From positions 1-64,000 of the forward strand of contig JACDDS010000007.1 in the NCBI GenBank assembly GCA_013816805.1: a stretch of 64,000 nt of DNA. Reading direction: 5' to 3'. Shown in pieces: positions 1 through 64,000 of the stretch (position 1 is its first letter; each line of letters begins with the position of its first letter). The stretch comes from Chitinophagales bacterium. GTDB lineage: Bacteria > Bacteroidota > Bacteroidia > Chitinophagales > UBA10324. Below the pieces are notes generated by a model, which saw only the letters and a program-made list of their open reading frames with translations, searched no databases and had not been told where the DNA came from. A program made the position numbers and the translations under genes.

Positions 1-217
1 ATCAAAAAAAGAAGCTGTATAAAACAATTACAACGATGATGATAGAATAAAAAAGAAAAAATGACACTCGAAGACAATAAAAATCTATTCCCATCCCTAA
101 GGCAAAATCATTTTCAGGAACACCCTATAAAAAGTCTTAAAAACAAATCTAAAGGTCCCGCGCTTAACTCAATGCTTTACCGCGGAGACACGGCGGAGGG
201 TAAAAGATCTTAACTCC

Positions 218-1750
218 TCATTCCTTCAATATCTTTTCCGTGATTTCTCCCCGATCCGTTTCGGCTTTAAGCAAGTAAACTCCTGCTGGTTGATCCATAA
301 GATTGATAAAAGCATGAACAAAACCATTAACCGGCTGCAGGGTGGTACCATAGATTAAATTACCTACGGTATTATAAATGCTGATAAGCACTTCATGGTT
401 AACTCCTGTTATGCTGAGTTGCGCTTTCTTATAGCAGGGATTGGGATAAATGCTTTGGGTAAAAGCAACATCATTTATTGGCGGTAGTGCCGTAAAGGTT
501 GTATCGCAGGCGCTGCCTTCGAGAGCGCCAAGGTGATAGTTGGGCATATTTGGGAATCCACTAGCCCAAGCGTTATAGTAAAGGGTATTCGGAATAACAA
601 ATTGATTTTGTACAAAATTGCATTTCTTTCCTGCTGAATCAGGTGAATTAATAACATGCAGTGAATGATTACCATCATAGCTACAGATATAAATTGTACC
701 ATCAGGTGCAAGTGCATGATTGTAAAAATTAACCGGTAATGGATTTAGAAAACCATTGTACTTATCAATAAGTATTCTGCTCGTTTCAATATCCGCTGAC
801 TGCAGATCAAACTGAAATAAATAATTCCAATGATTGGCGCTAATGTATGCAAATCGTCCTGATGGCGAGAACGATTGTCCTTCGAGTTGATAAAGAGTAT
901 CACTTACTTTAATTTGCTTTCTATTGCTTAATTCTCCGCTGCATCGGTCAAAATCATACAGCTCAAATACGGTCGAATCTCCATTGTTTTTAATAAAATG
1001 GGTTCCCTGCTGGTTAAATTTCATATTTCCAAAAACACCTCCCCCACCAGCATTTATACCGTTATAAGACATACCTATATCCTGACTGTATGGACCATGA
1101 ATTCCATCTTTATCGATTAGAAACCTATAATATCTGCTTGTTCCATATTCATGACAAATTAGCCACCAGTCCCGTCCATTACCATGCTTAACTCCTTCCA
1201 CTCCATTGTTGATAAGGGTATCTTCTAAAATGACAATTTCCTTTTGATTTTCTATAACTACCCCATTGCCATTATTTCCGGATATATCTACTACATCGCT
1301 AAATAAATGTGTGCTGATTAATAAGTTTCCATATGGTGGCACATTGATATAGTTAAGATCAGTATGAATGATATAGTATTTATTTGGATCATTTGGAAAT
1401 GGTATTATCATAGTCCCATCGGGTATTGCCAATGCATCATAGCCATAACTTAAATAATCGCCAATATTCAAGCTATCGCCATTTTCCATGATTTGAAGAT
1501 CTCTATTGAATATACCAAAGCCATTGGTGTAAAACATCAACTGACCGTTCGTATCACAAAGGCTTGAATTCGTAACGTCAATATAATTATTACCAGTATG
1601 AAAAGTTATTGCCTGAGGTGGTTCATAATTGAAATCTATTCCCGAACCAAAGCCGTCTATCCATTGATTGTATTCGTTTTGAGCAAAACAGGCAAATTTC
1701 CAGAATATCACCAATACAAGTACAATTGAAATTTTAGAATATAATTTCAT
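218..1750 (-). CDS. Secreted beta-propeller-like protein with T9SS sorting domain
   Basis: 510 residues. A signal peptide (about 1-23, ending CFAQ) is followed by a long stretch of short blade-like repeats (about 40-410) with phrases such as FSPSGRFAYIS and LAPDGTIYICSYDG, which are typical of seven-bladed lactonase-like propellers in Bacteroidota. The last ~75 residues begin with a YPNP motif and end in a charged KILKE tail, the pattern of a type A T9SS C-terminal domain, so it is probably exported across the outer membrane and anchored or released. The start ATG shares one base with the stop of the upstream 2203-residue gene (TAATG), so the two are almost certainly co-transcribed and translationally coupled. 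No catalytic residues are recognised; ligand binding or a structural role is inference. Confidence 0.85.
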   Translation of the reverse strand: MKLYSKISIVLVLVIFWKFACFAQNEYNQWIDGFGSGIDFNYEPPQAITFHTGNNYIDVTNSSLCDTNGQLMFYTNGFGIFNRDLQIMENGDSLNIGDYLSYGYDALAIPDGTMIIPFPNDPNKYYIIHTDLNYINVPPYGNLLISTHLFSDVVDISGNNGNGVVIENQKEIVILEDTLINNGVEGVKHGNGRDWWLICHEYGTSRYYRFLIDKDGIHGPYSQDIGMSYNGINAGGGGVFGNMKFNQQGTHFIKNNGDSTVFELYDFDRCSGELSNRKQIKVSDTLYQLEGQSFSPSGRFAYISANHWNYLFQFDLQSADIETSRILIDKYNGFLNPLPVNFYNHALAPDGTIYICSYDGNHSLHVINSPDSAGKKCNFVQNQFVIPNTLYYNAWASGFPNMPNYHLGALEGSACDTTFTALPPINDVAFTQSIYPNPCYKKAQLSITGVNHEVLISIYNTVGNLIYGTTLQPVNGFVHAFINLMDQPAGVYLLKAETDRGEITEKILKE

Positions 1751-4700
1751 TAATGAATTATTAAAATTTTTGCTGTCTTTAATGGGTTATTTGAAGAAAT
1801 ATTAATTGCTAAACAGCCAGAAGCAATGGATTGTGTATTCACTCTAAGAGATCGCTGACCTGCTGGAATCGTTGTCTTCAAAACTATCGTTCCTAATAAA
1901 TCGTAGCCTAAAAGAACGATTTCAGAATCGTAAGGCTGCAAAAGTTCTATTATAAACGACTTATCTGCAGGATTTGGATAGATTTTAAAAGTTTGAGATC
2001 CAAAATTTTCATCAAATGGTTCTTCTTCTCGACAAGACATTGAACATTCACTTGTTGCAGTAGAATTAGCTTCTCTTCCTTTTATCTGATATTGATCGAC
2101 TGTACCTCCCGTATAGTAATTGTAACTATTTATATATATAGAATTATCGCAGGGACTTCCACTATGAGGATAATAAATCCTGGTCAATCCTCCATTAGAA
2201 CTACTGGAATAGGTTTGCCACGCATTTGTACCATCGTAAAAAGATGCGGGCTCCCAGCTATTACTTGAAAATTTTTGACTGCTGCCAATATTTCCTGCAT
2301 TAGCCAAATTGCTTAATGCAAATCCATAGTGGTTTTTAAAGAATCTATTACAAAAAATTGGAGCATCTCCATCGATTTCTGAACCACTTAATGTTAGGCC
2401 TTTATTAACGCCGTCCATCTCGTTCTGTTCCACATCAAAATCTGTTGCGTTTTCAAGATAAAGGCCCGTAGTACCTGAAGTATAGTTAGTTACAGAGCTT
2501 CCATAACCAATAGTATTGTTATTGACTTTGGAACCATCGCCTCCTATAATTTTAATTCCATAAGTGCTTACCGGGTTACTGCTGCTCATGTTAATGACAG
2601 TGCCGTAGCTTTGGACATTACTGTTAATAGCTTCTATGCCAATGCTTGCCGAATTTATAGTATTGGCTAAACTCAGATTTGAAGGATCGCCAAAAATAAA
2701 AGTAGAAATGCCTTCAAGATATATTGCACTTCCGGCATTGCTGCTTCCGCTAAAAGTATTGGAAGTGACCGAGGCATCAAAGCCGAACCGGTAATCTTCA
2801 AGATGTAACTGCTGATTGTTGTTTTGAAAGGTTGCAGAATTGATAACCATTCTGGAATCTTTTGTTGAAAAGATGGCTGTGGTGGCATCCTTGATAATGG
2901 GGCTTGAGGAGCTGCCACTTTTATTTATAATAAGACCATCATCGTTCCGTAGATTCCCTTCTATATCAATACCGTCCCACATGCCGCTGCAGGCCCCCTT
3001 CAACTGAGTACCGTTGGAGACCGTTAGCTGGCAGTTCGGCTCTATAATAATCTTTGCGCCGGGACCAAAAGAAATATTGGAGCAGTTATCCAGTGTAAGA
3101 TTTAGATTAATTAAGAAAAGCCCGTTTATAGTTATGGTGTTGCTGTAATTTTTAATTTCTGCCACATCATCCAGGGATATACCATTAGTGGTAAAGTAAG
3201 TATAAGTGCCGTTTAAAAATTCGACTAGATCGTATGCTGTTAAATAGTTACTTCCGCTTTGACCCGTTTGAAGATAATCATTGGAAAATGGATAATAAGC
3301 ATTACTACCAGTGCAACAATCCAGCACATGAACGGTAACCTGGTCAGTAGTTGCGGTGCAACCGGGAGGAGTGGCAGTTAAGCTATATGTATAGTCCCCT
3401 GAACTGCTGGTAGGAGGTGTAAATTTAGGGTTCGCAGTGGTAGTGGAATTCAGATAAGGAGAATGTGCTCCGGACCAAACCAGGGTTTGAGAAGGATATG
3501 AGATTGTGCCACCTAACTGCGGATGATTATCATCCTGATTTCTTAAACATACATATACATCAGGTCCTGCATCTGCCTTAGGGTATACGGAAGCCGTAAC
3601 CGTTTGTTCATTACAGTAACATTTGCCATCGGTGCCGTTTACGACGTACGTAGTGGTGGTTTGGGGATGTACCTCTACCGATGTGCCTTCACTGGTATGC
3701 ACAAGCGGATTGCTTGATGGAACATACATATCCACCGAAGGGTACCAATTAAATTTAGAGCCTGACGCCGCCCCGGATTCGGATAAGGTTACTGCATTAC
3801 CAGGACAGATGGTAGAAGGAGAATTAACAGTATAAGCAGGCGCCATGCCTACCTGAATCTGAAGATCAATGGAAAGGCCTGATGCAAAGGCCGAGCCTGT
3901 AGCACCAACACTGTAAGTAGTGGTAGCACCAGGCTTTAGAATGGCCGTTGCTGTCGGTTTGTTATAGGTGATGGAAGCGGGAGCAGGATTGATGAAGTAC
4001 TCGGTTCCCCCACTAAGGTAGAGGGTAACGCTATCCCCAGGGCATACGGAAGTGTTGGAAACTTGTATATTCGGCGTAAGCTGATAAGTAAATGGTAAGT
4101 TATCGAGCGAGTTTTTGATTAAGGTTATGCTATAAGCAGGTAAGATAATAAATGACGAAGGAGAGGCTCCCAGAGATGCCGTGGTCTCCTTTATTTCTCC
4201 TGAATGACCGGTAATAAACCCAAGGGGATTTAACGAAGTGGTATAACCGGGATCCTGCGTAGCTTGAACATACTGCCCGCCGCAAGGATATAATCCACTA
4301 GTATAAATAAAGGTGCTGGCCCCGGTGAGGTTTAAAATTACCGCTATATTACTGTCGGTAATAGAATACTCTTGGTTTTCATCCGCCGTACTGCTAAACA
4401 TCCAACCATAAACGCCGGGATAATAATTACCATCTTTATCTTTATTCTGCGTGGCGCCGGGAACAGTTATTTCTCTTGCTGTACGTGCATTTTTTGCCGC
4501 TAAGCCAATGTACCTTATGCCTGCACCGCTTGCCGCAAGGGCATATTTAACAGTTGCAGGACCAGAGGAGCCAAAACCATTGTCATCCTCAAACAATCCG
4601 CCTTTTGTTGCATCGGCTATCATGGTATGGAAAGTAACATGAGTGATTTGTGTATCGTTAAGAAACCGTAATGCCATTGCAGCAACAAAAAGGCTGTGTG

Positions 4701-7700
4701 CCCAGCGCCCGGCAAGGTTATATGTTCCATCATCTAAATTAAATTCTGTAATCCAGCCTTCTTTATTATAATCAGTAAGCAATTTAAATTGTTCCTGCAG
4801 GTCGTTAACGGGGTCATAAGCTTCCAGATCCTGGAAAGCAACGAATGGTTCGCTAAAAACTATAGGAAGTACTGTGTTCCATAAAGTTACTAAATCATAG
4901 TCGTCCAAGTTTTCTGATGAGATTCCAGGAATTGATTTATCGAGCCCTGTAGGAGGGTATACGTGAAAGGTAAGGGCGTCAATATTGTCCATATATCCGT
5001 TTACAAAAAGATGATTATTCCATTCGTTTCTTCGTTCGGAGGGTGGAGATAGTTTTGTGGTAGCAGCAACCGCAGCGGTTTTAATACCGGGAAAATACTT
5101 TTTTATCAATGTGCTCCATCCGTGGGCCGATTTTGCATAATTATCGGTTCCGGTTTCGAAACGTATATTGGTTTCCATTCCATCGAGATAAAATTCATTT
5201 CCTAGCTCAGCATATCTTACTGCCAATCCAAGGCAATGTGCCTTGAATAATTCTCCAACCTGTGTACCGCTATCTGAGGTCACGAGGTTAAGAGCAAAAA
5301 TGGGAATGGCAGCAGTTCCATCGGTCAGGAACCGTAAATCCTGTAAGGTATTTGGCAACGGCGAAGCTGAATTATTATCCCAGGGTAAACCATCCTGGGC
5401 GAAATCGGGGAGCGGAAAAGGATCGTAAAAGGTTCGTGCATCACCGCTTGAGGAAGCTGTGGTAAAAGTGTAAGGATTATAACTGGTATTATAAAGCGGA
5501 TTGTTGTAACCACGGAACCAGCCGGTTCTCCAGTTCCACCAATTTGAAATACTTCCTCCCGGATACCGTACTAAATCCGGGTGCATAGCAGGAGCCTTCG
5601 TTGGAGGTCCTGCGTCAACTCCTTTACCTGTACCTAATCCAATATCACCCTTTGTTATATTTTCTCCGTTATTTCCTAGGTAGTCTTCACATTTTCGCGA
5701 CTGAGGAGCAAGATTTGGATTTAAGATGGCAATGAAATAAAATCCACATGCACTAATTGCAATATATCCCACTGTAGCCAAAGTAAAATTCCCGTTAAAT
5801 GAAGAAATGTTTGCATTTCCACCTGAAAGAAATATCCCATTTAAAGCAGAAGTGCCAGATGTGGTGATATCATCGCGAACCCTAAAATAAACCTGGTTAA
5901 AATTTATCCCTATTAATTTAATGGTTCCGGAAGTTACCGATAACGATCCATTTATATCAAAAATAAAATACGAATTTATATCACCTTGTAACTTCAAAGT
6001 ATCAGTCAAGGTAGCATTTCCGGTAATCCTATAAATGCCAGAGGAATAAGTTTGACTGTTTAAGATAGCTGATATGGATGTCGCGGAAAGCTGTGAAATT
6101 TTAGTTCTTGCAGTATCGGCATGACGCAAAGCCAAATTTACGATAGATGTATTAATTAAGATTGAATCGCTGGCATAAACACTATCCACAGATGAACCTG
6201 AACCTACAGCACCTTCTACATTAATAATACAATTGGAACTACTAATATTTCCTTGCGCAAGCAAAGGGAATCTCTTGACAGATTTAATATCGAAACCAGT
6301 TACCGTTACTTTAACCGTATCGAATCCTATGGAACCATCTGCATCAGTGACACGTAAGTAATATTGAATGGTGGAAAACGGTATGGCATGCGGATTTGAT
6401 ACACTTGCATTATCCAGCGCATAAGAGGTAACCCATTGATATGTAAATGGAGATATGCCCCCGGTAGCGGCTGGAGTGCCGCCAAGAGTAACCGAGGAAC
6501 CTAAGGAAATAGTTGCGTCGTTTCCAGCGTGTGCATAGACCGCGGATGATCGTTTGCCAATCGTAAAATAGCTCAATGCATTTACTGAATTGTTTGATTG
6601 CATGCTGCCGCTCGATATTGTACCTGTTACCACCACAGGTCCGGTATTATTCCATTTTCCTCCATCCCATTTTGCAATCCTTAATGAGGGTGTAGTTACA
6701 ATATCACAAGTACTATTATCCCAGTACAGAGTTACCTTAATTAAGCTAGTGCCTAACGTCCTTTTCAACATCCAATACTCACATTTACTAATATAGGTTA
6801 ATGAATCTTTTTTAATACTTACATTTTGTTCCGTATTAAAGTATTCAGCTCTAAAAGCATCGGTGGTCAATGACGGTGCAGTAATCGCAATTGGTTTGTA
6901 GAGACTTCCCTTCCCCACAGGAAATGTAAACGAAGTATTCCCAATCTTTATGACCGGTCCTTTGACAAAGCTACTATTAGAAACACTAGTGGCTGTTGCT
7001 CCACTCCTTAGCGTTAAAACATTGGTTGTGTCCGTAATAATATAACCATTGACTAAATCCAAATTATTAGAAACTGAAACTGCCTTCTGCAACGTTATCT
7101 GTCCCCCATTTTTATCCACCACCATCTTATACAACTGTGGTGATACTGCACCATAGATAGCCTGAGCATTTGTACCGGTGAATTTGAAAGTCGTATTCCC
7201 TATGGAAGTTAATGACGTATTGTTCCATTTAATATCCTTCAATATTTTAAGAGTTCCGCCATTGATGATACAGTCAGCGCTTTGCGAGGTAACGAATGTA
7301 TCAGCTACTTGTACGGTACCGGAAATAGTGTGTATTCCTCCTAAGCCAAACATTTCCAGGTCGTAGAACTTCATGGTACCGGATGAACTATTCTTCAAGG
7401 TGTTATTGTAGTAGCACATCACCCGTGAGGTTCCTTCATTGACTGTTCCTGCGATATACTCCCACATGGTGCTTCCACCCATACCTATTCTCCCCATTAA
7501 GGTTACCGTTCCTCCTGTTTTATTAAATTGAATATTTGGAAGCTTCCCCGAGATGCTACTTCCCTGGTTATCATTAATAGTTTGGGTACCCGTGCCATTG
7601 ACAATGATAGTGACTGTTCCACCTCCCACGGATGCTGTGTTGGAACTTAAAATATTACCCGGTACTTCAATGGTTGAGCTGGTGGTGGTGTTCAAAAAGA

Positions 7701-8361
7701 GTTGATTGCTTCCAGAAAGTGTCAGCTTATGATCCACCTCAAGGGTAATGTTCTTAATAGTAAACTGTGTTGTTTGTGATGGAGCAGTAAATTCAGCATC
7801 ATAGAAGATGTAGCGACTAGTGTTGGCTGATGAATTGATAACGGTAGTAGTGTTTGAGGCTTTTTTGAAAACAACTTTACCACTGTTGTGGGTGAAGCTT
7901 CCGGTTTTAAGCGTTACATCACCTGCTAGGGTCATGGTACCGGACGTACTGGCGAAAGCGGTTCCGTCAATAGTAAATGAGCTATTGCAGTTGATGGTAG
8001 CACTGCCACCACTGAAGGTGCCCCCTTTCAGGCTACCGATATCAAAGGTGAGGGTCTTGCCTGTATTAAGAGAAACGGTGCCGGTGTAGGCTGAGGTCAT
8101 GGTTATTTTCCCAACGGTTATATTAGTATCCATCACCGCATTGGTTGTAGCACAACTTCCATTGAAAAGTATGGTATCTACAGAAGTCGGAAACACCGTT
8201 GCTACTGCACCGGTGCAGCTGCCGATACAGTAATTGCTCTTTATCTTCATGCTGGTAGAACTACCTTGTGGTTTCCAGTAGAAGTTTTGCTGTGAGTAAC
8301 TATTTGATGAAATGGAAAAGAGTAGAGAAAAAAGAAGTGAGGACAGTAATAGTTTTTTCAT
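1750..8361 (-). CDS. Giant secreted mosaic: ice-binding-like + GH-A-like glycosidase + Ig-like + beta-helix + T9SS tail
   Basis: 2203 residues. Order: signal peptide (1-23); Gly/Thr/Ser-rich beta-repeat region (about 30-480); an Ig/PKD-like unit (about 607-692); a DUF3494/ice-binding-like domain (about 695-885, with YSSGIYRI, GDINSYFIFDI and FNQVYFRV); a (beta/alpha)8 glycosidase-like domain (about 925-1395) with RYPGGSISNWW, AELGNEF (E1056, likely acid/base) and WITEFNL (E1206, likely nucleophile), as in clan GH-A families such as GH51/GH79; three Ig-like units starting with CPGD/CPGN motifs (about 1430-1680); right-handed beta-helix repeats (about 1690-2080); and a type A T9SS domain starting IYPNPADKSF. 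The substrate cannot be assigned. The ice-binding fold is also used for adhesion, so ice binding itself is uncertain. It lies between a small secreted protein gene and a coupled propeller gene. Confidence 0.85.
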   Translation of the reverse strand: MKKLLLSSLLFSLLFSISSNSYSQQNFYWKPQGSSTSMKIKSNYCIGSCTGAVATVFPTSVDTILFNGSCATTNAVMDTNITVGKITMTSAYTGTVSLNTGKTLTFDIGSLKGGTFSGGSATINCNSSFTIDGTAFASTSGTMTLAGDVTLKTGSFTHNSGKVVFKKASNTTTVINSSANTSRYIFYDAEFTAPSQTTQFTIKNITLEVDHKLTLSGSNQLFLNTTTSSTIEVPGNILSSNTASVGGGTVTIIVNGTGTQTINDNQGSSISGKLPNIQFNKTGGTVTLMGRIGMGGSTMWEYIAGTVNEGTSRVMCYYNNTLKNSSSGTMKFYDLEMFGLGGIHTISGTVQVADTFVTSQSADCIINGGTLKILKDIKWNNTSLTSIGNTTFKFTGTNAQAIYGAVSPQLYKMVVDKNGGQITLQKAVSVSNNLDLVNGYIITDTTNVLTLRSGATATSVSNSSFVKGPVIKIGNTSFTFPVGKGSLYKPIAITAPSLTTDAFRAEYFNTEQNVSIKKDSLTYISKCEYWMLKRTLGTSLIKVTLYWDNSTCDIVTTPSLRIAKWDGGKWNNTGPVVVTGTISSGSMQSNNSVNALSYFTIGKRSSAVYAHAGNDATISLGSSVTLGGTPAATGGISPFTYQWVTSYALDNASVSNPHAIPFSTIQYYLRVTDADGSIGFDTVKVTVTGFDIKSVKRFPLLAQGNISSSNCIINVEGAVGSGSSVDSVYASDSILINTSIVNLALRHADTARTKISQLSATSISAILNSQTYSSGIYRITGNATLTDTLKLQGDINSYFIFDINGSLSVTSGTIKLIGINFNQVYFRVRDDITTSGTSALNGIFLSGGNANISSFNGNFTLATVGYIAISACGFYFIAILNPNLAPQSRKCEDYLGNNGENITKGDIGLGTGKGVDAGPPTKAPAMHPDLVRYPGGSISNWWNWRTGWFRGYNNPLYNTSYNPYTFTTASSSGDARTFYDPFPLPDFAQDGLPWDNNSASPLPNTLQDLRFLTDGTAAIPIFALNLVTSDSGTQVGELFKAHCLGLAVRYAELGNEFYLDGMETNIRFETGTDNYAKSAHGWSTLIKKYFPGIKTAAVAATTKLSPPSERRNEWNNHLFVNGYMDNIDALTFHVYPPTGLDKSIPGISSENLDDYDLVTLWNTVLPIVFSEPFVAFQDLEAYDPVNDLQEQFKLLTDYNKEGWITEFNLDDGTYNLAGRWAHSLFVAAMALRFLNDTQITHVTFHTMIADATKGGLFEDDNGFGSSGPATVKYALAASGAGIRYIGLAAKNARTAREITVPGATQNKDKDGNYYPGVYGWMFSSTADENQEYSITDSNIAVILNLTGASTFIYTSGLYPCGGQYVQATQDPGYTTSLNPLGFITGHSGEIKETTASLGASPSSFIILPAYSITLIKNSLDNLPFTYQLTPNIQVSNTSVCPGDSVTLYLSGGTEYFINPAPASITYNKPTATAILKPGATTTYSVGATGSAFASGLSIDLQIQVGMAPAYTVNSPSTICPGNAVTLSESGAASGSKFNWYPSVDMYVPSSNPLVHTSEGTSVEVHPQTTTTYVVNGTDGKCYCNEQTVTASVYPKADAGPDVYVCLRNQDDNHPQLGGTISYPSQTLVWSGAHSPYLNSTTTANPKFTPPTSSSGDYTYSLTATPPGCTATTDQVTVHVLDCCTGSNAYYPFSNDYLQTGQSGSNYLTAYDLVEFLNGTYTYFTTNGISLDDVAEIKNYSNTITINGLFLINLNLTLDNCSNISFGPGAKIIIEPNCQLTVSNGTQLKGACSGMWDGIDIEGNLRNDDGLIINKSGSSSSPIIKDATTAIFSTKDSRMVINSATFQNNNQQLHLEDYRFGFDASVTSNTFSGSSNAGSAIYLEGISTFIFGDPSNLSLANTINSASIGIEAINSNVQSYGTVINMSSSNPVSTYGIKIIGGDGSKVNNNTIGYGSSVTNYTSGTTGLYLENATDFDVEQNEMDGVNKGLTLSGSEIDGDAPIFCNRFFKNHYGFALSNLANAGNIGSSQKFSSNSWEPASFYDGTNAWQTYSSSSNGGLTRIYYPHSGSPCDNSIYINSYNYYTGGTVDQYQIKGREANSTATSECSMSCREEEPFDENFGSQTFKIYPNPADKSFIIELLQPYDSEIVLLGYDLLGTIVLKTTIPAGQRSLRVNTQSIASGCLAINISSNNPLKTAKILIIH

Positions 8362-8421
8362 GGAGGGAGTTGAGCTTATGGAAAAAAGGAGAGAAACAAA
8401 AGAATGAGAGTATAACCGTGA

Positions 8422-8769
8422 CTAGTTGGAATATGTCGCCTTATATTCCATCTCAGCTACAGTATTACCTTCCACGGTAACTAAAATATCCATGTAATAG
8501 TCACCATGAGAAAAAGAACCTATTGGTAGGATGAGCATGTTGTCTGCTTCGGTCAAATTGGTTCCTAAACTGAAAGTTTGATTGGATAGATCACTGCTGT
8601 CCGGAGCTGAGCCGATGAGTATTTGTACCGATTGTACTGGAAGGCTATCTGAAAGAAATACAGTGAGGTTGCCGGATGGCCAGTCGATGAAAGAATCGAG
8701 GATCTTGGTTTGGGCTCTTGAAAAAAGCACACTTAAAAAAAGCGCACAGAGTGTGGAGAAAAATTTCAT
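8422..8769 (-). CDS. Small secreted protein of unknown function
   Basis: 115 residues with a clear signal peptide (about 1-19, ending SRAQ). The mature part (~95 residues) looks all-beta: alternating hydrophobic strands such as NLTVFLSD, VQSVQILIG and DYYMDILVTVEG. This resembles a single Ig/fibronectin-like or T9SS-tail-like beta-sandwich, but no YPNP motif is present and I do not recognise the family. It is the first gene of a minus-strand run, 60 bases upstream of the giant mosaic gene, so it is probably in the same transcription unit. No cysteine is present in the mature part. Role unknown. Confidence 0.7.
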   Translation of the reverse strand: MKFFSTLCALFLSVLFSRAQTKILDSFIDWPSGNLTVFLSDSLPVQSVQILIGSAPDSSDLSNQTFSLGTNLTEADNMLILPIGSFSHGDYYMDILVTVEGNTVAEMEYKATYSN

Positions 8770-9065
8770 AGTAAGGTTAATTAAAATGGAGTACTAAAAA
8801 TATATAATTGATGTAACAAAACCAAATTTCAATAGCGGCTGCATGAATTTAAGATAGTGGTTTAATTTATCTTTATATAACAGGGCATACCATTCCTAAT
8901 GCATACACTGCAGTGAATTTCAACGACTGATCAATAACTTCATGAATAAAAAACTTCATATCAAAATATAACATGCTGATTGACTTTCTCAACCCTAATC
9001 AAATTATTGCTTTAGAATTTTATTTTAGTTTTCTTTAATACCTTTAAATCTTAATCATAATACTC
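8770..9065. other. Divergent intergenic region, no gene seen
   Basis: AT-rich spacer between the divergently transcribed secreted-protein run (minus) and the thioredoxin-like gene (plus). No convincing ORF or RNA gene. A near-match to the Bacteroidota -7 box (TACCTTTA) lies about 25 bases before the ATG at 9066. Confidence 0.5.
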
Positions 9066-10244
9066 ATGAAAAAATTATTTTTTCTTTTTCTGCTGTCAGG
9101 CTGTGCGGTACGACTGTTGGCTCAGGATGTTAATTTTTTAGATGGTACCTGGGACCAGGTGCTTGCTAAAGCCGCTGCTGAAAATAAATATATTATGGTG
9201 GATGCATATACCGCCTGGTGCGGACCCTGCAAGATGATGGATAAGGAAAAATACCATGGCAATGCCGAGGTTGCAACCTTCATTAATGCCAACTACGTTG
9301 CTTATAAATCTGACTGCGAGAATGGACATGGTGTTGACCTGGCCATGAAGTTTAAAGTGCGCGCATATCCTACCGTATTACTATTTAATCCACAGGGGCA
9401 ATTGGTATCAAAATTTGTAGGATATAACCCGAAAGAAGATGAATTCTTAAAACCATTCCGCGAAGCGCTTGCTATAAAAACAGCAAAGGTTATGGCTTAT
9501 GACTCCAGGGTTATCGATCCGGGGTTCCCTGATTTTTATAAAAAAGCATTTACCGCAAACGGGATTAAAGGAACCATGCCGGATAAGGATATGGTTGAAA
9601 AATACCTTGATGATCAAAGCGATAAATTTTCAGAAGTTAGCTGGGCCGTGTTATCTGTTTTTAATGCGCCCGGAAAGTATCAGCAATTCTTTCTGACTAA
9701 TTATGAAAAATACCATCAGCTCTACGGTGCAGAAACAGAAGATATTATTCAAAACCTGGTCGGTAAAATGAGCCAGCAGGCTAATAAATCTCACGATGAA
9801 AAAGTCTTGAAAGATGCGCTCGCAATGGTAGACCAGTATATGGCGCCCGACCAAAAGGATGACTATAAGATGTATGTTAGCACCTCATTTTATGCAGGTG
9901 AAAATCACTGGAAAGAGTATGTAGAAGCGTTTGATGAATATTTTAATAAAAAGGGAATGGACCAGGAGACCCTTAACCAGGTAGCATGGACCATCTATGA
10001 AAAATGTGATGACCCAACCTGTGTAAAAAAGGCTTTGAGCTGGATGGATAAGATCAATCCCGATATAAAAGATTATTATATTATGGATACCTATGCCGCG
10101 CTGCTCTTTAAGGGTGGACGCTCAGATGAAGCTGAAAAATGGGCACAGAAGGCCATTGACCAGGGGAAAAGCGAAAACCAGGAAACGGCATCTACAGAAG
10201 AATTGCTTGGGAAAATAAAATCCGCTAAAGGCGGAAATAAATAA
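9066..10244 (+). CDS. Exported thioredoxin-like protein with helical C-terminal repeats
   Basis: 392 residues. Signal peptide (about 1-20, ending LLAQ), then a thioredoxin fold (about 22-135) with the redox motif WCGPC (C52, C55) and the cis-proline region RAYPTVLLF. This N-terminal part resembles DUF255/thioredoxin_7-like proteins that act in the periplasm as disulfide reductants. The rest (about 140-390) is helical; the final ~80 residues (NQVAWTIYEKC, DTYAALLFKGG, AEKWAQKAI) look like tetratricopeptide repeats. A thiol-disulfide role is well supported by the CXXC; the client is unknown. rpiA follows 47 bases downstream on the same strand, possibly co-transcribed. Confidence 0.88.
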   Translation: MKKLFFLFLLSGCAVRLLAQDVNFLDGTWDQVLAKAAAENKYIMVDAYTAWCGPCKMMDKEKYHGNAEVATFINANYVAYKSDCENGHGVDLAMKFKVRAYPTVLLFNPQGQLVSKFVGYNPKEDEFLKPFREALAIKTAKVMAYDSRVIDPGFPDFYKKAFTANGIKGTMPDKDMVEKYLDDQSDKFSEVSWAVLSVFNAPGKYQQFFLTNYEKYHQLYGAETEDIIQNLVGKMSQQANKSHDEKVLKDALAMVDQYMAPDQKDDYKMYVSTSFYAGENHWKEYVEAFDEYFNKKGMDQETLNQVAWTIYEKCDDPTCVKKALSWMDKINPDIKDYYIMDTYAALLFKGGRSDEAEKWAQKAIDQGKSENQETASTEELLGKIKSAKGGNK

Positions 10245-10291
10245 ATATTCTACAGTAGATAATATTTTTTCGAATTGCCCATTCCGTAACT

Positions 10292-10972
10292 ATGGATGCC
10301 AAACAATTAGCTGCAGAAAAAGCAGTAGATTATGTAAAGAGCGGAATGGTAGTAGGTCTCGGTACTGGCTCAACAGCGAAATATGCAATAATCAAAATTG
10401 GTTCCATGGTGAAGCAAGGGCTTCAAATTAAAGCCATTGCCACTTCACTGCAATCAGAGACCCTGGCAAAAAGTGAAGGGATTAATATTACTTCATTTGC
10501 TGAGGTTAAGAGCATTGATATTACTATTGATGGTGCGGATGAGGCGGACGCGGAATTTAATCTTATTAAAGGCGGAGGAGGGGCACTCCTGCATGAAAAA
10601 ATCGTTGCAGCTGCAAGTAAATTTTATGTAATAGTAGTGGATGAAAAAAAGCTGGTAACGCAGCTTGGAAAATTTCCTTTGCCCGTAGAAGTGATTCCTT
10701 TCGGGTGGGAAGTGACAAAACAAAAACTGTTGCAACTCGATTGCACCACTAAGCTAAGGTATGCCGGTAAAATACCTTTTGTCACGGACAGCGGTCATTA
10801 TATTATCGATTGTCATTTCTCACGAATAAACGATCCTGAAACCCTTCATACAAAAATTAATAATATCCCCGGTGTTGTTGAGAATGGTTTGTTTCTTCAG
10901 ATGGCCGATGAAATAATTGTGGGTTATACGGATGGCAATTTAAAAACAATGAAACGTAATGATATTGAATGA
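10292..10972 (+). CDS. rpiA: Ribose-5-phosphate isomerase A
   Basis: 226 residues, normal family length. It interconverts ribose 5-phosphate and ribulose 5-phosphate in the pentose phosphate pathway (cytosol). Family hallmarks are all present: the phosphate-binding loop VGLGTGSTAK (21-30), the DGADE block (D80, D83), the KGGGG loop with K93 and the catalytic glutamate E102 in LLHEK, plus the C-terminal GVVENGLF motif. The ATG at 10292 gives the usual N-terminus. It ends in TGA, showing that TGA is a normal stop in this genome. Confidence 0.96.
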   Translation: MDAKQLAAEKAVDYVKSGMVVGLGTGSTAKYAIIKIGSMVKQGLQIKAIATSLQSETLAKSEGINITSFAEVKSIDITIDGADEADAEFNLIKGGGGALLHEKIVAAASKFYVIVVDEKKLVTQLGKFPLPVEVIPFGWEVTKQKLLQLDCTTKLRYAGKIPFVTDSGHYIIDCHFSRINDPETLHTKINNIPGVVENGLFLQMADEIIVGYTDGNLKTMKRNDIE

Positions 10973-11041
10973 TGGATAGTCAAGAGAATTAAAAAATTAA
11001 AGTTGAGGGAAGTATCAAACGCTGTGGCTTATAATTACATA

Positions 11042-11647
11042 ATGAATTTTCCAATACATCAAAACCTGCCACGGATAGGTGTGATAGTAATGATTTTGGT
11101 TGTCTTTGCATGCTCTGACAAGGACAACACTTTAACAACAGATGCCTGCTATGGAACGTCCTGCCTGAACGGTGGTACCTGTCTAAACGGTTCCTGTAAT
11201 TGTCCCCAGGGGTACGCTGGCTTTCATTGTGAAACCAAATTGACTCCGGTTTCCTTAACCATAACCGGAATAGAAGTAAGCCTGTTTCCCCTCACTGATT
11301 TTAGCGATAATATGTGGGATGCATCGGACCGTTCTAATCCTGATCCTTATATATTGTTAAACCCCGGACCAGCTACGGTATTTTCTTATTACAAAAGTGA
11401 AGTAGTAAATAATGCAATAGCTCCTCTAAGCTATTCAAATGATCTTCCTTATACGCTTTCCAATATTGATCAGGGCTGGAGTATTTCAGTCGTGGATGAC
11501 GATCAAAGTGAAGGTTATCAGGATCAGATTATGGGAGGTTTTTATTTTACTCCAATATCTTATGATACAGATTTTCCTCAGACGATTGAATTAATTTCTT
11601 CCGTTCAATCTTTGTCAATTACATTAGCCGTAATATGGAATTTTTGA
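11042..11647 (+). CDS. Putative lipoprotein with one EGF-like domain
   Basis: 201 residues from the ATG at 11042. A TTG 39 bases upstream would add 13 residues with no signal features, so the ATG is preferred. The N-terminus has a hydrophobic stretch ending VVFAC, a plausible lipobox. Immediately after it is a textbook EGF unit with six cysteines spaced C-x4-C-x5-C-x4-C-x-C-x8-C (CYGTSC ... CNCPQGYAGFHC). The rest contains an acidic motif (SDRSNPDPYILL) followed by predicted strands, reminiscent of a C2-like beta-sandwich, but this is not certain. Probably an envelope-exposed lipoprotein; binding partner unknown. Confidence 0.75.
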   Translation: MNFPIHQNLPRIGVIVMILVVFACSDKDNTLTTDACYGTSCLNGGTCLNGSCNCPQGYAGFHCETKLTPVSLTITGIEVSLFPLTDFSDNMWDASDRSNPDPYILLNPGPATVFSYYKSEVVNNAIAPLSYSNDLPYTLSNIDQGWSISVVDDDQSEGYQDQIMGGFYFTPISYDTDFPQTIELISSVQSLSITLAVIWNF

Positions 11648-11856
11648 AATTTAATCAATCTCAAAATGCTGTTCCAATCAATTCATCTGCATAAATAGAA
11701 TCGTTATAAGTAAAACAATTTTATGCCCGCGGATGTTTCACATGAACCATAGGATTCACTCACTATTGTAAGGACAAATGTTAAATTAAAAATACAATGG
11801 GCCGAACTATTAAGAAACCGTTAAACATTCCATTACACTTTTCGCTATAAAAATGT

Positions 11857-12345
11857 GTGTGTGCTAAAGGTTGTTCCTTCAAGTACTCATTAAAATTTTA
11901 CATTAATAATATTTACCGGTCGCGAAATTTTAATATTATAATGGCTGATGACGATCTGGATGATGCTGCGTTTGTGATGGAAGCTCTTGATGTTGTGGAT
12001 CCTCATATTGGACTAAAGCATGTTCCAGATGGACAGTATCTGATAGATATGCTGCATGGTTTGGGAAATTTACATACGGAAAGACACGCGCCCCTAATCT
12101 TATTGGATCTAAATATGCCACGCAAAGGAGGATTGGAAACATTAAGAGAAATCAGAAGTAATCCTTTCTTAAACATACTTCCGGTTTTAATTCTTTCCAC
12201 GTCTGCAAGTCAAAGAGACATACAAGAAGCATATATAAACGGGGCAAACTGCTATGTTATTAAGCCCTTTACCTTTAATGACTGGATTTACCTGATGAAA
12301 GGATTAACGCGTTTTTGGTTAAGAAAAGTAATTGGAACGTTATAG
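11857..12345 (+). CDS. Single-domain response regulator (Rcp1/CheY-like)
   Basis: 162 residues from a GTG start. A receiver domain is clear: acidic pocket MADDDLDD (D31-D33), phospho-acceptor aspartate D84 in LLDLNMP, the switch residue region LSTSAS and the conserved lysine in VIKPF. There is no output domain. An ATG at 11941 would start the protein at MADDD and remove the first beta-strand (FNII), so the upstream GTG is preferred although the 28 residues before MADDD are longer than usual. No histidine kinase lies nearby, so it is an orphan; this subfamily usually partners with phytochrome- or PAS-type kinases elsewhere in the genome. Confidence 0.85.
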   Translation: MCAKGCSFKYSLKFYINNIYRSRNFNIIMADDDLDDAAFVMEALDVVDPHIGLKHVPDGQYLIDMLHGLGNLHTERHAPLILLDLNMPRKGGLETLREIRSNPFLNILPVLILSTSASQRDIQEAYINGANCYVIKPFTFNDWIYLMKGLTRFWLRKVIGTL

Positions 12346-12495
12346 TAAATGGAGCTTTAGAGCACCGCTTCTATTAACCTTAAAAACTCAATCACATTAT
12401 TAATTACAGGAAAATTGGAATAGAAGTAATAAGGCTTCGGCCATTATACCCGTGTAGATATTAGTAAAAAAGCTAACTTAGATTTTACAGTATTG

Positions 12496-13743
12496 TTATG
12501 TTTTTTTTAATTCTATTAAAGTAATTTCCGGTGAAATCCCCAGACGTCCAGGATACGCTAGAAATCCCAATCCGCGGTTGACATAAAGATATTGATTTAA
12601 TTCCTGATATAACCCTGCCCAATGTGGGTAAAAATATTGTGAGGGACTCCAACGTATAAACCCGGGAATTTCGATACCCATTTGGAAGCCATGTGTATGA
12701 CCGCTGAATGTAACGTCTACATCCTTATAGGCTTTTGAAACTTCTGCATCCCAGTGTGTCGGATCATGGCTCAATAGCAATTTTACCTTAGCTTTCTCTG
12801 AACCAGCATATGACTTAGCCATATCACCATATTTCTGAAATCTTGTTCCCCAGTTTTCCATACCAATGATTGCAATCTGTTCTTCAGGGTTTCCTATTAA
12901 TACATTCTCATTTCGCAATAAATGCCATCCTAGCTTTTTATGAGCATTGACAAGCTGATGAAGATTTTCGCGTTTGGCTTCTTCGGTAGGCCATGAGCTA
13001 TAATCGCCATAGTCATGATTTCCCAGAATGGAATAAATACCTAATCTGGCTTTAATATTTTTAAAAATGGAAATGAAAGGCAAAATCTCGTCTGAAGAAT
13101 TATTAACCAGGTCCCCTGTGAAGAATACCAAATCCGGCTGTTGTTTATTAACCAGTTTTACAGCGTGTGCCAGAGGTGAAGTCACGGTAAAACTTCCGCT
13201 GTGAATATCACTGATCTGAGCAATCCTTAATCCGTTATATTTTTCGGGAAGGTTGGGAAGCAACAGCGAAATCTTTTTCACCTGGTAGTTATAGCCACCC
13301 CGGAATACACCATAGATTAAGCCGCTTAAATATAATCCCGATACAACTAACCCCATCTGTGTAAGAAAATTAGAACGGGAAATATTTCGGGTGGCATTAA
13401 TATTTTTAAATGGGATAATTTTAATTGCCATCCACTGTAACCCGCGCCGCAGGTCATCAATGAGTAAAAAAGGTATCAGAAGTATTTTAGGCAGATAAAA
13501 AATGATTAGTGCACCAAGCCATATAACACGTAAAGTTTGCGGCAAATTGAAAAGGCTATAAAAAAGACTAAAGAAAAATATGCTTCCGACGGTAAAAGCC
13601 GTAATGGCAAAATATGTAATAGTGACAAAGCGTTTCAGTCCGGCAGATGAAAAGGTAATTGCGTGCCGTATGGCCTGAAAGCTATAAATATCAATTATAA
13701 AAATTACTGAAGCGAAAATGAAAATGGGAATATAACGACTCAT
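12496..13743 (-). CDS. Membrane-anchored metallophosphoesterase (YkuE/YaeI-like)
   Basis: 415 residues from the ATG at 13743; a TTG 24 bases upstream would add only eight residues. Four hydrophobic segments occupy the first ~150 residues. The catalytic domain then shows every calcineurin-type motif in order: ISDIHSGS, FFTGDLVN, LGNHDYGD, LLSHDPTHW and FSGHTHG, so the two-metal centre should be intact. Relatives include YkuE and the LpxG/YaeI group that cleaves UDP-2,3-diacylglucosamine or other phosphodiesters at the membrane. The substrate here is not determined. It is divergent from the M1 peptidase gene next door. Confidence 0.88.
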   Translation of the reverse strand: MSRYIPIFIFASVIFIIDIYSFQAIRHAITFSSAGLKRFVTITYFAITAFTVGSIFFFSLFYSLFNLPQTLRVIWLGALIIFYLPKILLIPFLLIDDLRRGLQWMAIKIIPFKNINATRNISRSNFLTQMGLVVSGLYLSGLIYGVFRGGYNYQVKKISLLLPNLPEKYNGLRIAQISDIHSGSFTVTSPLAHAVKLVNKQQPDLVFFTGDLVNNSSDEILPFISIFKNIKARLGIYSILGNHDYGDYSSWPTEEAKRENLHQLVNAHKKLGWHLLRNENVLIGNPEEQIAIIGMENWGTRFQKYGDMAKSYAGSEKAKVKLLLSHDPTHWDAEVSKAYKDVDVTFSGHTHGFQMGIEIPGFIRWSPSQYFYPHWAGLYQELNQYLYVNRGLGFLAYPGRLGISPEITLIELKKT

Positions 13744-13811
13744 TCTTTCAGATAAAAAGCGTGGCAAATGTCAGTAATATTGACGGGAGAAAGACTATTG
13801 TATTGTAGACC

Positions 13812-15482
13812 ATGAAATTTATCCTATTATTTTTCACTTTAGTTACTGTCTCATTCTACCCTGGTATCACTTATTCCCAGGTAAAAGCCGATTCCTTAAA
13901 TCCATTTACTCATGCAGATTCTTTACGCGGAATGCTTACTCCTGCCCGTTCCTGTTACGATGTAACATTTTATGATTTAGTGATGGGTATAGATATAAAA
14001 CGCCATTCCATTAAGGGAAATAACACTATATATTTCGATGTATTGGCCGATTTTGATTCTATGCAGATAGACCTGTTTCATAAAATAAAAATTGACAGTA
14101 TCGTTTTCAACCATGAGAATCTGAAATACCGAAGAGATCAAAATGCCGTATTTATTAAATTTCCATCCATACAAAAAGTGTTGGAAAAAAAATTGCTGAC
14201 AATATATTATTCGGGCGTTCCTCAAGTAGCAAAATCACCGCCGTGGGATGGTGGTTTTGTCTGGAAAAAAGATGCGAAAAACCAGGATTGGATAGGTGTG
14301 GCATGTGAAGGAACAGGATCTTCGCTATGGTGGCCATGTAAAGATCATTTAAGCGATGAGCCAGATAGCATGCAGATCACTTTTACCGTACCAACGGGCT
14401 TGAGCTGCATCTCCAATGGAAACCTTCGTGATACCACGCCTGAGGCAAACGGCACTACAAAATGGCAATGGTTTGTCAGCTATCCTATAAATAATTATAA
14501 TGTTACAGTTAACATTGCCGGCTATTCTCATTTCAGTGACTATTACTTAAGTGGTTCAGACACTTTACAGCTGGATTACTATGTGCTTCCGGATAATGTA
14601 AATGCTGCTAAGGAGCACTTTCAACAAGTGAAATTGATGATGGCCTGTTATGAAAAATATTTTGGCCGGTATCCTTTCTGGCGTGATGGATATGCATTGG
14701 TGGAAACAAATTATTGGGGAATGGAACACCAGGGAGCAATTTCTTATGGGAATAATTATACAAATAATAAGCAAGGCTTTGACTATATAATCGTGCATGA
14801 ATCAGCTCATGAGTGGTGGGGCAATAATGTATCTGTAAAGGATGCAGCAGATATGTGGATTCATGAATCGTTTGCCACATACGCCGAGGCATTATTTATC
14901 GAATGCAATGCAGGTTACAATGCTTCCATTGATTACCTTAAAACACAACGATGGAAAATCGTGGACAAGCAACCTAATATCGGGCCTTACAATGTTAATT
15001 ATGATGCAAAGGATAAAGATTTATACAATAAAGGGGCCTGGATGCTTCACACTTTCAGAAGTGTTGTTAATAATGACTCTTTGTTTTTTAATATCCTTTA
15101 TGAAATTCAACAGCATTTTAAATTACAGACCATTACTTCGGATCAGTTAATTGCTTTTATTAATGAGGTTTCAGGAAAAGATAATACCGCTTTTTTTGAT
15201 CAGTACCTTCACTACGCGGCTCCTCCAGTATTGGAATATAAAACCAGGCAGAAAGGAAAAAAGCTTCGACTTACCTACCGTTGGAAAACAGATGTAGGAT
15301 CGTTTAATATGCCTGTGGAAGTAACGAGTGCCTCTTCTTTTTATTTGGGTAAAATGGTAAGGCAATACATGCTAATTCATTCTACCAGTGACTGGCAAAC
15401 GATAACCTTCCCAAAATTAAAAGCAGAAGATTTTGATGTGAACAGTGACAGGTATTATGTAAAAAAGGAAAAAGTTAAATGA
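13812..15482 (+). CDS. Exported M1-family zinc aminopeptidase
   Basis: 556 residues with a signal peptide (about 1-22, ending TYSQ). The M1 catalytic core is clear: the exopeptidase-type motif WGMEHQGAI, zinc motif HESAHEWW (H329, E330, H333) and the third ligand E352 in WIHESFATYAEA, exactly HEXXH-x18-E. An N-terminal beta-domain (about 40-250) precedes it. The protein lacks the large C-terminal helical domain of PepN and is of the short Bacteroidota type. It probably trims peptides in the periplasm or outside the cell. A second, larger M1 peptidase lies at 51303-54542. Confidence 0.92.
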   Translation: MKFILLFFTLVTVSFYPGITYSQVKADSLNPFTHADSLRGMLTPARSCYDVTFYDLVMGIDIKRHSIKGNNTIYFDVLADFDSMQIDLFHKIKIDSIVFNHENLKYRRDQNAVFIKFPSIQKVLEKKLLTIYYSGVPQVAKSPPWDGGFVWKKDAKNQDWIGVACEGTGSSLWWPCKDHLSDEPDSMQITFTVPTGLSCISNGNLRDTTPEANGTTKWQWFVSYPINNYNVTVNIAGYSHFSDYYLSGSDTLQLDYYVLPDNVNAAKEHFQQVKLMMACYEKYFGRYPFWRDGYALVETNYWGMEHQGAISYGNNYTNNKQGFDYIIVHESAHEWWGNNVSVKDAADMWIHESFATYAEALFIECNAGYNASIDYLKTQRWKIVDKQPNIGPYNVNYDAKDKDLYNKGAWMLHTFRSVVNNDSLFFNILYEIQQHFKLQTITSDQLIAFINEVSGKDNTAFFDQYLHYAAPPVLEYKTRQKGKKLRLTYRWKTDVGSFNMPVEVTSASSFYLGKMVRQYMLIHSTSDWQTITFPKLKAEDFDVNSDRYYVKKEKVK

Positions 15483-15533
15483 ATATTATTTAATGATTGT
15501 GGTTCTTCATTAAATGCTCTTTAGGAATGGAGG

Positions 15534-17015
15534 CTACTTTTTTATCCAGTAGGCATTAATTTTCCATTTGCCGACCTGAAAACTTCGGATAGAATCAGCG
15601 TACTCTGCTAATCTGATTCCCTGAGAAACATATGCATGGTTAGACTCTTCCTCATCAGGCTCAGAAAGAATTACATCAGGATGAATTGCGTTGAAAATAT
15701 TTTTATCATTCATAAAATTACGCCATACGGGTTTTGTGATAGCATCGCTTTCCCAACCTAAAGAAGGAGCCCATGGTCCGATCATTATTGCACTATTTTT
15801 TTTAAAAGAGGTGGAAAAATAATTATTAATGTCGCGAATGGCATAAGTACGGCGATGGTAAAGTTGACCCAGTTCGTATAAATTTATTGTTGTGAAAAGT
15901 ATTAGCAATGAACCGCCGATAAACCTTGAAAAAGAAAGAAAAAACTTCTTTTCGTTTTGCAAATGGAAGATCAATTCAGCAATAACTACACTTGATAAAA
16001 GACCCGCAACAAAATAATAGCTGACTAAATAACGGGATGGCAGATAGGTCATTGTTAGCTTATGCAACTCCAGCAGAAGCCATACCAGAAGGAGCGGAAA
16101 CAGTATCTTAAACTGACTGTGAACTGATCTTTTCCAAAGAAAAAAACCAAAGATAACAGTGATAAAAGACAAGGCATTATACAACCTTCCCTGTGGATTC
16201 AGCAGTAAATTTTTGATATTGCTCAACATAATTTTAGGAATTCCTGCAATTGCAGCGTACTTGTCGGTTGCTTCATTTTGTAGCATATAATTGAAGGGCC
16301 TGTTAAAAGGCAGGTACCAGCACAGCATATAAAATGTGATAAATAGCAGCGTGAAAGATACCGTCAGGAAAATATTCCTGGAAACGTTTTCGGCAGTAAG
16401 TAATTTTTTTCTTTCCAGTATATATATAAGAGAAACACATGCTGGAGCTAACAATACAATATATAAAAACTGGATTTTAGTATAATAAGAAAATGCGCTG
16501 AACAAGACAGAACATAATAAATGAAATAACTTCTTTTGCTCAATCGTGAACAGCCTGAATAAAAAATAGACAGATAAAAAATTCCAGCATGTGCTCATCA
16601 TTTCGCTTAGGCTGAAATGGCTGTACTGGAATACGAAATATTGTATCAATGTGGTAAAGCAAAATATTACCATTACAGTTCTGTAATAGTTGTTCCGGCA
16701 AGAAATAAACATTACTGTAAGGACTATAAGGAGAACCGTTAGCCTGGCTACAATAAGATGGGTTCCGGCAAATTTCAGCGGAATGTATAACAGGAGATTG
16801 AATAGTGGTGTCTTAATCAAATTGTCACATTCGGTCATGTCTAAATCACCATGATTAATATAGTTTCGCAGCTGGCTCGTATTCAGGCCTTCATCAGTAA
16901 AAGCATCGCGGCTTAGAGAAAGATTAATATCCGGATCAGCATTCAGAAAAAAAAAATGAATCAATAAAATTCCCACCAATAAAATAAAGGGTACCCATAG
17001 TGGAATTTTAGGCAT
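15534..17015 (-). CDS. GT-C-type membrane glycosyltransferase (ArnT/PMT-like)
   Basis: 493 residues, strongly hydrophobic with about ten to twelve membrane segments. The first periplasmic loop contains acidic residues in the position expected for GT39/GT-C enzymes (AFTDEGLN), followed by KTPLFNLLLYIP, which matches the usual helix after the loop. Such enzymes transfer a sugar or mannose from a polyprenyl-phosphate donor. A soluble C-terminal tail (about 400-493) follows the last helix. Donor and acceptor cannot be read from sequence. It is followed downstream by the convergent M1 gene and lies 37 bases after the threonine aldolase gene on the same strand. Confidence 0.8.
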   Translation of the reverse strand: MPKIPLWVPFILLVGILLIHFFFLNADPDINLSLSRDAFTDEGLNTSQLRNYINHGDLDMTECDNLIKTPLFNLLLYIPLKFAGTHLIVARLTVLLIVLTVMFISCRNNYYRTVMVIFCFTTLIQYFVFQYSHFSLSEMMSTCWNFLSVYFLFRLFTIEQKKLFHLLCSVLFSAFSYYTKIQFLYIVLLAPACVSLIYILERKKLLTAENVSRNIFLTVSFTLLFITFYMLCWYLPFNRPFNYMLQNEATDKYAAIAGIPKIMLSNIKNLLLNPQGRLYNALSFITVIFGFFLWKRSVHSQFKILFPLLLVWLLLELHKLTMTYLPSRYLVSYYFVAGLLSSVVIAELIFHLQNEKKFFLSFSRFIGGSLLILFTTINLYELGQLYHRRTYAIRDINNYFSTSFKKNSAIMIGPWAPSLGWESDAITKPVWRNFMNDKNIFNAIHPDVILSEPDEEESNHAYVSQGIRLAEYADSIRSFQVGKWKINAYWIKK

Positions 17016-17052
17016 TGGTAACTAGTTTAACAGAGAAGGAATTTAGCGGATT

Positions 17053-18072
17053 TTAAAGATTAACCCGGGATAAAATGCTAATTGCTTTTTCAACCATGGA
17101 ATCATCTACATCAAGATGTGTAACCATACGTACCTGATTTTTTCCAATAGGAATACATAGAATTTCGCTTTCTTTTAATAGTGCCGTGAACTTCTCCGCA
17201 GAAAATTCATCTTTCAGCTTGAAAATAATAATGTTTGTTTCCACAGGAAGCATCCAGTCCGTATAATAAGCTGTTTCTAAAAAGGCACCAATTGCTTTGG
17301 CTTTGCGGTGATCGTCTTTTAACCGGCCAACATGATGGTCGAGAGCATAAATCCCGGCTGCTGCTAAAAGTCCGGCTTGTCGCATTCCCCCGCCGAATAT
17401 TTTTCTGTATTTGCGGGTACCTTTAATAAATTCTTTATTGCTTAATAGTAGTGAACCCACAGGGCATCCCAATCCCTTTGAGAGGCATACAGAGATAGAA
17501 TCAAATTGAGGGCCTAGTTCGGCCGGCGCTATATTTAATTCTGCCAAAGCATTAAAAATGCGCGCGCCATCCAGATGAATTTTAAGGCCGTTATCATGGG
17601 CTGTTTTACCCAGCGCGATCATTTCTGGCAGCGTATAATAACTGCCGCCTCCCCGATTTGCGGTATTCTCAATGCTTACCAGGCGTGTATTTGTGTGATG
17701 ATCATTTATGGGATTGATATTGTCAAGGATATCCTGTGGTTTTATGCGGCCCCGGTCTCCATGTATCAGCCTTACTGAACAGCCGGAGTGAAAAGCGATG
17801 CCTCCCGCTTCGTAAAAATAAACATGGTTGGTCCGTTCAATGATCACTTCATCACCAGGCTGAGTATGATTCTTTACAGCAAGCTGATTGGTCATGGTTC
17901 CGGAAGGGCAATAGAGTGCAGCCTCCTTCCCGAACATCTTCGATGCTTTTTCCTCCAGTGCATTAATGGTGGGATCTTCCCCAAAAACATCATCTCCTAC
18001 TTCTGCATTCACCATTGCTTCAAGCATTGCTTTAGTAGGCCGCGTTACTGTATCGCTTCTTAAATCAATCAT
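17053..18072 (-). CDS. ltaE: Low-specificity L-threonine aldolase
   Basis: 339 residues, standard length. PLP enzyme cleaving L-threonine/L-allo-threonine to glycine and acetaldehyde. The start MIDLRSDTVTRPT is the classic family N-terminus; other hallmarks are VGDDVFGEDP, the ring-stacking histidine in TNHVY (H83), the PLP-contacting HLDGAR (D168) and the Schiff-base lysine K199 in CLSKGLGCPVGS. An SDR-type threonine 3-dehydrogenase is encoded about 9 kb away at 27097-28029, so the genome has two routes of threonine breakdown. Start ATG at 18072. Confidence 0.95.
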   Translation of the reverse strand: MIDLRSDTVTRPTKAMLEAMVNAEVGDDVFGEDPTINALEEKASKMFGKEAALYCPSGTMTNQLAVKNHTQPGDEVIIERTNHVYFYEAGGIAFHSGCSVRLIHGDRGRIKPQDILDNINPINDHHTNTRLVSIENTANRGGGSYYTLPEMIALGKTAHDNGLKIHLDGARIFNALAELNIAPAELGPQFDSISVCLSKGLGCPVGSLLLSNKEFIKGTRKYRKIFGGGMRQAGLLAAAGIYALDHHVGRLKDDHRKAKAIGAFLETAYYTDWMLPVETNIIIFKLKDEFSAEKFTALLKESEILCIPIGKNQVRMVTHLDVDDSMVEKAISILSRVNL

Positions 18073-18124
18073 TTTTTTTGTTGAATTTCCTGGGATGCAA
18101 AATGATTCTGTAAACTAAATAATG

Positions 18125-18742
18125 TTAGAAACTTACGTGCAGCAATTTGCCAATAAACTCCGAGCCAAAAGCAGGCCTGAGTAATAAAGTAAAGATGATA
18201 CCGCATAGAGCTCCATAAAAATGCGCATCATGGTTAATATTATCTATACCTCCTTTTCTTGCCATGTACCAGGAGTAAATCAAATATAAAACGCCCATCA
18301 CAATTCCGGGCATTGGAAAAAAATAAAAGTAGACAGTTGCTAAGGGATTAATCAGAATGGAGGTAAATAAAACCGCAGAAACAGCTCCTGAGGCTCCAAG
18401 ACTTGCATACCAGGAATCATTCCGGTGCTTGATGTAGGTCGGTAAATCTGCAGTAACCATACTTCCGAGGTAAAGAATTATAAAATAATAAGTAGCATGA
18501 CTTCCAAAGTAATAATTATAGTAGCTCACTACTGCCTGCCCGAAAGAATAAAATACGAGCATATTGAAAAGTAGATGGGTCCAGTTGGCATGAATAAATC
18601 CGGAGGTTATAAAACGATACCATTGATTATAATTCTTTATCGCGTAGGGTCGCATTAGCAATCGGTTCATAAGGTCGGCAGAATTAAAAGCCGCGAATGA
18701 AGCCGCCGCATTTACCAATATGATCAGGATAACGATGCCCAT
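18125..18742 (-). CDS. Rhomboid-family intramembrane serine protease
   Basis: 205 residues with about six membrane helices. Catalytic dyad residues are visible: nucleophile S118 in GASG and the histidine H174 in AHFYG (AHxxG). The L1 loop region WYRFITSGFIHANWTHLLFNM also fits the family (usually WR...HxxxxHxxxN). It cleaves membrane-protein substrates within the bilayer; the natural substrate is unknown. It lies between rlmH and ltaE on the same strand, 56 bases after rlmH. Confidence 0.92.
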   Translation of the reverse strand: MGIVILIILVNAAASFAAFNSADLMNRLLMRPYAIKNYNQWYRFITSGFIHANWTHLLFNMLVFYSFGQAVVSYYNYYFGSHATYYFIILYLGSMVTADLPTYIKHRNDSWYASLGASGAVSAVLFTSILINPLATVYFYFFPMPGIVMGVLYLIYSWYMARKGGIDNINHDAHFYGALCGIIFTLLLRPAFGSEFIGKLLHVSF

Positions 18743-18798
18743 ATTATAAACAGGAAATAATATTAAAAATCATAACTAATATCATTAAAGTTTCTGCA

Positions 18799-19260
18799 CT
18801 AATGGTGATATTTTTCATTTTTAAGAATGGTAAAGGTTCGATATAACTGTTCTGCAAAAATTATTTTTACGAGCATGTGAGGTAGTGTAAATTTTGAGAG
18901 AGAAATTTTTTCATTGCTCCGGTTGCTTAGTTTTTCGTCAAATCCATATGTGCCTCCTATTATGAAAACTAAAGATTTAAGACCACTGTTGATTTTTCCT
19001 TCCATCCAGGCTGCGAACTGATACGATGTAAATTCTCTCCCTTTCTCATCCAGCAATACCAAAAAATCATCGGAAGATAATTTTTTAATGATTAATTCCG
19101 CATCAGATCTTTTTTGGTCAAGAATGTCTTTAGCCTTCAGAGGTTTAATATTTATAAATTCAAATTCACTATAATGCTGTAACCTTTTCATATAACTTGA
19201 AAATATAGCATCTAAATTTGAATCGCGCAGTTTGGAAACAGCAAGTAACTTAATTTTCAC
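18799..19260 (-). CDS. rlmH: 23S rRNA (pseudouridine-1915-N3) methyltransferase RlmH
   Basis: 153 residues, full family length. SPOUT methyltransferase that modifies pseudouridine 1915 of 23S rRNA in helix 69. The knotted C-terminal signature is present: FIIGGTYGFD and LSKFTLPHMLVKIIFAEQLYR, ending in the typical YHH. The start is a GTG (19258-19260), since KIKLLAVSKL right after it matches the usual RlmH N-terminus. A perfect TAnnTTTG box ends only 4 bases before this GTG, so the mRNA may be leaderless or nearly so. Confidence 0.95.
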   Translation of the reverse strand: MKIKLLAVSKLRDSNLDAIFSSYMKRLQHYSEFEFINIKPLKAKDILDQKRSDAELIIKKLSSDDFLVLLDEKGREFTSYQFAAWMEGKINSGLKSLVFIIGGTYGFDEKLSNRSNEKISLSKFTLPHMLVKIIFAEQLYRTFTILKNEKYHH

Positions 19261-19264
19261 GGGA

Positions 19265-19272
19265 CAAATATA
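19265..19272 (-). promoter_or_regulatory. Candidate promoter -7 box for rlmH
   Basis: On the minus strand this reads TATATTTG, an exact match to the Bacteroidota -7 consensus TAnnTTTG. Only 4 bases separate it from the rlmH GTG. No clear TTTG -33 box is seen at the expected distance. Confidence 0.55.
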
Positions 19273-19312
19273 GAATACAAGGTCGGTGCTTAGTTATCAT
19301 CTCTTTCTCCAG

Positions 19313-19320
19313 TATCTTTG
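19313..19320 (+). promoter_or_regulatory. Candidate promoter -7 box for nfeD-floA
   Basis: TATCTTTG matches TAnnTTTG exactly. A partial -33 element (TTAG at 19290-19293) lies exactly 19 bases upstream. The predicted start of transcription falls shortly before the nfeD ATG at 19337, so the leader is short. Confidence 0.6.
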
Positions 19321-19336
19321 CTAAAATTTCCATTTG

Positions 19337-19804
19337 ATGAGCTGGTGGGAGGTAATTTTAATATTGTTAGCTGGTTGGATACTTGTTTTTCTGGAAGTAT
19401 TTTTTATTCCCGGTATTACCATTTTTGCAGCCATCGGCGCAATGTCAATGGTTACAGGAGTAGTTCTGGCTTACGGTACTTTCGGAATTGTGTCCGGAAC
19501 AATTACATTGATTTCAACTGCTTTATTTACTGTTCTTTCTATTATGTTCGGATTTAAATCAGGTCTTTTTAATGTGATTACTCTTAAAACTATTCAGCAT
19601 GGAAAAATGAATTTAATAGATACAGAGAAAATTAAGGTGGGCGACATTGGAATTGCCCTTTCTAAAATCGGAACCATAGGGAAAGCATTGTTTAATGATA
19701 CTACCTATGAGGTGGAATCTATGGGTGAATATATCGATGAAAAGACACCTATCGAAGTAATAAAGATTTCAATGAATAAAATCTTCATAAAAATGAAATT
19801 GTAG
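19337..19804 (+). CDS. Short NfeD-family membrane protein
   Basis: 155 residues from ATG 19337 (a TTG directly before it would only add one residue). Two to three membrane segments occupy about residues 5-75, followed by a C-terminal OB-fold-like domain (VGDIGIALSKIGTIGKALF). This is the short NfeD1b-type form without the ClpP-like protease domain. Its stop is followed 3 bases later by the floA ATG. Across bacteria NfeD and flotillin genes are paired, and the OB domain is thought to bind or stabilise the flotillin assembly in the membrane. Confidence 0.88.
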   Translation: MSWWEVILILLAGWILVFLEVFFIPGITIFAAIGAMSMVTGVVLAYGTFGIVSGTITLISTALFTVLSIMFGFKSGLFNVITLKTIQHGKMNLIDTEKIKVGDIGIALSKIGTIGKALFNDTTYEVESMGEYIDEKTPIEVIKISMNKIFIKMKL

Positions 19805-19807
19805 TCC

Positions 19808-20782
19808 ATGGATCAAACTATTTTCCTGGCTGTAGTGGCAGCAGTTGTTATCATCGCTATTTTCCTGTTCTTATATATTGTACCGCTGAACCTATGGATA
19901 ACTGCATGGGTTGCAGGTGCACCTATAGGAATCGGACAGCTGGTTGCTATGCGCATTCGTAAAGTGCCGCCTTCACTGGTAGTAAATGCGCTTATCAACT
20001 CAACCAAAGCTGGCCTTAAGGTTTCATCTAATGAAATTGAAACGCATTATCTCGCTGGCGGAAATGTGAACCAGGTTATACGTGCAATGATCTCTGCTGA
20101 TAAAGCAAATATTCCGCTTAACTGGAAAATGGCTACTGCCATTAACCTGGCCGGCAGAGAGGTTTTTGAAGCCGTACAAATGTCCGTTAATCCTAAAGTT
20201 ATCGACACTCCCCCTGTAACCGCAGTAGCAAAAAATGGCATCCAGCTTATTACTAAAGCCAGAGTTACGGTGAGGACTAACATTAATAAATTGGTAGGTG
20301 GTGCTGGTGAAGAAACAGTGCTTGCCCGGGTAGGAGAGGGCATTGTAAGTTGTATTGGCTCTTCGGCCTCACATAAAGATGTTTTGGAAAATCCTGATTT
20401 AATTTCCAAAGTAGTTTTGGCGAAAGGATTAGACGCCGGAACAGCTTTTGAAATATTGTCAATTGACATTGCAGATATTGATGTGGGCAAAAATATTGGC
20501 GCTCAGCTGCAAATGGATCAGGCAAATGCCGATAAGAATATTGCACAGGCAAAAGCCGAGGAGCGTAGAGCAATGGCCGTTGCTCAAGAGCAGGAAATGA
20601 AGGCACGGGCACAGGAAATGCGTGCCAAAGTAATTGAAGCAGAAGCAATGATACCACAGGCAATGGCTGAATCATTCAGAAGCGGCCATCTTGGAATTAT
20701 GGATTACTATAAAATGCAAAATATACAAGCGGATACAAAAATGAGGGAATCAATCGGGGGGCCTCAGGACAAAAGAGAATGA
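19808..20782 (+). CDS. floA: Flotillin-like protein FloA
   Basis: 324 residues, standard for FloA (formerly YqfA/DUF1432). One membrane segment (about 5-30), then the diagnostic [20 protein letters not shown] and the long SPFH-like region, then a coiled-coil rich in Ala/Glu/Gln (about 230-285, [20 protein letters not shown]). FloA forms oligomeric membrane microdomains that organise signalling and secretion proteins. It directly follows nfeD and probably shares its promoter. Start ATG at 19808 gives the expected N-terminus. Confidence 0.95.
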
Positions 20783-20948
20783 CGCCGCTTATTACAAATA
20801 AAGCCACATCATGTTTTTTTTCATGGTAAGTACTGTTATCACCTAATAATATAAAGCTTTCCCGAAAGGATATTCCTGTGTGATATATTTAACGATATAC
20901 ATTTCTTCAGTTAAAAGTGTATTTCATTCTGTATTAACTTTTAACAGT

Positions 20949-20979
20949 AATTATCCATTTTCCCCAGCCGTGGATAATT
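20949..20979. repeat. Inverted repeat, 9-base arms, between convergent floA and secDF
   Basis: AATTATCCA at 20949-20957 pairs perfectly with TGGATAATT at 20971-20979 across a 13-base loop. The right arm read on the minus strand (TTATCCACG) is one mismatch from a DnaA box, but the position after two convergent genes makes a transcription-stop hairpin more likely. Confidence 0.5.
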
Positions 20980-20992
20980 TATTAAAATTTAG

Positions 20993-21016
20993 AAGGCTGC
21001 CCATTGAGACAGCCTT
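20993..21016. terminator. Bidirectional terminator between floA and secDF
   Basis: AAGGCTG (20993-20999) and CAGCCTT (21010-21016) form a perfect 7-bp stem around a 10-base loop, followed by TT and an A/T run. It lies 29 bases past the secDF stop and serves the convergent pair. Confidence 0.7.
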
Positions 21017-21045
21017 TTAAATATATAGATTTTTTTAAAATAATA

Positions 21046-24000
21046 TTACTTCACAGGAACGGGCCGCTTTGACTGAGGTGTTTCTGCCTTTAATACTTTC
21101 TTCCTGGTAAGATCTACCACAATTGGCGTAGCTACAAAAATGGAAGAGTAGGTCCCAAATGAAATACCAAGCAAGAGTGCAAAAGAGAATCCCCGTATAA
21201 CGTCACCTCCAAAAATAAACAGGATGAGCAGTACCAGCAACACGGTAGAGGAGGTGATAACTGTTCGGTTCAGCGTCATATTGATGGCGTCATTTATTGT
21301 CTTCTTAGTATCCATCAGCGGATGCTCACGTAAAAATTCGCGGATACGGTCAAAAACAATTACGGTATCTGCTACTGAGTAACCCATTACAGTAAGGCAT
21401 GCCGCAACAAATGACTCATCGACTTCTAAAGAAAAAGGCACAATGCCATGTAACAACGAATAGGCACCCATCACCATTAATACGTCATGCGCAAGGGAGA
21501 TAATTGCACCAAGCGCGAACTGCCATTTACGGAACCGGAGCAGGATGTAGAGAAATATCCCAATTAAAGAAAACAAGATTGCCTTATACGCGCTGTGAAG
21601 TATATCCGCAGAAATGCTCGGACCCACTACCTGTGAGCTCAATTGATTCTTCTTTAAAAAAGTATCATAATCTTCATTCCCTACAAATTTTTGTAACCCC
21701 GAAAATAGTTTCGCATTTACAATGCTATCAGCTCTCGAAGTGGTTTCGTTTACATTATATCCGGTAGTTATTTTTACCTTATTGTTAGCTCCATACGTTT
21801 TTACTTCAGGCGCTACTCCTCCAAATGCATTGGTAAGTTCCGCTTTAACACTTTCTGTTGTTACATCCTGATCGAATTGTACGATATAGGATCTGCCTCC
21901 ACTGAAGTCAACACCATAATCGAACCCTTTAGTAAAAATGGAGATTAAACCGATTACAGCAAGTGTACCGGAAATGATGTACGCATATTTTCTTTTATTT
22001 ACGAACTGAATATTAAGGTTGGTAAGGTTAAACCTGCTTACGGGAGTGGAGAACTTTATATTCATACCACGTTTTAGCATCCAGTCAAAAATCAGATGCG
22101 CCAGGAACACAGCTGTGAACAGGGTCATAATTACACCGATATTCAAAGTAGTGGCATAGCCTAATACAGGGCCTAAGCCAAAGTAAGCAAGTATTAAACC
22201 GGTGATGAGAGTAGTTAAATGCGTATCGAAAACAGCGGAGTAAGATTTGGTGTGACCGTCAGATACCGCTTTAGCGAGGTTTTTCCCTTTAGCTAATTCT
22301 TCCTTTATACGCTCGTGAATCAGAACATTCGCATCCACTGCCATACCCATAGTAAGAACAATACCTGCAATACCGGGCAGCGTAAGCGTGGCGCCTAAGG
22401 ATGCAAGTACCCCTACAATAAAAAAGAGGTTGAAGAAAAGAGCTATATCAGAAATAATCCCGGAGGAGCCATAATAAAGCACCATAAATACAAGGATTGC
22501 AATAAAGGCAATAACAATAGAGCGAATACCAGCCTGAATAGATTCTTGTCCCAGTGATGGACCTACCACATCTTCTGCAATAATGCTGGCAGGAGCCGGC
22601 AGCTTTCCTGTCTGTAAGATATTAGCTAAGTCCTTTGCTTCATCTACACTAAATCCTCCCGTAATCGAAGACCTTCCGTTAGGAATCTCACCATTAACTT
22701 TCGGAGCAGAATAGACGTAATCATCAAGTACTATTGCAATGTATTTATTGATGTTTTTACTGGTCATTATCTTCCAGGTTTTTGCGCCCTGGTTATTCAT
22801 AGACATGGAAACTTCCTGGTTGCCATTAAGATCCACATCCTGCCTTGCACTGGTTACCTGATCTCCTTCGAGGGGAGCCTTATCAGTCCCAACAGGTTTC
22901 TTAATTGCATACAGTTCATAGACATTATTCTTAGCATCATAGGGCTTGGCACTCCACAAAAATTTAACGTCGCGGGGAAAATTTGCGCGAATAAAATCCA
23001 TCTGCAGATATTCATTAACCCTGGCAGTATCCCTGCCGAGGCATTTTCCGACCATGGGACTTGGAGCCCATTTAACCTGGTTATCTGCAGGATCCTGATA
23101 TAAGTTCGGAGATAAAATTGTAAAAAGAGGATTATCCTTTGCACCTCGTTGTGCATCGGCCGCAGCCGTGGCGCTGGTATCTTTATTTGTTAATGAACCG
23201 GTATCCTTAATAGCGGATGCATTTAATTCAGAAGATTTATCACTATCGGAAACTGACTGTAAAGGGTTATTGGATGCATTCAATCCACCGTTCACCAGCG
23301 GGTTGTCAGATGAATCTTTTTTTGCCGTAGTATCTGAAAGAGAGAGATGGTTTTTAAGAGCAGTATTCGCTGCCTCCAGATATGGATGAAAATCCTGGTT
23401 ATCATAAGTCTCCCAGAATTCAAGAATAGCACTTGCCTGCAGTAATTTTCGCACCCTTTTCGGATTATCAACCCCCGGTAATTCTACGATAATGCGGCCT
23501 GTAGTGGGTTGTGCAGTAATGTTTGGCTGTGTTACGCCAAACTTATCGATGCGCGAACGGAGAATATTAAACGTACGGTCAAATGATCCTGATTCTTCGG
23601 TCTTAATAAATTTCAAGACCTCCTCATTGGTTGAATTAAATTTAATTTTATCTTGGTTCGACCTGGTAGAAAAAACTGAAGCCAGCTTTCCGTTTGGAGC
23701 TACTTCATTCCAGGCCTGGCCAAATAAAGTCACAAAGTCTGCTTCCGGCTGTGCACGCAGTTTAACTTTTGTCAGTTCAAGTGCTTTTATAAAAGTTGGA
23801 TCAGTGCTGTTATCTGCAAGCCCTTTAATAAGATCTGCAATAGAAACCTGCAGCACGACATTCATTCCACCTTGCAAGTCGAGGCCAAGATTTAATTGCT
23901 GATCTTTACAGTCCTGATAGGTATATTTTGCAATACCAATATTATAAATGGTTTGGTTTGAAATGGAGTCAAGGTAAACCTGACGCTTCTTTCTGATCTG

Positions 24001-24198
24001 CAGTAATAAAGAATCTTTCACTACTGCATTATTAGCAGGCAGAGCAGACCCAATAGATTTACCATTTAGTACACTGTTTTCTGCAAAATTCTGAGCTTTC
24101 TTTTCAGCATTGCTTGTTACAAAGTTGAAGGATAACTGGTATAGACAAATCAGGATCAACGCTATTGAAAAAAACGTGATCAATCCTTTTCCTCGCAT
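21046..24198 (-). CDS. secDF: SecD-SecF fusion, protein translocase accessory subunit
   Basis: 1050 residues. Fused SecD and SecF, common in Bacteroidota; it uses the proton gradient to pull exported proteins through SecYEG. SecD half: first membrane helix (about 7-26), LGLDLQGGMNVVLQV motif, large periplasmic domain (about 120-560) with a low-complexity Ser/Asp/Asn insert (about 290-350), then a helix bundle including GMAVDANVLIHERIKEEL. SecF half from about residue 735 with FDYGVDFSGGRSYIVQF and SVADTVIVFDRIREFL. About twelve helices in total. The low-complexity insert is longer than in the separate SecD I know. Promoter box at 24231-24238. Confidence 0.96.
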   Translation of the reverse strand: MRGKGLITFFSIALILICLYQLSFNFVTSNAEKKAQNFAENSVLNGKSIGSALPANNAVVKDSLLLQIRKKRQVYLDSISNQTIYNIGIAKYTYQDCKDQQLNLGLDLQGGMNVVLQVSIADLIKGLADNSTDPTFIKALELTKVKLRAQPEADFVTLFGQAWNEVAPNGKLASVFSTRSNQDKIKFNSTNEEVLKFIKTEESGSFDRTFNILRSRIDKFGVTQPNITAQPTTGRIIVELPGVDNPKRVRKLLQASAILEFWETYDNQDFHPYLEAANTALKNHLSLSDTTAKKDSSDNPLVNGGLNASNNPLQSVSDSDKSSELNASAIKDTGSLTNKDTSATAAADAQRGAKDNPLFTILSPNLYQDPADNQVKWAPSPMVGKCLGRDTARVNEYLQMDFIRANFPRDVKFLWSAKPYDAKNNVYELYAIKKPVGTDKAPLEGDQVTSARQDVDLNGNQEVSMSMNNQGAKTWKIMTSKNINKYIAIVLDDYVYSAPKVNGEIPNGRSSITGGFSVDEAKDLANILQTGKLPAPASIIAEDVVGPSLGQESIQAGIRSIVIAFIAILVFMVLYYGSSGIISDIALFFNLFFIVGVLASLGATLTLPGIAGIVLTMGMAVDANVLIHERIKEELAKGKNLAKAVSDGHTKSYSAVFDTHLTTLITGLILAYFGLGPVLGYATTLNIGVIMTLFTAVFLAHLIFDWMLKRGMNIKFSTPVSRFNLTNLNIQFVNKRKYAYIISGTLAVIGLISIFTKGFDYGVDFSGGRSYIVQFDQDVTTESVKAELTNAFGGVAPEVKTYGANNKVKITTGYNVNETTSRADSIVNAKLFSGLQKFVGNEDYDTFLKKNQLSSQVVGPSISADILHSAYKAILFSLIGIFLYILLRFRKWQFALGAIISLAHDVLMVMGAYSLLHGIVPFSLEVDESFVAACLTVMGYSVADTVIVFDRIREFLREHPLMDTKKTINDAINMTLNRTVITSSTVLLVLLILFIFGGDVIRGFSFALLLGISFGTYSSIFVATPIVVDLTRKKVLKAETPQSKRPVPVK

Positions 24199-24230
24199 AA
24201 TTATGAGTGGTTTAAAATTTTTGAAGAGGG

Positions 24231-24238
24231 CAAATATA
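24231..24238 (-). promoter_or_regulatory. Candidate promoter -7 box for secDF
   Basis: Minus-strand TATATTTG is an exact TAnnTTTG match, 32 bases before the secDF ATG. A -33 box is weak (TTCC at the 19-base spacing). Confidence 0.55.
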
Positions 24239-24386
24239 GAATTAATCTACGAGTTGGGGAAAGGAATTGACCATGAATATCAAAGATCCTATAGAGTTAA
24301 TACCGGAATAAAAAAACGGAAAAGATCAATAAGATACAAGAACAATCATATTTGATATAAATAGCCTTATCTCATAAATAGTAATA

Positions 24387-24791
24387 ATGGCCGGCTACTC
24401 AAAAACACCTCTGGTAAAAAAGTTAGGGATTAAAGAAGATTATAAAATTGCTCTAATAAATCATCCTGAAAACTATTTTTACCTGTTAGGTAGTTTGCCC
24501 GAAGGAATAAAGGTGGCCGGCAATACAGAATACAATTTGAACCTGATTCATTATTTTACAAATAACCTGAAAGAATTAGAAGTATGCTGCCTTCTCTTTT
24601 ACCACGGATTATGCCCTGATGGAATAATCTGGATTTCCTGATACAGGAAATCATCAGGAATCATTTCGGATGTTACTGAAAACTACATTCGGGAATTGGA
24701 GCTGTCAATGGGATTAGTTGACGTGAAAGTATGTGCTGTAGATGAAAAATGGTCAGGATTGAAGCTGGTTAAAAGGAAAGGCCTGAGATGA
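24387..24791 (+). pseudogene. DUF3052-like gene interrupted by an in-frame TGA
   Basis: One reading frame from ATG 24387 to TGA 24789-24791 would give 134 residues, but a TGA at 24639-24641 stops it after residue 84. The first part (MAGYSKTPLVKKLGIK ... LPEGIKVAG ... PDGIIWIS) and the part after the stop (KSSGIISDVTENYIREL, GLVDVKVCAVDEKWSGLKL) are both continuous with the DUF3052 pattern, in which the motif around the stop is normally W-[IV]-[SA]-W-P-K-K. Thus a tryptophan (TGG) has become TGA, and the next residues P-K read Y-R. No frameshift is present. The 84-residue N-terminal fragment could still be made, but lacks the conserved C-terminal block. A sequencing error is possible. Confidence 0.8.
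24632..24652. repeat. Perfect 9-bp hairpin at the nonsense site
   Basis: GATTTCCTG (24632-24640) pairs exactly with CAGGAAATC (24644-24652) around an ATA loop. The TGA stop of the broken DUF3052-like gene spans the last stem bases and first loop base. A second, overlapping pairing exists: TTCCTGAT (24635-24642) with ATCAGGAA (24653-24660). Confidence 0.75.
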
Positions 24792-24886
24792 TAATTTTAT
24801 TGAAATTTACAATTCAGGTGGTTTCCATAACTATTCATAAGATTCTCGTGCTCTGGATTCTTATGGATAGAATTGAAATTAAATTG

Positions 24887-27007
24887 TTATTCCTGTTTCA
24901 TATTCAATACAACCTGGGTAGCTTCATTTAAATAAACATCTTTCTTTAGGTTCTTTATAAATTGTGTATTGCTGGCTGCTGTAACTGAATCTGCATTTAC
25001 CCTTGAAAGGTCCACGTCCAGATTCATAACTTTCAGCAGTTCACTATCGGCGTTGATCGCGTCGTATTTTTTTTGTTTCAGGTCAAGTTCCGCTTGTTGC
25101 TGGGTGAATTTTTTATAATTCAGTGAATAACTGGTATGCTCGCTTTGTTCCTTGAAATCATCTGCTTCTTCTTTAATTAATTGAAACGAAGGATTAGCAG
25201 CAAGACGTTTCTCACTTTGAGATTTCAGAATCTCAAGACTATATGTGGCATTCCATGGCTCATACCTGGCAGGTGTAACCTCGTCCCACTTTATAGCATA
25301 TTTATCTTCCTTTTCACCATTGGGAATTTCAGCATACGGATCAGGAAGAATAATATCAGGAACCACTCCTTTCAGCTGTGTAGCCCCTCCATTAATACGG
25401 TAAAATTTCTGAATGGTAATTTTTAAAGTGCCGAGTTCGGGCAAACTGTTCTGCTGGCGTGAAACAAGATTATCAAGGTCGAAAAGATTTTGCACCGTTC
25501 CTTTTCCGTATGTGTTGTCACTTCCTATTATTACTGCGCGATGGTAATCCTGAAGAGCCGCTGCGACAATTTCAGACGCAGAAGCGCTATTCTCATTTAC
25601 CATAACCGTTAAAGGCCCGCTATAGACTACAGCGGGATCAGTATCGGACATCACATTCGGTTTTCCTTCACGCTGGCGTACCTGAACAATAGGGCCACTG
25701 CTGATAAAGAGGCCTCCAATCTTTACCGCTTCAACCAGGGCACCCCCTCCATTGTCACGCAGGTCAAGAATAATTCCTGATACATCTGCAGCTATTAATT
25801 TTTGCAATTCTTTTTTAACATCATCCGAACTGCTTCTGCCGCCTTTTCTATCAACAGGTGCATAAAACTCAGGTAGCTTGATGTAACCAATTTTTTGGGA
25901 TGCAGAATTTATAATTACGGATTGAGCATAGGTAGCAGCAATCACTACAATATCTCTGATAATGGGAATTGTAAGCTGGTTTCCGTCTGGTTTTTTAACC
26001 GTGAGCCGTACTTCTGTTCCTTTTTTACCGCGTATGAGCTGAATGGCTTTATCCAAACGCATTCCCTCCACACTAACAGGCTCCGCATTGCCCTGGCCAA
26101 CTTTTAGTATTACATCATTGGCTTTTAACTGACCCTGACGCCAGGACGCGCTTCCGGGAACGATGCTTGTTATCTTAATTTCACCATCCCGCTGCTGAAG
26201 CTGAGCTCCAATACCTTCTAACTGACCTGAAATCTGGATATCAAAATTTTGTTTTTGAATCGGGGGAAAATACTCTGTATGCGGATCTTCAATATTTGCT
26301 ATACAGTTAAGATATACCGCCATAAAGTCGTTATCTTCTAATTCATGCACCCTGCTGAAAAATTCTTCATTGTTTTTTTTGACCATAGCCCTCGATGCTT
26401 CTTCCAGCAGATCGAATGATTTTGCTTTTACAGTATCAGATTTTTCCATCGCCTTTTGCTGCGATACCAATTTATCGTTCAATTGCTGAAGCACTTGCAG
26501 CTTCATATATTTTCTCCATTCATCTTTTAATTTATTAGAATCGGGGGCAAAAGAAAGCTTATCACTATTCGTCTCAATGCTTTCATCATCACTGAAGGTA
26601 AAAGGTGATTCAATGGACAGCTTGCTGTAACGATATGCCATATCAATACGATTTCTATAGAGATTCATTACAGCGTCAAAAAATTCATACGAACTGTCAT
26701 TTAGTTCATCATCAATAGAAGTCTTGTATTTACTTAACTGATCAATATCTTTTTGGGTGAAGATTTTTTTATTGTAATCAATCCTCTTAATAAACTCATA
26801 AAAGATTTTCCCGGAAAATGCATCATTAACCGGTTGGGGGGCATAATGAACCGCATTAAATCCATTCATGATAAGGCTGATCAGCTGGCGGTTATCCGCT
26901 GCCGGTTTTTCCATTCCGGCATATGAAAAATACAAAATACAAAGTGAGAAAGCGATGACAGAAAATACAACTGCTGTCCGCTTAAAGTTTACTGAAAGTT
27001 TTGACAT
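24887..27007 (-). CDS. Carboxy-terminal processing protease (Prc/CtpA type, S41A)
   Basis: 706 residues. N-terminal membrane/signal segment (about 12-30), a long helical N-terminal domain (about 40-240), a PDZ domain (about 255-345, with LEGIGAQLQ and SASWRQGQLKANDVI), the S41 catalytic core with NENSASASE (nucleophile S476) and YGKGTVQ (general base K502), and a C-terminal Prc-type helical tail (DUF3340-like). It degrades or trims periplasmic proteins from their C-termini; E. coli Prc acts on FtsI and Spr/MepS. The Ser-Lys spacing is one longer than in E. coli Prc. Promoter box at 27026-27033. Confidence 0.93.
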   Translation of the reverse strand: MSKLSVNFKRTAVVFSVIAFSLCILYFSYAGMEKPAADNRQLISLIMNGFNAVHYAPQPVNDAFSGKIFYEFIKRIDYNKKIFTQKDIDQLSKYKTSIDDELNDSSYEFFDAVMNLYRNRIDMAYRYSKLSIESPFTFSDDESIETNSDKLSFAPDSNKLKDEWRKYMKLQVLQQLNDKLVSQQKAMEKSDTVKAKSFDLLEEASRAMVKKNNEEFFSRVHELEDNDFMAVYLNCIANIEDPHTEYFPPIQKQNFDIQISGQLEGIGAQLQQRDGEIKITSIVPGSASWRQGQLKANDVILKVGQGNAEPVSVEGMRLDKAIQLIRGKKGTEVRLTVKKPDGNQLTIPIIRDIVVIAATYAQSVIINSASQKIGYIKLPEFYAPVDRKGGRSSSDDVKKELQKLIAADVSGIILDLRDNGGGALVEAVKIGGLFISSGPIVQVRQREGKPNVMSDTDPAVVYSGPLTVMVNENSASASEIVAAALQDYHRAVIIGSDNTYGKGTVQNLFDLDNLVSRQQNSLPELGTLKITIQKFYRINGGATQLKGVVPDIILPDPYAEIPNGEKEDKYAIKWDEVTPARYEPWNATYSLEILKSQSEKRLAANPSFQLIKEEADDFKEQSEHTSYSLNYKKFTQQQAELDLKQKKYDAINADSELLKVMNLDVDLSRVNADSVTAASNTQFIKNLKKDVYLNEATQVVLNMKQE

Positions 27008-27025
27008 TGAATATAGTTAACAGAG

Positions 27026-27033
27026 CAAAAATA
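27026..27033 (-). promoter_or_regulatory. Candidate promoter -7 box for the Prc-type protease
   Basis: Minus-strand TATTTTTG matches TAnnTTTG exactly, 18 bases before the start codon. No convincing -33 element. Confidence 0.5.
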
Positions 27034-27096
27034 CATCATGCTGAATAACTCAGAATTGGCAAAAACAGTTCGGTTTTTACAGGGTTTGTCAGAAGC

Positions 27097-28029
27097 TTAT
27101 TGAATATTGAGAAGCATATCCTGAGTCATTTCATTCAGATCAAATTGTGGTTTCCAGTTCCAGTCTTTTCTGGCTTCAGTGTCATCTATGCTTTCAGGCC
27201 AGCCGGCTGCAATATTTTGCCGGAAGTCAGGGGCATATTCAATGTTGAAATCGGGCATGTAATTAAGAATAGACAATGCCTGTTCTTTTGGAGTGAATGA
27301 AATAGATGCAATATTATAGGACGAGCGTAACCTGATTTTTTCGATTGGTGATTCCATAATTTCAATGGTGCCACGAATAGCATCTGGCATGTACATCATT
27401 GGCAGGCGCGTATCTTCTGACAGGAAACAAGTAAAAGTTTTATTTTTTTTTGCTTCAAAATATATATCAATGGCATAATCCGTGGTCCCTCCGCCTCCGG
27501 CAGTTTTATAGCTGATAAGCCCCGGATAGCGAACGCTGCGTACATCCAGTTTTTTCTTCTGAAAATAATAATCACACCATCTTTCCCCTGCCTGCTTGCT
27601 GATACCATAAATAGTATTGGGTTCCATTACGCACCATTGGGGCGTGTTAATTTTTGGAGACGTAGGGCCGAATACAGCTATTGTGCTGGGCCAGAATAAT
27701 TTCTTTATGGCGTTATCAATACAGGCATCCAGGACCTGCCTTAAGCCTTTCATATTTACACGCCAGGCAAATTCAGGATTTTTTTCTCCCGTGGCTGAAA
27801 GTATAGCCGCAAGATGATAGATCTGACTCACTTTATTTTTTTTAATCAATTCATATAAAGCTGATTTACTCAACACATCCAGCCGTTCAAACGGGCCTGA
27901 CTCTTTTAACTCTACGGATGGCTCTTTAAGGTCTGCAGCAATTACATTAGAATAAATTTTTCTCAGGGCAAGTGTTAATTCTGATCCTATTTGACCACAT
28001 GCACCTATCACCAATATTGTATCATTCAT
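27097..28029 (-). CDS. SDR-type L-threonine 3-dehydrogenase
   Basis: 310 residues. Extended short-chain dehydrogenase: NAD-binding VIGACGQIGSEL (6-17), catalytic Ser in WPSTIAVFG, and YGISK (Tyr/Lys pair). The conserved stretches VSQIYHLAAILSATGEKNP and RYPGLISYKTAGGGGTTDYA are characteristic of the SDR-type threonine dehydrogenase group, which oxidises L-threonine to 2-amino-3-oxobutyrate using NAD. A UDP-sugar epimerase is less likely because of these specific motifs. The partner 2-amino-3-ketobutyrate CoA ligase is not in the window. Confidence 0.88.
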   Translation of the reverse strand: MNDTILVIGACGQIGSELTLALRKIYSNVIAADLKEPSVELKESGPFERLDVLSKSALYELIKKNKVSQIYHLAAILSATGEKNPEFAWRVNMKGLRQVLDACIDNAIKKLFWPSTIAVFGPTSPKINTPQWCVMEPNTIYGISKQAGERWCDYYFQKKKLDVRSVRYPGLISYKTAGGGGTTDYAIDIYFEAKKNKTFTCFLSEDTRLPMMYMPDAIRGTIEIMESPIEKIRLRSSYNIASISFTPKEQALSILNYMPDFNIEYAPDFRQNIAAGWPESIDDTEARKDWNWKPQFDLNEMTQDMLLNIQ

Positions 28030-28047
28030 ACTTTAAAGTAAAGGTGA

Positions 28048-28076
28048 CAAATGTAACTAAGTCGTACAAAACCAAA
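28048..28076 (-). promoter_or_regulatory. Candidate promoter for the threonine dehydrogenase gene
   Basis: Minus-strand TACATTTG (28048-28055) fits TAnnTTTG exactly, with a TTTG -33 box (28073-28076) 17 bases away. It is in the divergent region shared with the YfhO-like gene. Confidence 0.6.
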
Positions 28077-28207
28077 AGCCAGCTAATCGTCTATTTAATC
28101 TTGTCAGATGGAATACCATAACACAGTATGAAAGCCATTGATTGTTTCGATAAAAATCTTGGCCTCATCAATTTTTTTATTTTTACCGCCTCTTACTATA
28201 ACCATTC

Positions 28208-30745
28208 ATGAAAGAGAAAGCCGGCATAAAGCAAAAAGTACCGATATCCTCGGAGAGAAAAACGATTTCGCCTGATATTAAGATCGCTGTTTTTAATAAG
28301 ATTCTGCCGCATGCTGCGGCAGTAATCCTCTTCGCTATTATCACGTGCTTGTATTTTTCACCTATGATCTTTGACAATAAAGTCCTTTTTCAGAGTGATA
28401 TAGTTCAGGGCAAAGGAATGGCAAAGGAGCTATCAGATTACCGTGCACAGATGGGTAAAGAAGCTTTATGGACGAATTCCATGTTTGGCGGGATGCCGGC
28501 TTACCAGATTACCGTGTTTTACAAAGGAAATCTTCTGCAATACCTTGATGATTTGCTATACATGGGTTTCCCTCATCCCGCCCGGTTATTTTTTCTTGCC
28601 TTTCTGTGTTTTTACTTCTTAATGATTTCTGTGGGCATAACACCATGGTTATCGATAGCCGGAGCTATTGGTTATACACTCTCCTCGTATGATTTAATTA
28701 TTATAGCAGCCGGCCACAATACAAAAATGCATGCAATTGCTTTGCTGCCGCTAGCTGTTGCGGGAATCATTATGCTGCGAAATGGCAGATATGTTTGGGG
28801 TGGCATTATTACAGCCGTAGCCTTATCACTGCAGATTTATGCAAACCACCTTCAAATTACCTACTATCTTATGCTTCTCATGATTGTTTACGGGATCGTA
28901 GAGCTGATCTATGCAATCAGGGAAAAAGATTTTAAGAGGTTATTAATTTCTGCAGGTGTTGCTGCAATAGCAGCCACATTTGCAGTGCTCACCAATTTAT
29001 CCATGTTATGGTCTACAAAGGATTATGTGCCTTCCACCATTCGTGGCCCATCCGAACTTTCTTCAAATAAGCAATCCACCGGCGGGCTGGATAAAGATTA
29101 TGCATATCAGTGGAGCTATGGTAAAATGGAAACTTTTACATTGCTTATTCCAAACTTTTTTGGTGGCGTCTCAGGATCGGAAGCTTCAGCAAACTCTCAA
29201 TGGAGCAAGCTTATAAATTCGGCAAACCTGCCGCCGGATCAAAGAGATTCCTATTTGAAACACGAACCGCTTTATTGGGGAGATCAACCATTTACAGGGG
29301 GACCAGTTTATGTGGGAGCAATTTTTTGTCTTCTGTTTATACTGGGTCTGTTTCTTATCAGAGACCGGTGGAGATGGTGGTTGCTCACTGTATCAGTTCT
29401 TGCTATTATGCTTTCGTGGGGACGAAATATGATGTGGTTTTCTGATTTATTTTTCTACTATTTCCCTGGCTACAATAAATTCAGAGTAGTTGCAATGATT
29501 TTAGTGCTGGTGCAGTTTACATTCCCTTTCATGGGAATTATGGTACTATGGAAAATTATTCGCGGAGATTTTACCAGGCAGGAGGTAATTCAAAAATTGA
29601 AATGGAGCTTTTATATTGTTGGTGGACTGTGTTTATTTTTTGCTTTGTTCGGAACCTCCTTTTTCAGCTTTACCGGCAATAGTGATGTCAGGTACCAGAG
29701 CCAGCAGGAAGTTATAAACGCTCTTATATCCGATCGGAAGGATGCGCTGCGGACTGATGCTTTCAGATCGTTTGTATTTGTCTTATTGTCTGCATCAGTT
29801 ATCTGGTTGTATGTAAATGACCGTATTAAGAAGAATATCTTTATGGGCGGAATTACACTGCTTATTTTTATTGACCTTTTTACAGTAGGGAAAAGGTATT
29901 TGACTGCCGATAATTTCACAAATCAAAACCAGTATAATGAAGAATTTCAGCCCACTGCAGTAGATCAGTTTATACTGAAAGAAAGCTCAAAAGACTACAG
30001 AGTATTAAATCTCGCTTCTGACACCTGGAATGATTCGCACACTTCTTATTTTCATAAAAGTGTAGGAGGATATCATGCTGCCAAGCTCCGGCGCTATCAG
30101 GAAATTATAGAGCATCAGCTTGATCGTAAGGATTTGGCTGCGAAGAAAAACCTGGGACCTAACATTTCTGTTCTGAATATGCTGAATGCAAAATATATTA
30201 TTGTTCCATCTAAAGATCAGGGTGAACAGGTTCAACCTAATCCGGGGGCCCTCGATAATGCCTGGTTTGCAGACAGCATTAAAATAGTACAGGATGCTGA
30301 TGAGGAAATGAGTGCTTTAAATGATTTTAATCCTGCGACTACCGCAATTATTGATAAACGGTATTCTTCCCAGTTAAGCGGTTATAATCCTGTCGATGAT
30401 TTAACCTCCTCCATAGTTTTAGAAAAGTACGAGCCCAATGATTTAATCTATAAATCCACTTCTTCAAAGGATCGTGTTGCTGTATTCTCCGAAATTTATT
30501 ATCAGCCGGGATGGAATGCATATCTGGATGGAAAAAAGACAGATCATTTCCGGTGTAACTACATTTTGCGGGGAATGCGCATTCCAGGCGGAAGCCATAC
30601 TATAGAATTTAAGTTTGAGCCTGCCTCTTATTATGTCGGGGAAAAAGTTGCCTATGCAAGTTCAGTTTTAGTTCTTTTACTTCTTACTGGAGCGGGATTG
30701 CGGGAATTTTTAAAATACAGAACCCGAAATAGGAATCAAACCTAA
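28208..30745 (+). CDS. YfhO-like polytopic membrane protein
   Basis: 845 residues. About twelve to fourteen membrane helices in residues 35-560 and near the C-terminus (about 815-835), with a soluble domain between (about 580-810). Motifs typical of YfhO proteins are visible: FQSDIVQGKGMAKELSDYR in the first loop, FGGMPAYQ, and GWNAYLDGKKTDHFRCNY near the end. Family members resemble GT-C glycosyltransferases; B. subtilis YfhO is involved in glycosylating lipoteichoic acid, so a lipid-linked sugar transferase role is plausible but unproven. A GT4 glycosyltransferase gene follows 76 bases downstream. Confidence 0.85.
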   Translation: MKEKAGIKQKVPISSERKTISPDIKIAVFNKILPHAAAVILFAIITCLYFSPMIFDNKVLFQSDIVQGKGMAKELSDYRAQMGKEALWTNSMFGGMPAYQITVFYKGNLLQYLDDLLYMGFPHPARLFFLAFLCFYFLMISVGITPWLSIAGAIGYTLSSYDLIIIAAGHNTKMHAIALLPLAVAGIIMLRNGRYVWGGIITAVALSLQIYANHLQITYYLMLLMIVYGIVELIYAIREKDFKRLLISAGVAAIAATFAVLTNLSMLWSTKDYVPSTIRGPSELSSNKQSTGGLDKDYAYQWSYGKMETFTLLIPNFFGGVSGSEASANSQWSKLINSANLPPDQRDSYLKHEPLYWGDQPFTGGPVYVGAIFCLLFILGLFLIRDRWRWWLLTVSVLAIMLSWGRNMMWFSDLFFYYFPGYNKFRVVAMILVLVQFTFPFMGIMVLWKIIRGDFTRQEVIQKLKWSFYIVGGLCLFFALFGTSFFSFTGNSDVRYQSQQEVINALISDRKDALRTDAFRSFVFVLLSASVIWLYVNDRIKKNIFMGGITLLIFIDLFTVGKRYLTADNFTNQNQYNEEFQPTAVDQFILKESSKDYRVLNLASDTWNDSHTSYFHKSVGGYHAAKLRRYQEIIEHQLDRKDLAAKKNLGPNISVLNMLNAKYIIVPSKDQGEQVQPNPGALDNAWFADSIKIVQDADEEMSALNDFNPATTAIIDKRYSSQLSGYNPVDDLTSSIVLEKYEPNDLIYKSTSSKDRVAVFSEIYYQPGWNAYLDGKKTDHFRCNYILRGMRIPGGSHTIEFKFEPASYYVGEKVAYASSVLVLLLLTGAGLREFLKYRTRNRNQT

Positions 30746-30821
30746 GACTCTTTTTCGGGCTTATTTCCACTATTGAATGGCATTCCTTTTTATTATCTGC
30801 GTATTCAACCTTTCTTAATTA

Positions 30822-32132
30822 ATGAGAAAAGTATTAATCATCACCTATTACTGGCCTCCTAGTGGCGGCGCGGGAGTGCAGCGGTGGTTGAAATTTGTAA
30901 AATACCTGCCTTCATTCGGATGGCAGCCTGTTGTTTATACAGTTGCGAATGGTGAATACCCGGTAATCGATGCTTCACTTGAAAATGAAATCCCAAAAGA
31001 TGTAGAAGTAATAAAGAAAAAAATTTGGGAACCCTATGCTCTTTACAAATTTATTTACAGGAAAGAAAAGGAAGACCGGATTACTCCAAATACTGGTTTG
31101 TCTTCAGGTAAAAGTTCAAAGTCACAGCTGGCAGCGGCGTGGATCAGGGGAAATTTATTAATACCTGATCCACGTAAGTTCTGGATCAGGCCCTCAGTGA
31201 AGTTTTTAACAGACTATTTAAAAAAAAATCCGGTTGATGCCATAATTACCAGCTCTCCTCCACATAGCTTACAATTGATCGGACTAACCTTGAAAAAAAA
31301 AACCGGGTTGCCCTGGATTGTTGATTTCAGGGACCCGTGGAGCTCGTATTATTTTCTCCTAAACCTGCAACTTAATAAAAGGGTGATGGATAAACATCGC
31401 GCTCTGGAAAAAAAAGTGTTGGATACGGCGGACCGTGTTATAGTAGTTTCTCCTTCCATGAAAGAAAATATGGAGAAAATTGTACCTGGAAAAATTTCGG
31501 TTATCACCAATGGATATGATGAAGAAGATTTCTTGGGAATAGCAGAGGAAAGGACTGGTAATAAATTTTCAATGGTATATACCGGAACATTTCTTCCTAC
31601 TCAAAATCCAAATATTTTATGGGAGGCTTTAGCCGAGCTGACAACTGAATTCCCCAAATTAAAAGATGACCTGGAGATAAAGCTGGTGGGCATTATTGAT
31701 CCACTCATTCTTTCAGACATCACAAAACACCAGCTGGATCGATTTCTTGTATTACAAAATTATGTACCGCATAATGAAGTAATCAAGATTCAGAAAGCAG
31801 CATCCGTATTATTGCTCTCTGTAAATAATACACCAACTGCCAGAGAAATTATTACAGGCAAGCTCTTTGAATACCTCGGTTCCGGACGACCTATTTTATG
31901 CTTTGCCCCTAAGGATGGTGATGCAGGAAAAATAGTTCTCGATGCCAAAGCCGGTGTAGTAAATGATTACTATAACAAGGAAGCCCTGAAACAACAATTG
32001 GTTCATCTGTATGCTAAATACCGTGCTGGAACTTTATCAATTCAAAGTTCTGGTATAGAAAAATATTCCAGGAGAAAACTAACAGAAGAATTAAGTATTC
32101 TGCTCCGGGAAACAACAACCTCAGGAAATTAA
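30822..32132 (+). CDS. GT4-family glycosyltransferase
   Basis: 436 residues, GT-B fold. N-terminal domain begins with YYWPPSGGAGVQRWLKF, a typical opening for WcaI-like GT4 enzymes, followed by SSPPHSLQLIG and VDFRDPWS. The C-terminal domain holds MVYTGTFLPTQNP and GKLFEYLGSGRPILCF, the sugar-nucleotide binding region. It probably adds a sugar to a surface glycan or lipid-linked intermediate. It faces a convergent GT4 gene with only 19 bases between stops. Donor and acceptor are unknown. Confidence 0.88.
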   Translation: MRKVLIITYYWPPSGGAGVQRWLKFVKYLPSFGWQPVVYTVANGEYPVIDASLENEIPKDVEVIKKKIWEPYALYKFIYRKEKEDRITPNTGLSSGKSSKSQLAAAWIRGNLLIPDPRKFWIRPSVKFLTDYLKKNPVDAIITSSPPHSLQLIGLTLKKKTGLPWIVDFRDPWSSYYFLLNLQLNKRVMDKHRALEKKVLDTADRVIVVSPSMKENMEKIVPGKISVITNGYDEEDFLGIAEERTGNKFSMVYTGTFLPTQNPNILWEALAELTTEFPKLKDDLEIKLVGIIDPLILSDITKHQLDRFLVLQNYVPHNEVIKIQKAASVLLLSVNNTPTAREIITGKLFEYLGSGRPILCFAPKDGDAGKIVLDAKAGVVNDYYNKEALKQQLVHLYAKYRAGTLSIQSSGIEKYSRRKLTEELSILLRETTTSGN

Positions 32133-32151
32133 CGTGGTGTAATCATTTAAA

Positions 32152-33273
32152 TCAATCATATAATTGTTTAAACTGAGCTCCTACTTTTTTAAGGGAAAAA
32201 CGATTTTTATGAAAACCGGCAATGTACTCGTGATTGTAATTTGTAGTAATTGCTTTATTTATTTTATTGATCCAATCTTCAAGGTTGTTTTCACAGAGAT
32301 AACCTAACTGCTTGTTTTGAAGCAGATCAGGAATCGGTTCAACGTTTGACGCTATTACAGGAGTACCAGTTGACAGCGCTTCTGCAACTACCACCGAAAA
32401 TGTTTCAAATAAGGTAGCGTGAACAAAAAAGTCGGAAGCTCTCAACAGATCGCCCACTTCATCTTTTGAGAGGATTCCAAGCCTGTTAACAGAAATGGCA
32501 AGATTTCTTTTGTTAAGTGCTTCGGTCAGCTTATTCCCGGTACCGGCAATATTTAAGACTATTTGCCTTTCTGTTATCTGCTGAACCTTTTCTAATGCAT
32601 CTATAAAAAGAGAGGGTATTTTATTTCCTGCCCAGTTAGCTATTGCCGAAAATGTAACTTTTAAATGGTCGTTTGGCTTTGGTTTGTAGTAATAAATAGA
32701 TTCATCAATAACATTTGGAATAGTGTGCACTTTGCTTCCATCTGATATATATTTTATAAGGTTGCGTTTAAGATATCCGGAAACAACCGTTACAGCTTTT
32801 GCAGTATTGTAGGCACGTAATCCACTTGCTAAAAATATATTTTTGGTAAAAAACCGATCCACTTTTGTCCAGTGTTCTGTTATTATATGTGGAATTTCCA
32901 ATTCCTTTGAAAGCCAGTATCCTATTATGCCACACGGGCTTATAACATTTGAATGCAGGAAATTAAAAATGATTTTTTCTTTTTCAAGTTTTTTAATTTC
33001 CTTTTTTGCCAGCCTGAACAGGAATGGCGTTATGGCATATACTTTTTTCCAATAGCGTGAAAGAATATTTATTTGTATTGTTAATACTCCGTTTTCATCT
33101 ATAAAGGTTTCCGTATAATGTTCATAAAGCCGGTGGCTTTCACTTACATTAATAAATAGGACTGTAATATCTACGCCTGAAAATTTAATTGCTTTTACAT
33201 GCTCTTTGACGAAAAGACCGGCAGATGAATTTTGCGTTGATGGATACCAGGCAGTAAGAAAGAGAACTTTCAA
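32152..33273 (-). CDS. GT4-family glycosyltransferase
   Basis: 373 residues, GT-B fold. Starts MKVLFLTAWYPSTQNSSAG, the classic N-terminus for capsule/exopolysaccharide GT4 enzymes. C-terminal donor-binding region: FFVHATLFETFSVVVAEALS followed by GTPVIASNVEPIPDLL, which includes the E-x7-E motif. Third gene of a tight minus-strand operon (5-base gap after the GT2 gene), so it likely builds the same glycan as its neighbours. Confidence 0.9.
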   Translation of the reverse strand: MKVLFLTAWYPSTQNSSAGLFVKEHVKAIKFSGVDITVLFINVSESHRLYEHYTETFIDENGVLTIQINILSRYWKKVYAITPFLFRLAKKEIKKLEKEKIIFNFLHSNVISPCGIIGYWLSKELEIPHIITEHWTKVDRFFTKNIFLASGLRAYNTAKAVTVVSGYLKRNLIKYISDGSKVHTIPNVIDESIYYYKPKPNDHLKVTFSAIANWAGNKIPSLFIDALEKVQQITERQIVLNIAGTGNKLTEALNKRNLAISVNRLGILSKDEVGDLLRASDFFVHATLFETFSVVVAEALSTGTPVIASNVEPIPDLLQNKQLGYLCENNLEDWINKINKAITTNYNHEYIAGFHKNRFSLKKVGAQFKQLYD

Positions 33274-33278
33274 ATAAA

Positions 33279-34298
33279 TTATATTTTATAGGATTTCTTT
33301 CCAAGGATTTTTGCAAAACCCTCCACATTAAGCCGGAACAAGCTAAAGACAAAGCCAACAGCGGAGCGTGCCCGCCAGATGACATTAGTTAAACCTGGTG
33401 CAAGAATGGATTTCAGATAATCTTTGCGCGCACCGGAAAAATCTTTTCTTAATAATTTATATCGCCCCGATCGGGCATATGCAATTAAAATCAGGTTATC
33501 CCAAGACCTCTCTATGGAATTGAAATCAATTTGACTTACGATGTCATTATTTTTATTTTTTTTATAATGATCAATAGCGCATGCTGCAAGGCCTTTAAAA
33601 ATTTCTACGGTGAATTTTTTGGTAACCTGGTTCCCGTAGGTTCTCCAGGCACCTAAAACGGCTTCATCAAAGTAAAATTTACCCTTCAAGCTTAACTCAA
33701 GAATAGTCGGATAATCGATCAGCGGCAGGTTCTTCCCGCTCTTAAAACCCCCAATTTGCAATAATATGAATTTACGGATCACAATAGTAAGGGCAGGAAT
33801 ACAATTCCTGAAGTAAAGTACCTTAAGTAAGTTTCCTGCAGGAGTATTATCGAAAAGGATACTCTGAGTTTCGTGCATATCCGGCTCTACAGAATCTATT
33901 TTTGTCTGGTCGGCATCAATAACTTTTGCACGTCCCCAGGTAAGTACTATATTTTCATCGGTTTCCAAAGCCTTAATCTGGAGCTCGAGTTTTTGGGATT
34001 CCCACAGATCATCACCTTCCAGGATTGCTATGTATTTTCCATTTGTATTATCTAAGGCGAAATTGTAGGTTTCTACCAGCTTAAATGCACCTTTATTTTT
34101 TTGCGTGAAGAGTTTGATTCGGGAATCCTTAGTGGTATATGCTTTTGCAATATGTTCTGTATTATCGGTGCTTCCATCATTTACGATGATCATCTCCCAA
34201 TTTAAATAAGTCTGATTTAAGGCAGATTGAATACAGGCATCCAGGAAACGTGCATGGTTATACGTAGGTGTTATAATAGAAACTAAAGGGCCCTCCAT
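33279..34298 (-). CDS. GT2-family glycosyltransferase
   Basis: 339 residues, GT-A fold. Opens VSIITPTYNHARFLDACIQS, then IVNDGSTDNT (first conserved Asp) and YIAILEGDDLWESQKL (the DxD-like metal site EGDD), all standard for GT2. The C-terminal third is helical. It sits between a methyltransferase gene (6-base gap) and a GT4 gene (5-base gap), in one operon for surface glycan assembly. Confidence 0.92.
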   Translation of the reverse strand: MEGPLVSIITPTYNHARFLDACIQSALNQTYLNWEMIIVNDGSTDNTEHIAKAYTTKDSRIKLFTQKNKGAFKLVETYNFALDNTNGKYIAILEGDDLWESQKLELQIKALETDENIVLTWGRAKVIDADQTKIDSVEPDMHETQSILFDNTPAGNLLKVLYFRNCIPALTIVIRKFILLQIGGFKSGKNLPLIDYPTILELSLKGKFYFDEAVLGAWRTYGNQVTKKFTVEIFKGLAACAIDHYKKNKNNDIVSQIDFNSIERSWDNLILIAYARSGRYKLLRKDFSGARKDYLKSILAPGLTNVIWRARSAVGFVFSLFRLNVEGFAKILGKKSYKI

Positions 34299-34304
34299 AC
34301 ATTT

Positions 34305-34904
34305 TTACTTTACGGGTCTCATCACAAATATTATTTCTGCACAGGGAAACAACCAGCAGAAGTTTTCTTCATAAAATTCTTTTATACCATTATTTAGATT
34401 TACAATTTTTTTAACTATCTGCTTGAAATAATGGCGGATGGTAAATGGGGATTTAAAATTTAATTTTCTTTCCATTATATGGAATTTATCAGCTGAATAA
34501 AATCCAGGTACTTTCCGTTTTAAAGCACTGTCATTATCTGCTAAATAATCAAAAGTATATAACCCAAAAAAACGCTTATGAGTATAATCTGAATAATAGT
34601 AAGGATTGGAAAAATGTGGAACAACTGCAATATGAAGTCCATCCCGTTTTAATACCCGGTGAATTTCACTTATTAAAAATTCGAAATTTGAAATATGCTC
34701 CAGAAAATGGGAAGAACTAATTTCATCTATAGACGAATCAGGGAGAAAAATTAATCCATTCTCAGCATCATGCACAATATCAACTCCATGTAGCGCTAAC
34801 TTATCTATGCCTATTTTTCCTTCTTTTTTATTAGGTCCGCATCCTAGCTCAATGCATATTTTGTCACCGTTATTTATTTTATCCAATAAAAATTGAGGAA
34901 TCAT
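34305..34904 (-). CDS. SAM-dependent methyltransferase of a glycan locus
   Basis: 199 residues. Class I methyltransferase: motif I CIELGCGPNKKEGKIGID, acidic residue D at the end of the second strand, and motif IV-like region SSHFLEHISNFEFLISEIHRVLK, typical of the small methyltransferases found in O-antigen and capsule clusters. It probably methylates a sugar or terminates a chain. First gene of the three-gene minus operon. Confidence 0.85.
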   Translation of the reverse strand: MIPQFLLDKINNGDKICIELGCGPNKKEGKIGIDKLALHGVDIVHDAENGLIFLPDSSIDEISSSHFLEHISNFEFLISEIHRVLKRDGLHIAVVPHFSNPYYYSDYTHKRFFGLYTFDYLADNDSALKRKVPGFYSADKFHIMERKLNFKSPFTIRHYFKQIVKKIVNLNNGIKEFYEENFCWLFPCAEIIFVMRPVK

Positions 34905-35062
34905 TCAATAGTAATTTGTACTCTAGTTGAGATGAGGCTAAGATAGAGCAAAAAGCGTTTTTTCATACGGGTAATAAATAATATTATGAGTGAGCTATTA
35001 CAAGGGTTGCAATTGATAAAACTAAAACTCGTCTTAAAAAATGCTTTATCTCCTTTTTGCGT

Positions 35063-35070
35063 TATCTTTT
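35063..35070 (+). promoter_or_regulatory. Possible -7 box for the flippase gene
   Basis: TATCTTTT matches seven of eight positions of TAnnTTTG, 20 bases before the ATG at 35091. The gene is divergent from the methyltransferase-GT2-GT4 operon. Confidence 0.35.
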
Positions 35071-35090
35071 AACGTTCCGATTGAACAACC

Positions 35091-36575
35091 ATGGGAATAG
35101 TTAAACGTCAAAGCGTTCCTTCAGCCATTGCGGCATATGCCGGGGTGGCTTTGGGGTTCATTAATTTCAATTATTTATTACCGCGCTTTGCTACGGTAGA
35201 GGATGTTGGGCTTGTAAAGATGTTAATTAGTGCAGCCGTTGTTTTCTCCCAATTGGGAACACTTGGTATTGTATATACAACGTTGCGTTATTTCCCTTAC
35301 TTCAATTCAAGGGATAAAAAACACCATGGTTTCCTGGTGATCTTGTTCACTACCGGTTTTGCCGGGTTGATTATTTTCTCTCTTGCTTATTTTATTTTTC
35401 AGGAGCCTATAAAGTCTTTCTATCATGCTAAAGCAGAATTATTTAATGAATATATTCTGTACGTATTGCCAATTGGTGGACTTTTACTTTTTTCAGAAAT
35501 ACTGTCCGGATATTCCCGTTCGCTGTATAAAACGATAGTTCCGACAATAATCCGGGAACTGTTGGTCAGGATATGTAACTCCATTGCTATTCTACTTTAT
35601 ATATTTAAATACATTGATTTTAAGTTTTTTGTCATGCTAATCGTGGGCGGTTATGCTGTGCAGGTGCTTACCATGCTCTTATATCTGCGATGGAGGAAAC
35701 AACTCTTTCTCGGTACATTTTCCGGTTTTTTAACCCGGCCTTTTGCACGGGAAATGGCAGGATATACCGGGTTCATGTTTTTAACCATTATATCCGGAAT
35801 CTTTATTACCAATATTGATTTGATTATGCTTGGTGCATTATCCGGATTGGTAAGTGTAGGTATATACGGTGTAGTGGTAACTATTTCTACCATTATCATT
35901 ATTCCATCCCGAACCATTACACAAATTGTAGTTCCTATTTTTTCAGAGGCATGGAAAAATAATGACATTAGGAAAATCAAGAATATGTACTCTCAAACTG
36001 CCATTAATAATTTATTAATTGGTGCATTTATTTTTATATTAATCTGGGTGAACCTGGATAGTTTTTTTTCATTTCTGCCAAAATCCTATGCTCAGGGAAA
36101 ATGGGTTTTTTTTATATTAGGATTATCACGGCTGCTTGATCTTGGCACCGGCAACAATGGTGAGATCATCTTAACTTCAAAACATTTTCGTTTTATATTA
36201 TTCACAAACCTTTACCTGATAGCGGTAACCTTTTTAAGTTATTGGTGGCTGATACCGAGATACGACATGTTAGGTGCTGCACTTGCCACCGGTATATCAA
36301 TTCTTTCATACAATACCATTCGGTCTGTCTTTCTATATTATAAATACGGAATGCATCCAATTACGGCAGATTACCTCAAAGGTTTGATGATGGCAACTGC
36401 AATATTGATTTTCGCTTCTTTTCTTCCTCCCCTTCATAATATTTTCTGGAATATTGTATACAAGTCTGTATTTGTCTCTGGGGTATTTTTAGCACTAATT
36501 GTGTGGATAAAACCTTCTCCAGACATTGATAGCTCCTTTAACCATATCATAAATATTGTAAGATCGAAGCTTTGA
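35091..36575 (+). CDS. Wzx-like oligosaccharide/polysaccharide flippase
   Basis: 494 residues with about twelve to fourteen membrane helices over the whole length, MOP superfamily. The opening VPSAIAAYAGVALGFINFNYLLPRF and the central IDLIMLGALSGLVSVGIYG are typical of RfbX/Wzx-type polysaccharide exporters. It would move lipid-linked sugar units across the inner membrane. No Wzy polymerase or chain-length regulator is seen nearby; the three glycan genes on the other strand are the likely functional partners. Confidence 0.88.
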   Translation: MGIVKRQSVPSAIAAYAGVALGFINFNYLLPRFATVEDVGLVKMLISAAVVFSQLGTLGIVYTTLRYFPYFNSRDKKHHGFLVILFTTGFAGLIIFSLAYFIFQEPIKSFYHAKAELFNEYILYVLPIGGLLLFSEILSGYSRSLYKTIVPTIIRELLVRICNSIAILLYIFKYIDFKFFVMLIVGGYAVQVLTMLLYLRWRKQLFLGTFSGFLTRPFAREMAGYTGFMFLTIISGIFITNIDLIMLGALSGLVSVGIYGVVVTISTIIIIPSRTITQIVVPIFSEAWKNNDIRKIKNMYSQTAINNLLIGAFIFILIWVNLDSFFSFLPKSYAQGKWVFFILGLSRLLDLGTGNNGEIILTSKHFRFILFTNLYLIAVTFLSYWWLIPRYDMLGAALATGISILSYNTIRSVFLYYKYGMHPITADYLKGLMMATAILIFASFLPPLHNIFWNIVYKSVFVSGVFLALIVWIKPSPDIDSSFNHIINIVRSKL

Positions 36576-36766
36576 AAAAGCTGGGCTTAATTATCAAAAA
36601 TTGCCTTAGCAAATAGAAAAACAGAGAGGAAAAAAGTTTAATCTTCAGCTTGAAATTTTTACATTTGAATGGTTGACTGTTAATTTCCAGCAGGTGTGAA
36701 TAATTTATTGTATAAAAACATCCATCATTAGATTTAATTCCTGAATTTGTCAGCCAATGAGTACTC

Positions 36767-37789
36767 ATGATTGAAAAAATTCTGCCGATGAAAAAATTTA
36801 CACCTCTTTTTATACTCGTTTTTGCCTACTGTTCTTTATCCTTTGCCCAGGATATTCACTATTCTCAGTTTTATTCCTCACCCCTTTCACTTAACCCTGC
36901 ATTGACGGGAATCAATGACTGCAACTACCGTGTCGGCGTTATGTACCGTAACCAATGGAAAAGCGTATCCATTCCTTATAAGACACCATCAATTTCATTT
37001 GACATTAATAATGTTTTACCAAAAATTATTAAAAGCGGGATTTTATCACTGGGCGTAATAGTAATAAATGACCAGGCAGGAGAGGGTGCTTTAACCAATC
37101 TCAGCATTTTAGGATCTATTGCTTATCAGCATGGTTTTGCCGATAATAAATTTAATCTTTCATTAGGCGTGCAGGGAGGATATGTGCAAAAACGAATTGA
37201 TCCTTCCAAACTCACTTTTGAAACCCAGTTTAATGGTACTTCTTTCGATCCGGCTCTTTCAAATGGAGAAAATATAGATGATAAATTCGGGTATGCCGAC
37301 TTTAATGCAGGTATATATCTTTCTTATAGTCCTACTCATGCAGTTGATATTTTTCTGGGCGATGCTCAGAGCCATCTTACCACTCCGAAGGAGACTTTTC
37401 TGAGCGGAACAAATGACTTGCATTTAAGAACCACCATTCACGGAGGTTTACGGATTGGCGTTACAGACAAGCTTAGCATTATTCCACAGGCACTGTACCT
37501 GATGCAGTCCAAGGCAAGAGAGACAAACCTCGGTCTGGGATTAGCTTATGCCTTTACACCCGATGTTCATTTGTATGCCGGAGTTTATGATCGAATAAAG
37601 GATGCAATCATTCCGCAAATAGGATTTGAATATAAACGTGTGCGGTTGGGATTAAGCTATGATATCAATACTTCTTCCCTTCATAATATAGCAAGCGGAA
37701 ACAGTGCTTTTGAAATTTCACTGATGTATACAGGATGCCTTGGTAATATTACACTTGATCAGCCCGTTATGTTTTGTCCCAGATACTAG
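36767..37789 (+). CDS. PorP/SprF-like outer-membrane protein
   Basis: 340 residues; ATG 36767 is used, but the ATG at 36788 (MKKFTPLF) gives a cleaner signal peptide ending SLSFAQ. The mature start DIHYSQFYSSPLSLNPALTG and VGVMYRNQWKSVS are the family signature; the rest is strand-rich (outer-membrane barrel). In Bacteroidota these proteins work with T9SS for surface attachment and gliding adhesins. The OmpA-family gene follows 25 bases downstream, the usual arrangement. Confidence 0.92.
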   Translation: MIEKILPMKKFTPLFILVFAYCSLSFAQDIHYSQFYSSPLSLNPALTGINDCNYRVGVMYRNQWKSVSIPYKTPSISFDINNVLPKIIKSGILSLGVIVINDQAGEGALTNLSILGSIAYQHGFADNKFNLSLGVQGGYVQKRIDPSKLTFETQFNGTSFDPALSNGENIDDKFGYADFNAGIYLSYSPTHAVDIFLGDAQSHLTTPKETFLSGTNDLHLRTTIHGGLRIGVTDKLSIIPQALYLMQSKARETNLGLGLAYAFTPDVHLYAGVYDRIKDAIIPQIGFEYKRVRLGLSYDINTSSLHNIASGNSAFEISLMYTGCLGNITLDQPVMFCPRY

Positions 37790-37814
37790 AATAAATTTTA
37801 ACCGAAACTACTCC

Positions 37815-39872
37815 ATGGTTATGCGATTTATGAATCTTTTCTTACTGCTGATATTTACAATTTTTTTGTGTGAAAAGGGGTATGCCCAAAAAGTGGCTGT
37901 TCAAAAGTTAAATCCGCAAAAGAGTAAAAAGGAAGCAGACTATCTTTTTAACTTGGGCAGTTATTACAATGCCGTAGATTATTACCAGGTAATGCTTAAA
38001 AAAACTCCGGACGCTGAATACCCGAATTATCAAATGGGTATGTCTGAATTATACCTGCGGGATTATGCACAAGCTGAAAATTACTTCAAAAAGCTGGTAG
38101 ATGCCAATGCCGTTAATTATCCATTGGCAAAATATTATTATGGTTTGGCTCTAAAATATAATGGTAAATATGATTTAGCAAAAACAGCTTTTGATGACTT
38201 CACCAGCAACTTAAAAGATACTAGGGATAATGAATTTGCACCCTATAAGAAAAGAGCGCAGACAGAGTCCAAAGGATGCGATCTTGCTTTGAAGCTTTTA
38301 CAAAAACCTGATTCCGTTAAGATCATTCACCTTAATGAATCAGTGAATAATCCTTTCAGCGATTATGCCCCGGTTTCTTTGGGCGATTCTGCTTTATTGT
38401 TTGCTTCGCTGAAATCTGATTCTGCTATTGTGGTAGATGCAATGCAAAAAGATGGACAGTATTCAGAATTTTATGAAGCTAAAAAAGTGGGAAATAACTT
38501 TCAGAAAGCGGTAGCATTTCCCGGCCCTTTCAATTCTGACCAGCAACATACAGGGAATGGCGCTTTTTCACCTGATAGAAAACGGTTCTATTTTACAAAG
38601 TGCGATCTGGGCGCGGGTATGAAAATGAAATGTAACATCTATATGAGCGAATATCAAAACGGTGTCTGGAGCGATCCGGATTCCCTGGATAAAAATGTTA
38701 ATTATCCCGATGCAAATAATACAGAACCTGCTGTAGGCAGATCATCCACAGGCGATATTCTATATTGGGCTTCTGATCGGCCCGGAGGGTCCGGCGGACT
38801 TGACATTTGGATGTCTGCTTTCGAGAATAAAACAGGAAAATTTTCTACAGCTGTAAATCTTGGCAGAAATATTAATACGAAAGGTGATGAAATAACACCT
38901 TTTTTCGACATTAAAACATCGACACTATATTTTAGTTCTAATGACCTTATAGGAATAGGGGGATTTGATATTTATAAGACCCGGTTTACGGATAAGAAAT
39001 GGACCGATCCTGTAAACGCAGGAGTACCTTTAAATTCAAGTGTTGATGATATGTATTACGTAATAGATGAAAATCAGCACTCAGGATACCTTGTCTCTAA
39101 CCGGCCCGGAACTATAGCTTTGAAAAGTGAAACTTGCTGTGATGATATATGGAGTGTAGAATACCCGAATGTTATCCGGTATGTTGTAAGAGGAAATGTA
39201 TATGATGCAGAAAAAAGACAGCCACTTGCAGGAGCGAAAGTGTTTTTAGTGGATGATCATCAGAAGCAAGTAGGTGCTGCCATGATATCTAAAGCTGATT
39301 CACTGTATTATTTTAATCTTCAGCCAAAAAAATTCTATACACTTAAATCTGTAAAGCAGGGCTATCTCACCGGGTCAGCTGATTTTACTGTTGCAGAAAG
39401 GGATTATAGTGATACCATGCGTATTGATTTACTGATGAAAAAAATTACATCACAGCCCGTGCGTATACAGAATGTATTTTATGATTTTGCTAAAGCAACC
39501 TTACGTCCGGAATCATTACCTCCTTTAGATACACTTGTTACTTTGCTTAAAGACAATCCCGGCATTATAGTAGAGATTGCTTCCCATACAGATAGTAAAG
39601 GAACTCTTAAATACAATCAGAAGCTTTCACTTTCCCGTGCTCAAAGTGTGGTAAATTATTTGGAAAGTAAAGGAGTTACCTCTGACCGTTTGATCGCTAA
39701 AGGCTATGGCCCTACCCAGCCTGTAGCACCCAATAAATTGAAAAATGGAAAAGACAATCCTGAAGGGCGGGCACTTAACAGACGTACTGAATTCAAAATT
39801 GTTGGATCTATTCCTGGTAGAGAATTAATTTATCAGCAAGGCAACCCGAGTGAAGATCAGAAAAATCAGTAA
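37815..39872 (+). CDS. OmpA-family lipoprotein-like protein with TPR, PD40 repeats and peptidoglycan-binding domain
   Basis: 685 residues from ATG 37815; an upstream in-frame ATG at 37740 overlaps the previous gene and adds no signal peptide, so it is rejected. Signal peptide (ending GYAQ), TPR-like helices (about 30-140), PD40/WD40-like propeller (about 175-440, FSPDRKRFYFTK, YWASDRPGGSGGLDIW), a carboxypeptidase-regulatory-like Ig domain (about 455-540, VRGNVYDAEKRQPLAGAKV) and an OmpA C-terminal domain (about 560-670, NVFYDFAKATLRPES and HTDSKG). It probably ties the outer-membrane partner (PorP/SprF-like) to peptidoglycan, as PorE-type proteins do. Confidence 0.93.
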   Translation: MVMRFMNLFLLLIFTIFLCEKGYAQKVAVQKLNPQKSKKEADYLFNLGSYYNAVDYYQVMLKKTPDAEYPNYQMGMSELYLRDYAQAENYFKKLVDANAVNYPLAKYYYGLALKYNGKYDLAKTAFDDFTSNLKDTRDNEFAPYKKRAQTESKGCDLALKLLQKPDSVKIIHLNESVNNPFSDYAPVSLGDSALLFASLKSDSAIVVDAMQKDGQYSEFYEAKKVGNNFQKAVAFPGPFNSDQQHTGNGAFSPDRKRFYFTKCDLGAGMKMKCNIYMSEYQNGVWSDPDSLDKNVNYPDANNTEPAVGRSSTGDILYWASDRPGGSGGLDIWMSAFENKTGKFSTAVNLGRNINTKGDEITPFFDIKTSTLYFSSNDLIGIGGFDIYKTRFTDKKWTDPVNAGVPLNSSVDDMYYVIDENQHSGYLVSNRPGTIALKSETCCDDIWSVEYPNVIRYVVRGNVYDAEKRQPLAGAKVFLVDDHQKQVGAAMISKADSLYYFNLQPKKFYTLKSVKQGYLTGSADFTVAERDYSDTMRIDLLMKKITSQPVRIQNVFYDFAKATLRPESLPPLDTLVTLLKDNPGIIVEIASHTDSKGTLKYNQKLSLSRAQSVVNYLESKGVTSDRLIAKGYGPTQPVAPNKLKNGKDNPEGRALNRRTEFKIVGSIPGRELIYQQGNPSEDQKNQ

Positions 39873-39955
39873 CAGTCTTATTGATGCTTCCATCCTTTTA
39901 TGGTTGCAGGAAACTTAGAACTGCCACACCATAATTTTTGTGATATTGATTTGAT

Positions 39956-40351
39956 CTAAGGCAATTTGATTTTCCAAAAAGAATACAACATTAGAATCCA
40001 TCCTGCAATAAAAAAAAACCCTCCAATAGGAGTGAGAATCCCAATCCAGGTAAATTTGGATGCACAGATGAGCGCAGCTATAGAGAGTATATAAAGCGAA
40101 CCGGAAAATAAAATAATACCTGCAATAAAAAGATTTCCAGCAATAGTGATCAGTTTTGTGATATACTGCTGGCTGAAGAATCCTATAAACAACAGGCATA
40201 GGGCATGATAAAACTGATATTCAACAGCAGTATGAAACACATGCAGATCGCTATCGCCTAACTGACTGCTTAATCCATGCGCTCCAAATGCACCAAGCAT
40301 TACAGCAGTGCATGCAAAGAATGCACCTGCAATCAGAAAACGTTTCGACAT
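39956..40351 (-). CDS. DUF423 family membrane protein
   Basis: 131 residues with four membrane helices. The stretch LGAFGAHGL and HTAVEYQFYHALCLL is the DUF423 (YgdD/TMEM256-like) signature. Function is unknown for the family. It is divergent from the cobalamin adenosyltransferase gene, with a 10-base perfect palindrome (40362-40371) between the starts. Confidence 0.92.
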   Translation of the reverse strand: MSKRFLIAGAFFACTAVMLGAFGAHGLSSQLGDSDLHVFHTAVEYQFYHALCLLFIGFFSQQYITKLITIAGNLFIAGIILFSGSLYILSIAALICASKFTWIGILTPIGGFFFIAGWILMLYSFWKIKLP

Positions 40352-40422
40352 ATTTGACTGGCTAACGTTAGAGTGAATTGTTGATTTTCAAAGATATTAC
40401 CTTTAATTTCTCAATACTATTT

Positions 40423-40971
40423 ATGAAAATTTACACTAAGAAGGGAGATGCAGGTACCACCCAGCTCATTGGCGGCACAAGGGTCGGTAAACACCATCTG
40501 AGAATTGATGCATATGGAACTATTGATGAATTGAATTCCTGGATAGGGCTGCTTCGTGATCAGGTGAATGGTGACCATCATAAAGATATGTTGAAAGAAA
40601 TTCAGGACCGTTTATTCACCATAGGGTCTTTACTTGCAAGTGATCCTGAAAAATCACGTATGAAAATTCCGGACCTCCATAATACCGATGTGCAGTTGCT
40701 GGAAAATGAGATGGACGAAATGAGCTTTACCTTGCCCGATATGAAATCATTTATTCTTCCCGGAGGTCATCCTGTTAATTCCGCGTGCCATATTGCAAGG
40801 TGTGTATGCAGAAGAGCAGAGCGTTTAATAGTTAAATTAAACGAAGCAGAAAAAGTGGAACCACTTATATTACAGTATATTAACCGATTGTCAGATTATT
40901 TATTTGTGCTTTCCAGAAAAATTACCCAGGACACAGGGAGTGAGGAAATACCCTGGAAACCGCGCCTGTAG
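40423..40971 (+). CDS. Cob(I)yrinic acid a,c-diamide adenosyltransferase (PduO/MMAB type)
   Basis: 182 residues from ATG 40423; the upstream frame to 40378 starts at a TTG and adds 15 unconserved residues. It makes adenosylcobalamin from cob(I)alamin and ATP. The ATP-binding N-terminus KIYTKKGDAGTTQL and GGTRVGKHHLRIDAYGTIDELNS are diagnostic, as are RCVCRRAER and the C-terminal NRLSDYLFVLSR. No B12-dependent enzyme is in the window. Confidence 0.94.
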   Translation: MKIYTKKGDAGTTQLIGGTRVGKHHLRIDAYGTIDELNSWIGLLRDQVNGDHHKDMLKEIQDRLFTIGSLLASDPEKSRMKIPDLHNTDVQLLENEMDEMSFTLPDMKSFILPGGHPVNSACHIARCVCRRAERLIVKLNEAEKVEPLILQYINRLSDYLFVLSRKITQDTGSEEIPWKPRL

Positions 40972-41020
40972 AGACTTTCATAAAAATTTCTAATCCTATT
41001 TTACAGTTATTGCAAAAAAT

Positions 41021-41050
41021 TTTGCTTTGTTGATTATTCGGTTATTTTTG
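41021..41050 (+). promoter_or_regulatory. Candidate promoter for the DUF2795 gene
   Basis: TTTG (41021-41024), 18 bases, then TATTTTTG (41043-41050): a near-ideal Bacteroidota promoter, 25 bases before the ATG at 41076. Confidence 0.65.
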
Positions 41051-41051
41051 C

Positions 41052-41068
41052 GGGAAATTTGATTTCCC
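41052..41068 (+). promoter_or_regulatory. 5'-UTR hairpin before the DUF2795 gene
   Basis: GGGAAAT (41052-41058) and ATTTCCC (41062-41068) form a perfect 7-bp stem with a TTG loop, directly after the -7 box and 7 bases before the start codon. It could be an operator or protect or mask the ribosome site. Confidence 0.5.
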
Positions 41069-41075
41069 CTATAAT

Positions 41076-41297
41076 ATGTATTGGACTCTTGAATTGGCTT
41101 CATATCTGGAAGATGCGCCCTGGCCCGCGACGAAGGATGAATTAATTGATTATGGCATTCGATCCGGTGCACCTATAGAGGTCATCGAAAATTTACAGGA
41201 ACTGGAAGACGAGGGGGAGCTATTTGAAGGTATAGATGATATTTGGCCGGATTATCCTACCCATGATGACTTCTTTTTTAATGAAGATGAGTACTGA
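41076..41297 (+). CDS. DUF2795 family small acidic protein
   Basis: 73 residues, strongly acidic, no signal peptide. The start MYWTLELASYLEDAPWPATKDELIDY matches DUF2795, a small helical domain of unknown function found widely in Bacteroidota and actinobacteria. The very acidic tail (DDFFFNEDEY) is usual for the Bacteroidota form. It stands alone between the adenosyltransferase gene and convergent ispD. Confidence 0.9.
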   Translation: MYWTLELASYLEDAPWPATKDELIDYGIRSGAPIEVIENLQELEDEGELFEGIDDIWPDYPTHDDFFFNEDEY

Positions 41298-41396
41298 TTA
41301 GATTCTCAAATTAATTTACGTTTTTTGTAGTAACTGCAAAGTGAAAACGGATCTTTTTCATCCAAATTGGGAAAGTAAAAAAGACAGATCTCCGTA

Positions 41397-42089
41397 TTAA
41401 TTGGACATATTGCCAAAGCTGTTTCCAATTAATCTTTCTGCTATTACCAGATCGTGCTTAGTGGTAATCTTAAAATTGATTTGGTCGCCATCCACAAGAT
41501 TTATCTTTACACCTGCCGCTTCAGCTACAGAGGCATCATCTGTAAATTCTTCTGAAAATGTTTGCCTGTAGGAGTTTTTCAACACTTCAACCTTAAAACA
41601 TTGCGGGGTTTGAATTACTTTATACCTGTTCCTGTTAAGGTAACGGGAACCATCTTTCATTATTTCACGGATAGAATCCTGCAGATCAATAGCTGGTATA
41701 GCATTGCCTTTATCCATTGCTGTTGCCAGGCATCTGGTTAGCAGTTTTTCCGTCACAAATGGACGGCACGCATCCTGAACAGCCACTATCCCATTTTCCT
41801 TAATCATTTTTAACCCGTTTTTAACTGAATGAAATCGCGTTGCACCTCCTTTAATAATATGTATAGAGGCCTTTTTCAAAAACTTTTTCCTGATTTTTTC
41901 CCAGCGAGCCATTTCCTCTTCAGGAAGTACAACTATAAATTCCGGATTTTTCCAGGCATTAGAAAATGCATTAATAGTATGCACAATAACTGGTGTTCCT
42001 GCCAGCAGTAGAAATTGCTTTGGTATTTCTGATTGCATGCGTGTTCCAAAGCCGCCAGCGGCAACAAGCACGAACTTTTTTTCGCTCAA
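41397..42089 (-). CDS. ispD: 2-C-methyl-D-erythritol 4-phosphate cytidylyltransferase
   Basis: 230 residues. Third enzyme of the MEP isoprenoid pathway, making CDP-methylerythritol. Visible motifs: nucleotide-binding AAGGFGTRM (10-18) with K24 in IPKQF, HIIKGGATRFHSVKNGL, VQDACRPFV and the C-terminal TTKHDLVIAE. The first glycine-rich loop reads GGFGTRM where GGxGxRM is usual; all key basic residues are kept. queA lies 69 bases upstream on the same strand. Confidence 0.95.
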   Translation of the reverse strand: MSEKKFVLVAAGGFGTRMQSEIPKQFLLLAGTPVIVHTINAFSNAWKNPEFIVVLPEEEMARWEKIRKKFLKKASIHIIKGGATRFHSVKNGLKMIKENGIVAVQDACRPFVTEKLLTRCLATAMDKGNAIPAIDLQDSIREIMKDGSRYLNRNRYKVIQTPQCFKVEVLKNSYRQTFSEEFTDDASVAEAAGVKINLVDGDQINFKITTKHDLVIAERLIGNSFGNMSN

Positions 42090-42158
42090 ATTCTTAAATG
42101 TGAAAGCGTTTTAAAGATCGGAAATATCTTCGATGTTATATAATTTATTAGGGTTTTC

Positions 42159-43208
42159 TTATATAATAAGCATTACATCACCATATGTAGAAAAGTGATA
42201 TTTCTCTTTCACTGCAACTCTATATGCCTCCATAATCTGATCGTATCCTCCAAAAGCAGAGACCATGATTAAAAGACTGGTTTTAGGCATATGAAAATTA
42301 CTTATCATGCAGTTTGCAATGCTGAATTCATAAGGAGGGTGAATAAAAACATTGGTCCAGCCTTCTGCAGGCTTTACATATTTATGCGCAGATACTGCAG
42401 ATTCAACGGCACGCATAGTAGTAGTGCCTATAGAGCAAACTCTGGCTTTATTATCTATAGCGCGGTTAATTATATTACAGGTCTCCTGGTCAATCTTAAA
42501 ATACTCAGCATCCATCTTGTGTTTAGAAAGATCTTCAACCTCGATTTGCCGAAATGTGCCAAGACCGGTATGGAGTGTAACTTCAGCAAGATCTACTCCC
42601 TTAATCTCAAGACGTTTTAACAGCTCACGGCTAAAATGCAAACCAGCGGTAGGCGCCGCTACAGCACCTTCTACTTTTGCATATACTGTTTGGTAACGCT
42701 CCTTATCCAATTCATCCGGCTTTCGCTTAATGTATTTAGGTATTGGAGTTTCCCCTAATGAATACAGTGTTTCTTTAAGCTCATCATCTGTGCCATCAAA
42801 TAAAAACCTGATAGTCCTTCCCCTTGAAGTAGTGTTATCTACCACTTCGGCAACAAGTAAACCATCTGTTCCGAAATAGAGCTTATTACCTACACGTATC
42901 TTTCTTGCCGGATCTACAAGCACATCCCACAACCTCATTTGATGGTTGAGTTCACGAAGCAGAAATACTTCGATCTTGGCACCTGTTTTTTCCTTACGCC
43001 CGTATAGCCGTGCAGGGAATACTTTTGTATTATTTAACATAAGACAATCCTTTTCACCGAAAATGCTGAGGATGTCTTTAAAAACTTTATGCTTTATTTT
43101 ACCGGTCTTTCGATCTAAAATCATCATCCGTGATTCATCACGGTTCTTTGATGGATTTTGAGCAATTAGCGACTGAGGAAGGTCAAAGCGAAATTGAGAT
43201 AGTTTCAT
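42159..43208 (-). CDS. queA: tRNA preQ1(34) S-adenosylmethionine ribosyltransferase-isomerase
   Basis: 349 residues, normal length. It transfers ribose from SAM to preQ1 in tRNA to make epoxyqueuosine. Signatures: start [33 protein letters not shown], and the highly conserved AAPTAGLHF and [14 protein letters not shown], ending YGDVMLI. tgt, which inserts preQ1 in the step before, is 4.4 kb away in the same window. Confidence 0.97.
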
Positions 43209-43429
43209 GGTACTTTCAATAAATTACGGTTTATTAAAAGTTTATTCAAAAGCTGGAAACACGTGAAAAAATATAGATACGATGTTTATAGGTTTGAAAA
43301 ACGGATTGCAAAGATATAATTTTTCACTTCACAGGGAAATTCTTTTAAGCTACCTGTTCATATTCTTGCTTGAACTTGGGCTTACTTTGCTATAATTTTA
43401 TATCTATTTAGTTTTAGGTTTGTCGCCAC

Positions 43430-44683
43430 ATGCAAATTGTTTTAAGAATATTCAATGAATCTGTTGCCCTTGCTCTTCGGGAATTAAGGGTAAACAAGCT
43501 GAGAACCTTTTTGACGCTGCTAGGAATTGCAATTGGTATTTTTTGCCTGATCACTATTTTTTCTTCTGTTGATTCTTTACAGCGTAACATACAACAAGGG
43601 CTAAGCAAGTTTGGAAGTGATGTAGTTTATGTAGAAAAATGGCCATGGGAATTCTCAAATGATTATCCCTGGTGGAAATATGTTAACCGTCCTTATGCTA
43701 AGTATGATGAAATGAAACAGCTTCAGGACCATTTAACAGGTGCCGATGCAATTGCAATTTCTATATGGTTACAGGGCCCCGTAATTCAGTACAGGGATCG
43801 GAATGTAAAGAACTCTACTGTAAACGGCGTATCTCAGGATTATAACCACATACAGGATCTCAATTTTTTATATGGTCGTTATTTTACTCCGGGTGAAAAC
43901 CTTGGAGGAGATCGTAAGGTGGTTCTTGGGTATAAAGTAGCTGATCAGCTTTTCCCGGATAAATCTGATCCAACAGGAAAAGAAATAGAACTGTACGGAG
44001 ATAAATTAACCATCATTGGGGTTTTTGCAAAAGATGGCGAGAGTATTATTAATACCAGCAATGATAATTTGGCAATGATACCCTATCAATATCTTGTTTC
44101 AAAAGTACAGGTCAATGGTTTCGACGTTCAGCCTTCTATATTAGTAAAAGCCAAGGCCGGCGTAACACTCGATGAATTGAAGGATGAAATAAGAGGAGTG
44201 ATGCGTGCAGTAAGAAGGTTGTCACCAACTCACGAAGATAATTTTGCCCTTAACCAGATGAGTATTCTGTCTTCCAGGATAACCAGCTTATTTGGAGTGC
44301 TGGACTGGGTAGCTATCATTATCGGGGGATTTGCAATTCTGGTGGGTGGTTTTGGTATTGCCAATATTATGTTTGTTTCTGTTAGGGAACGTACAAACCT
44401 TATCGGGATAAAAAAAGCATTAGGAGCGAAAAATTATTTTATTATGCTGGAATTTTTAATCGAAGCAGTAATTCTTTCTATAGTGGGCGGACTGTTTGGA
44501 TTAATCTTAGTTTTTATAACAGTGAAGGGATTGTCTGCTGCACTTCATTTTGACCTTGTTCTTGATTTTACAAATGCAATGCGTGGTGTCATTATTGCAT
44601 CCGTAATTGGTTTAATCTCCGGTTTTTGGCCGGCCTTGTCCGCTGCCCGCCTGAACCCTGTAGATGCTATTAGATTTAAATAA
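43430..44683 (+). CDS. MacB/FtsX-type ABC transporter permease
   Basis: 417 residues. One membrane helix near the N-terminus (about 20-45, RTFLTLLGIAIGIFCLITIFS), a large periplasmic MacB-core domain (about 50-275), then three C-terminal helices with GGFGIANIMFVSVRERTNLIGIKKALGA, the classic FtsX-domain signature, ending LNPVDAIRFK. The matching ATP-binding subunit and adaptor are not adjacent, so they must be encoded elsewhere. MacB-type complexes are mechanotransmission machines used in lipoprotein or toxin export; the substrate here is unknown. Confidence 0.92.
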   Translation: MQIVLRIFNESVALALRELRVNKLRTFLTLLGIAIGIFCLITIFSSVDSLQRNIQQGLSKFGSDVVYVEKWPWEFSNDYPWWKYVNRPYAKYDEMKQLQDHLTGADAIAISIWLQGPVIQYRDRNVKNSTVNGVSQDYNHIQDLNFLYGRYFTPGENLGGDRKVVLGYKVADQLFPDKSDPTGKEIELYGDKLTIIGVFAKDGESIINTSNDNLAMIPYQYLVSKVQVNGFDVQPSILVKAKAGVTLDELKDEIRGVMRAVRRLSPTHEDNFALNQMSILSSRITSLFGVLDWVAIIIGGFAILVGGFGIANIMFVSVRERTNLIGIKKALGAKNYFIMLEFLIEAVILSIVGGLFGLILVFITVKGLSAALHFDLVLDFTNAMRGVIIASVIGLISGFWPALSAARLNPVDAIRFK

Positions 44684-44764
44684 GCCCTCAGGTTTCACTA
44701 TATATTAATTATGAAGTTCATAACCGTATTAATACTACAGTAGCTATTTCTCTTTCTGTCAAAG

Positions 44765-44790
44765 TTATCAACAGCTGTGGACGTGTTCAC
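44765..44790. promoter_or_regulatory. DnaA-box-like sites upstream of dnaB
   Basis: TTATCAACA (44765-44773) is one mismatch from the DnaA consensus TTATCCACA. It is followed at once by GCTGTGGA, whose TGTGGA is the inverted half of a box, and by TGTTCACA. The cluster lies about 70-95 bases before the dnaB ATG. Function is inferred only. Confidence 0.35.
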
Positions 44791-44859
44791 AACTTTTTAT
44801 ATTGATTTCATCGTTCTGTATTTTCTAATTAATTTTCTTTGTTCCCCTTTAAAAATTAC

Positions 44860-46389
44860 ATGTCCGAATCGATAGATGATATAAATAAGGTCTCAGGAAA
44901 AGCCCGGTCAATGCGGCGCAGATCACCAGCTGATCTCAGTAGTTTTGTTTTCGGTAGAGTTCCGCCTCAGGCGCGCGATCTGGAAGAGGCAGTGCTTGGT
45001 GCATTAATGCTTGAAAAAGATGCGCTCTCATTGGTTATTGACATTCTTAAACCTGAAAGCTTTTATGTTGAAGCCCATCAGAAAATTTTCATGGCTATTC
45101 AGCGTCTTTTTCTGCGTACACAACCGGTAGATATCTTAACAGTTACTGAAGAGCTTCGCAAGAGTGGTGAACTGGAAGATTCCGGAGGAGCCTATTTTGT
45201 CACCGGGCTTACCAACCGGGTTGCATCGGCTGCCAATGTGGATTATCATGCAAGGATTATTTCTCAGAAATTTATTCAGCGTGAGTTGATTCGTATTTCT
45301 TCGGAGATTGTGCGGGAAGCTTTTGAGGATACTACTGATGTATTTGAATTACTGGATATAGCCGAAAAGGGAATTTACGAAATTACCGATCAGAACCTTC
45401 GCCGAAACTATTCGCCGATCAGTTCCCTTGTAAGCAAGGCGCTGGAACAATTGCAGAAAATAAAGGATCACAAAGATTCGGTTACAGGAATTCCATCCGG
45501 GTTTGTTCAGCTGGATCGTGTAACCAGTGGCTGGCAAAAATCTGATTTGGTAGTGGTGGCAGCCCGGCCAGGTATGGGTAAAACAGCATTTGTTTTATCC
45601 ATGGCACGCAATGCAGCAGTAGATTTTAAAAAACCGATCGCTTTTTTTTCTCTTGAAATGTCATCAATACAGCTGACGAATCGCTTGATCTCTGCTGAAA
45701 CAGAAATTCCTGCAGAAAAAATCCGCCGTGGTCAATTGGAAAATTATGAATGGGAACAATTGATCAGGAAAGTGGAAACGCTGTCTGAAGCGCCGCTTTT
45801 TATAGATGACACTCCTGCGATAAATATTTTTGAATTGCGGGCAAAGGCACGCCGCTTAAAAATGCAGCACGATATTCAGCTGATCATTATTGATTATTTA
45901 CAGCTGATGAGTGGCACTACTGATAATAAGCAGGGTAACCGTGAACAGGAAATCAGTAATATTTCCCGTGCACTAAAAAGTATTGCAAAGGAATTGGACA
46001 TACCTGTGATTGCCTTATCACAGCTCAACAGATCCGTGGAGACAAGGGGAGGAGATAAACGCCCCCAACTTTCTGACCTTAGGGAATCAGGTGCTATTGA
46101 GCAGGATGCAGATATGGTAATTTTCATTTATCGTCCTGAATATTATAAGATCACCCAGGATGCAGAAGGAAATTCTACTATAGGGACAGCAGAAATTATA
46201 ATTTCCAAGCATCGCAATGGCTCGCTTGCTACAATTCCTGTTAAGTTTATTGACCGGTTTGCAAAATTTGCCGAAATGGATTCATTCCGCGGAAATGTGG
46301 AAGGGCAAATCCGGATACTTAAATCGCGTATGGATGATATGGATGAGGATGAAGAATTAAAACCACCGCATGAGCCTGTGCCATGGTAA
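44860..46389 (+). CDS. dnaB: Replicative DNA helicase DnaB
   Basis: 509 residues from ATG 44860 (MSESIDDINK); a TTG at 44839 is an unlikely alternative. N-terminal DnaG-interacting domain (about 40-140, PPQARDLEEAVLGALMLEKDA) and RecA-like motor with Walker A ARPGMGKTAF, Walker B LIIIDYLQLM and the DnaB-specific SQLNRSVETRGGDKRP and LRESGAIEQDAD. It unwinds DNA at the replication fork. No intein is present. An N-terminal Ser/Arg-rich tail of ~30 residues precedes the conserved part. Confidence 0.97.
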   Translation: MSESIDDINKVSGKARSMRRRSPADLSSFVFGRVPPQARDLEEAVLGALMLEKDALSLVIDILKPESFYVEAHQKIFMAIQRLFLRTQPVDILTVTEELRKSGELEDSGGAYFVTGLTNRVASAANVDYHARIISQKFIQRELIRISSEIVREAFEDTTDVFELLDIAEKGIYEITDQNLRRNYSPISSLVSKALEQLQKIKDHKDSVTGIPSGFVQLDRVTSGWQKSDLVVVAARPGMGKTAFVLSMARNAAVDFKKPIAFFSLEMSSIQLTNRLISAETEIPAEKIRRGQLENYEWEQLIRKVETLSEAPLFIDDTPAINIFELRAKARRLKMQHDIQLIIIDYLQLMSGTTDNKQGNREQEISNISRALKSIAKELDIPVIALSQLNRSVETRGGDKRPQLSDLRESGAIEQDADMVIFIYRPEYYKITQDAEGNSTIGTAEIIISKHRNGSLATIPVKFIDRFAKFAEMDSFRGNVEGQIRILKSRMDDMDEDEELKPPHEPVPW

Positions 46390-46412
46390 TTAATGTAACT
46401 TTTTCATGTACC

Positions 46413-47495
46413 TTATTTTGGCGCTTTCCGGTATAGGAAGAGTGCTATGGCGCCAAAAATTATATTTGGCAACCATACTCCGATAATTGCAGGCAGATTA
46501 CCGTTAGTAGAAAAGGTTTTTGAGAATTGCAGGAAAAGAATATATATAAAACTCAGGGCTATGCCTAACCCAAGGTGTAAGCCAATTCCCCCGCGTATCT
46601 TACGGGATGCCAAAGAAACTCCCATGAGCGTGAGAACGAATATGGCAAATGGAAAAGAGGTGCGTTGGTATTTCTCAACTTCATAAAAAGCTACATTATC
46701 GGCCCCTTTCAGCTTCATATCCACTATTACATCATTTAATTCCTTCGCATTCAGCGTTGTTATTTCTTTCAAATTTTGCTGAAAATCCTTTGGCTTTATA
46801 TTATACCGGATCAAGGTATCTTTTCCGAACCAGAGTTTTTCACTCATAGTATCGTTGATCCTCACTGCATAATTTTTTAATTCCCACTCCTGGCTTTTAT
46901 TACGCCATACAATGCGGTCTGCACGGAGCTTGTACAGTAGCTTGCCATCGTCAAATTTTTCAAAGGAAAATCTATATCCCGAGCTATCTGAAAAATCAAA
47001 GCTTTCCATATAAATAAATTCTCCTTTAGCAACCTGTTCATGAATATTGCGGTCCGAATTATTTGCCTGCTTACTGATGTATTGATTCTCAAAGGCGATT
47101 CGTGTTTTATTTGCATCCGGTACTAACCAGTGATTTGCATAGATGTTCAGGGCAGTTACCATTGCAGAGGCAATAAAATAGGGGAACAGCATTCGGTTAA
47201 AAGTTATTCCCGAATTGAGTATTGCAATAATTTCGGAACGGGATGCCATGCGGGAAGTAAAAAATATAACCGCTACAAATAAAAAAAGCGGGGTAAACAG
47301 AATGGCAAAGTATGGGATGAAATTCAGGTAATACGTGAAAATAATAGTGGACAAAGAAATCTTCTGATCTAAAAAGTTTTCCAGCTTTTCGGTGATGTCA
47401 AAGACGATAGCAATAATTATAAATAAAAGAAGAGTCAGCAAATACGACCCCAGAAATTTCTTAATGATATAGATATCGAGTTTTTTCAGTATCAT
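46413..47495 (-). CDS. LptF/LptG-family permease (YjgP/YjgQ)
   Basis: 360 residues. N-terminal helix with LDIYIIKKFLGSYLLTLLLF, a periplasmic beta-jellyroll-like domain (about 130-270) and C-terminal helices, six membrane segments in total. LptF and LptG form the transmembrane core of the LptB2FG transporter that extracts lipopolysaccharide from the inner membrane. Whether this is F or G cannot be decided from sequence. It follows tgt on the same strand with 113 bases between them, a pairing I associate with Bacteroidota. Confidence 0.9.
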   Translation of the reverse strand: MILKKLDIYIIKKFLGSYLLTLLLFIIIAIVFDITEKLENFLDQKISLSTIIFTYYLNFIPYFAILFTPLFLFVAVIFFTSRMASRSEIIAILNSGITFNRMLFPYFIASAMVTALNIYANHWLVPDANKTRIAFENQYISKQANNSDRNIHEQVAKGEFIYMESFDFSDSSGYRFSFEKFDDGKLLYKLRADRIVWRNKSQEWELKNYAVRINDTMSEKLWFGKDTLIRYNIKPKDFQQNLKEITTLNAKELNDVIVDMKLKGADNVAFYEVEKYQRTSFPFAIFVLTLMGVSLASRKIRGGIGLHLGLGIALSFIYILFLQFSKTFSTNGNLPAIIGVWLPNIIFGAIALFLYRKAPK

Positions 47496-47608
47496 TTTTT
47501 ACAACCTGGCAGCGAGTGTGAAATGCAAATCATTAAAAACGAATGGTTATGAATGCGGAGTTTTTTTTCTATAGCTGCATCTAGTGAAGCCAAAAATAAT
47601 TTTAAGAA

Positions 47609-48736
47609 CTACAAACGTACTGTTACCTGTTTCAACATCAATTTTTTCCAGCTCATAAAATTACCTTGTAAAATTTGCCTGCGAGCCTCTTTTACAAGCC
47701 ACAGGTAAAAGCATAAGTTGTGTACACTCGCAATCTGACAACCAAGTATTTCACCCGACATAAGCATGTGACGTAAAAAAGCCTTGGAATAATTTTGGCT
47801 TACAAAATTGTTCATATCATCTAATGGGGTAAAGTCTTTTTCCCACTTCTTATTTCTGATGTTAATTATCCCCTGTTTAGTGAAAATCATTCCGTTTCTT
47901 CCGTTGCGTGTCGGAATTACGCAATCAAACATATCGATGCCAAGAGAAATACATTCAAGAATATTTGCCGGCATTCCAACACCCATAAGATACCTGGGTT
48001 TATCCTCAGGTAAAATGCGGCAAACCAAATCCGTCATTGCATACATTTCTTCGGCAGGCTCGCCAACTGATAATCCTCCGATTGCATTCCCATCAGAATT
48101 GAAAGAGGCTACCATTTCAGCAGAACGTTTTCTTAAATCATGGAAGGTGCCACCTTGAACAATAGGAAAGAAGGATTGATTAAATCCATATAATGGCGAC
48201 GTGTTTATAAAACGGTCGTGGCATCTCTTTAGCCAGCGATGTGTACGATCCATGGATTGAATTACTTCAGCATATTCAGAAGGCCACGCAATACATTCAT
48301 CAAATGCCATTAATATATCACCACCGATCACACGCTGTATATCAATTACTTTTTCCGGTGAAAACAGGTGCTTTGACCCATCGATATGAGAATGGAACCG
48401 TACACCTTCTTCTACAATCTTTCTTCGATCACTCAGCGAAAACACCTGGTAACCGCCACTATCCGTTAGAATAGGGTTTTTCCAGCCGTTAAATTTATGC
48501 AGGCCTCCTGCTTCATGAATAACTTCCAACCCAGGTCGCAAATACAAGTGGTATGTATTTCCAAGTATAATTTGTGCTCCGATAGTTTCTTCTAATTCAC
48601 GAAAATGTACCGCTTTCACTCCGCCCGTAGTTCCGATCGGCATAAAAATGGGCGTTTCTATGGCTCCATGATCTGTAGTTAAGGTACCGGCACGTGCCCT
48701 TGATTGTGAATCTTTTGCCCGGATGTGAAACAGCAT
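47609..48736 (-). CDS. tgt: tRNA-guanine transglycosylase, zinc cysteines missing
   Basis: 375 residues, usual length. It exchanges guanine 34 for preQ1 in tRNAs with GUN anticodons. Catalytic residues are intact: D92 in LTDSGGYQVFSL and nucleophile D271 in FDCVIPTRNGRNG. The C-terminal block that usually carries C-x-C-x2-C zinc ligands reads PLDDMNNFVSQNYSKAFLRHM (about 304-324), with no cysteine, although the fourth ligand position H339 (SVHNL) is kept. I recall similar loss in other Bacteroidota Tgt proteins, but cannot confirm it here. Start ATG at 48736. Confidence 0.95.
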   Translation of the reverse strand: MLFHIRAKDSQSRARAGTLTTDHGAIETPIFMPIGTTGGVKAVHFRELEETIGAQIILGNTYHLYLRPGLEVIHEAGGLHKFNGWKNPILTDSGGYQVFSLSDRRKIVEEGVRFHSHIDGSKHLFSPEKVIDIQRVIGGDILMAFDECIAWPSEYAEVIQSMDRTHRWLKRCHDRFINTSPLYGFNQSFFPIVQGGTFHDLRKRSAEMVASFNSDGNAIGGLSVGEPAEEMYAMTDLVCRILPEDKPRYLMGVGMPANILECISLGIDMFDCVIPTRNGRNGMIFTKQGIINIRNKKWEKDFTPLDDMNNFVSQNYSKAFLRHMLMSGEILGCQIASVHNLCFYLWLVKEARRQILQGNFMSWKKLMLKQVTVRL

Positions 48737-48926
48737 ACTGCGACTATATAATTGCTGGAAACGTAATTCTATTTATTTTTCCGCGCCAAAACTAAGTGAT
48801 ACATTCAATATTAAAATATGGACCCAGCCCATCGTTTGGCCGATCAAACCAATGCAGTAGAAGTTATTTAATAAGCTATTGTCACTCTTAGATAAGCGGG
48901 TTATAAAACATCTATAATTTTTAAGA

Positions 48927-50030
48927 TTGGAACATCTGCTGTTTACACTTTTAATAGTTACCCTGATTCGAATTTTCTATTTCATTTTTTTCTACCGTCG
49001 TGTAGCTGATTTTAACATTAAATATAATCACGAAAGCACCTTATTGCCAGTTTCCATAGTGATCTGTTCCCGTAATGGTGCCCACAATTTACGGCGGAAC
49101 TTAATCGACATCCTTAACCAGGAATATTTTCTTTTTGAAGTAATAGTGGTTAATGATAATTCAGATGATGACACTGAAATATTTTTAATGAACCTTTCAG
49201 CTGAATATGACAAATTGGTAGTGCGAAATATCAGGCAATCATCTACTATTATGAAGGGCAAGAAATATCCTTTAACTATTGGCATTAGGGCAACGAAATT
49301 TGAAACCATACTGGTAACCGATGCAGATTGTTCTGTTGTAGGGAATAATTGGATACTAAGCATGGCAAAAGCTTTTAACACCGGCAACGAAATTGTTTTG
49401 GGATATGCTCCTTATAAGAGGAGGAAAGGTTTACTTAATAAATTTATACGGTTTGAAGCTTTCTTTAATGCTATCCAATACTTTTCTTATGCACTCTCGG
49501 GTATTCCTTATATGGGGGTAGGGAGAAATATGGCCTACCGGAAGAAACTTTTTTTCGACCACAACATTTATCCTAAGCACCCTGGTCTGTTGTCAGGAGA
49601 TGATGATCTTTTAGTAAATGCCGCTGCCAACAGAAACAATACTGCAGTGCAATTGAATCCTGAATCCTTTATGTATAGTGAAGCAAAGAGTACCTGGAGT
49701 GAATACTGGAACCAGAAGAAACGCCATATAAGCACTGCAAAATATTATAAAAAGAAACATCAGATTTTACTTTTATTTTTTTCATTCAGCCATGTAATGT
49801 TTTATTCGTTAACATTGTTACTGCTGATTTATAGTGATTTTTATCTGGAATTGGCCGCTATCTTTTTCACCCGTTTATGCGTAGAAGGAGTAATTTATTT
49901 TTATTGTATGCGGCGTCTCCATGAAGATGACCTTTTTAGGTGGTTCCCGGTATTAGATGTTTTATTCCTGTTTTACTATTTTAAGTTGTTGCCCGGTATT
50001 TTTAACAACAAGCAAGTATTATGGCAGTGA
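48927..50030 (+). CDS. GT2-family membrane glycosyltransferase
   Basis: 367 residues from a TTG start; no ATG lies near, and the TTG gives MEHLLFTLLIVTLIRIFYF, a good membrane anchor. Catalytic domain: VSIVICSRNGAHNLRRN, VVNDNSDDDTE and the DxD-like site VTDADCS, then a GDDDLL acceptor-site motif and a QxxRW-like QKKRH. Two or three further helices lie at the C-terminus (about 285-355). This layout is that of processive or lipid-linked GT2 enzymes. The last 10 bases overlap the ECF sigma gene. Confidence 0.88.
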   Translation: MEHLLFTLLIVTLIRIFYFIFFYRRVADFNIKYNHESTLLPVSIVICSRNGAHNLRRNLIDILNQEYFLFEVIVVNDNSDDDTEIFLMNLSAEYDKLVVRNIRQSSTIMKGKKYPLTIGIRATKFETILVTDADCSVVGNNWILSMAKAFNTGNEIVLGYAPYKRRKGLLNKFIRFEAFFNAIQYFSYALSGIPYMGVGRNMAYRKKLFFDHNIYPKHPGLLSGDDDLLVNAAANRNNTAVQLNPESFMYSEAKSTWSEYWNQKKRHISTAKYYKKKHQILLLFFSFSHVMFYSLTLLLLIYSDFYLELAAIFFTRLCVEGVIYFYCMRRLHEDDLFRWFPVLDVLFLFYYFKLLPGIFNNKQVLWQ

Positions 50031-50626
50031 ATCCCAATTTTTCAGACCGGGCCCAGGAAGATTTTGAATTGGTTAATCGTGCACTGGCAGGTGATCAAAG
50101 CGCTTATGCCCGCTTAATGGCCCGTTACAGGGATTCGATCTATTTTCTAGTATTAAAAATGGTACGGCAGGAAGACGATGCAAACGACATGACCATTGAA
50201 GCGTTTGGTAAGGCATTCAGCAATCTTTCTAAATATACACCTGATTTTGCCTTTAGTACCTGGCTTTATAAGATAGCACTCAACAACTGTATTGATTTTA
50301 TCAGGAAGAAAAAAATTGAAACATTTTCTATTCATGACACAGCAGAGAACGAAAAAGGAGAAACCTATATTATTGACGTACAAAGTAATGCTGCAGATCC
50401 GGAAGAACGATACATTAGAAATCAACGAAATCAGCTATTGAGAGATATAGTAGAAAAGATGGACCCTAAATACCGCCAGTTAATTGAATTGAGGTTTTTT
50501 GAAGAATTTTCCTATGAAGAAATTGCTCTTACCACGAAGCTGCCTTTAGGTACGGTGAAAGCACAATTATTTCGGGCAAAAAATTTACTATTCCAGATAC
50601 TTTCCCCGCAAAAAGAAGGAATGTGA
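50021..50626 (+). CDS. ECF-type RNA polymerase sigma factor
   Basis: 201 residues. Sigma region 2 (about 13-95: LVNRALAGDQSAYARLM, ANDMTIEAFGKAF, STWLYKIALNNCIDFIRKK) and region 4 (about 140-195: RDIVEKMDPKYRQLIELRFFEEFSYEEIA, GTVKAQLFRAKNLL). A SigW-like constitutive Bacteroidota ECF. It overlaps the GT2 gene by 10 bases and rsmG by 4 bases (GTGA), so all three are probably coupled. No anti-sigma gene is adjacent. Confidence 0.93.
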   Translation: MAVNPNFSDRAQEDFELVNRALAGDQSAYARLMARYRDSIYFLVLKMVRQEDDANDMTIEAFGKAFSNLSKYTPDFAFSTWLYKIALNNCIDFIRKKKIETFSIHDTAENEKGETYIIDVQSNAADPEERYIRNQRNQLLRDIVEKMDPKYRQLIELRFFEEFSYEEIALTTKLPLGTVKAQLFRAKNLLFQILSPQKEGM

Positions 50627-51306
50627 AAATTGAAACAAATCTTGAAAAAACAATGGAGGAGTATGAAAATCAAATACCATTGAAGGTTTTAGAGCAATAT
50701 TTTCCCGGGTTAACCCTATTGCAAAAGCAACAATTTTCTTCAGCCGGTGAGCTATACAAGACATGGAATCAAAAAATTAATCTGATTTCACGAAAGGATA
50801 TTGATCATTTATATGAAAGACATATCCTGCACTCACTTGCAATTGCAAAATTTATGACTTTCAACAAAGGAACCTTTTTGTTGGATGCTGGAACTGGTGG
50901 CGGCTTTCCGGGATTACCTCTCGCCATCCTTTTCCCTGAAGTTAATTTTCATTTAGTCGATTCGATAGGGAAAAAAATCAAGGTTGTAAATGCTATTGCT
51001 CAGGAATTAAGATTGGGCAATATTTCTACCGAACAAATAAGAGCAGAAGAAATAAAAAGAAAATTTGATTTCATATTAAGCAGGGCAGTGGCACCTTTAC
51101 GCACCCTTTATGAATGGACCAAAAACTCAATCTCCAATCAAAGCCGCAATTCAAAACACAATGGATGGATATTTCTTAAAGGAGGCAATTTAGAAGCTGA
51201 ATTGAGTCAGATGCCAATGAAGCCTGAAACAATCTCCATCAACCATTATTTTAGCGAAAAATATTTTGAAGAGAAGTTCATCGTATATTTTTCAAATAAA
51301 ATTTAA
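50623..51306 (+). CDS. rsmG: 16S rRNA (guanine-527-N7) methyltransferase RsmG
   Basis: 227 residues from GTG 50623, which overlaps the sigma stop (GTGA); an ATG at 50653 is a plausible alternative giving MEEYENQIPLK. Conserved N-terminal WNQKINLISRKDIDHLYERHILHSL and SAM-binding LDAGTGGGFPGLPLAIL are diagnostic; ILSRAVAPL is motif IV. It methylates N7 of G527 in 16S rRNA. Its TAA overlaps the convergent M1 peptidase stop by four bases (TTAA). Confidence 0.95.
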   Translation: MKIETNLEKTMEEYENQIPLKVLEQYFPGLTLLQKQQFSSAGELYKTWNQKINLISRKDIDHLYERHILHSLAIAKFMTFNKGTFLLDAGTGGGFPGLPLAILFPEVNFHLVDSIGKKIKVVNAIAQELRLGNISTEQIRAEEIKRKFDFILSRAVAPLRTLYEWTKNSISNQSRNSKHNGWIFLKGGNLEAELSQMPMKPETISINHYFSEKYFEEKFIVYFSNKI

Positions 51307-54300
51307 AAGGATCTTCCAACTCCGATAACCCATCGAAAATTTATATAACTGCTCTCATAAGCGGGAAGATGGTTTATAAGCAACGGAAAATCTGCGCGAA
51401 GGGTAAGGGGTTTTATTTTTTCAAATTGGCCCCATTTTTTTATAGTTGCAGCAATTCCCACGCCTCCATCCATATAAAAGGAACTCATATTGAATTGTCC
51501 TGATTCTTTATGGTATCCCATCGATCCTGCATCAGCAAAAATATAAGTATCTACTTTGAGCCAGTTTTTTACTGAATTCGGGGCAACCTTTATATAATTA
51601 TCAAAATCAACTTCTCCATTTACTGCGATACCAGTGTTACCAAAGTACAGTAGATAGTTTTGCTGATCATCACTTAATTCCGGAGCCAAATATCCGGCGT
51701 ACCCTCTTAAGTTTAAGCCGCCGCCCTGCTGAAAATGGTTAATGGAAGAACCATATCCAAGCCATTTATCAGGAACAAACCCTTTACTTCTTACAAACTT
51801 ATTTTCCATTAAATCTTCCGGACTTCCACCCGCTAAATATAATGCACTTTCAAGAGCAGGTGTGCCACTTCCTGCCCTTGCAAAAAAACGTGTACTAAAG
51901 TCTAACAGACCTAAATGATTTCGATTAATGACCGTAAGAGCAGCATAGGAATATTGATAATCACTGAACAGAGACGATGAACGCAATACAATTCCTATAT
52001 CGCCGGTTCCTTTATAATATTGGTACTTAAGCTCATAACTGATTTTTGCTGTATTATTCCATTCATCAGCTTTCCATTGTTCAGGATAAAGCAAGTATTG
52101 CAGGTCATGTTGTTTGGCACGGTACATAGACTTAAATTCAACTCCTATTAGATTTTGCAGGTTAGGTTGAATGGTAAAGCCGGCACTTCCGCCCCATAGT
52201 CCATCAAGAAATTCAAAAGAAAAATTTACAGAAGAATTCTTTATAAACCGGTGAGTATTACTGCTGTAGGAAAAGTTAAAAGAGAGGCGGCTCGTTTTTT
52301 CCGCAAGAGAATCTTCTATGTGATAATTATAAAAGCCATTGGGTAATAATCTGGTGTTATACCAGGCAGTCAGGGAAAATTTGTCAATAATTCCAAAATA
52401 GTCGCCTTCCAGATGCAATCCGGCTTTTATTCCATCAATGGCATTGTACCAAATGTCTGGCCTCCAGAGCATTTGATAATTTTTCCAGGATGGAAAGTTG
52501 TTGATCTGCGAGTCAAAGGCTATTTGCACCGGAATTTTTTTTGAATTATTCAGCATATATACATCTGCCATTCTGAAAGATGGATCAATAGTTATGTTCC
52601 TGATCCCTGAAGGTATGCTTACTATAAATCGATAATCAGGATGCAGTTTGTCCCACCCGTACCACTTTGGCAGCACAGTAGCTGTTGTAGATTTTTGAAA
52701 CCAATTATTTGGTATGTAATACGCATATTTATTTCCATTTTTTGCTTCTATTTCAAGATCAACCGGCATTTGACTTCTGCCTCTCCGGTTAAGTATTACT
52801 GAGTAGTGATCATCATTTTTATGTTTCACTTTTTTAACTCCATAGTCAATTGTCTTTGTTGTTTCCATCCATTCATCAAAGAACCAGTTAAGGTCCACAT
52901 GGGTAAATTGAATAATGCTGTTTCGAAAGTCTTCGAAATAAGGATGGCAAAATTTCCACTGATTGAAATAGTGTTTTATGGAAGCCTGAAATAATGAATC
53001 GCCAAGAACATACTGTAAATTCCATAGCATGGTTGCTGTCTTGAAATATACCTGGCTATATCCGCCGCCATGCTTCAATGCACCGTTAAAGGCATCTGAA
53101 TGCTGATTAATGGACTCATCTGTTCCTCGGGATGCTTCGCGTAAATAACCCAGATATACCTCGCCATCCCTTATGGAGATTTGCTTTTTAAAGTGATCAT
53201 AATAATTTTCTTTCTTTTTCAGATGAGGCAGCGTATCGCCGAAAATTTGAATTAATCCCCACGATTCTATAAACTGGGCAAATCCCTCATCAAGGGCAGC
53301 GCGGTAAGTTTCATTATTTGCAACCTGTCCAAAAAACCATTCATGGCCTACCTCGTGAGCTATCAGGTCAAAATAATTCGGAGAATAACCACCATCAAGC
53401 GTGAGCATCGGATATTCCATACCATCGCGCGCATCAGCAACAATTAAATTAGGCCAGCTGTAAGCTCCAAAGCTGCTGGAATAAACATCGATTACTTTAG
53501 CTGTATAGAGAGCTGCATTTTGCCATCCGGCTGCATGTTGCTCCTCAGCAAATGCCTCACAATTTACTACACGGGTGTTTTCTGTTTCAGGATCGTAAAC
53601 TTCCACTTGTGCTTCAGCTAATCTATAAGCAGGATCTGCAGTCCATGCGAAGTCATGTACATTCTGAGCAAAAAAATGCCACGTCTTTCTGTGAGTAGAA
53701 TCGTAAGGAATAATATTAGAGGGTTTGGATTCCCAGGGTTTATCTGCGAAGTTTTTTAAATCCAGTTTTTCACGTAGCTCCTTTGATAAACATTCTTCCC
53801 GATTTTGAAGTACACCTGTGGCTCCGACAATATAGTTAGAAGAAAATGACAGCTGAACATCATAGGTTCCAAAGTCTCCGTAAAATTCCTTACCGAGATG
53901 CTGATCAGTATCCCAGCCAAATTTCCGATCGTATACGCAAATGCGGGGATACCAGTGAACACCATCATAATGGGTGAAGCCAAAGACGCTAAATTTTTTC
54001 ATACGCCTTCGTTGAGTGCCATTATCGAAATAAGTTTTAAATTTTATGCTGAAAACCGTGGAATCATTGGGTAGCAATGGCGTTGTTAGATAGACTTTTA
54101 CCACTGAAAAGTCAGATTCAGTTTTTAAATCCTTCTTCGCTATTTGGATAGATTCTATTATTTCACCTAAGCCAGCCGCTTCGTATTTTCCAAATACCTG
54201 TTTGAAATTATTGTGAATATTTAGATCTTCAATATAACCTCCCTTTACGAATGCCTGTTGATACAAGTGAAAATAAACAAAGCTTAAGGTATCATGTGAA

Positions 54301-54542
54301 TTATTCCAATAAGTGAGATTTTCCTTTCCGTCAATAATTCCTGTTTTCTCATTTATATCAGCATCAATTTCATAATAAACATCCTGCTGCCAATAGCCCG
54401 GAAAGGGCAGTCTGTTTTTCCAGTACAGTTGATTATCTCCGTTACATAAATTGTTTTTTAAAGAATCAGTTTTGGAATACTGAGCCCCTCCCTGCATTGC
54501 TGTTAAAAGAAAAATTGCTATAAGTACATTTTTTTTCATCAT
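51303..54542 (-). CDS. Large M1-family metallopeptidase with barrel-like C-terminal domain
   Basis: 1079 residues. Signal peptide (about 2-20), M1 beta-domain, and a catalytic domain with HEVGHEW (H396, E397, H400) and third zinc ligand E419 in LDEGFAQF, plus GMEYPMLTLDGG replacing the usual GAMEN loop. After about residue 680 the sequence changes to alternating aromatic-polar strands (SRLSFNFSYSSNTHRFIK, KISYELKYQYYKGTGDIGI, GEVDFDNYIKVAP) and ends NFRWVIGVGRSF, with the terminal Phe expected of an outer-membrane barrel. The C-terminal 400 residues are therefore a likely surface-antigen/BamA-like barrel. The peptidase would sit on one face of the outer membrane. Second M1 in the window. Confidence 0.88.
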   Translation of the reverse strand: MMKKNVLIAIFLLTAMQGGAQYSKTDSLKNNLCNGDNQLYWKNRLPFPGYWQQDVYYEIDADINEKTGIIDGKENLTYWNNSHDTLSFVYFHLYQQAFVKGGYIEDLNIHNNFKQVFGKYEAAGLGEIIESIQIAKKDLKTESDFSVVKVYLTTPLLPNDSTVFSIKFKTYFDNGTQRRRMKKFSVFGFTHYDGVHWYPRICVYDRKFGWDTDQHLGKEFYGDFGTYDVQLSFSSNYIVGATGVLQNREECLSKELREKLDLKNFADKPWESKPSNIIPYDSTHRKTWHFFAQNVHDFAWTADPAYRLAEAQVEVYDPETENTRVVNCEAFAEEQHAAGWQNAALYTAKVIDVYSSSFGAYSWPNLIVADARDGMEYPMLTLDGGYSPNYFDLIAHEVGHEWFFGQVANNETYRAALDEGFAQFIESWGLIQIFGDTLPHLKKKENYYDHFKKQISIRDGEVYLGYLREASRGTDESINQHSDAFNGALKHGGGYSQVYFKTATMLWNLQYVLGDSLFQASIKHYFNQWKFCHPYFEDFRNSIIQFTHVDLNWFFDEWMETTKTIDYGVKKVKHKNDDHYSVILNRRGRSQMPVDLEIEAKNGNKYAYYIPNNWFQKSTTATVLPKWYGWDKLHPDYRFIVSIPSGIRNITIDPSFRMADVYMLNNSKKIPVQIAFDSQINNFPSWKNYQMLWRPDIWYNAIDGIKAGLHLEGDYFGIIDKFSLTAWYNTRLLPNGFYNYHIEDSLAEKTSRLSFNFSYSSNTHRFIKNSSVNFSFEFLDGLWGGSAGFTIQPNLQNLIGVEFKSMYRAKQHDLQYLLYPEQWKADEWNNTAKISYELKYQYYKGTGDIGIVLRSSSLFSDYQYSYAALTVINRNHLGLLDFSTRFFARAGSGTPALESALYLAGGSPEDLMENKFVRSKGFVPDKWLGYGSSINHFQQGGGLNLRGYAGYLAPELSDDQQNYLLYFGNTGIAVNGEVDFDNYIKVAPNSVKNWLKVDTYIFADAGSMGYHKESGQFNMSSFYMDGGVGIAATIKKWGQFEKIKPLTLRADFPLLINHLPAYESSYINFRWVIGVGRSF

Positions 54543-54648
54543 AAATTATAGAAAAGACGAATGTAAAAAATTATAGCCGATCGAAACCTCAATGTTGACC
54601 ATTTAGAATGCTCCAGCAATTTTTTTATTTTACAATGGAGAACGGCTT

Positions 54649-55752
54649 ATGCAATCAAAACATCTTCTATACCAGATAGCACTCACGCTGATACCGAACA
54701 TCGGTGATGTACTGGCAAAAAATCTGGTGAGCTACTTGGGAGATCCGGAAAAAGTTTTTAAGGCAAGAAAATTTGATTTAAAAAAAGTGCCCGGTATTGA
54801 TGAGGTTCGGGCAAAATCCATTTTGCATTTTAATGATTTTAATACTGCAGAAAAAGAAATATTATTTATTGAAAAAAATAAGATCAATCCCCTGTTTTAT
54901 CTTGATGATGGGTATCCCTCAAGGTTAAAAGGCCTAACTGATTCACCCATCCTGTTATATACAAAAGGTAACATGAACCTGAATAGTGAGCGTATGATAG
55001 CTATTGTAGGAACACGGCATGCCTCTGATTATGGAAAGAACATGTGTGAATCATTAATCTCCGGTTTAAAAAATTATAATGCAACTATAGTAAGCGGATT
55101 GGCCTATGGAATTGATATTGCTGCCCATAAAATTGCATTACAATTTGACCTTCCTACCATAGGTGTTTTAGGGCACGGATTAAACCAGATATACCCGAAT
55201 CAACACCGAGCCACCGCTATTAAAATGCTGGAAGCAGGAGGCTTAGTCACAGAATTTAAAAGCATAGATAGCTTTGAGCCGGAAAACTTCCCAAAACGGA
55301 ACCGAATCGTTGCGGGCTTATGTGATGCAACAATTGTAGTTGAATCAGCAGTAAAGGGAGGTGCGTTAATTACAGCAGAGATTGCCAGTTCCTATAACCG
55401 GGATGTCTTCGTAGTTCCAGGCAGGGTAGGAGATAAATATTCTGAGGGATGCAATTATTTTATTAAAACGAATAAAGCTAACCTGGTAGAATGTGCTGAA
55501 GATATCGCATTTTTTCTTGGGTGGGTAGATAAAAAAAAATCTCATTCGCCGAAACAAAAGCAAATTTTTATAGAGTTGGATGAAAATGAAAGAAAGCTGC
55601 TTTCATTGCTGGATGGAAATAATTCTCTGCATGTAGATGCATTAAGTCAGCAGTCTGGTTTATTCGGAAGCCAGCTTGCAGTGGGTCTGCTGAATTTAGA
55701 ATTTAAAGGAATGGTGATTTCGCTTCCTGGAAAAATGTATAGGCTCGCCTGA
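54649..55752 (+). CDS. dprA: DNA-processing protein DprA
   Basis: 367 residues, full length. N-terminal HhH-like region (about 10-75), Rossmann-like core with IAIVGTRHASDYGKN, VSGLAYGIDIAAHKIAL, LGHGLNQIYPNQHR, and FPKRNRIVAGLCDATIVVESAVKGGALITAEIA, then a C-terminal winged-helix-like domain (about 305-367). It loads RecA on incoming single-stranded DNA in natural transformation. Other competence genes are not in the window. Confidence 0.97.
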   Translation: MQSKHLLYQIALTLIPNIGDVLAKNLVSYLGDPEKVFKARKFDLKKVPGIDEVRAKSILHFNDFNTAEKEILFIEKNKINPLFYLDDGYPSRLKGLTDSPILLYTKGNMNLNSERMIAIVGTRHASDYGKNMCESLISGLKNYNATIVSGLAYGIDIAAHKIALQFDLPTIGVLGHGLNQIYPNQHRATAIKMLEAGGLVTEFKSIDSFEPENFPKRNRIVAGLCDATIVVESAVKGGALITAEIASSYNRDVFVVPGRVGDKYSEGCNYFIKTNKANLVECAEDIAFFLGWVDKKKSHSPKQKQIFIELDENERKLLSLLDGNNSLHVDALSQQSGLFGSQLAVGLLNLEFKGMVISLPGKMYRLA

Positions 55753-55835
55753 GAAAACTATTTAATGATTTGATTAAACAGTAAAATTTTGAATATGAAT
55801 TAGGTTGAGAAAGCAGTTGTTATTGGTCAATCATA

Positions 55836-56465
55836 TTAGTTATTATCAAATTCAAGAAGTCCGGCTGCTAACTTTTCCCACTGAATTCTAGCAAGGCCGG
55901 CGGTAGCAAATAATCCTACCACAATGTTCCGTAATTTGTTAAATACTCCTTGTGCCTTTTCTACATTAGGTAGCTCATTCCTTCCGTAAATTTCAGCTGC
56001 CACTTGTTTGCCTTTTCTGCTTACTATAAAAGTACTTGTGGCGTCACTATCTAGAAAATGAGAAACTTCGTTATTCTTGTTTAACGGATTTTGAGATGGG
56101 TGTACCTGAATAATATAGCGCTCATCTGTATCCTTTACATTCTTAGAATCAATCTTATCAATCTTGACCCAATCAAATCCATCGCTATTGGCGGACTTGG
56201 GGGCAGGGATTTTAATTTTAATGTAATCCCCAATCGCTGGTAAATTGTTTTTTTTCGTTCCTTCCGGATCAGTTAAAGTAAATATTCCGGAACCCTTGCC
56301 CGACCATTGGTCCCAGTTATTAATATCGGCAAGGCGATCCTTAACCTTGTTATAGACACGGGACGCTTCTTCTGCAGAGGCAAGGTTTATGTTTTTTTTT
56401 ATTGTAAGATTTTTTCCTTTTCGTGGGAGGGGCACTCCGGGTTTCCTATTATTTGCATCTTTCAT
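55836..56465 (-). CDS. Unknown conserved-looking protein
   Basis: 209 residues, not recognised as a named family. The N-terminus is basic (RKPGVPLPRKGKNLTIKK) with no signal peptide. The middle is beta-rich (IGDYIKIKIPAPK, DERYIIQVHPSQNPLN) and a C-terminal motif ATSTFIVSRKGKQVAAEIYGRNELPN is followed by an amphipathic helix with NIVVGLFATAGLARIQWEKL. I have the impression of similar proteins in Chitinophagaceae, but no function. It is 21 bases downstream of ppa on the same strand, so probably co-transcribed. Confidence 0.7.
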   Translation of the reverse strand: MKDANNRKPGVPLPRKGKNLTIKKNINLASAEEASRVYNKVKDRLADINNWDQWSGKGSGIFTLTDPEGTKKNNLPAIGDYIKIKIPAPKSANSDGFDWVKIDKIDSKNVKDTDERYIIQVHPSQNPLNKNNEVSHFLDSDATSTFIVSRKGKQVAAEIYGRNELPNVEKAQGVFNKLRNIVVGLFATAGLARIQWEKLAAGLLEFDNN

Positions 56466-56486
56466 TCTATTTAAGATAAATACGGT

Positions 56487-56999
56487 TTAAGTCATTTGTT
56501 TTTTTACCAGCGTAAGGGCAACATCAGGACCACTGATATTCTGAAGCTTAAAATTCTTGCCGCCCATTTCATTGTACTGAACGAAAAATTCAATAATCTC
56601 ATTTAAAAAGGTTTTATCCAAATCATCGATGGTTTTAATTTTAGCGAATTGGTTTGAGTCTACAGGAATAGCCAGCAAACGGTCATTCTTTACTTTTTTA
56701 TGGTTGCGCTCTGTTTGCTCTGCTTCTATAACACCTATTATCCTGCATTCTACAAAGCAACCTGCAAATCCCGGAACTTCCATTATCACCAGCACATCTA
56801 CTGGATCACCATCTTCTGCTTTTGTTTCTGGAATAAATCCAAAATCCAATGGAAACACGAGACCGGCAGGCAGGATTTTTCCTAATTGAAATAAACCGCT
56901 TTCAGGGTGATATGTATATTTATTACGACTCCCTTTTGGAGTTTCAATAATTACATTCACATTATTAGTCTGATCTGCAAAAGTATCTGGTAGTTTCAT
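56487..56999 (-). CDS. ppa: Inorganic pyrophosphatase (family I)
   Basis: 170 residues, bacterial family I length. It hydrolyses pyrophosphate and pulls biosynthetic reactions forward (cytosol). Active-site motif EDGDPVDVLV with D63, D65 and D68 is intact, as are E19 and K27-Y28 in the N-terminal region and LDFGFIPET before the Asp cluster. Start ATG at 56999. Confidence 0.95.
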   Translation of the reverse strand: MKLPDTFADQTNNVNVIIETPKGSRNKYTYHPESGLFQLGKILPAGLVFPLDFGFIPETKAEDGDPVDVLVIMEVPGFAGCFVECRIIGVIEAEQTERNHKKVKNDRLLAIPVDSNQFAKIKTIDDLDKTFLNEIIEFFVQYNEMGGKNFKLQNISGPDVALTLVKKQMT

Positions 57000-57169
57000 T
57001 TTGAAAGTAAAGCCTAAATTAATCTTAAACCTGTCTATTTATGAGAAATAGAGATTTATGGTTGTTACTAAATATTCGCGTAAAAAAGACTGATACTTTG
57101 TCCTCAACCTAAATGAATAGGTACAGTTAAATATTGCAACTTTAGTTTTATTAAAAATATAATCGGAGT

Positions 57170-57475
57170 ATGTAGTTCATTCAGCTGTTTATTCCTCTTA
57201 GCGATAACGAAGGTCAGCCTTTTCCAGGAACCAGGTTTATAAGGTTAAGGAAAAAACTTATAGAGATGTTTGAAGGAGTAACCATTTACCGGCATTCACC
57301 TGTAGAGGGATTATGGGATCACCGGGGTAAAATGGTACAGGACGAACTGATTATTTTTTAAGTTCTGAGCCAGGTTCTCGATAAGTCGTGGTGGAAAAAA
57401 TTTTGGAAAAAGCTTGAAAGAAATTTTCGTCAGCATAAAATTATGATCAGGTCTACTGAGTATCGGGAGCTTTAG
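57170..57475 (+). pseudogene. Small conserved-looking gene broken by two nonsense codons
   Basis: A single frame from ATG 57170 to TAG 57473-57475 would encode about 101 residues but has TAG as its second codon (57173-57175) and TAA at 57359-57361. Between and after the stops the frame reads like a folded protein: FIQLFIPLSDNEGQPFPGTRF, GVTIYRHSPVEGLWDH, and then LDKSWWKKFWKKLERNFRQH and KIMIRSTEYREL. I recall a small unnamed family with this layout, where the second codon is Lys and the position of the TAA is Glu; both changes would be single-base (AAG to TAG, GAA to TAA). No frameshift is seen. A GGAG ribosome-site-like string precedes the ATG. Family identity is from memory, so this is a tentative call. 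Confidence 0.6.
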
Positions 57476-57546
57476 AAATTAAAATTTCTTAGTTCGATAT
57501 AATTATAGTTTGTACTGAAACCTTTGGGCAAAGGCAGGACTTTGTT

Positions 57547-58050
57547 CTACAGATCATCATCGTCGTCATCGGAACCTGCCTTTGTGTCAAATTCTTCTTC
57601 CACTTTAAAACCATCTTCCGGTGATTCATCATCGTCCTGATCATCATCACTTTGTTTTCTTAATGTTTTCTTCAGCATTTGTTCATCATCATTAAATTCT
57701 CTTAAATCATCATCCCTGTTTTCCTTCTTTTTTTTATTTTTTGTTCCTGCAGGTCCAGAGGATGAATTTTTAGATTGTTGAGAACGGGTGCCTGCTTGAG
57801 AAGTAGTTTGCTTACCGGCCTTTGATGGAGTTTTGCTTCCAGATTTATTTTTGATATCTGATTCCACGGTAGAGGTGGGTTTATTTTTTAGTGAAGTTTT
57901 TTTACTAACTGATTTATCGGAACTATCTTTTTTTGAATTTTTATTTGAAGCAGCTTTTTTTACCGGCTTTGAACCTTTTTGAGTGGCAGATTTCGGGGTA
58001 GTTTTTCTCGCTGATCTTGAAGAAGATGATTTGTTTGTGCTGGATTTCAT
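57547..58050 (-). CDS. Low-complexity protein, basic N-half and acidic C-half
   Basis: 167 residues, no signal peptide or membrane segment. Residues 1-110 are rich in Lys, Ser and Thr (for example SSRSARKTTPKSATQKG, GTKNKKKKEN) and residues 111-167 in Asp and Glu, ending GSDDDDDDL. It is predicted to be intrinsically disordered. The basic half resembles histone H1-like or AlgP/Hc1-type tails that bind DNA or RNA. The acidic tail could shield the basic half. No family is recognised. The TAnnTTTG box at 58053-58060 is only two bases from its ATG. Confidence 0.72.
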   Translation of the reverse strand: MKSSTNKSSSSRSARKTTPKSATQKGSKPVKKAASNKNSKKDSSDKSVSKKTSLKNKPTSTVESDIKNKSGSKTPSKAGKQTTSQAGTRSQQSKNSSSGPAGTKNKKKKENRDDDLREFNDDEQMLKKTLRKQSDDDQDDDESPEDGFKVEEEFDTKAGSDDDDDDL

Positions 58051-58052
58051 GA

Positions 58053-58060
58053 CAAATATA
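58053..58060 (-). promoter_or_regulatory. Promoter-like -7 box abutting the start of the disordered protein gene
   Basis: Minus-strand TATATTTG matches TAnnTTTG exactly and ends 2 bases before the ATG. If used, transcription would begin at or in the start codon, giving a leaderless mRNA. Confidence 0.4.
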
Positions 58061-58194
58061 TTAGATCGTAAATTTTAAATTAAGATTTGAAATTTTCAAA
58101 TTTATTTTTAAAAAAGTAACAAATCCAATCAGCCCATTGTACTTGGTAATTTCGTGTGGGTTCTACATTTGAAACAAGGGTTAATAGCAATAAG

Positions 58195-59457
58195 TTATAG
58201 TATAACCAGCTGGTCTCTTTCTGCACCAATGGAAACCATAGAGACTTTTTTTGACGTTTTAACCTCGATAAACTCAATAAAGTCTATAAGCGTAGCGGGC
58301 AACTGATTTTTATGCTTCATACTATGATCCGATTTCCACCCCGGTAAAGTAGTATATAATGGTTCAATTTCTACGTTACTAATGTTAAATGGCAATTCAG
58401 CAGAAATCTCATCTTCAATTTTATAGGACTCGCAAATTTTTATTTCCTCAAAAATATTTAATACATCTGCCTTGGTAATTATAAGCTGAGATACGCCATT
58501 AAGCATAATGGTATAATTTATTTGTGGAATATCTAACCAACCGCAGCGACGGGGTCTGCCCGTTATAGAGCCGAACTCCCGGCCTTCCTTTCTCAGTAAA
58601 TCACCGGTTTCATTTTTAAGCTCGGTCGGGAAAGGTCCCTCACCCACACGCGTGCAATATGCTTTGATCACCCCAATAACTTCACCAATAACAGCAGGGG
58701 CAATACCCAGACCGGTGCAAGCTGCTGCGGTTATAGTATTAGAAGAAGTTACAAAAGGATACGTTCCAAAATCAATATCCAGCATGGATCCCTGAGCTCC
58801 CTCAGCAAGAACTTTCTTTCCATTCTGTAACTGTTCATTTATAAAGTATTCTCCATTCACGGTTTCAAATGTTCGAAGTACCTCAATAGCATCAAACCAT
58901 TTTTGTTCAAGGTCAATTGCATAATTTTCGAAATGGTATAGGTGAAGCAGATCAGTATGTTTCCTTTTAAGCTGATCATATTGGTTTTTAAATAGCGGCG
59001 AAAAAAGATCTCCAACCCGCAAGCCATTCCTGCCCGTTTTATCCATGTAAGCCGGACCTATCCCTTTTAATGTAGAACCAATTTTTTCCGTACCCTTTGC
59101 AGATTCGGAAGCTGCATCCAGAAGGCGGTGAGTAGGCATAATCAAATGCGCCTTCTTTGAAATCTTAAGCTTTTTTTTGAGGTCAATGCCAATGTTAGTG
59201 AGCTCTGTTATTTCTTTTACAAACTCAACAGGGTCTATCACCACCCCGTTACCTATTAAATTACAAGGCCTATCGTGAAACACCCCCGAAGGTATGGTGC
59301 GCAATACAATATGCTTACCCGCAATATTCAGTGTATGCCCTGCATTAGGACCACCCTGAAAACGAGCGATTAAATCATAATTTGGTGCAAGATAATCTAC
59401 GATTTTTCCTTTTCCTTCATCCCCCCATTGTAACCCCAGTAAAACATCAACGGCCAT
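58195..59457 (-). CDS. purA: Adenylosuccinate synthase
   Basis: 420 residues. It joins IMP and aspartate with GTP in AMP synthesis. The P-loop-like GLQWGDEGKGKIVDYL carries D13 and K16, and H41 sits in GPNAGHTL, the same numbers as in E. coli. Other motifs: GIGPAYMDK, LAEGAQGSMLDIDFGTYPFVTSS and SITGRPRRCGWLD. Start ATG at 59457. The STAS gene lies 53 bases upstream on the same strand. Confidence 0.97.
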   Translation of the reverse strand: MAVDVLLGLQWGDEGKGKIVDYLAPNYDLIARFQGGPNAGHTLNIAGKHIVLRTIPSGVFHDRPCNLIGNGVVIDPVEFVKEITELTNIGIDLKKKLKISKKAHLIMPTHRLLDAASESAKGTEKIGSTLKGIGPAYMDKTGRNGLRVGDLFSPLFKNQYDQLKRKHTDLLHLYHFENYAIDLEQKWFDAIEVLRTFETVNGEYFINEQLQNGKKVLAEGAQGSMLDIDFGTYPFVTSSNTITAAACTGLGIAPAVIGEVIGVIKAYCTRVGEGPFPTELKNETGDLLRKEGREFGSITGRPRRCGWLDIPQINYTIMLNGVSQLIITKADVLNIFEEIKICESYKIEDEISAELPFNISNVEIEPLYTTLPGWKSDHSMKHKNQLPATLIDFIEFIEVKTSKKVSMVSIGAERDQLVIL

Positions 59458-59510
59458 AATAAAATTTTAATTAAGAATAGCCTAAACTAAGAGATATTTA
59501 ATAGGGGATA

Positions 59511-59861
59511 CTAAAGTGCCAATTGGTTTAATAAATTAAGAGCATCAGCTGTTCTGCTGGCAATTTGAAAATAGTGTTCGAGTTTAGTCATTACAAGCAA
59601 CTTCCTTAACTGATCAGAAACATTGCATAATACTACCTGGGCCCCTTTTTCAGCAATTTTAATTTTTGCAGATATCAAGAAATTAAGGCAAACACTGTTA
59701 ACAAACTGAAGACTTTTTAAATCAAGTATAAATTTTTTTTGATTGAGAATCAATTCTTTCTCGATTCGCTCACGAAGGACAGCCGTTTGTTGTTCACTTA
59801 AGATTTTTCCTTCTACCATAAATATTATGGCATTATCCACGCGATGGATATTATACTGCAT
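59511..59861 (-). CDS. STAS-domain anti-sigma factor antagonist-like protein
   Basis: 116 residues, one STAS domain of SpoIIAA type: strands AIIFMVEGKI and KFILDLKSLQFVNSVCLNFL with the phosphorylatable serine S56, then GAQVVLCNVSDQLRKLLVMTKL. In partner-switching systems the unphosphorylated form binds an RsbW-type kinase. No such kinase or phosphatase gene is adjacent, so the partner is unknown. It is followed by purA. Confidence 0.9.
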   Translation of the reverse strand: MQYNIHRVDNAIIFMVEGKILSEQQTAVLRERIEKELILNQKKFILDLKSLQFVNSVCLNFLISAKIKIAEKGAQVVLCNVSDQLRKLLVMTKLEHYFQIASRTADALNLLNQLAL

Positions 59862-60077
59862 TATTACCCTAATTTTTTTTGAAGATAGTTGTTTGATAGT
59901 GAAATTCTTTAGAAATTTTGGAAATTTTATCCCTGTTTCAAGATGTTGTTGCTGGAAGTAAAAAATTGCTGCAAACCTATAGAAATTAAGGGATCGACAA
60001 ATGTAAATAGCTGATAAAGTCCTTTAGACTCATTACAAAGTAATATTAAAACATAAAATACTACCGGGCCTTAGCTT

Positions 60078-60108
60078 TTTGAAAAAAGTATGCTGTCTTG
60101 TAACTTTT
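60078..60108 (+). promoter_or_regulatory. Candidate promoter for the small secreted protein gene
   Basis: TTTG at 60078-60081, exactly 19 bases, then TAACTTTT at 60101-60108 (seven of eight to TAnnTTTG). It lies 44 bases before the ATG at 60153. Confidence 0.55.
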
Positions 60109-60152
60109 TTATATATACTGCCGTCCAACCATTGAATTTAAAATAATACAAG

Positions 60153-60476
60153 ATGAAAAAGATAATAATACCTGCTTTAGCAATCATTTTCTTGTCAATT
60201 TCTTTTGCAAATGCACAATCAGCAGTCAGGAAAAGCGACGAAATTAATTTTATAATGACTTCTTATCCAGTTGCTGAAGAGCATAGTTTAATATTAGACA
60301 GGGTGCAGCAGGAAACGGAGGATTTTCTATTAACTATTACACCGTTACCATCTTTTGTACAATTAATAGCCCAAAACATACCTGCTAAACAGCATGGTGC
60401 TGCAGAAAAAGGGGCTGGCCGTGACCGTAAGAAGAAAAAAGAATTGATAGAATCATCAGGATTGATTTCAAATTAA
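60153..60476 (+). CDS. Small secreted protein of unknown function
   Basis: 107 residues. Signal peptide (about 1-22, ending ANAQ) gives a mature ~85-residue protein that starts SAVRKSDEINF, has a hydrophobic/amphipathic middle and a basic C-terminus (GRDRKKKKELIE). No family recognised. It precedes the ECF sigma gene by 125 bases on the same strand and has its own promoter-like site, so it may or may not belong to the sigma operon. Confidence 0.65.
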   Translation: MKKIIIPALAIIFLSISFANAQSAVRKSDEINFIMTSYPVAEEHSLILDRVQQETEDFLLTITPLPSFVQLIAQNIPAKQHGAAEKGAGRDRKKKKELIESSGLISN

Positions 60477-60601
60477 ATTTAACCCTTGGGGAAGAGGTTT
60501 ACCAACTTAGTTGAAAATAACCGGAAAGTTTTGCGACAGGTAAGCTGTTTGAATTCCCAAATAGCGAAATTATTAGTGAACCAAAAACTGTCGTATTACC
60601 G

Positions 60602-61087
60602 ATGACGGCCCAGGAATACAATAAATGCGTCGATCTGTTTGCTGACAGGGTATATCGCTTCATTTTGAAAAATATGAAGAACAGTGAAGATGCCCGGGAT
60701 GTAGTGCAGAATGCATTTGAAATATTATGGAAAAACCATTTAAGTGTAGAGTATGATAAATGCCGCTCTTACCTGTTCACTGTTGCTTATCATAATATGA
60801 TTGATCAGTACAGAAAGAGAAAAAATGACGCAGATATTACGGAAGAGCATATGGATGTGCAAGGCAGCAGCTATCAGTACACAGGTGCGAAAGAAGCGTT
60901 AGAATTTGGCTTAACGAAATTACCGGAAATGCAGAAAACGGTGGTGCTGCTAAGAGATTATGAAGGGTATAGCTATGAGGAAATAGGAACTATTACGGGA
61001 TTAAACGAGTCGCAGGTGAAAGTATATATTTTCCGGGCCCGTACCACTTTAAAAAATTTTTTAGTGAGAACCGAAAATGCTTTATAA
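60602..61087 (+). CDS. ECF-type RNA polymerase sigma factor
   Basis: 161 residues. Region 2: YNKCVDLFADRVYRFILKNMKNSEDARDVVQNAFEILW, with YHNMIDQYRKRK; region 4: GLTKLPEMQKTVVLLRDYEGYSYEEIGTITGLNESQVKVYIFRARTTLKNFL. Different from the sigma at 50021. It is followed 20 bases later by a membrane protein that looks like its anti-sigma factor, and then by two exported proteins, forming an operon that is a natural candidate for its own regulon. Confidence 0.94.
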   Translation: MTAQEYNKCVDLFADRVYRFILKNMKNSEDARDVVQNAFEILWKNHLSVEYDKCRSYLFTVAYHNMIDQYRKRKNDADITEEHMDVQGSSYQYTGAKEALEFGLTKLPEMQKTVVLLRDYEGYSYEEIGTITGLNESQVKVYIFRARTTLKNFLVRTENAL

Positions 61088-61107
61088 CCGATTGATGATT
61101 GTAAAAG

Positions 61108-62298
61108 ATGAAAGTTAACCATAAAAATTACCAGGAATACCTGGTTCGGTTCATTGATGGTGAACTGTTAAATGAGGAAGAAAATGAGCTCAGGCTTTTT
61201 CTAAAAGAATACCCTGAACTGGAGTCAGATCTTAATGCTTTTGATGAAACTATTTTAAAGGCGGATGAATCTATTGTCTTTTTGAAAAAAGAAACACTGC
61301 AAAAGGGAATTACTACATTAAATTATCCCGAATATTTTGTCCGTTTTGTGGATGGGGGTTTGTCTTCATCGGAATATACAGATGTAATTACTTTCTTAAA
61401 TCAATACCCGCAATTTCAGCCCGTGATGCATGCATACAAGGCCACGGTGTTAGTCTCAGATAGTAAAGTTTCTTTTCCGGATAAGGAATCGTTGAAGCAT
61501 AGAGAAAGAAAGATAATCACTATTAACATCCGGTATATCCTTACAGCCGCTGTAGCCGCAGTTATATTCTTCTTATTTATGATGCAAGGCGTACGCTGGA
61601 AAGACAATATTTCATCTGTTCCATTAGCGGGAAATAAAGCCACTCACTCTCTTCAGGAAAGCAGTAGAGATATAGCTCATATGAATCAATCTAAAAATCA
61701 AAAAGAATCGGATTCTGCTGTAATAATGCAGAATTATAAGAATGATAAAATCGCTCAGGGTAATACAGATATCAACTTAAAAAAGGATGTAGATAATTCC
61801 CAGAATATTGTAAAAAGGAATCAAATTAAAAAATCAGTAAATATTGCTTCAGTGGTTCATAAAGACCCAAAGCATTATTCGACAGCGGGAAATCAGCAAC
61901 CTGATTTTAATGAAAAACGTGATGAATATGCTGCTGTTTTTACTTCAGATTTACTGAAAATGCCCGTAGCGAAACCTCATACTATTCCCGTACAGAGCCG
62001 GATGAACAGAGCACCTTATTATGTTTTTGTCAATGAAAGTAAATCCGGCAATAATGAGCTGGGCAATTCCAACAAAAATACAAATGTGATGGGATGGTTA
62101 TCCATTGCATCTCTTGTTGGTGAAGAGCTATTACGTATAACCGGGCGTGGTGAATTGATAAAAAACAGTGAAGCCAGGGATGAAACTATGCAAATCAAAA
62201 CTAAAAACCCTGTTGCAGTAAGTGTCGATACAGAGAAATTTTCTTTCTACCATAAATTTTTCAAAAAGAGAAATAAACGATCAACATCAACTCATTAA
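61108..62298 (+). CDS. Membrane anti-sigma-like protein with duplicated N-terminal unit
   Basis: 396 residues. Two tandem copies of a ~60-residue helical unit: NYQEYLVRFIDGELL at 7-21 and NYPEYFVRFVDGGLS at 72-86, 65 residues apart. Each is followed by a similar helix (ELRLFLKEYPEL / DVITFLNQYPQF). One membrane helix (about 141-160). The rest (about 165-396) is Lys/Asn/Ser-rich and periplasmic. The position after an ECF sigma, the cytoplasmic helical part and the single helix fit an anti-sigma factor; the zinc-binding HxxxCxxC of ZAS domains is absent. Sigma binding is therefore inferred. Confidence 0.75.
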   Translation: MKVNHKNYQEYLVRFIDGELLNEEENELRLFLKEYPELESDLNAFDETILKADESIVFLKKETLQKGITTLNYPEYFVRFVDGGLSSSEYTDVITFLNQYPQFQPVMHAYKATVLVSDSKVSFPDKESLKHRERKIITINIRYILTAAVAAVIFFLFMMQGVRWKDNISSVPLAGNKATHSLQESSRDIAHMNQSKNQKESDSAVIMQNYKNDKIAQGNTDINLKKDVDNSQNIVKRNQIKKSVNIASVVHKDPKHYSTAGNQQPDFNEKRDEYAAVFTSDLLKMPVAKPHTIPVQSRMNRAPYYVFVNESKSGNNELGNSNKNTNVMGWLSIASLVGEELLRITGRGELIKNSEARDETMQIKTKNPVAVSVDTEKFSFYHKFFKKRNKRSTSTH

Positions 62299-62308
62299 AA
62301 ACTTAACT

Positions 62309-62866
62309 ATGAAAAAGGCCTTTATATACTTATTGTTCATGTTGCTACCGGGTTTGGTTTTTTGTCAGAAACCGGCAACTACGCTGTCGCAAAAACAGTT
62401 TGATCAATTGCAGAAAGACCTGCAAAGTATGCAGGAGCAGCTTCAAAATCAATTAAAGTCTCTGCAGGAATCCATATCATTTCTAAGCAGGCAATTAAAA
62501 GAAAGGGATTTCAATATTCCCGGGAGCAAATTTCACGCACGGATACTACCTGACGGCAGGAGTTATCTTTTCTCCCCGGACGACCAGGCTGATGAAGGCA
62601 ACTTTTTTATACCAAAACGGGAGGATCTTGAAAAATGGAAAGATGCAATTAAGGATTTTGAGATACCTCAGTGGGATTTGAGACAATGGAAAGAAGAATC
62701 TCCTGATTTTTTCAGAGTGCCCCCGCCTAACCACCATTATGATTTTAACATACCTAAAATATTTCCGCCACCCCCTCCGCCTGCTCAGGAATTTAAAAGG
62801 CACCGGCGTGGCTCCGATGATTGGAAACATGGACTTCCATTTTATGACTGGTTCAATAAAAGCTGA
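62309..62866 (+). CDS. Exported coiled-coil/proline-rich protein
   Basis: 185 residues from ATG 62309 (an upstream in-frame ATG at 62222 overlaps the previous gene and adds no signal). Signal peptide (about 1-19, ending FCQ), a Gln/Leu coiled coil (about 27-70, FDQLQKDLQSMQEQLQNQLK), a beta segment (FHARILPDGRSYLF), and a C-terminal tail with PPPPPP. Not a known family. Its N-terminus resembles that of the next gene product. It is 10 bases after the anti-sigma-like gene. Confidence 0.75.
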   Translation: MKKAFIYLLFMLLPGLVFCQKPATTLSQKQFDQLQKDLQSMQEQLQNQLKSLQESISFLSRQLKERDFNIPGSKFHARILPDGRSYLFSPDDQADEGNFFIPKREDLEKWKDAIKDFEIPQWDLRQWKEESPDFFRVPPPNHHYDFNIPKIFPPPPPPAQEFKRHRRGSDDWKHGLPFYDWFNKS

Positions 62867-62938
62867 AAAGTTTTAACCCATATTTAAGATTATTTATTCA
62901 CCCTCTTTACATTATTTAACAATCAATAAATGTATCTC

Positions 62939-64000
62939 ATGAAAAGTGTTTTATTAACAGCCTGGATGTTTTTGTTACTTCCTGCAGTGGGATTTTCTCA
63001 GCAGGTATGGACCCCGGAGCAACAGCAGCAATTCCAGCAGGAAATGGAGCAATGGAAAGTGCAGTTTCAACAGCAAATGCTTCAGCTCCAGGATCAGCTT
63101 GCAAAAATGAAGGAAGAATTAAAGGACCAAAATCGAGACAGTGGTAGCGACTTTGATATACAATTTGAAGTGCCCCCAATGCCACCTATGCCCCCGGGTT
63201 CTACTGGCGATCAGAATGAAGAAGACACCACTTCTTTTTTAATGCCGGATATGGATAATGAAAATAACGATTCAACAGAAGTAAAGGTGGGAAGATGGAA
63301 TATTATTGTGCGCGATAATCATAACAAGGATGAACAGCACGTGAATATTTATAAAGATAAAACTGATTGTACTGATAATGAAGAATCTCATCATCTTAAA
63401 AATATTGAAACAAAATACCTGTTGCTTGATGTAGGATTAAATAATTACTCCGGGCGAAATGGTGTTTCAAATTTAACTGCAAATTATTCACCTCTCAAAG
63501 TAAATACTGGCAAATCCTGGGTAGTTGATGTTCATTTAATAAATCAGAAAATTAACCTGATCAGCTATCATCTCTGGTTGAGCTATGGAATTTTCTTCGA
63601 ATTTAACAGCTACAAGTTTAATGACCTTACTAATGTGCTGGTGCCGAGAGTGGATTCTGTAGTATTTGTAAGCAGTGAGCAGCCATTGAAAAAGAATAAA
63701 TTATCGCCAACCTATGTCGGTATTCCTGTAATGCTGCGGCTTGAAACTAATCCGGACGATATAAATAAATCATTCCACATCAGTGCAGGAGGTTTTGGTG
63801 AATATTTGCTGGGGGCCCATACAAAAACAAAAACGACCTCAGGTGATAAGAATAAGCAACACGATGATTTCAATTTAAATGATTTCCGTTATGGAATTAC
63901 CGGCAGAATCGGTTATGGCTGGTTTAATTTATATACTAATGTGAGCTTATCTACTTTATTTGCAAAAGATGTTGCTCCGGAAGCATACCCATGGTCGGTG
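62939..64000 (+). CDS. Exported coiled-coil plus outer-membrane-barrel-like protein (cut by window end)
   Basis: Open frame for 354 codons to the window end. Start ATG 62939 (MKSVLLTAWMF); an ATG at 62930 in the same frame is also possible. Signal peptide ending GFSQ, a Gln-rich coiled coil (about 25-60, EQQQQFQQEMEQWKVQF), a PPMPPMPPG linker, an acidic spacer, then alternating strands with NYSGRNGVSNLTANYSPLK, KWSLSYGIFFEFNSYKF-like patterns and GGFGEYLLGA, typical of Bacteroidota outer-membrane barrels (PorT-like/OMP_b-brl). The C-terminal strand is missing because of truncation. Probably in the sigma operon, 72 bases after the preceding gene. Confidence 0.78.
   Translation, partial: MKSVLLTAWMFLLLPAVGFSQQVWTPEQQQQFQQEMEQWKVQFQQQMLQLQDQLAKMKEELKDQNRDSGSDFDIQFEVPPMPPMPPGSTGDQNEEDTTSFLMPDMDNENNDSTEVKVGRWNIIVRDNHNKDEQHVNIYKDKTDCTDNEESHHLKNIETKYLLLDVGLNNYSGRNGVSNLTANYSPLKVNTGKSWVVDVHLINQKINLISYHLWLSYGIFFEFNSYKFNDLTNVLVPRVDSVVFVSSEQPLKKNKLSPTYVGIPVMLRLETNPDDINKSFHISAGGFGEYLLGAHTKTKTTSGDKNKQHDDFNLNDFRYGITGRIGYGWFNLYTNVSLSTLFAKDVAPEAYPWSV

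Follow-up and report, generated by a model that had tools for sequence, protein, structure and literature searches.

A DUF3494 ice-binding-fold module directly precedes a predicted clan GH-A glycosidase in a putatively T9SS-exported protein of a Chitinophagales bacterium

We analysed a 64,000-nucleotide stretch of DNA from a Chitinophagales bacterium (assembly GCA_013816805.1, contig JACDDS010000007.1, positions 1-64,000 of the forward strand; hereafter the window), and found that one of its genes joins a domain of the DUF3494 (PF11999) ice-binding protein (IBP) family to a GH-A-type glycosidase domain with both catalytic glutamates and to a type IX secretion (T9SS) tail, bearing out the mosaic described in a first-pass annotation of the sequence. 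The reading that we favour, with a probability of about 0.55, is that the product is a T9SS-exported retaining glycosidase in which the IBP-fold module is an accessory, either a spacer or a binder of glycan or surface, and does not mainly serve ice binding. What the analysis establishes is the family to which the module belongs, the folds as predicted, the conservation of the two glutamates, a fusion that recurs, a single exchange of the partner for GH16, and an N-terminal chassis common to these proteins. The parts of the gene are as follows.

1750..8361, reverse strand: whole gene, a single ATG-to-stop open reading frame of 2203 amino acids
8293..8361, reverse strand: signal peptide, residues 1-23 (about), judged by eye from a basic start and a hydrophobic run
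6544..8292, reverse strand: N-terminal chassis, residues 24-606 (about), all beta in the AlphaFold model
6301..6528, reverse strand: PKD domain, residues 612-687 (PF22352, 29.8 bits; cut-off 27)
5707..6294, reverse strand: DUF3494 / ice-binding-fold domain, residues 690-885 (PF11999 and predicted fold)
4057..5706, reverse strand: glycosidase with clan GH-A fold and C-terminal beta domain, residues 886-1435 (about), from structure and profile matches
5194..5196, reverse strand: E1056 codon, predicted acid/base (ELGNE, after beta-4), from conservation and model
4744..4746, reverse strand: E1206 codon, predicted nucleophile (WITEF, beta-7), from conservation and model
3580..3831, reverse strand: uncertain Ig-like unit, residues 1511-1594 (PF19081, 21.7 bits; below the cut-off of 27.3)
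1759..1983, reverse strand: T9SS C-terminal sorting domain, residues 2127-2201 (PF18962, 28.8 bits; cut-off 27)

The PF18962 match marks the protein as T9SS cargo and agrees with the T9SS tail noticed earlier; no match to TIGR04183, the NCBIfam T9SS model, was reported for the 2203-residue protein. The Ig-like units of the first-pass annotation came down to the single sub-threshold candidate listed above, and no Pfam model reported a C-terminal beta-helix in the scan of the protein. The PKD unit and the N-terminal region were additions to that annotation. The AlphaFold model of residues 23-690 was all beta, with a mean pLDDT of 72.2, and Foldseek gave no convincing PDB match for the chassis; its sole match below E 0.001, a phage tail tube protein, had a TM-score of just 0.14 and was rejected. 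Within the host genome, the chassis was confined to the five copies that carry PF11999.

The DUF3494 domain, which had been placed at about residues 695-885, was identified by several routes. Residues 690-881 scanned alone matched PF11999 at 57.1 bits (cut-off 28.7), and a search of the host genome gave the window domain 54.9 bits. By phmmer, the segment matched three ice-binding or antifreeze chains in the PDB at E 1-2e-4, while a profile search of the PDB recovered 25 distinct sequences (best E 2.4e-21), 24 of which are named ice-binding, antifreeze or DUF3494. The predicted domain superposed on the IBP 7bwx with Z 28.2 and an rmsd of 1.6 A over 191 residues, and its Z scores to 7bwx, FfIBP (4nu2) and LeIBP (3uyu) lay between 25 and 28; as expected for this family, the predicted model is a beta-solenoid braced by a helix (52-70) lying among the strands. 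PF11999 was absent from the Pfam report when the whole 2203-residue protein was scanned, as might happen if a beta-rich stretch merely scored as PF11999 by chance beside an unrelated barrel. We regard such an annotation artefact as very improbable, since the segment scan, the genome search, the profile search and the fold concur, and the fusion recurs in four genomes.

The region that directly follows had been described as glycosidase-like, with paired glutamates at E1056 and E1206, and the predicted model agrees with this description. Its strands and helices form the (beta/alpha)8 barrel of clan GH-A, and 415 of its residues aligned with the GH51 structure 3ug3 at Z 29.1 and an rmsd of 3.4. 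E1056 lies just past strand beta-4 and E1206 on beta-7, as in clan GH-A, and both residues are invariant in 23/23 homologues. Strand positions and the GH51 match suggest that the two glutamates face a catalytic pocket. The first-pass annotation had named lack of an ice-binding fold, lack of a TIM barrel, and glutamates that do not face a pocket as results that would refute the mosaic. None of these appeared, the pocket being judged by strand positions and the GH51 match. The proposed HMM search succeeded for DUF3494 but not for the enzyme: residues 880-1418 matched no Pfam family at E up to 10, hence no curated GH51 or GH79 Pfam model, and the region had no NCBIfam model match and no PDB match by phmmer. 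A profile of 36 relatives did match GH51 structures (best E 2.6e-11, to 2c7f) and, more weakly, the GH79 structure 5bwi (E 0.046). The window enzyme resembles GH51 alpha-L-arabinofuranosidases (3ug3, 2c7f, 1pz2) in its barrel and C-terminal beta domain (Z 28-29), and GNE around the acid/base is presumably common to both. It differs from them in sequence (11-14% identity), has its nucleophile in W-I-T-E-F/Y-N and lacks a Pfam match. It also shares the barrel of GH79 beta-glucuronidase/heparanase (7psk, 5bwi) at Z about 26. The enzyme thus looks like a clan GH-A, GH51/GH79-like family outside the models of Pfam and NCBIfam, the two collections compared, with a remote likeness to GH51. The family is present in genomes labelled cyanobacteria, actinomycetes, proteobacteria, Bacteroidota and others. 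By analogy with GH51 and GH79, our guess is that the substrate could be an arabinose- or uronate-containing polysaccharide.

The first-pass annotation had proposed that the mosaic could hold the cell on ice or on a glycan and digest it, and the ice-binding face bears directly on the first half of this idea. On their ice-binding face, DUF3494 proteins carry the motif T-A/G-x-T/N, although membership of the family does not strictly depend on it. We compared the 11 domains of the window's clade with 21 hand-picked, high-scoring PF11999 domains at three Thr-rich stretches that probably sit on the ice-binding face, the sites being taken from the sequence alignment and not from coordinates. TGxT at site 1 was found in 12/21 strongly scoring domains, G-T/A at site 2 in 21/21 and TGA at site 3 in 20/21, against 0/11 clade domains at each site. 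Three of the 11 clade rows, that of the window protein included, carry G-T one column later at site 2, so a shifted remnant of the motif is possible there. Over the last 230 residues of each sequence, Thr content was 7.2% in the clade and 13.6% in the 21 strongly scoring sequences, and D/E/K/R content 14.8% and 9.4%, respectively. Within the clade the domain is weakly conserved, with 5 of 210 columns invariant. The missing motifs suggest that ice binding may have been lost in the clade. However, a missing motif does not prove such a loss, since some proven IBPs, such as a Colwellia antifreeze protein cited in PMC12337378, lack repetitive motifs.

In a rival reading the enzyme is anchored to ice: DUF3494 would bind ice and thereby hold the exported glycosidase, or the whole cell, on the surface of the ice or within brine veins where polysaccharide accumulates. 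This would account for the family membership and fold of the module, and the shifted G-T speaks in its favour, as does a strongly scoring stand-alone PF11999 protein (216 bits) in G013, another genome of the host family. We consider this explanation unlikely, given the in-register motifs missing at three sites in 11/11 domains, the altered composition, the position of the module before two unrelated glycosidases and the failure to find a stand-alone PF11999 protein in 15/16 family genomes, some of them incomplete. Growth temperature was dropped as a way to judge the ice-anchored reading, because the composition estimates conflict. Applied to 72-220 kb per genome, the IVYWREL formula gave with wide intervals 36 C for the host, 55 C and 57 C for two genomes with the fusion (G001, G008), and 5 C and 28 C for two genomes without a PF11999 match (G003, G012); the (E+K)/(Q+H) ratio pointed the opposite way. 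A 16S rRNA gene, sought to the same end, was found in 1/9 genomes examined, a tRNA scan of sampled stretches gave four genes and did not help, and the open-access literature yielded nothing on the habitat of isolates SKYG and CAN_BIN04.

We then turn to how often the fusion occurs. The 16 genomes of the host family hold 12 PF11999 domains altogether. Ten directly precede a GH-A-like domain (nine in one open frame, one in a copy split over two ORFs), one has a GH16 domain after it and the same chassis in front, and the last is the stand-alone protein of G013. The host genome has five copies, all with the PF11999 module, and the fusion was seen in four genomes, answering the question of shared architecture raised by the first-pass annotation. 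The enzyme also exists without the module: in L085, L093, L094 and L097 the second half of the chassis is joined to the enzyme with <30 residues between, and in L091 with about 150, and none of the five has a PF11999 match. The GH16 swap may reflect an exchange of enzymes, but it is a single protein from one genome that is 72% complete, and its chassis is interrupted. Its motif, EIDFFD, ends in D where the usual GH16 motif ends in E, so the GH16 domain may be weak or inactive.

A 37-row enzyme tree, built from the 23 rows of alignment A1 and 14 of 82 named proteins and excluding the split host copy (L052) as A1 does, divided the PF11999-linked enzymes into the window enzyme with one host copy and seven others. 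A single clade was not rejected (p-AU 0.26), and we therefore claim neither one gain nor two. A class-wide search with the A1 profile, with three candidates scored per genome, gave matches in 306/395 genomes, a tally set aside because most listed matches fell in the profile's Ig-like tail (positions about 400-470 to 513). Among the matches listed, eleven non-host genomes matched the catalytic part at E <= 2e-27, and none of these eleven belongs to the PF11999-positive genomes.

The repeated pairing with glycosidases also bears on whether the module does anything more than extend the enzyme. As an inert structural spacer, the beta-solenoid would carry the enzyme away from the cell surface and bind nothing, which suits the all-beta N-terminal region, the adjoining PKD unit and the poor conservation within the clade. 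We find this doubtful, since all five host copies and the GH16 protein retain the module, though PKD or Ig units alone could serve. The other half of the earlier proposal, a hold on glycan, fits the observation that the same module also precedes GH16, whereas a hold on ice is unsupported, since 0/11 clade domains carry the motifs and the module accompanies glycosidases. Tentatively, and at somewhat less than even odds, we propose that the IBP fold was recruited as a substrate-targeting module, resembling a carbohydrate-binding module (CBM), on an exchangeable chassis that in this one family carries GH51-like GH-A or GH16 enzymes; CBM-like glycan binding is suggested by analogy, given that the module is fused to glycosidases again and again. 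The idea that the gene lies in a polysaccharide-utilisation locus was rejected, since no SusC/SusD was found among the seven larger window ORFs and one small neighbour scanned.

Known proteins resemble the window protein in part. Unlike the IBPs of known structure, the window clade lacks the in-register Thr-rich stretches of strongly scoring domains, and its module is internal in a long protein, before a glycosidase in 11/11 cases. In other Bacteroidota genomes, long surface proteins with DUF3494 likewise join PF11999 to Ig, PKD or cadherin-like units, and 19/20 also have a T9SS-type tail. In contrast to the window protein, they carry the module N-terminally, as two copies in 17 proteins, a single copy in 2 proteins and three copies in 1, and none of the 20, which come from 16 genomes of the class outside the host family, had a glycosidase match. 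In the alga Ancylonema, the relevant part of PMC10796529 describes a DUF3494 protein, enriched by ice affinity, that is likewise fused to a second folded domain, but this partner is a root cap domain, a beta-sandwich and not an enzyme. Among the matches listed, no report of a DUF3494/PF11999-glycosidase fusion was found in the open-access literature; the portions of PMC9133084, PMC8306469 and PMC12420790 that bear on the subject mention ice-binding domains and glycoside hydrolases separately, not fused. Viral proteins among the matches listed included Hyperionvirus DUF3494 proteins and phage glycosidases, none named as a fusion.

In the favoured reading of an exported glycosidase with an accessory IBP-fold module, the product would leave the cell by the type IX route and act on the cell surface or after release. 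A retaining clan GH-A catalytic domain would sit behind an N-terminal chassis made of the all-beta region, the PKD unit and the IBP fold, with E1056 probably donating the proton and E1206 attacking the sugar. The IBP fold in this lineage would no longer serve mainly for ice, but would act as an accessory module of glycosidases, either as a rigid spacer or through a flat face that binds insoluble glycan or a surface in a CBM-like manner. PF11999 is usually taken to mean ice-binding. If the favoured reading is true, the IBP fold would be of wider use, for binding or as a scaffold, and possibly a new carbohydrate-binding module, and not every PF11999 gene should be equated with cold adaptation.

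The gene and its matches in a whole-protein Pfam scan are as follows.

1750-8361, minus strand: open reading frame of 2203 aa
Residues 612-687: PKD domain
Residues 2127-2201: T9SS sorting domain
Sub-threshold match: Ig_7

The gene directly downstream (window 218-1750, 510 aa) also carries a T9SS sorting domain, and a PorP/SprF-type T9SS membrane protein (36767-37789) and a SecDF fusion (21046-24198) lie elsewhere in the window.

When residues 690-881 were scanned alone, PF11999 (Ice_binding, the DUF3494 fold, hereafter the module) reached 57.1 bits against a cut-off of 28.7, and the adjoining enzyme segment, residues 880-1418, gave zero Pfam matches at E up to 10. NCBIfam has no model for either domain. 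In phmmer searches of the PDB, the module matched three ice-binding or antifreeze chains (E 1-2e-4) and the enzyme matched no chain. Residues 688-1470 were modelled with AlphaFold using 35 relatives (an alignment of the window protein, five fusion proteins and 30 of 37 non-redundant relatives, seven being left out), with a mean pLDDT of 80.5 and a pTM of 0.71. Model residues 1-194 matched the ice-binding protein (IBP) 7bwx with Z 28.2 and an rmsd of 1.6 Å over 191 residues, and FfIBP, LeIBP and others with Z 25-28. Model residues 195-731 matched the GH51 arabinofuranosidase 3ug3 (Z 29.1, rmsd 3.4 Å, 415 residues) and GH79 enzymes (Z about 26), and arabinofuranosidases ranked top in Foldseek (E 3e-15). 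Profile searches agreed with these matches for both domains: a profile of the DUF3494 domains of the host's family group (the clade) matched 25 distinct PDB sequences (best E 2.4e-21), 24 of which carry an ice-binding, antifreeze or DUF3494 name, and the enzyme-family profile matched arabinofuranosidases (best E 2.6e-11), with a weak match to GH79 5bwi (0.046). The best viral structure matches listed included three DUF3494 proteins of Hyperionvirus, a giant virus (BFVD A0A3G5AEI1, A0A3G5A745 and A0A3G5ACG7).

In the model, E1056 lies just after strand beta-4, within ELGNEF, and E1206 on beta-7, within WITEFN, the positions occupied in clan GH-A by the acid/base and the nucleophile. Both were invariant in the 23 homologues of the similarity-search set, the window included. 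In the named loci plus the window, E1056 was conserved in 83/83 proteins and both residues in the 73/73 with both columns filled, ten short or split proteins having no second column in the aligned stretch; these counts are biased because the retrieval patterns contained both glutamates, and the 23/23 count alone is free of that bias. The protein is probably a retaining glycosidase, and its export by the T9SS is very likely. The enzyme family, which lacks a Pfam model, may already be numbered in CAZy; none of four stand-alone enzymes scanned (L087, L104, L107 and L122) reached a Pfam cut-off. Stand-alone members of about 470-520 aa were seen in cyanobacteria (L073, L075, L076 and L087), Acidithiobacillus (L100 and L108) and actinomycete MAGs (L107 and L112).

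The fusion recurs within the host's family. The host genome contains nine copies of the enzyme domain and five PF11999 domains, and all five of the latter sit immediately before an enzyme domain, four in a single open frame and one (C1:406759-408767) now in two ORFs. Two of the five copies are interrupted, L046 (C21) inside the N-terminal region and L052 (C1:401000-414000) between module and enzyme. Among the 16 genomes of the family, five carry 12 PF11999 domains in total, ten of which precede the enzyme (host 5, G001 2, G004 2, G008 1); among named genomes, the carriers are the Chitinophagales MAGs SKYG5, SKYG18 and CAN_BIN04. Another, in G004:C152 (L059), precedes a GH16 domain (PF00722, 58.2 bits) resembling PDB beta-1,3-glucanases and laminarinases, and the twelfth is a stand-alone IBP of G013 (216 bits). 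Of the 76 named loci, the remaining 71 gave no match to the clade profile.

As a control, we took 20 PF11999 matches in reading frames above 1000 aa, picked among the matches listed and coming from a further 16 genomes in the class. By local profile, 17 proteins had two PF11999 domains, two had one and one had three, all at or near the N terminus except one domain of the triple-domain protein. Pfam found Ig, PKD, cadherin-like or FG-GAP units in most, a T9SS-type tail in 19/20 and no glycosidase family (E below 1e-5) in any of the 20. Because Pfam would miss a GH51-like domain here too, the local enzyme profile was also run; it matched two controls at no more than 27 bits per stretch, in repeats, true members scoring 500 bits and more. 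Outside the family, the nearest relatives of the subtype were in G052, G040 and G019. L227 has PF11999 and a PKD unit with no glycosidase, and L228 and L229 had no enzyme match with the two local profiles used. A very long protein of G019 (C70, L229:1-7140) has two diverged DUF3494 domains in tandem at its N terminus.

The N-terminal region (the chassis) was all beta in a model of residues 23-690 (mean pLDDT 72). Residues 23-606 matched only the five fusion copies in the host genome, at 83-87% identity. DNA similarity to three copies stops near nucleotide 1720-1840 of the gene, and that to a fourth, L046, spans most of it. Between the window, L051, L052 and L053, chassis dS was 0.69-0.97 and downstream dS 1.8 or more, or saturated, with window-L051 protein identity dropping to 29-34%. 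This difference suggests homogenisation of the chassis across the copies during the divergence of module and enzyme. Constraint alone may account for part of the similarity, since chassis dS between the window and L046 was saturated as well (284 codons). In L059 this chassis is split into two pieces (47% and 54% identity). At L059:2404-5652, module and interrupted chassis precede a GH16 domain whose catalytic motif reads EIDFFD; the usual GH16 catalytic motif has E in place of the final D. In L085, L093, L094 and L097 the second half of the chassis meets the enzyme with fewer than 30 residues between, and in L091 with about 150, and none of the five has a PF11999 match by Pfam or clade profile; the module was therefore gained by insertion into, or lost from, a pre-existing chassis-enzyme protein, on one or more occasions. 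The individual parts are of known kinds. Among the papers listed by searches of the open-access literature, we did not find an IBP-fold and GH-A fusion, its recurrence in one family or the use of different catalytic domains behind a single chassis.

The first-pass annotation had proposed that the protein could hold the cell on ice or on a glycan. We built one alignment from 11 domains of the clade and 21 PF11999 domains with strong scores, that of G013 included. At three Thr-rich stretches the latter kept G-T/A in 21/21, TGA in 20/21 and TGxT in 12/21, and 0/11 clade domains had these in register. At site 2, G-T occurred one column later in three clade rows, the window's included, and one row fitted a loose T/S-A/G/T-x-T/S/N pattern. 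Each of the 21 contained between one and seven copies of T-A/G-x-T/N, a motif of the ice-binding face, against none in seven clade domains and a single copy in the other four. Section 20 and Table 3 of PMC12337378 place A/S/T columns on the ice-binding b-face of IBPs, from which we infer that the three stretches lie on that face. Absence of the motifs is evidence against ice binding, short of proof. We put the probability that the module would serve mainly for something other than ice at about 0.7. That it is a spacer only seems unlikely; that it would bind a glycan or a surface is a tentative proposal.
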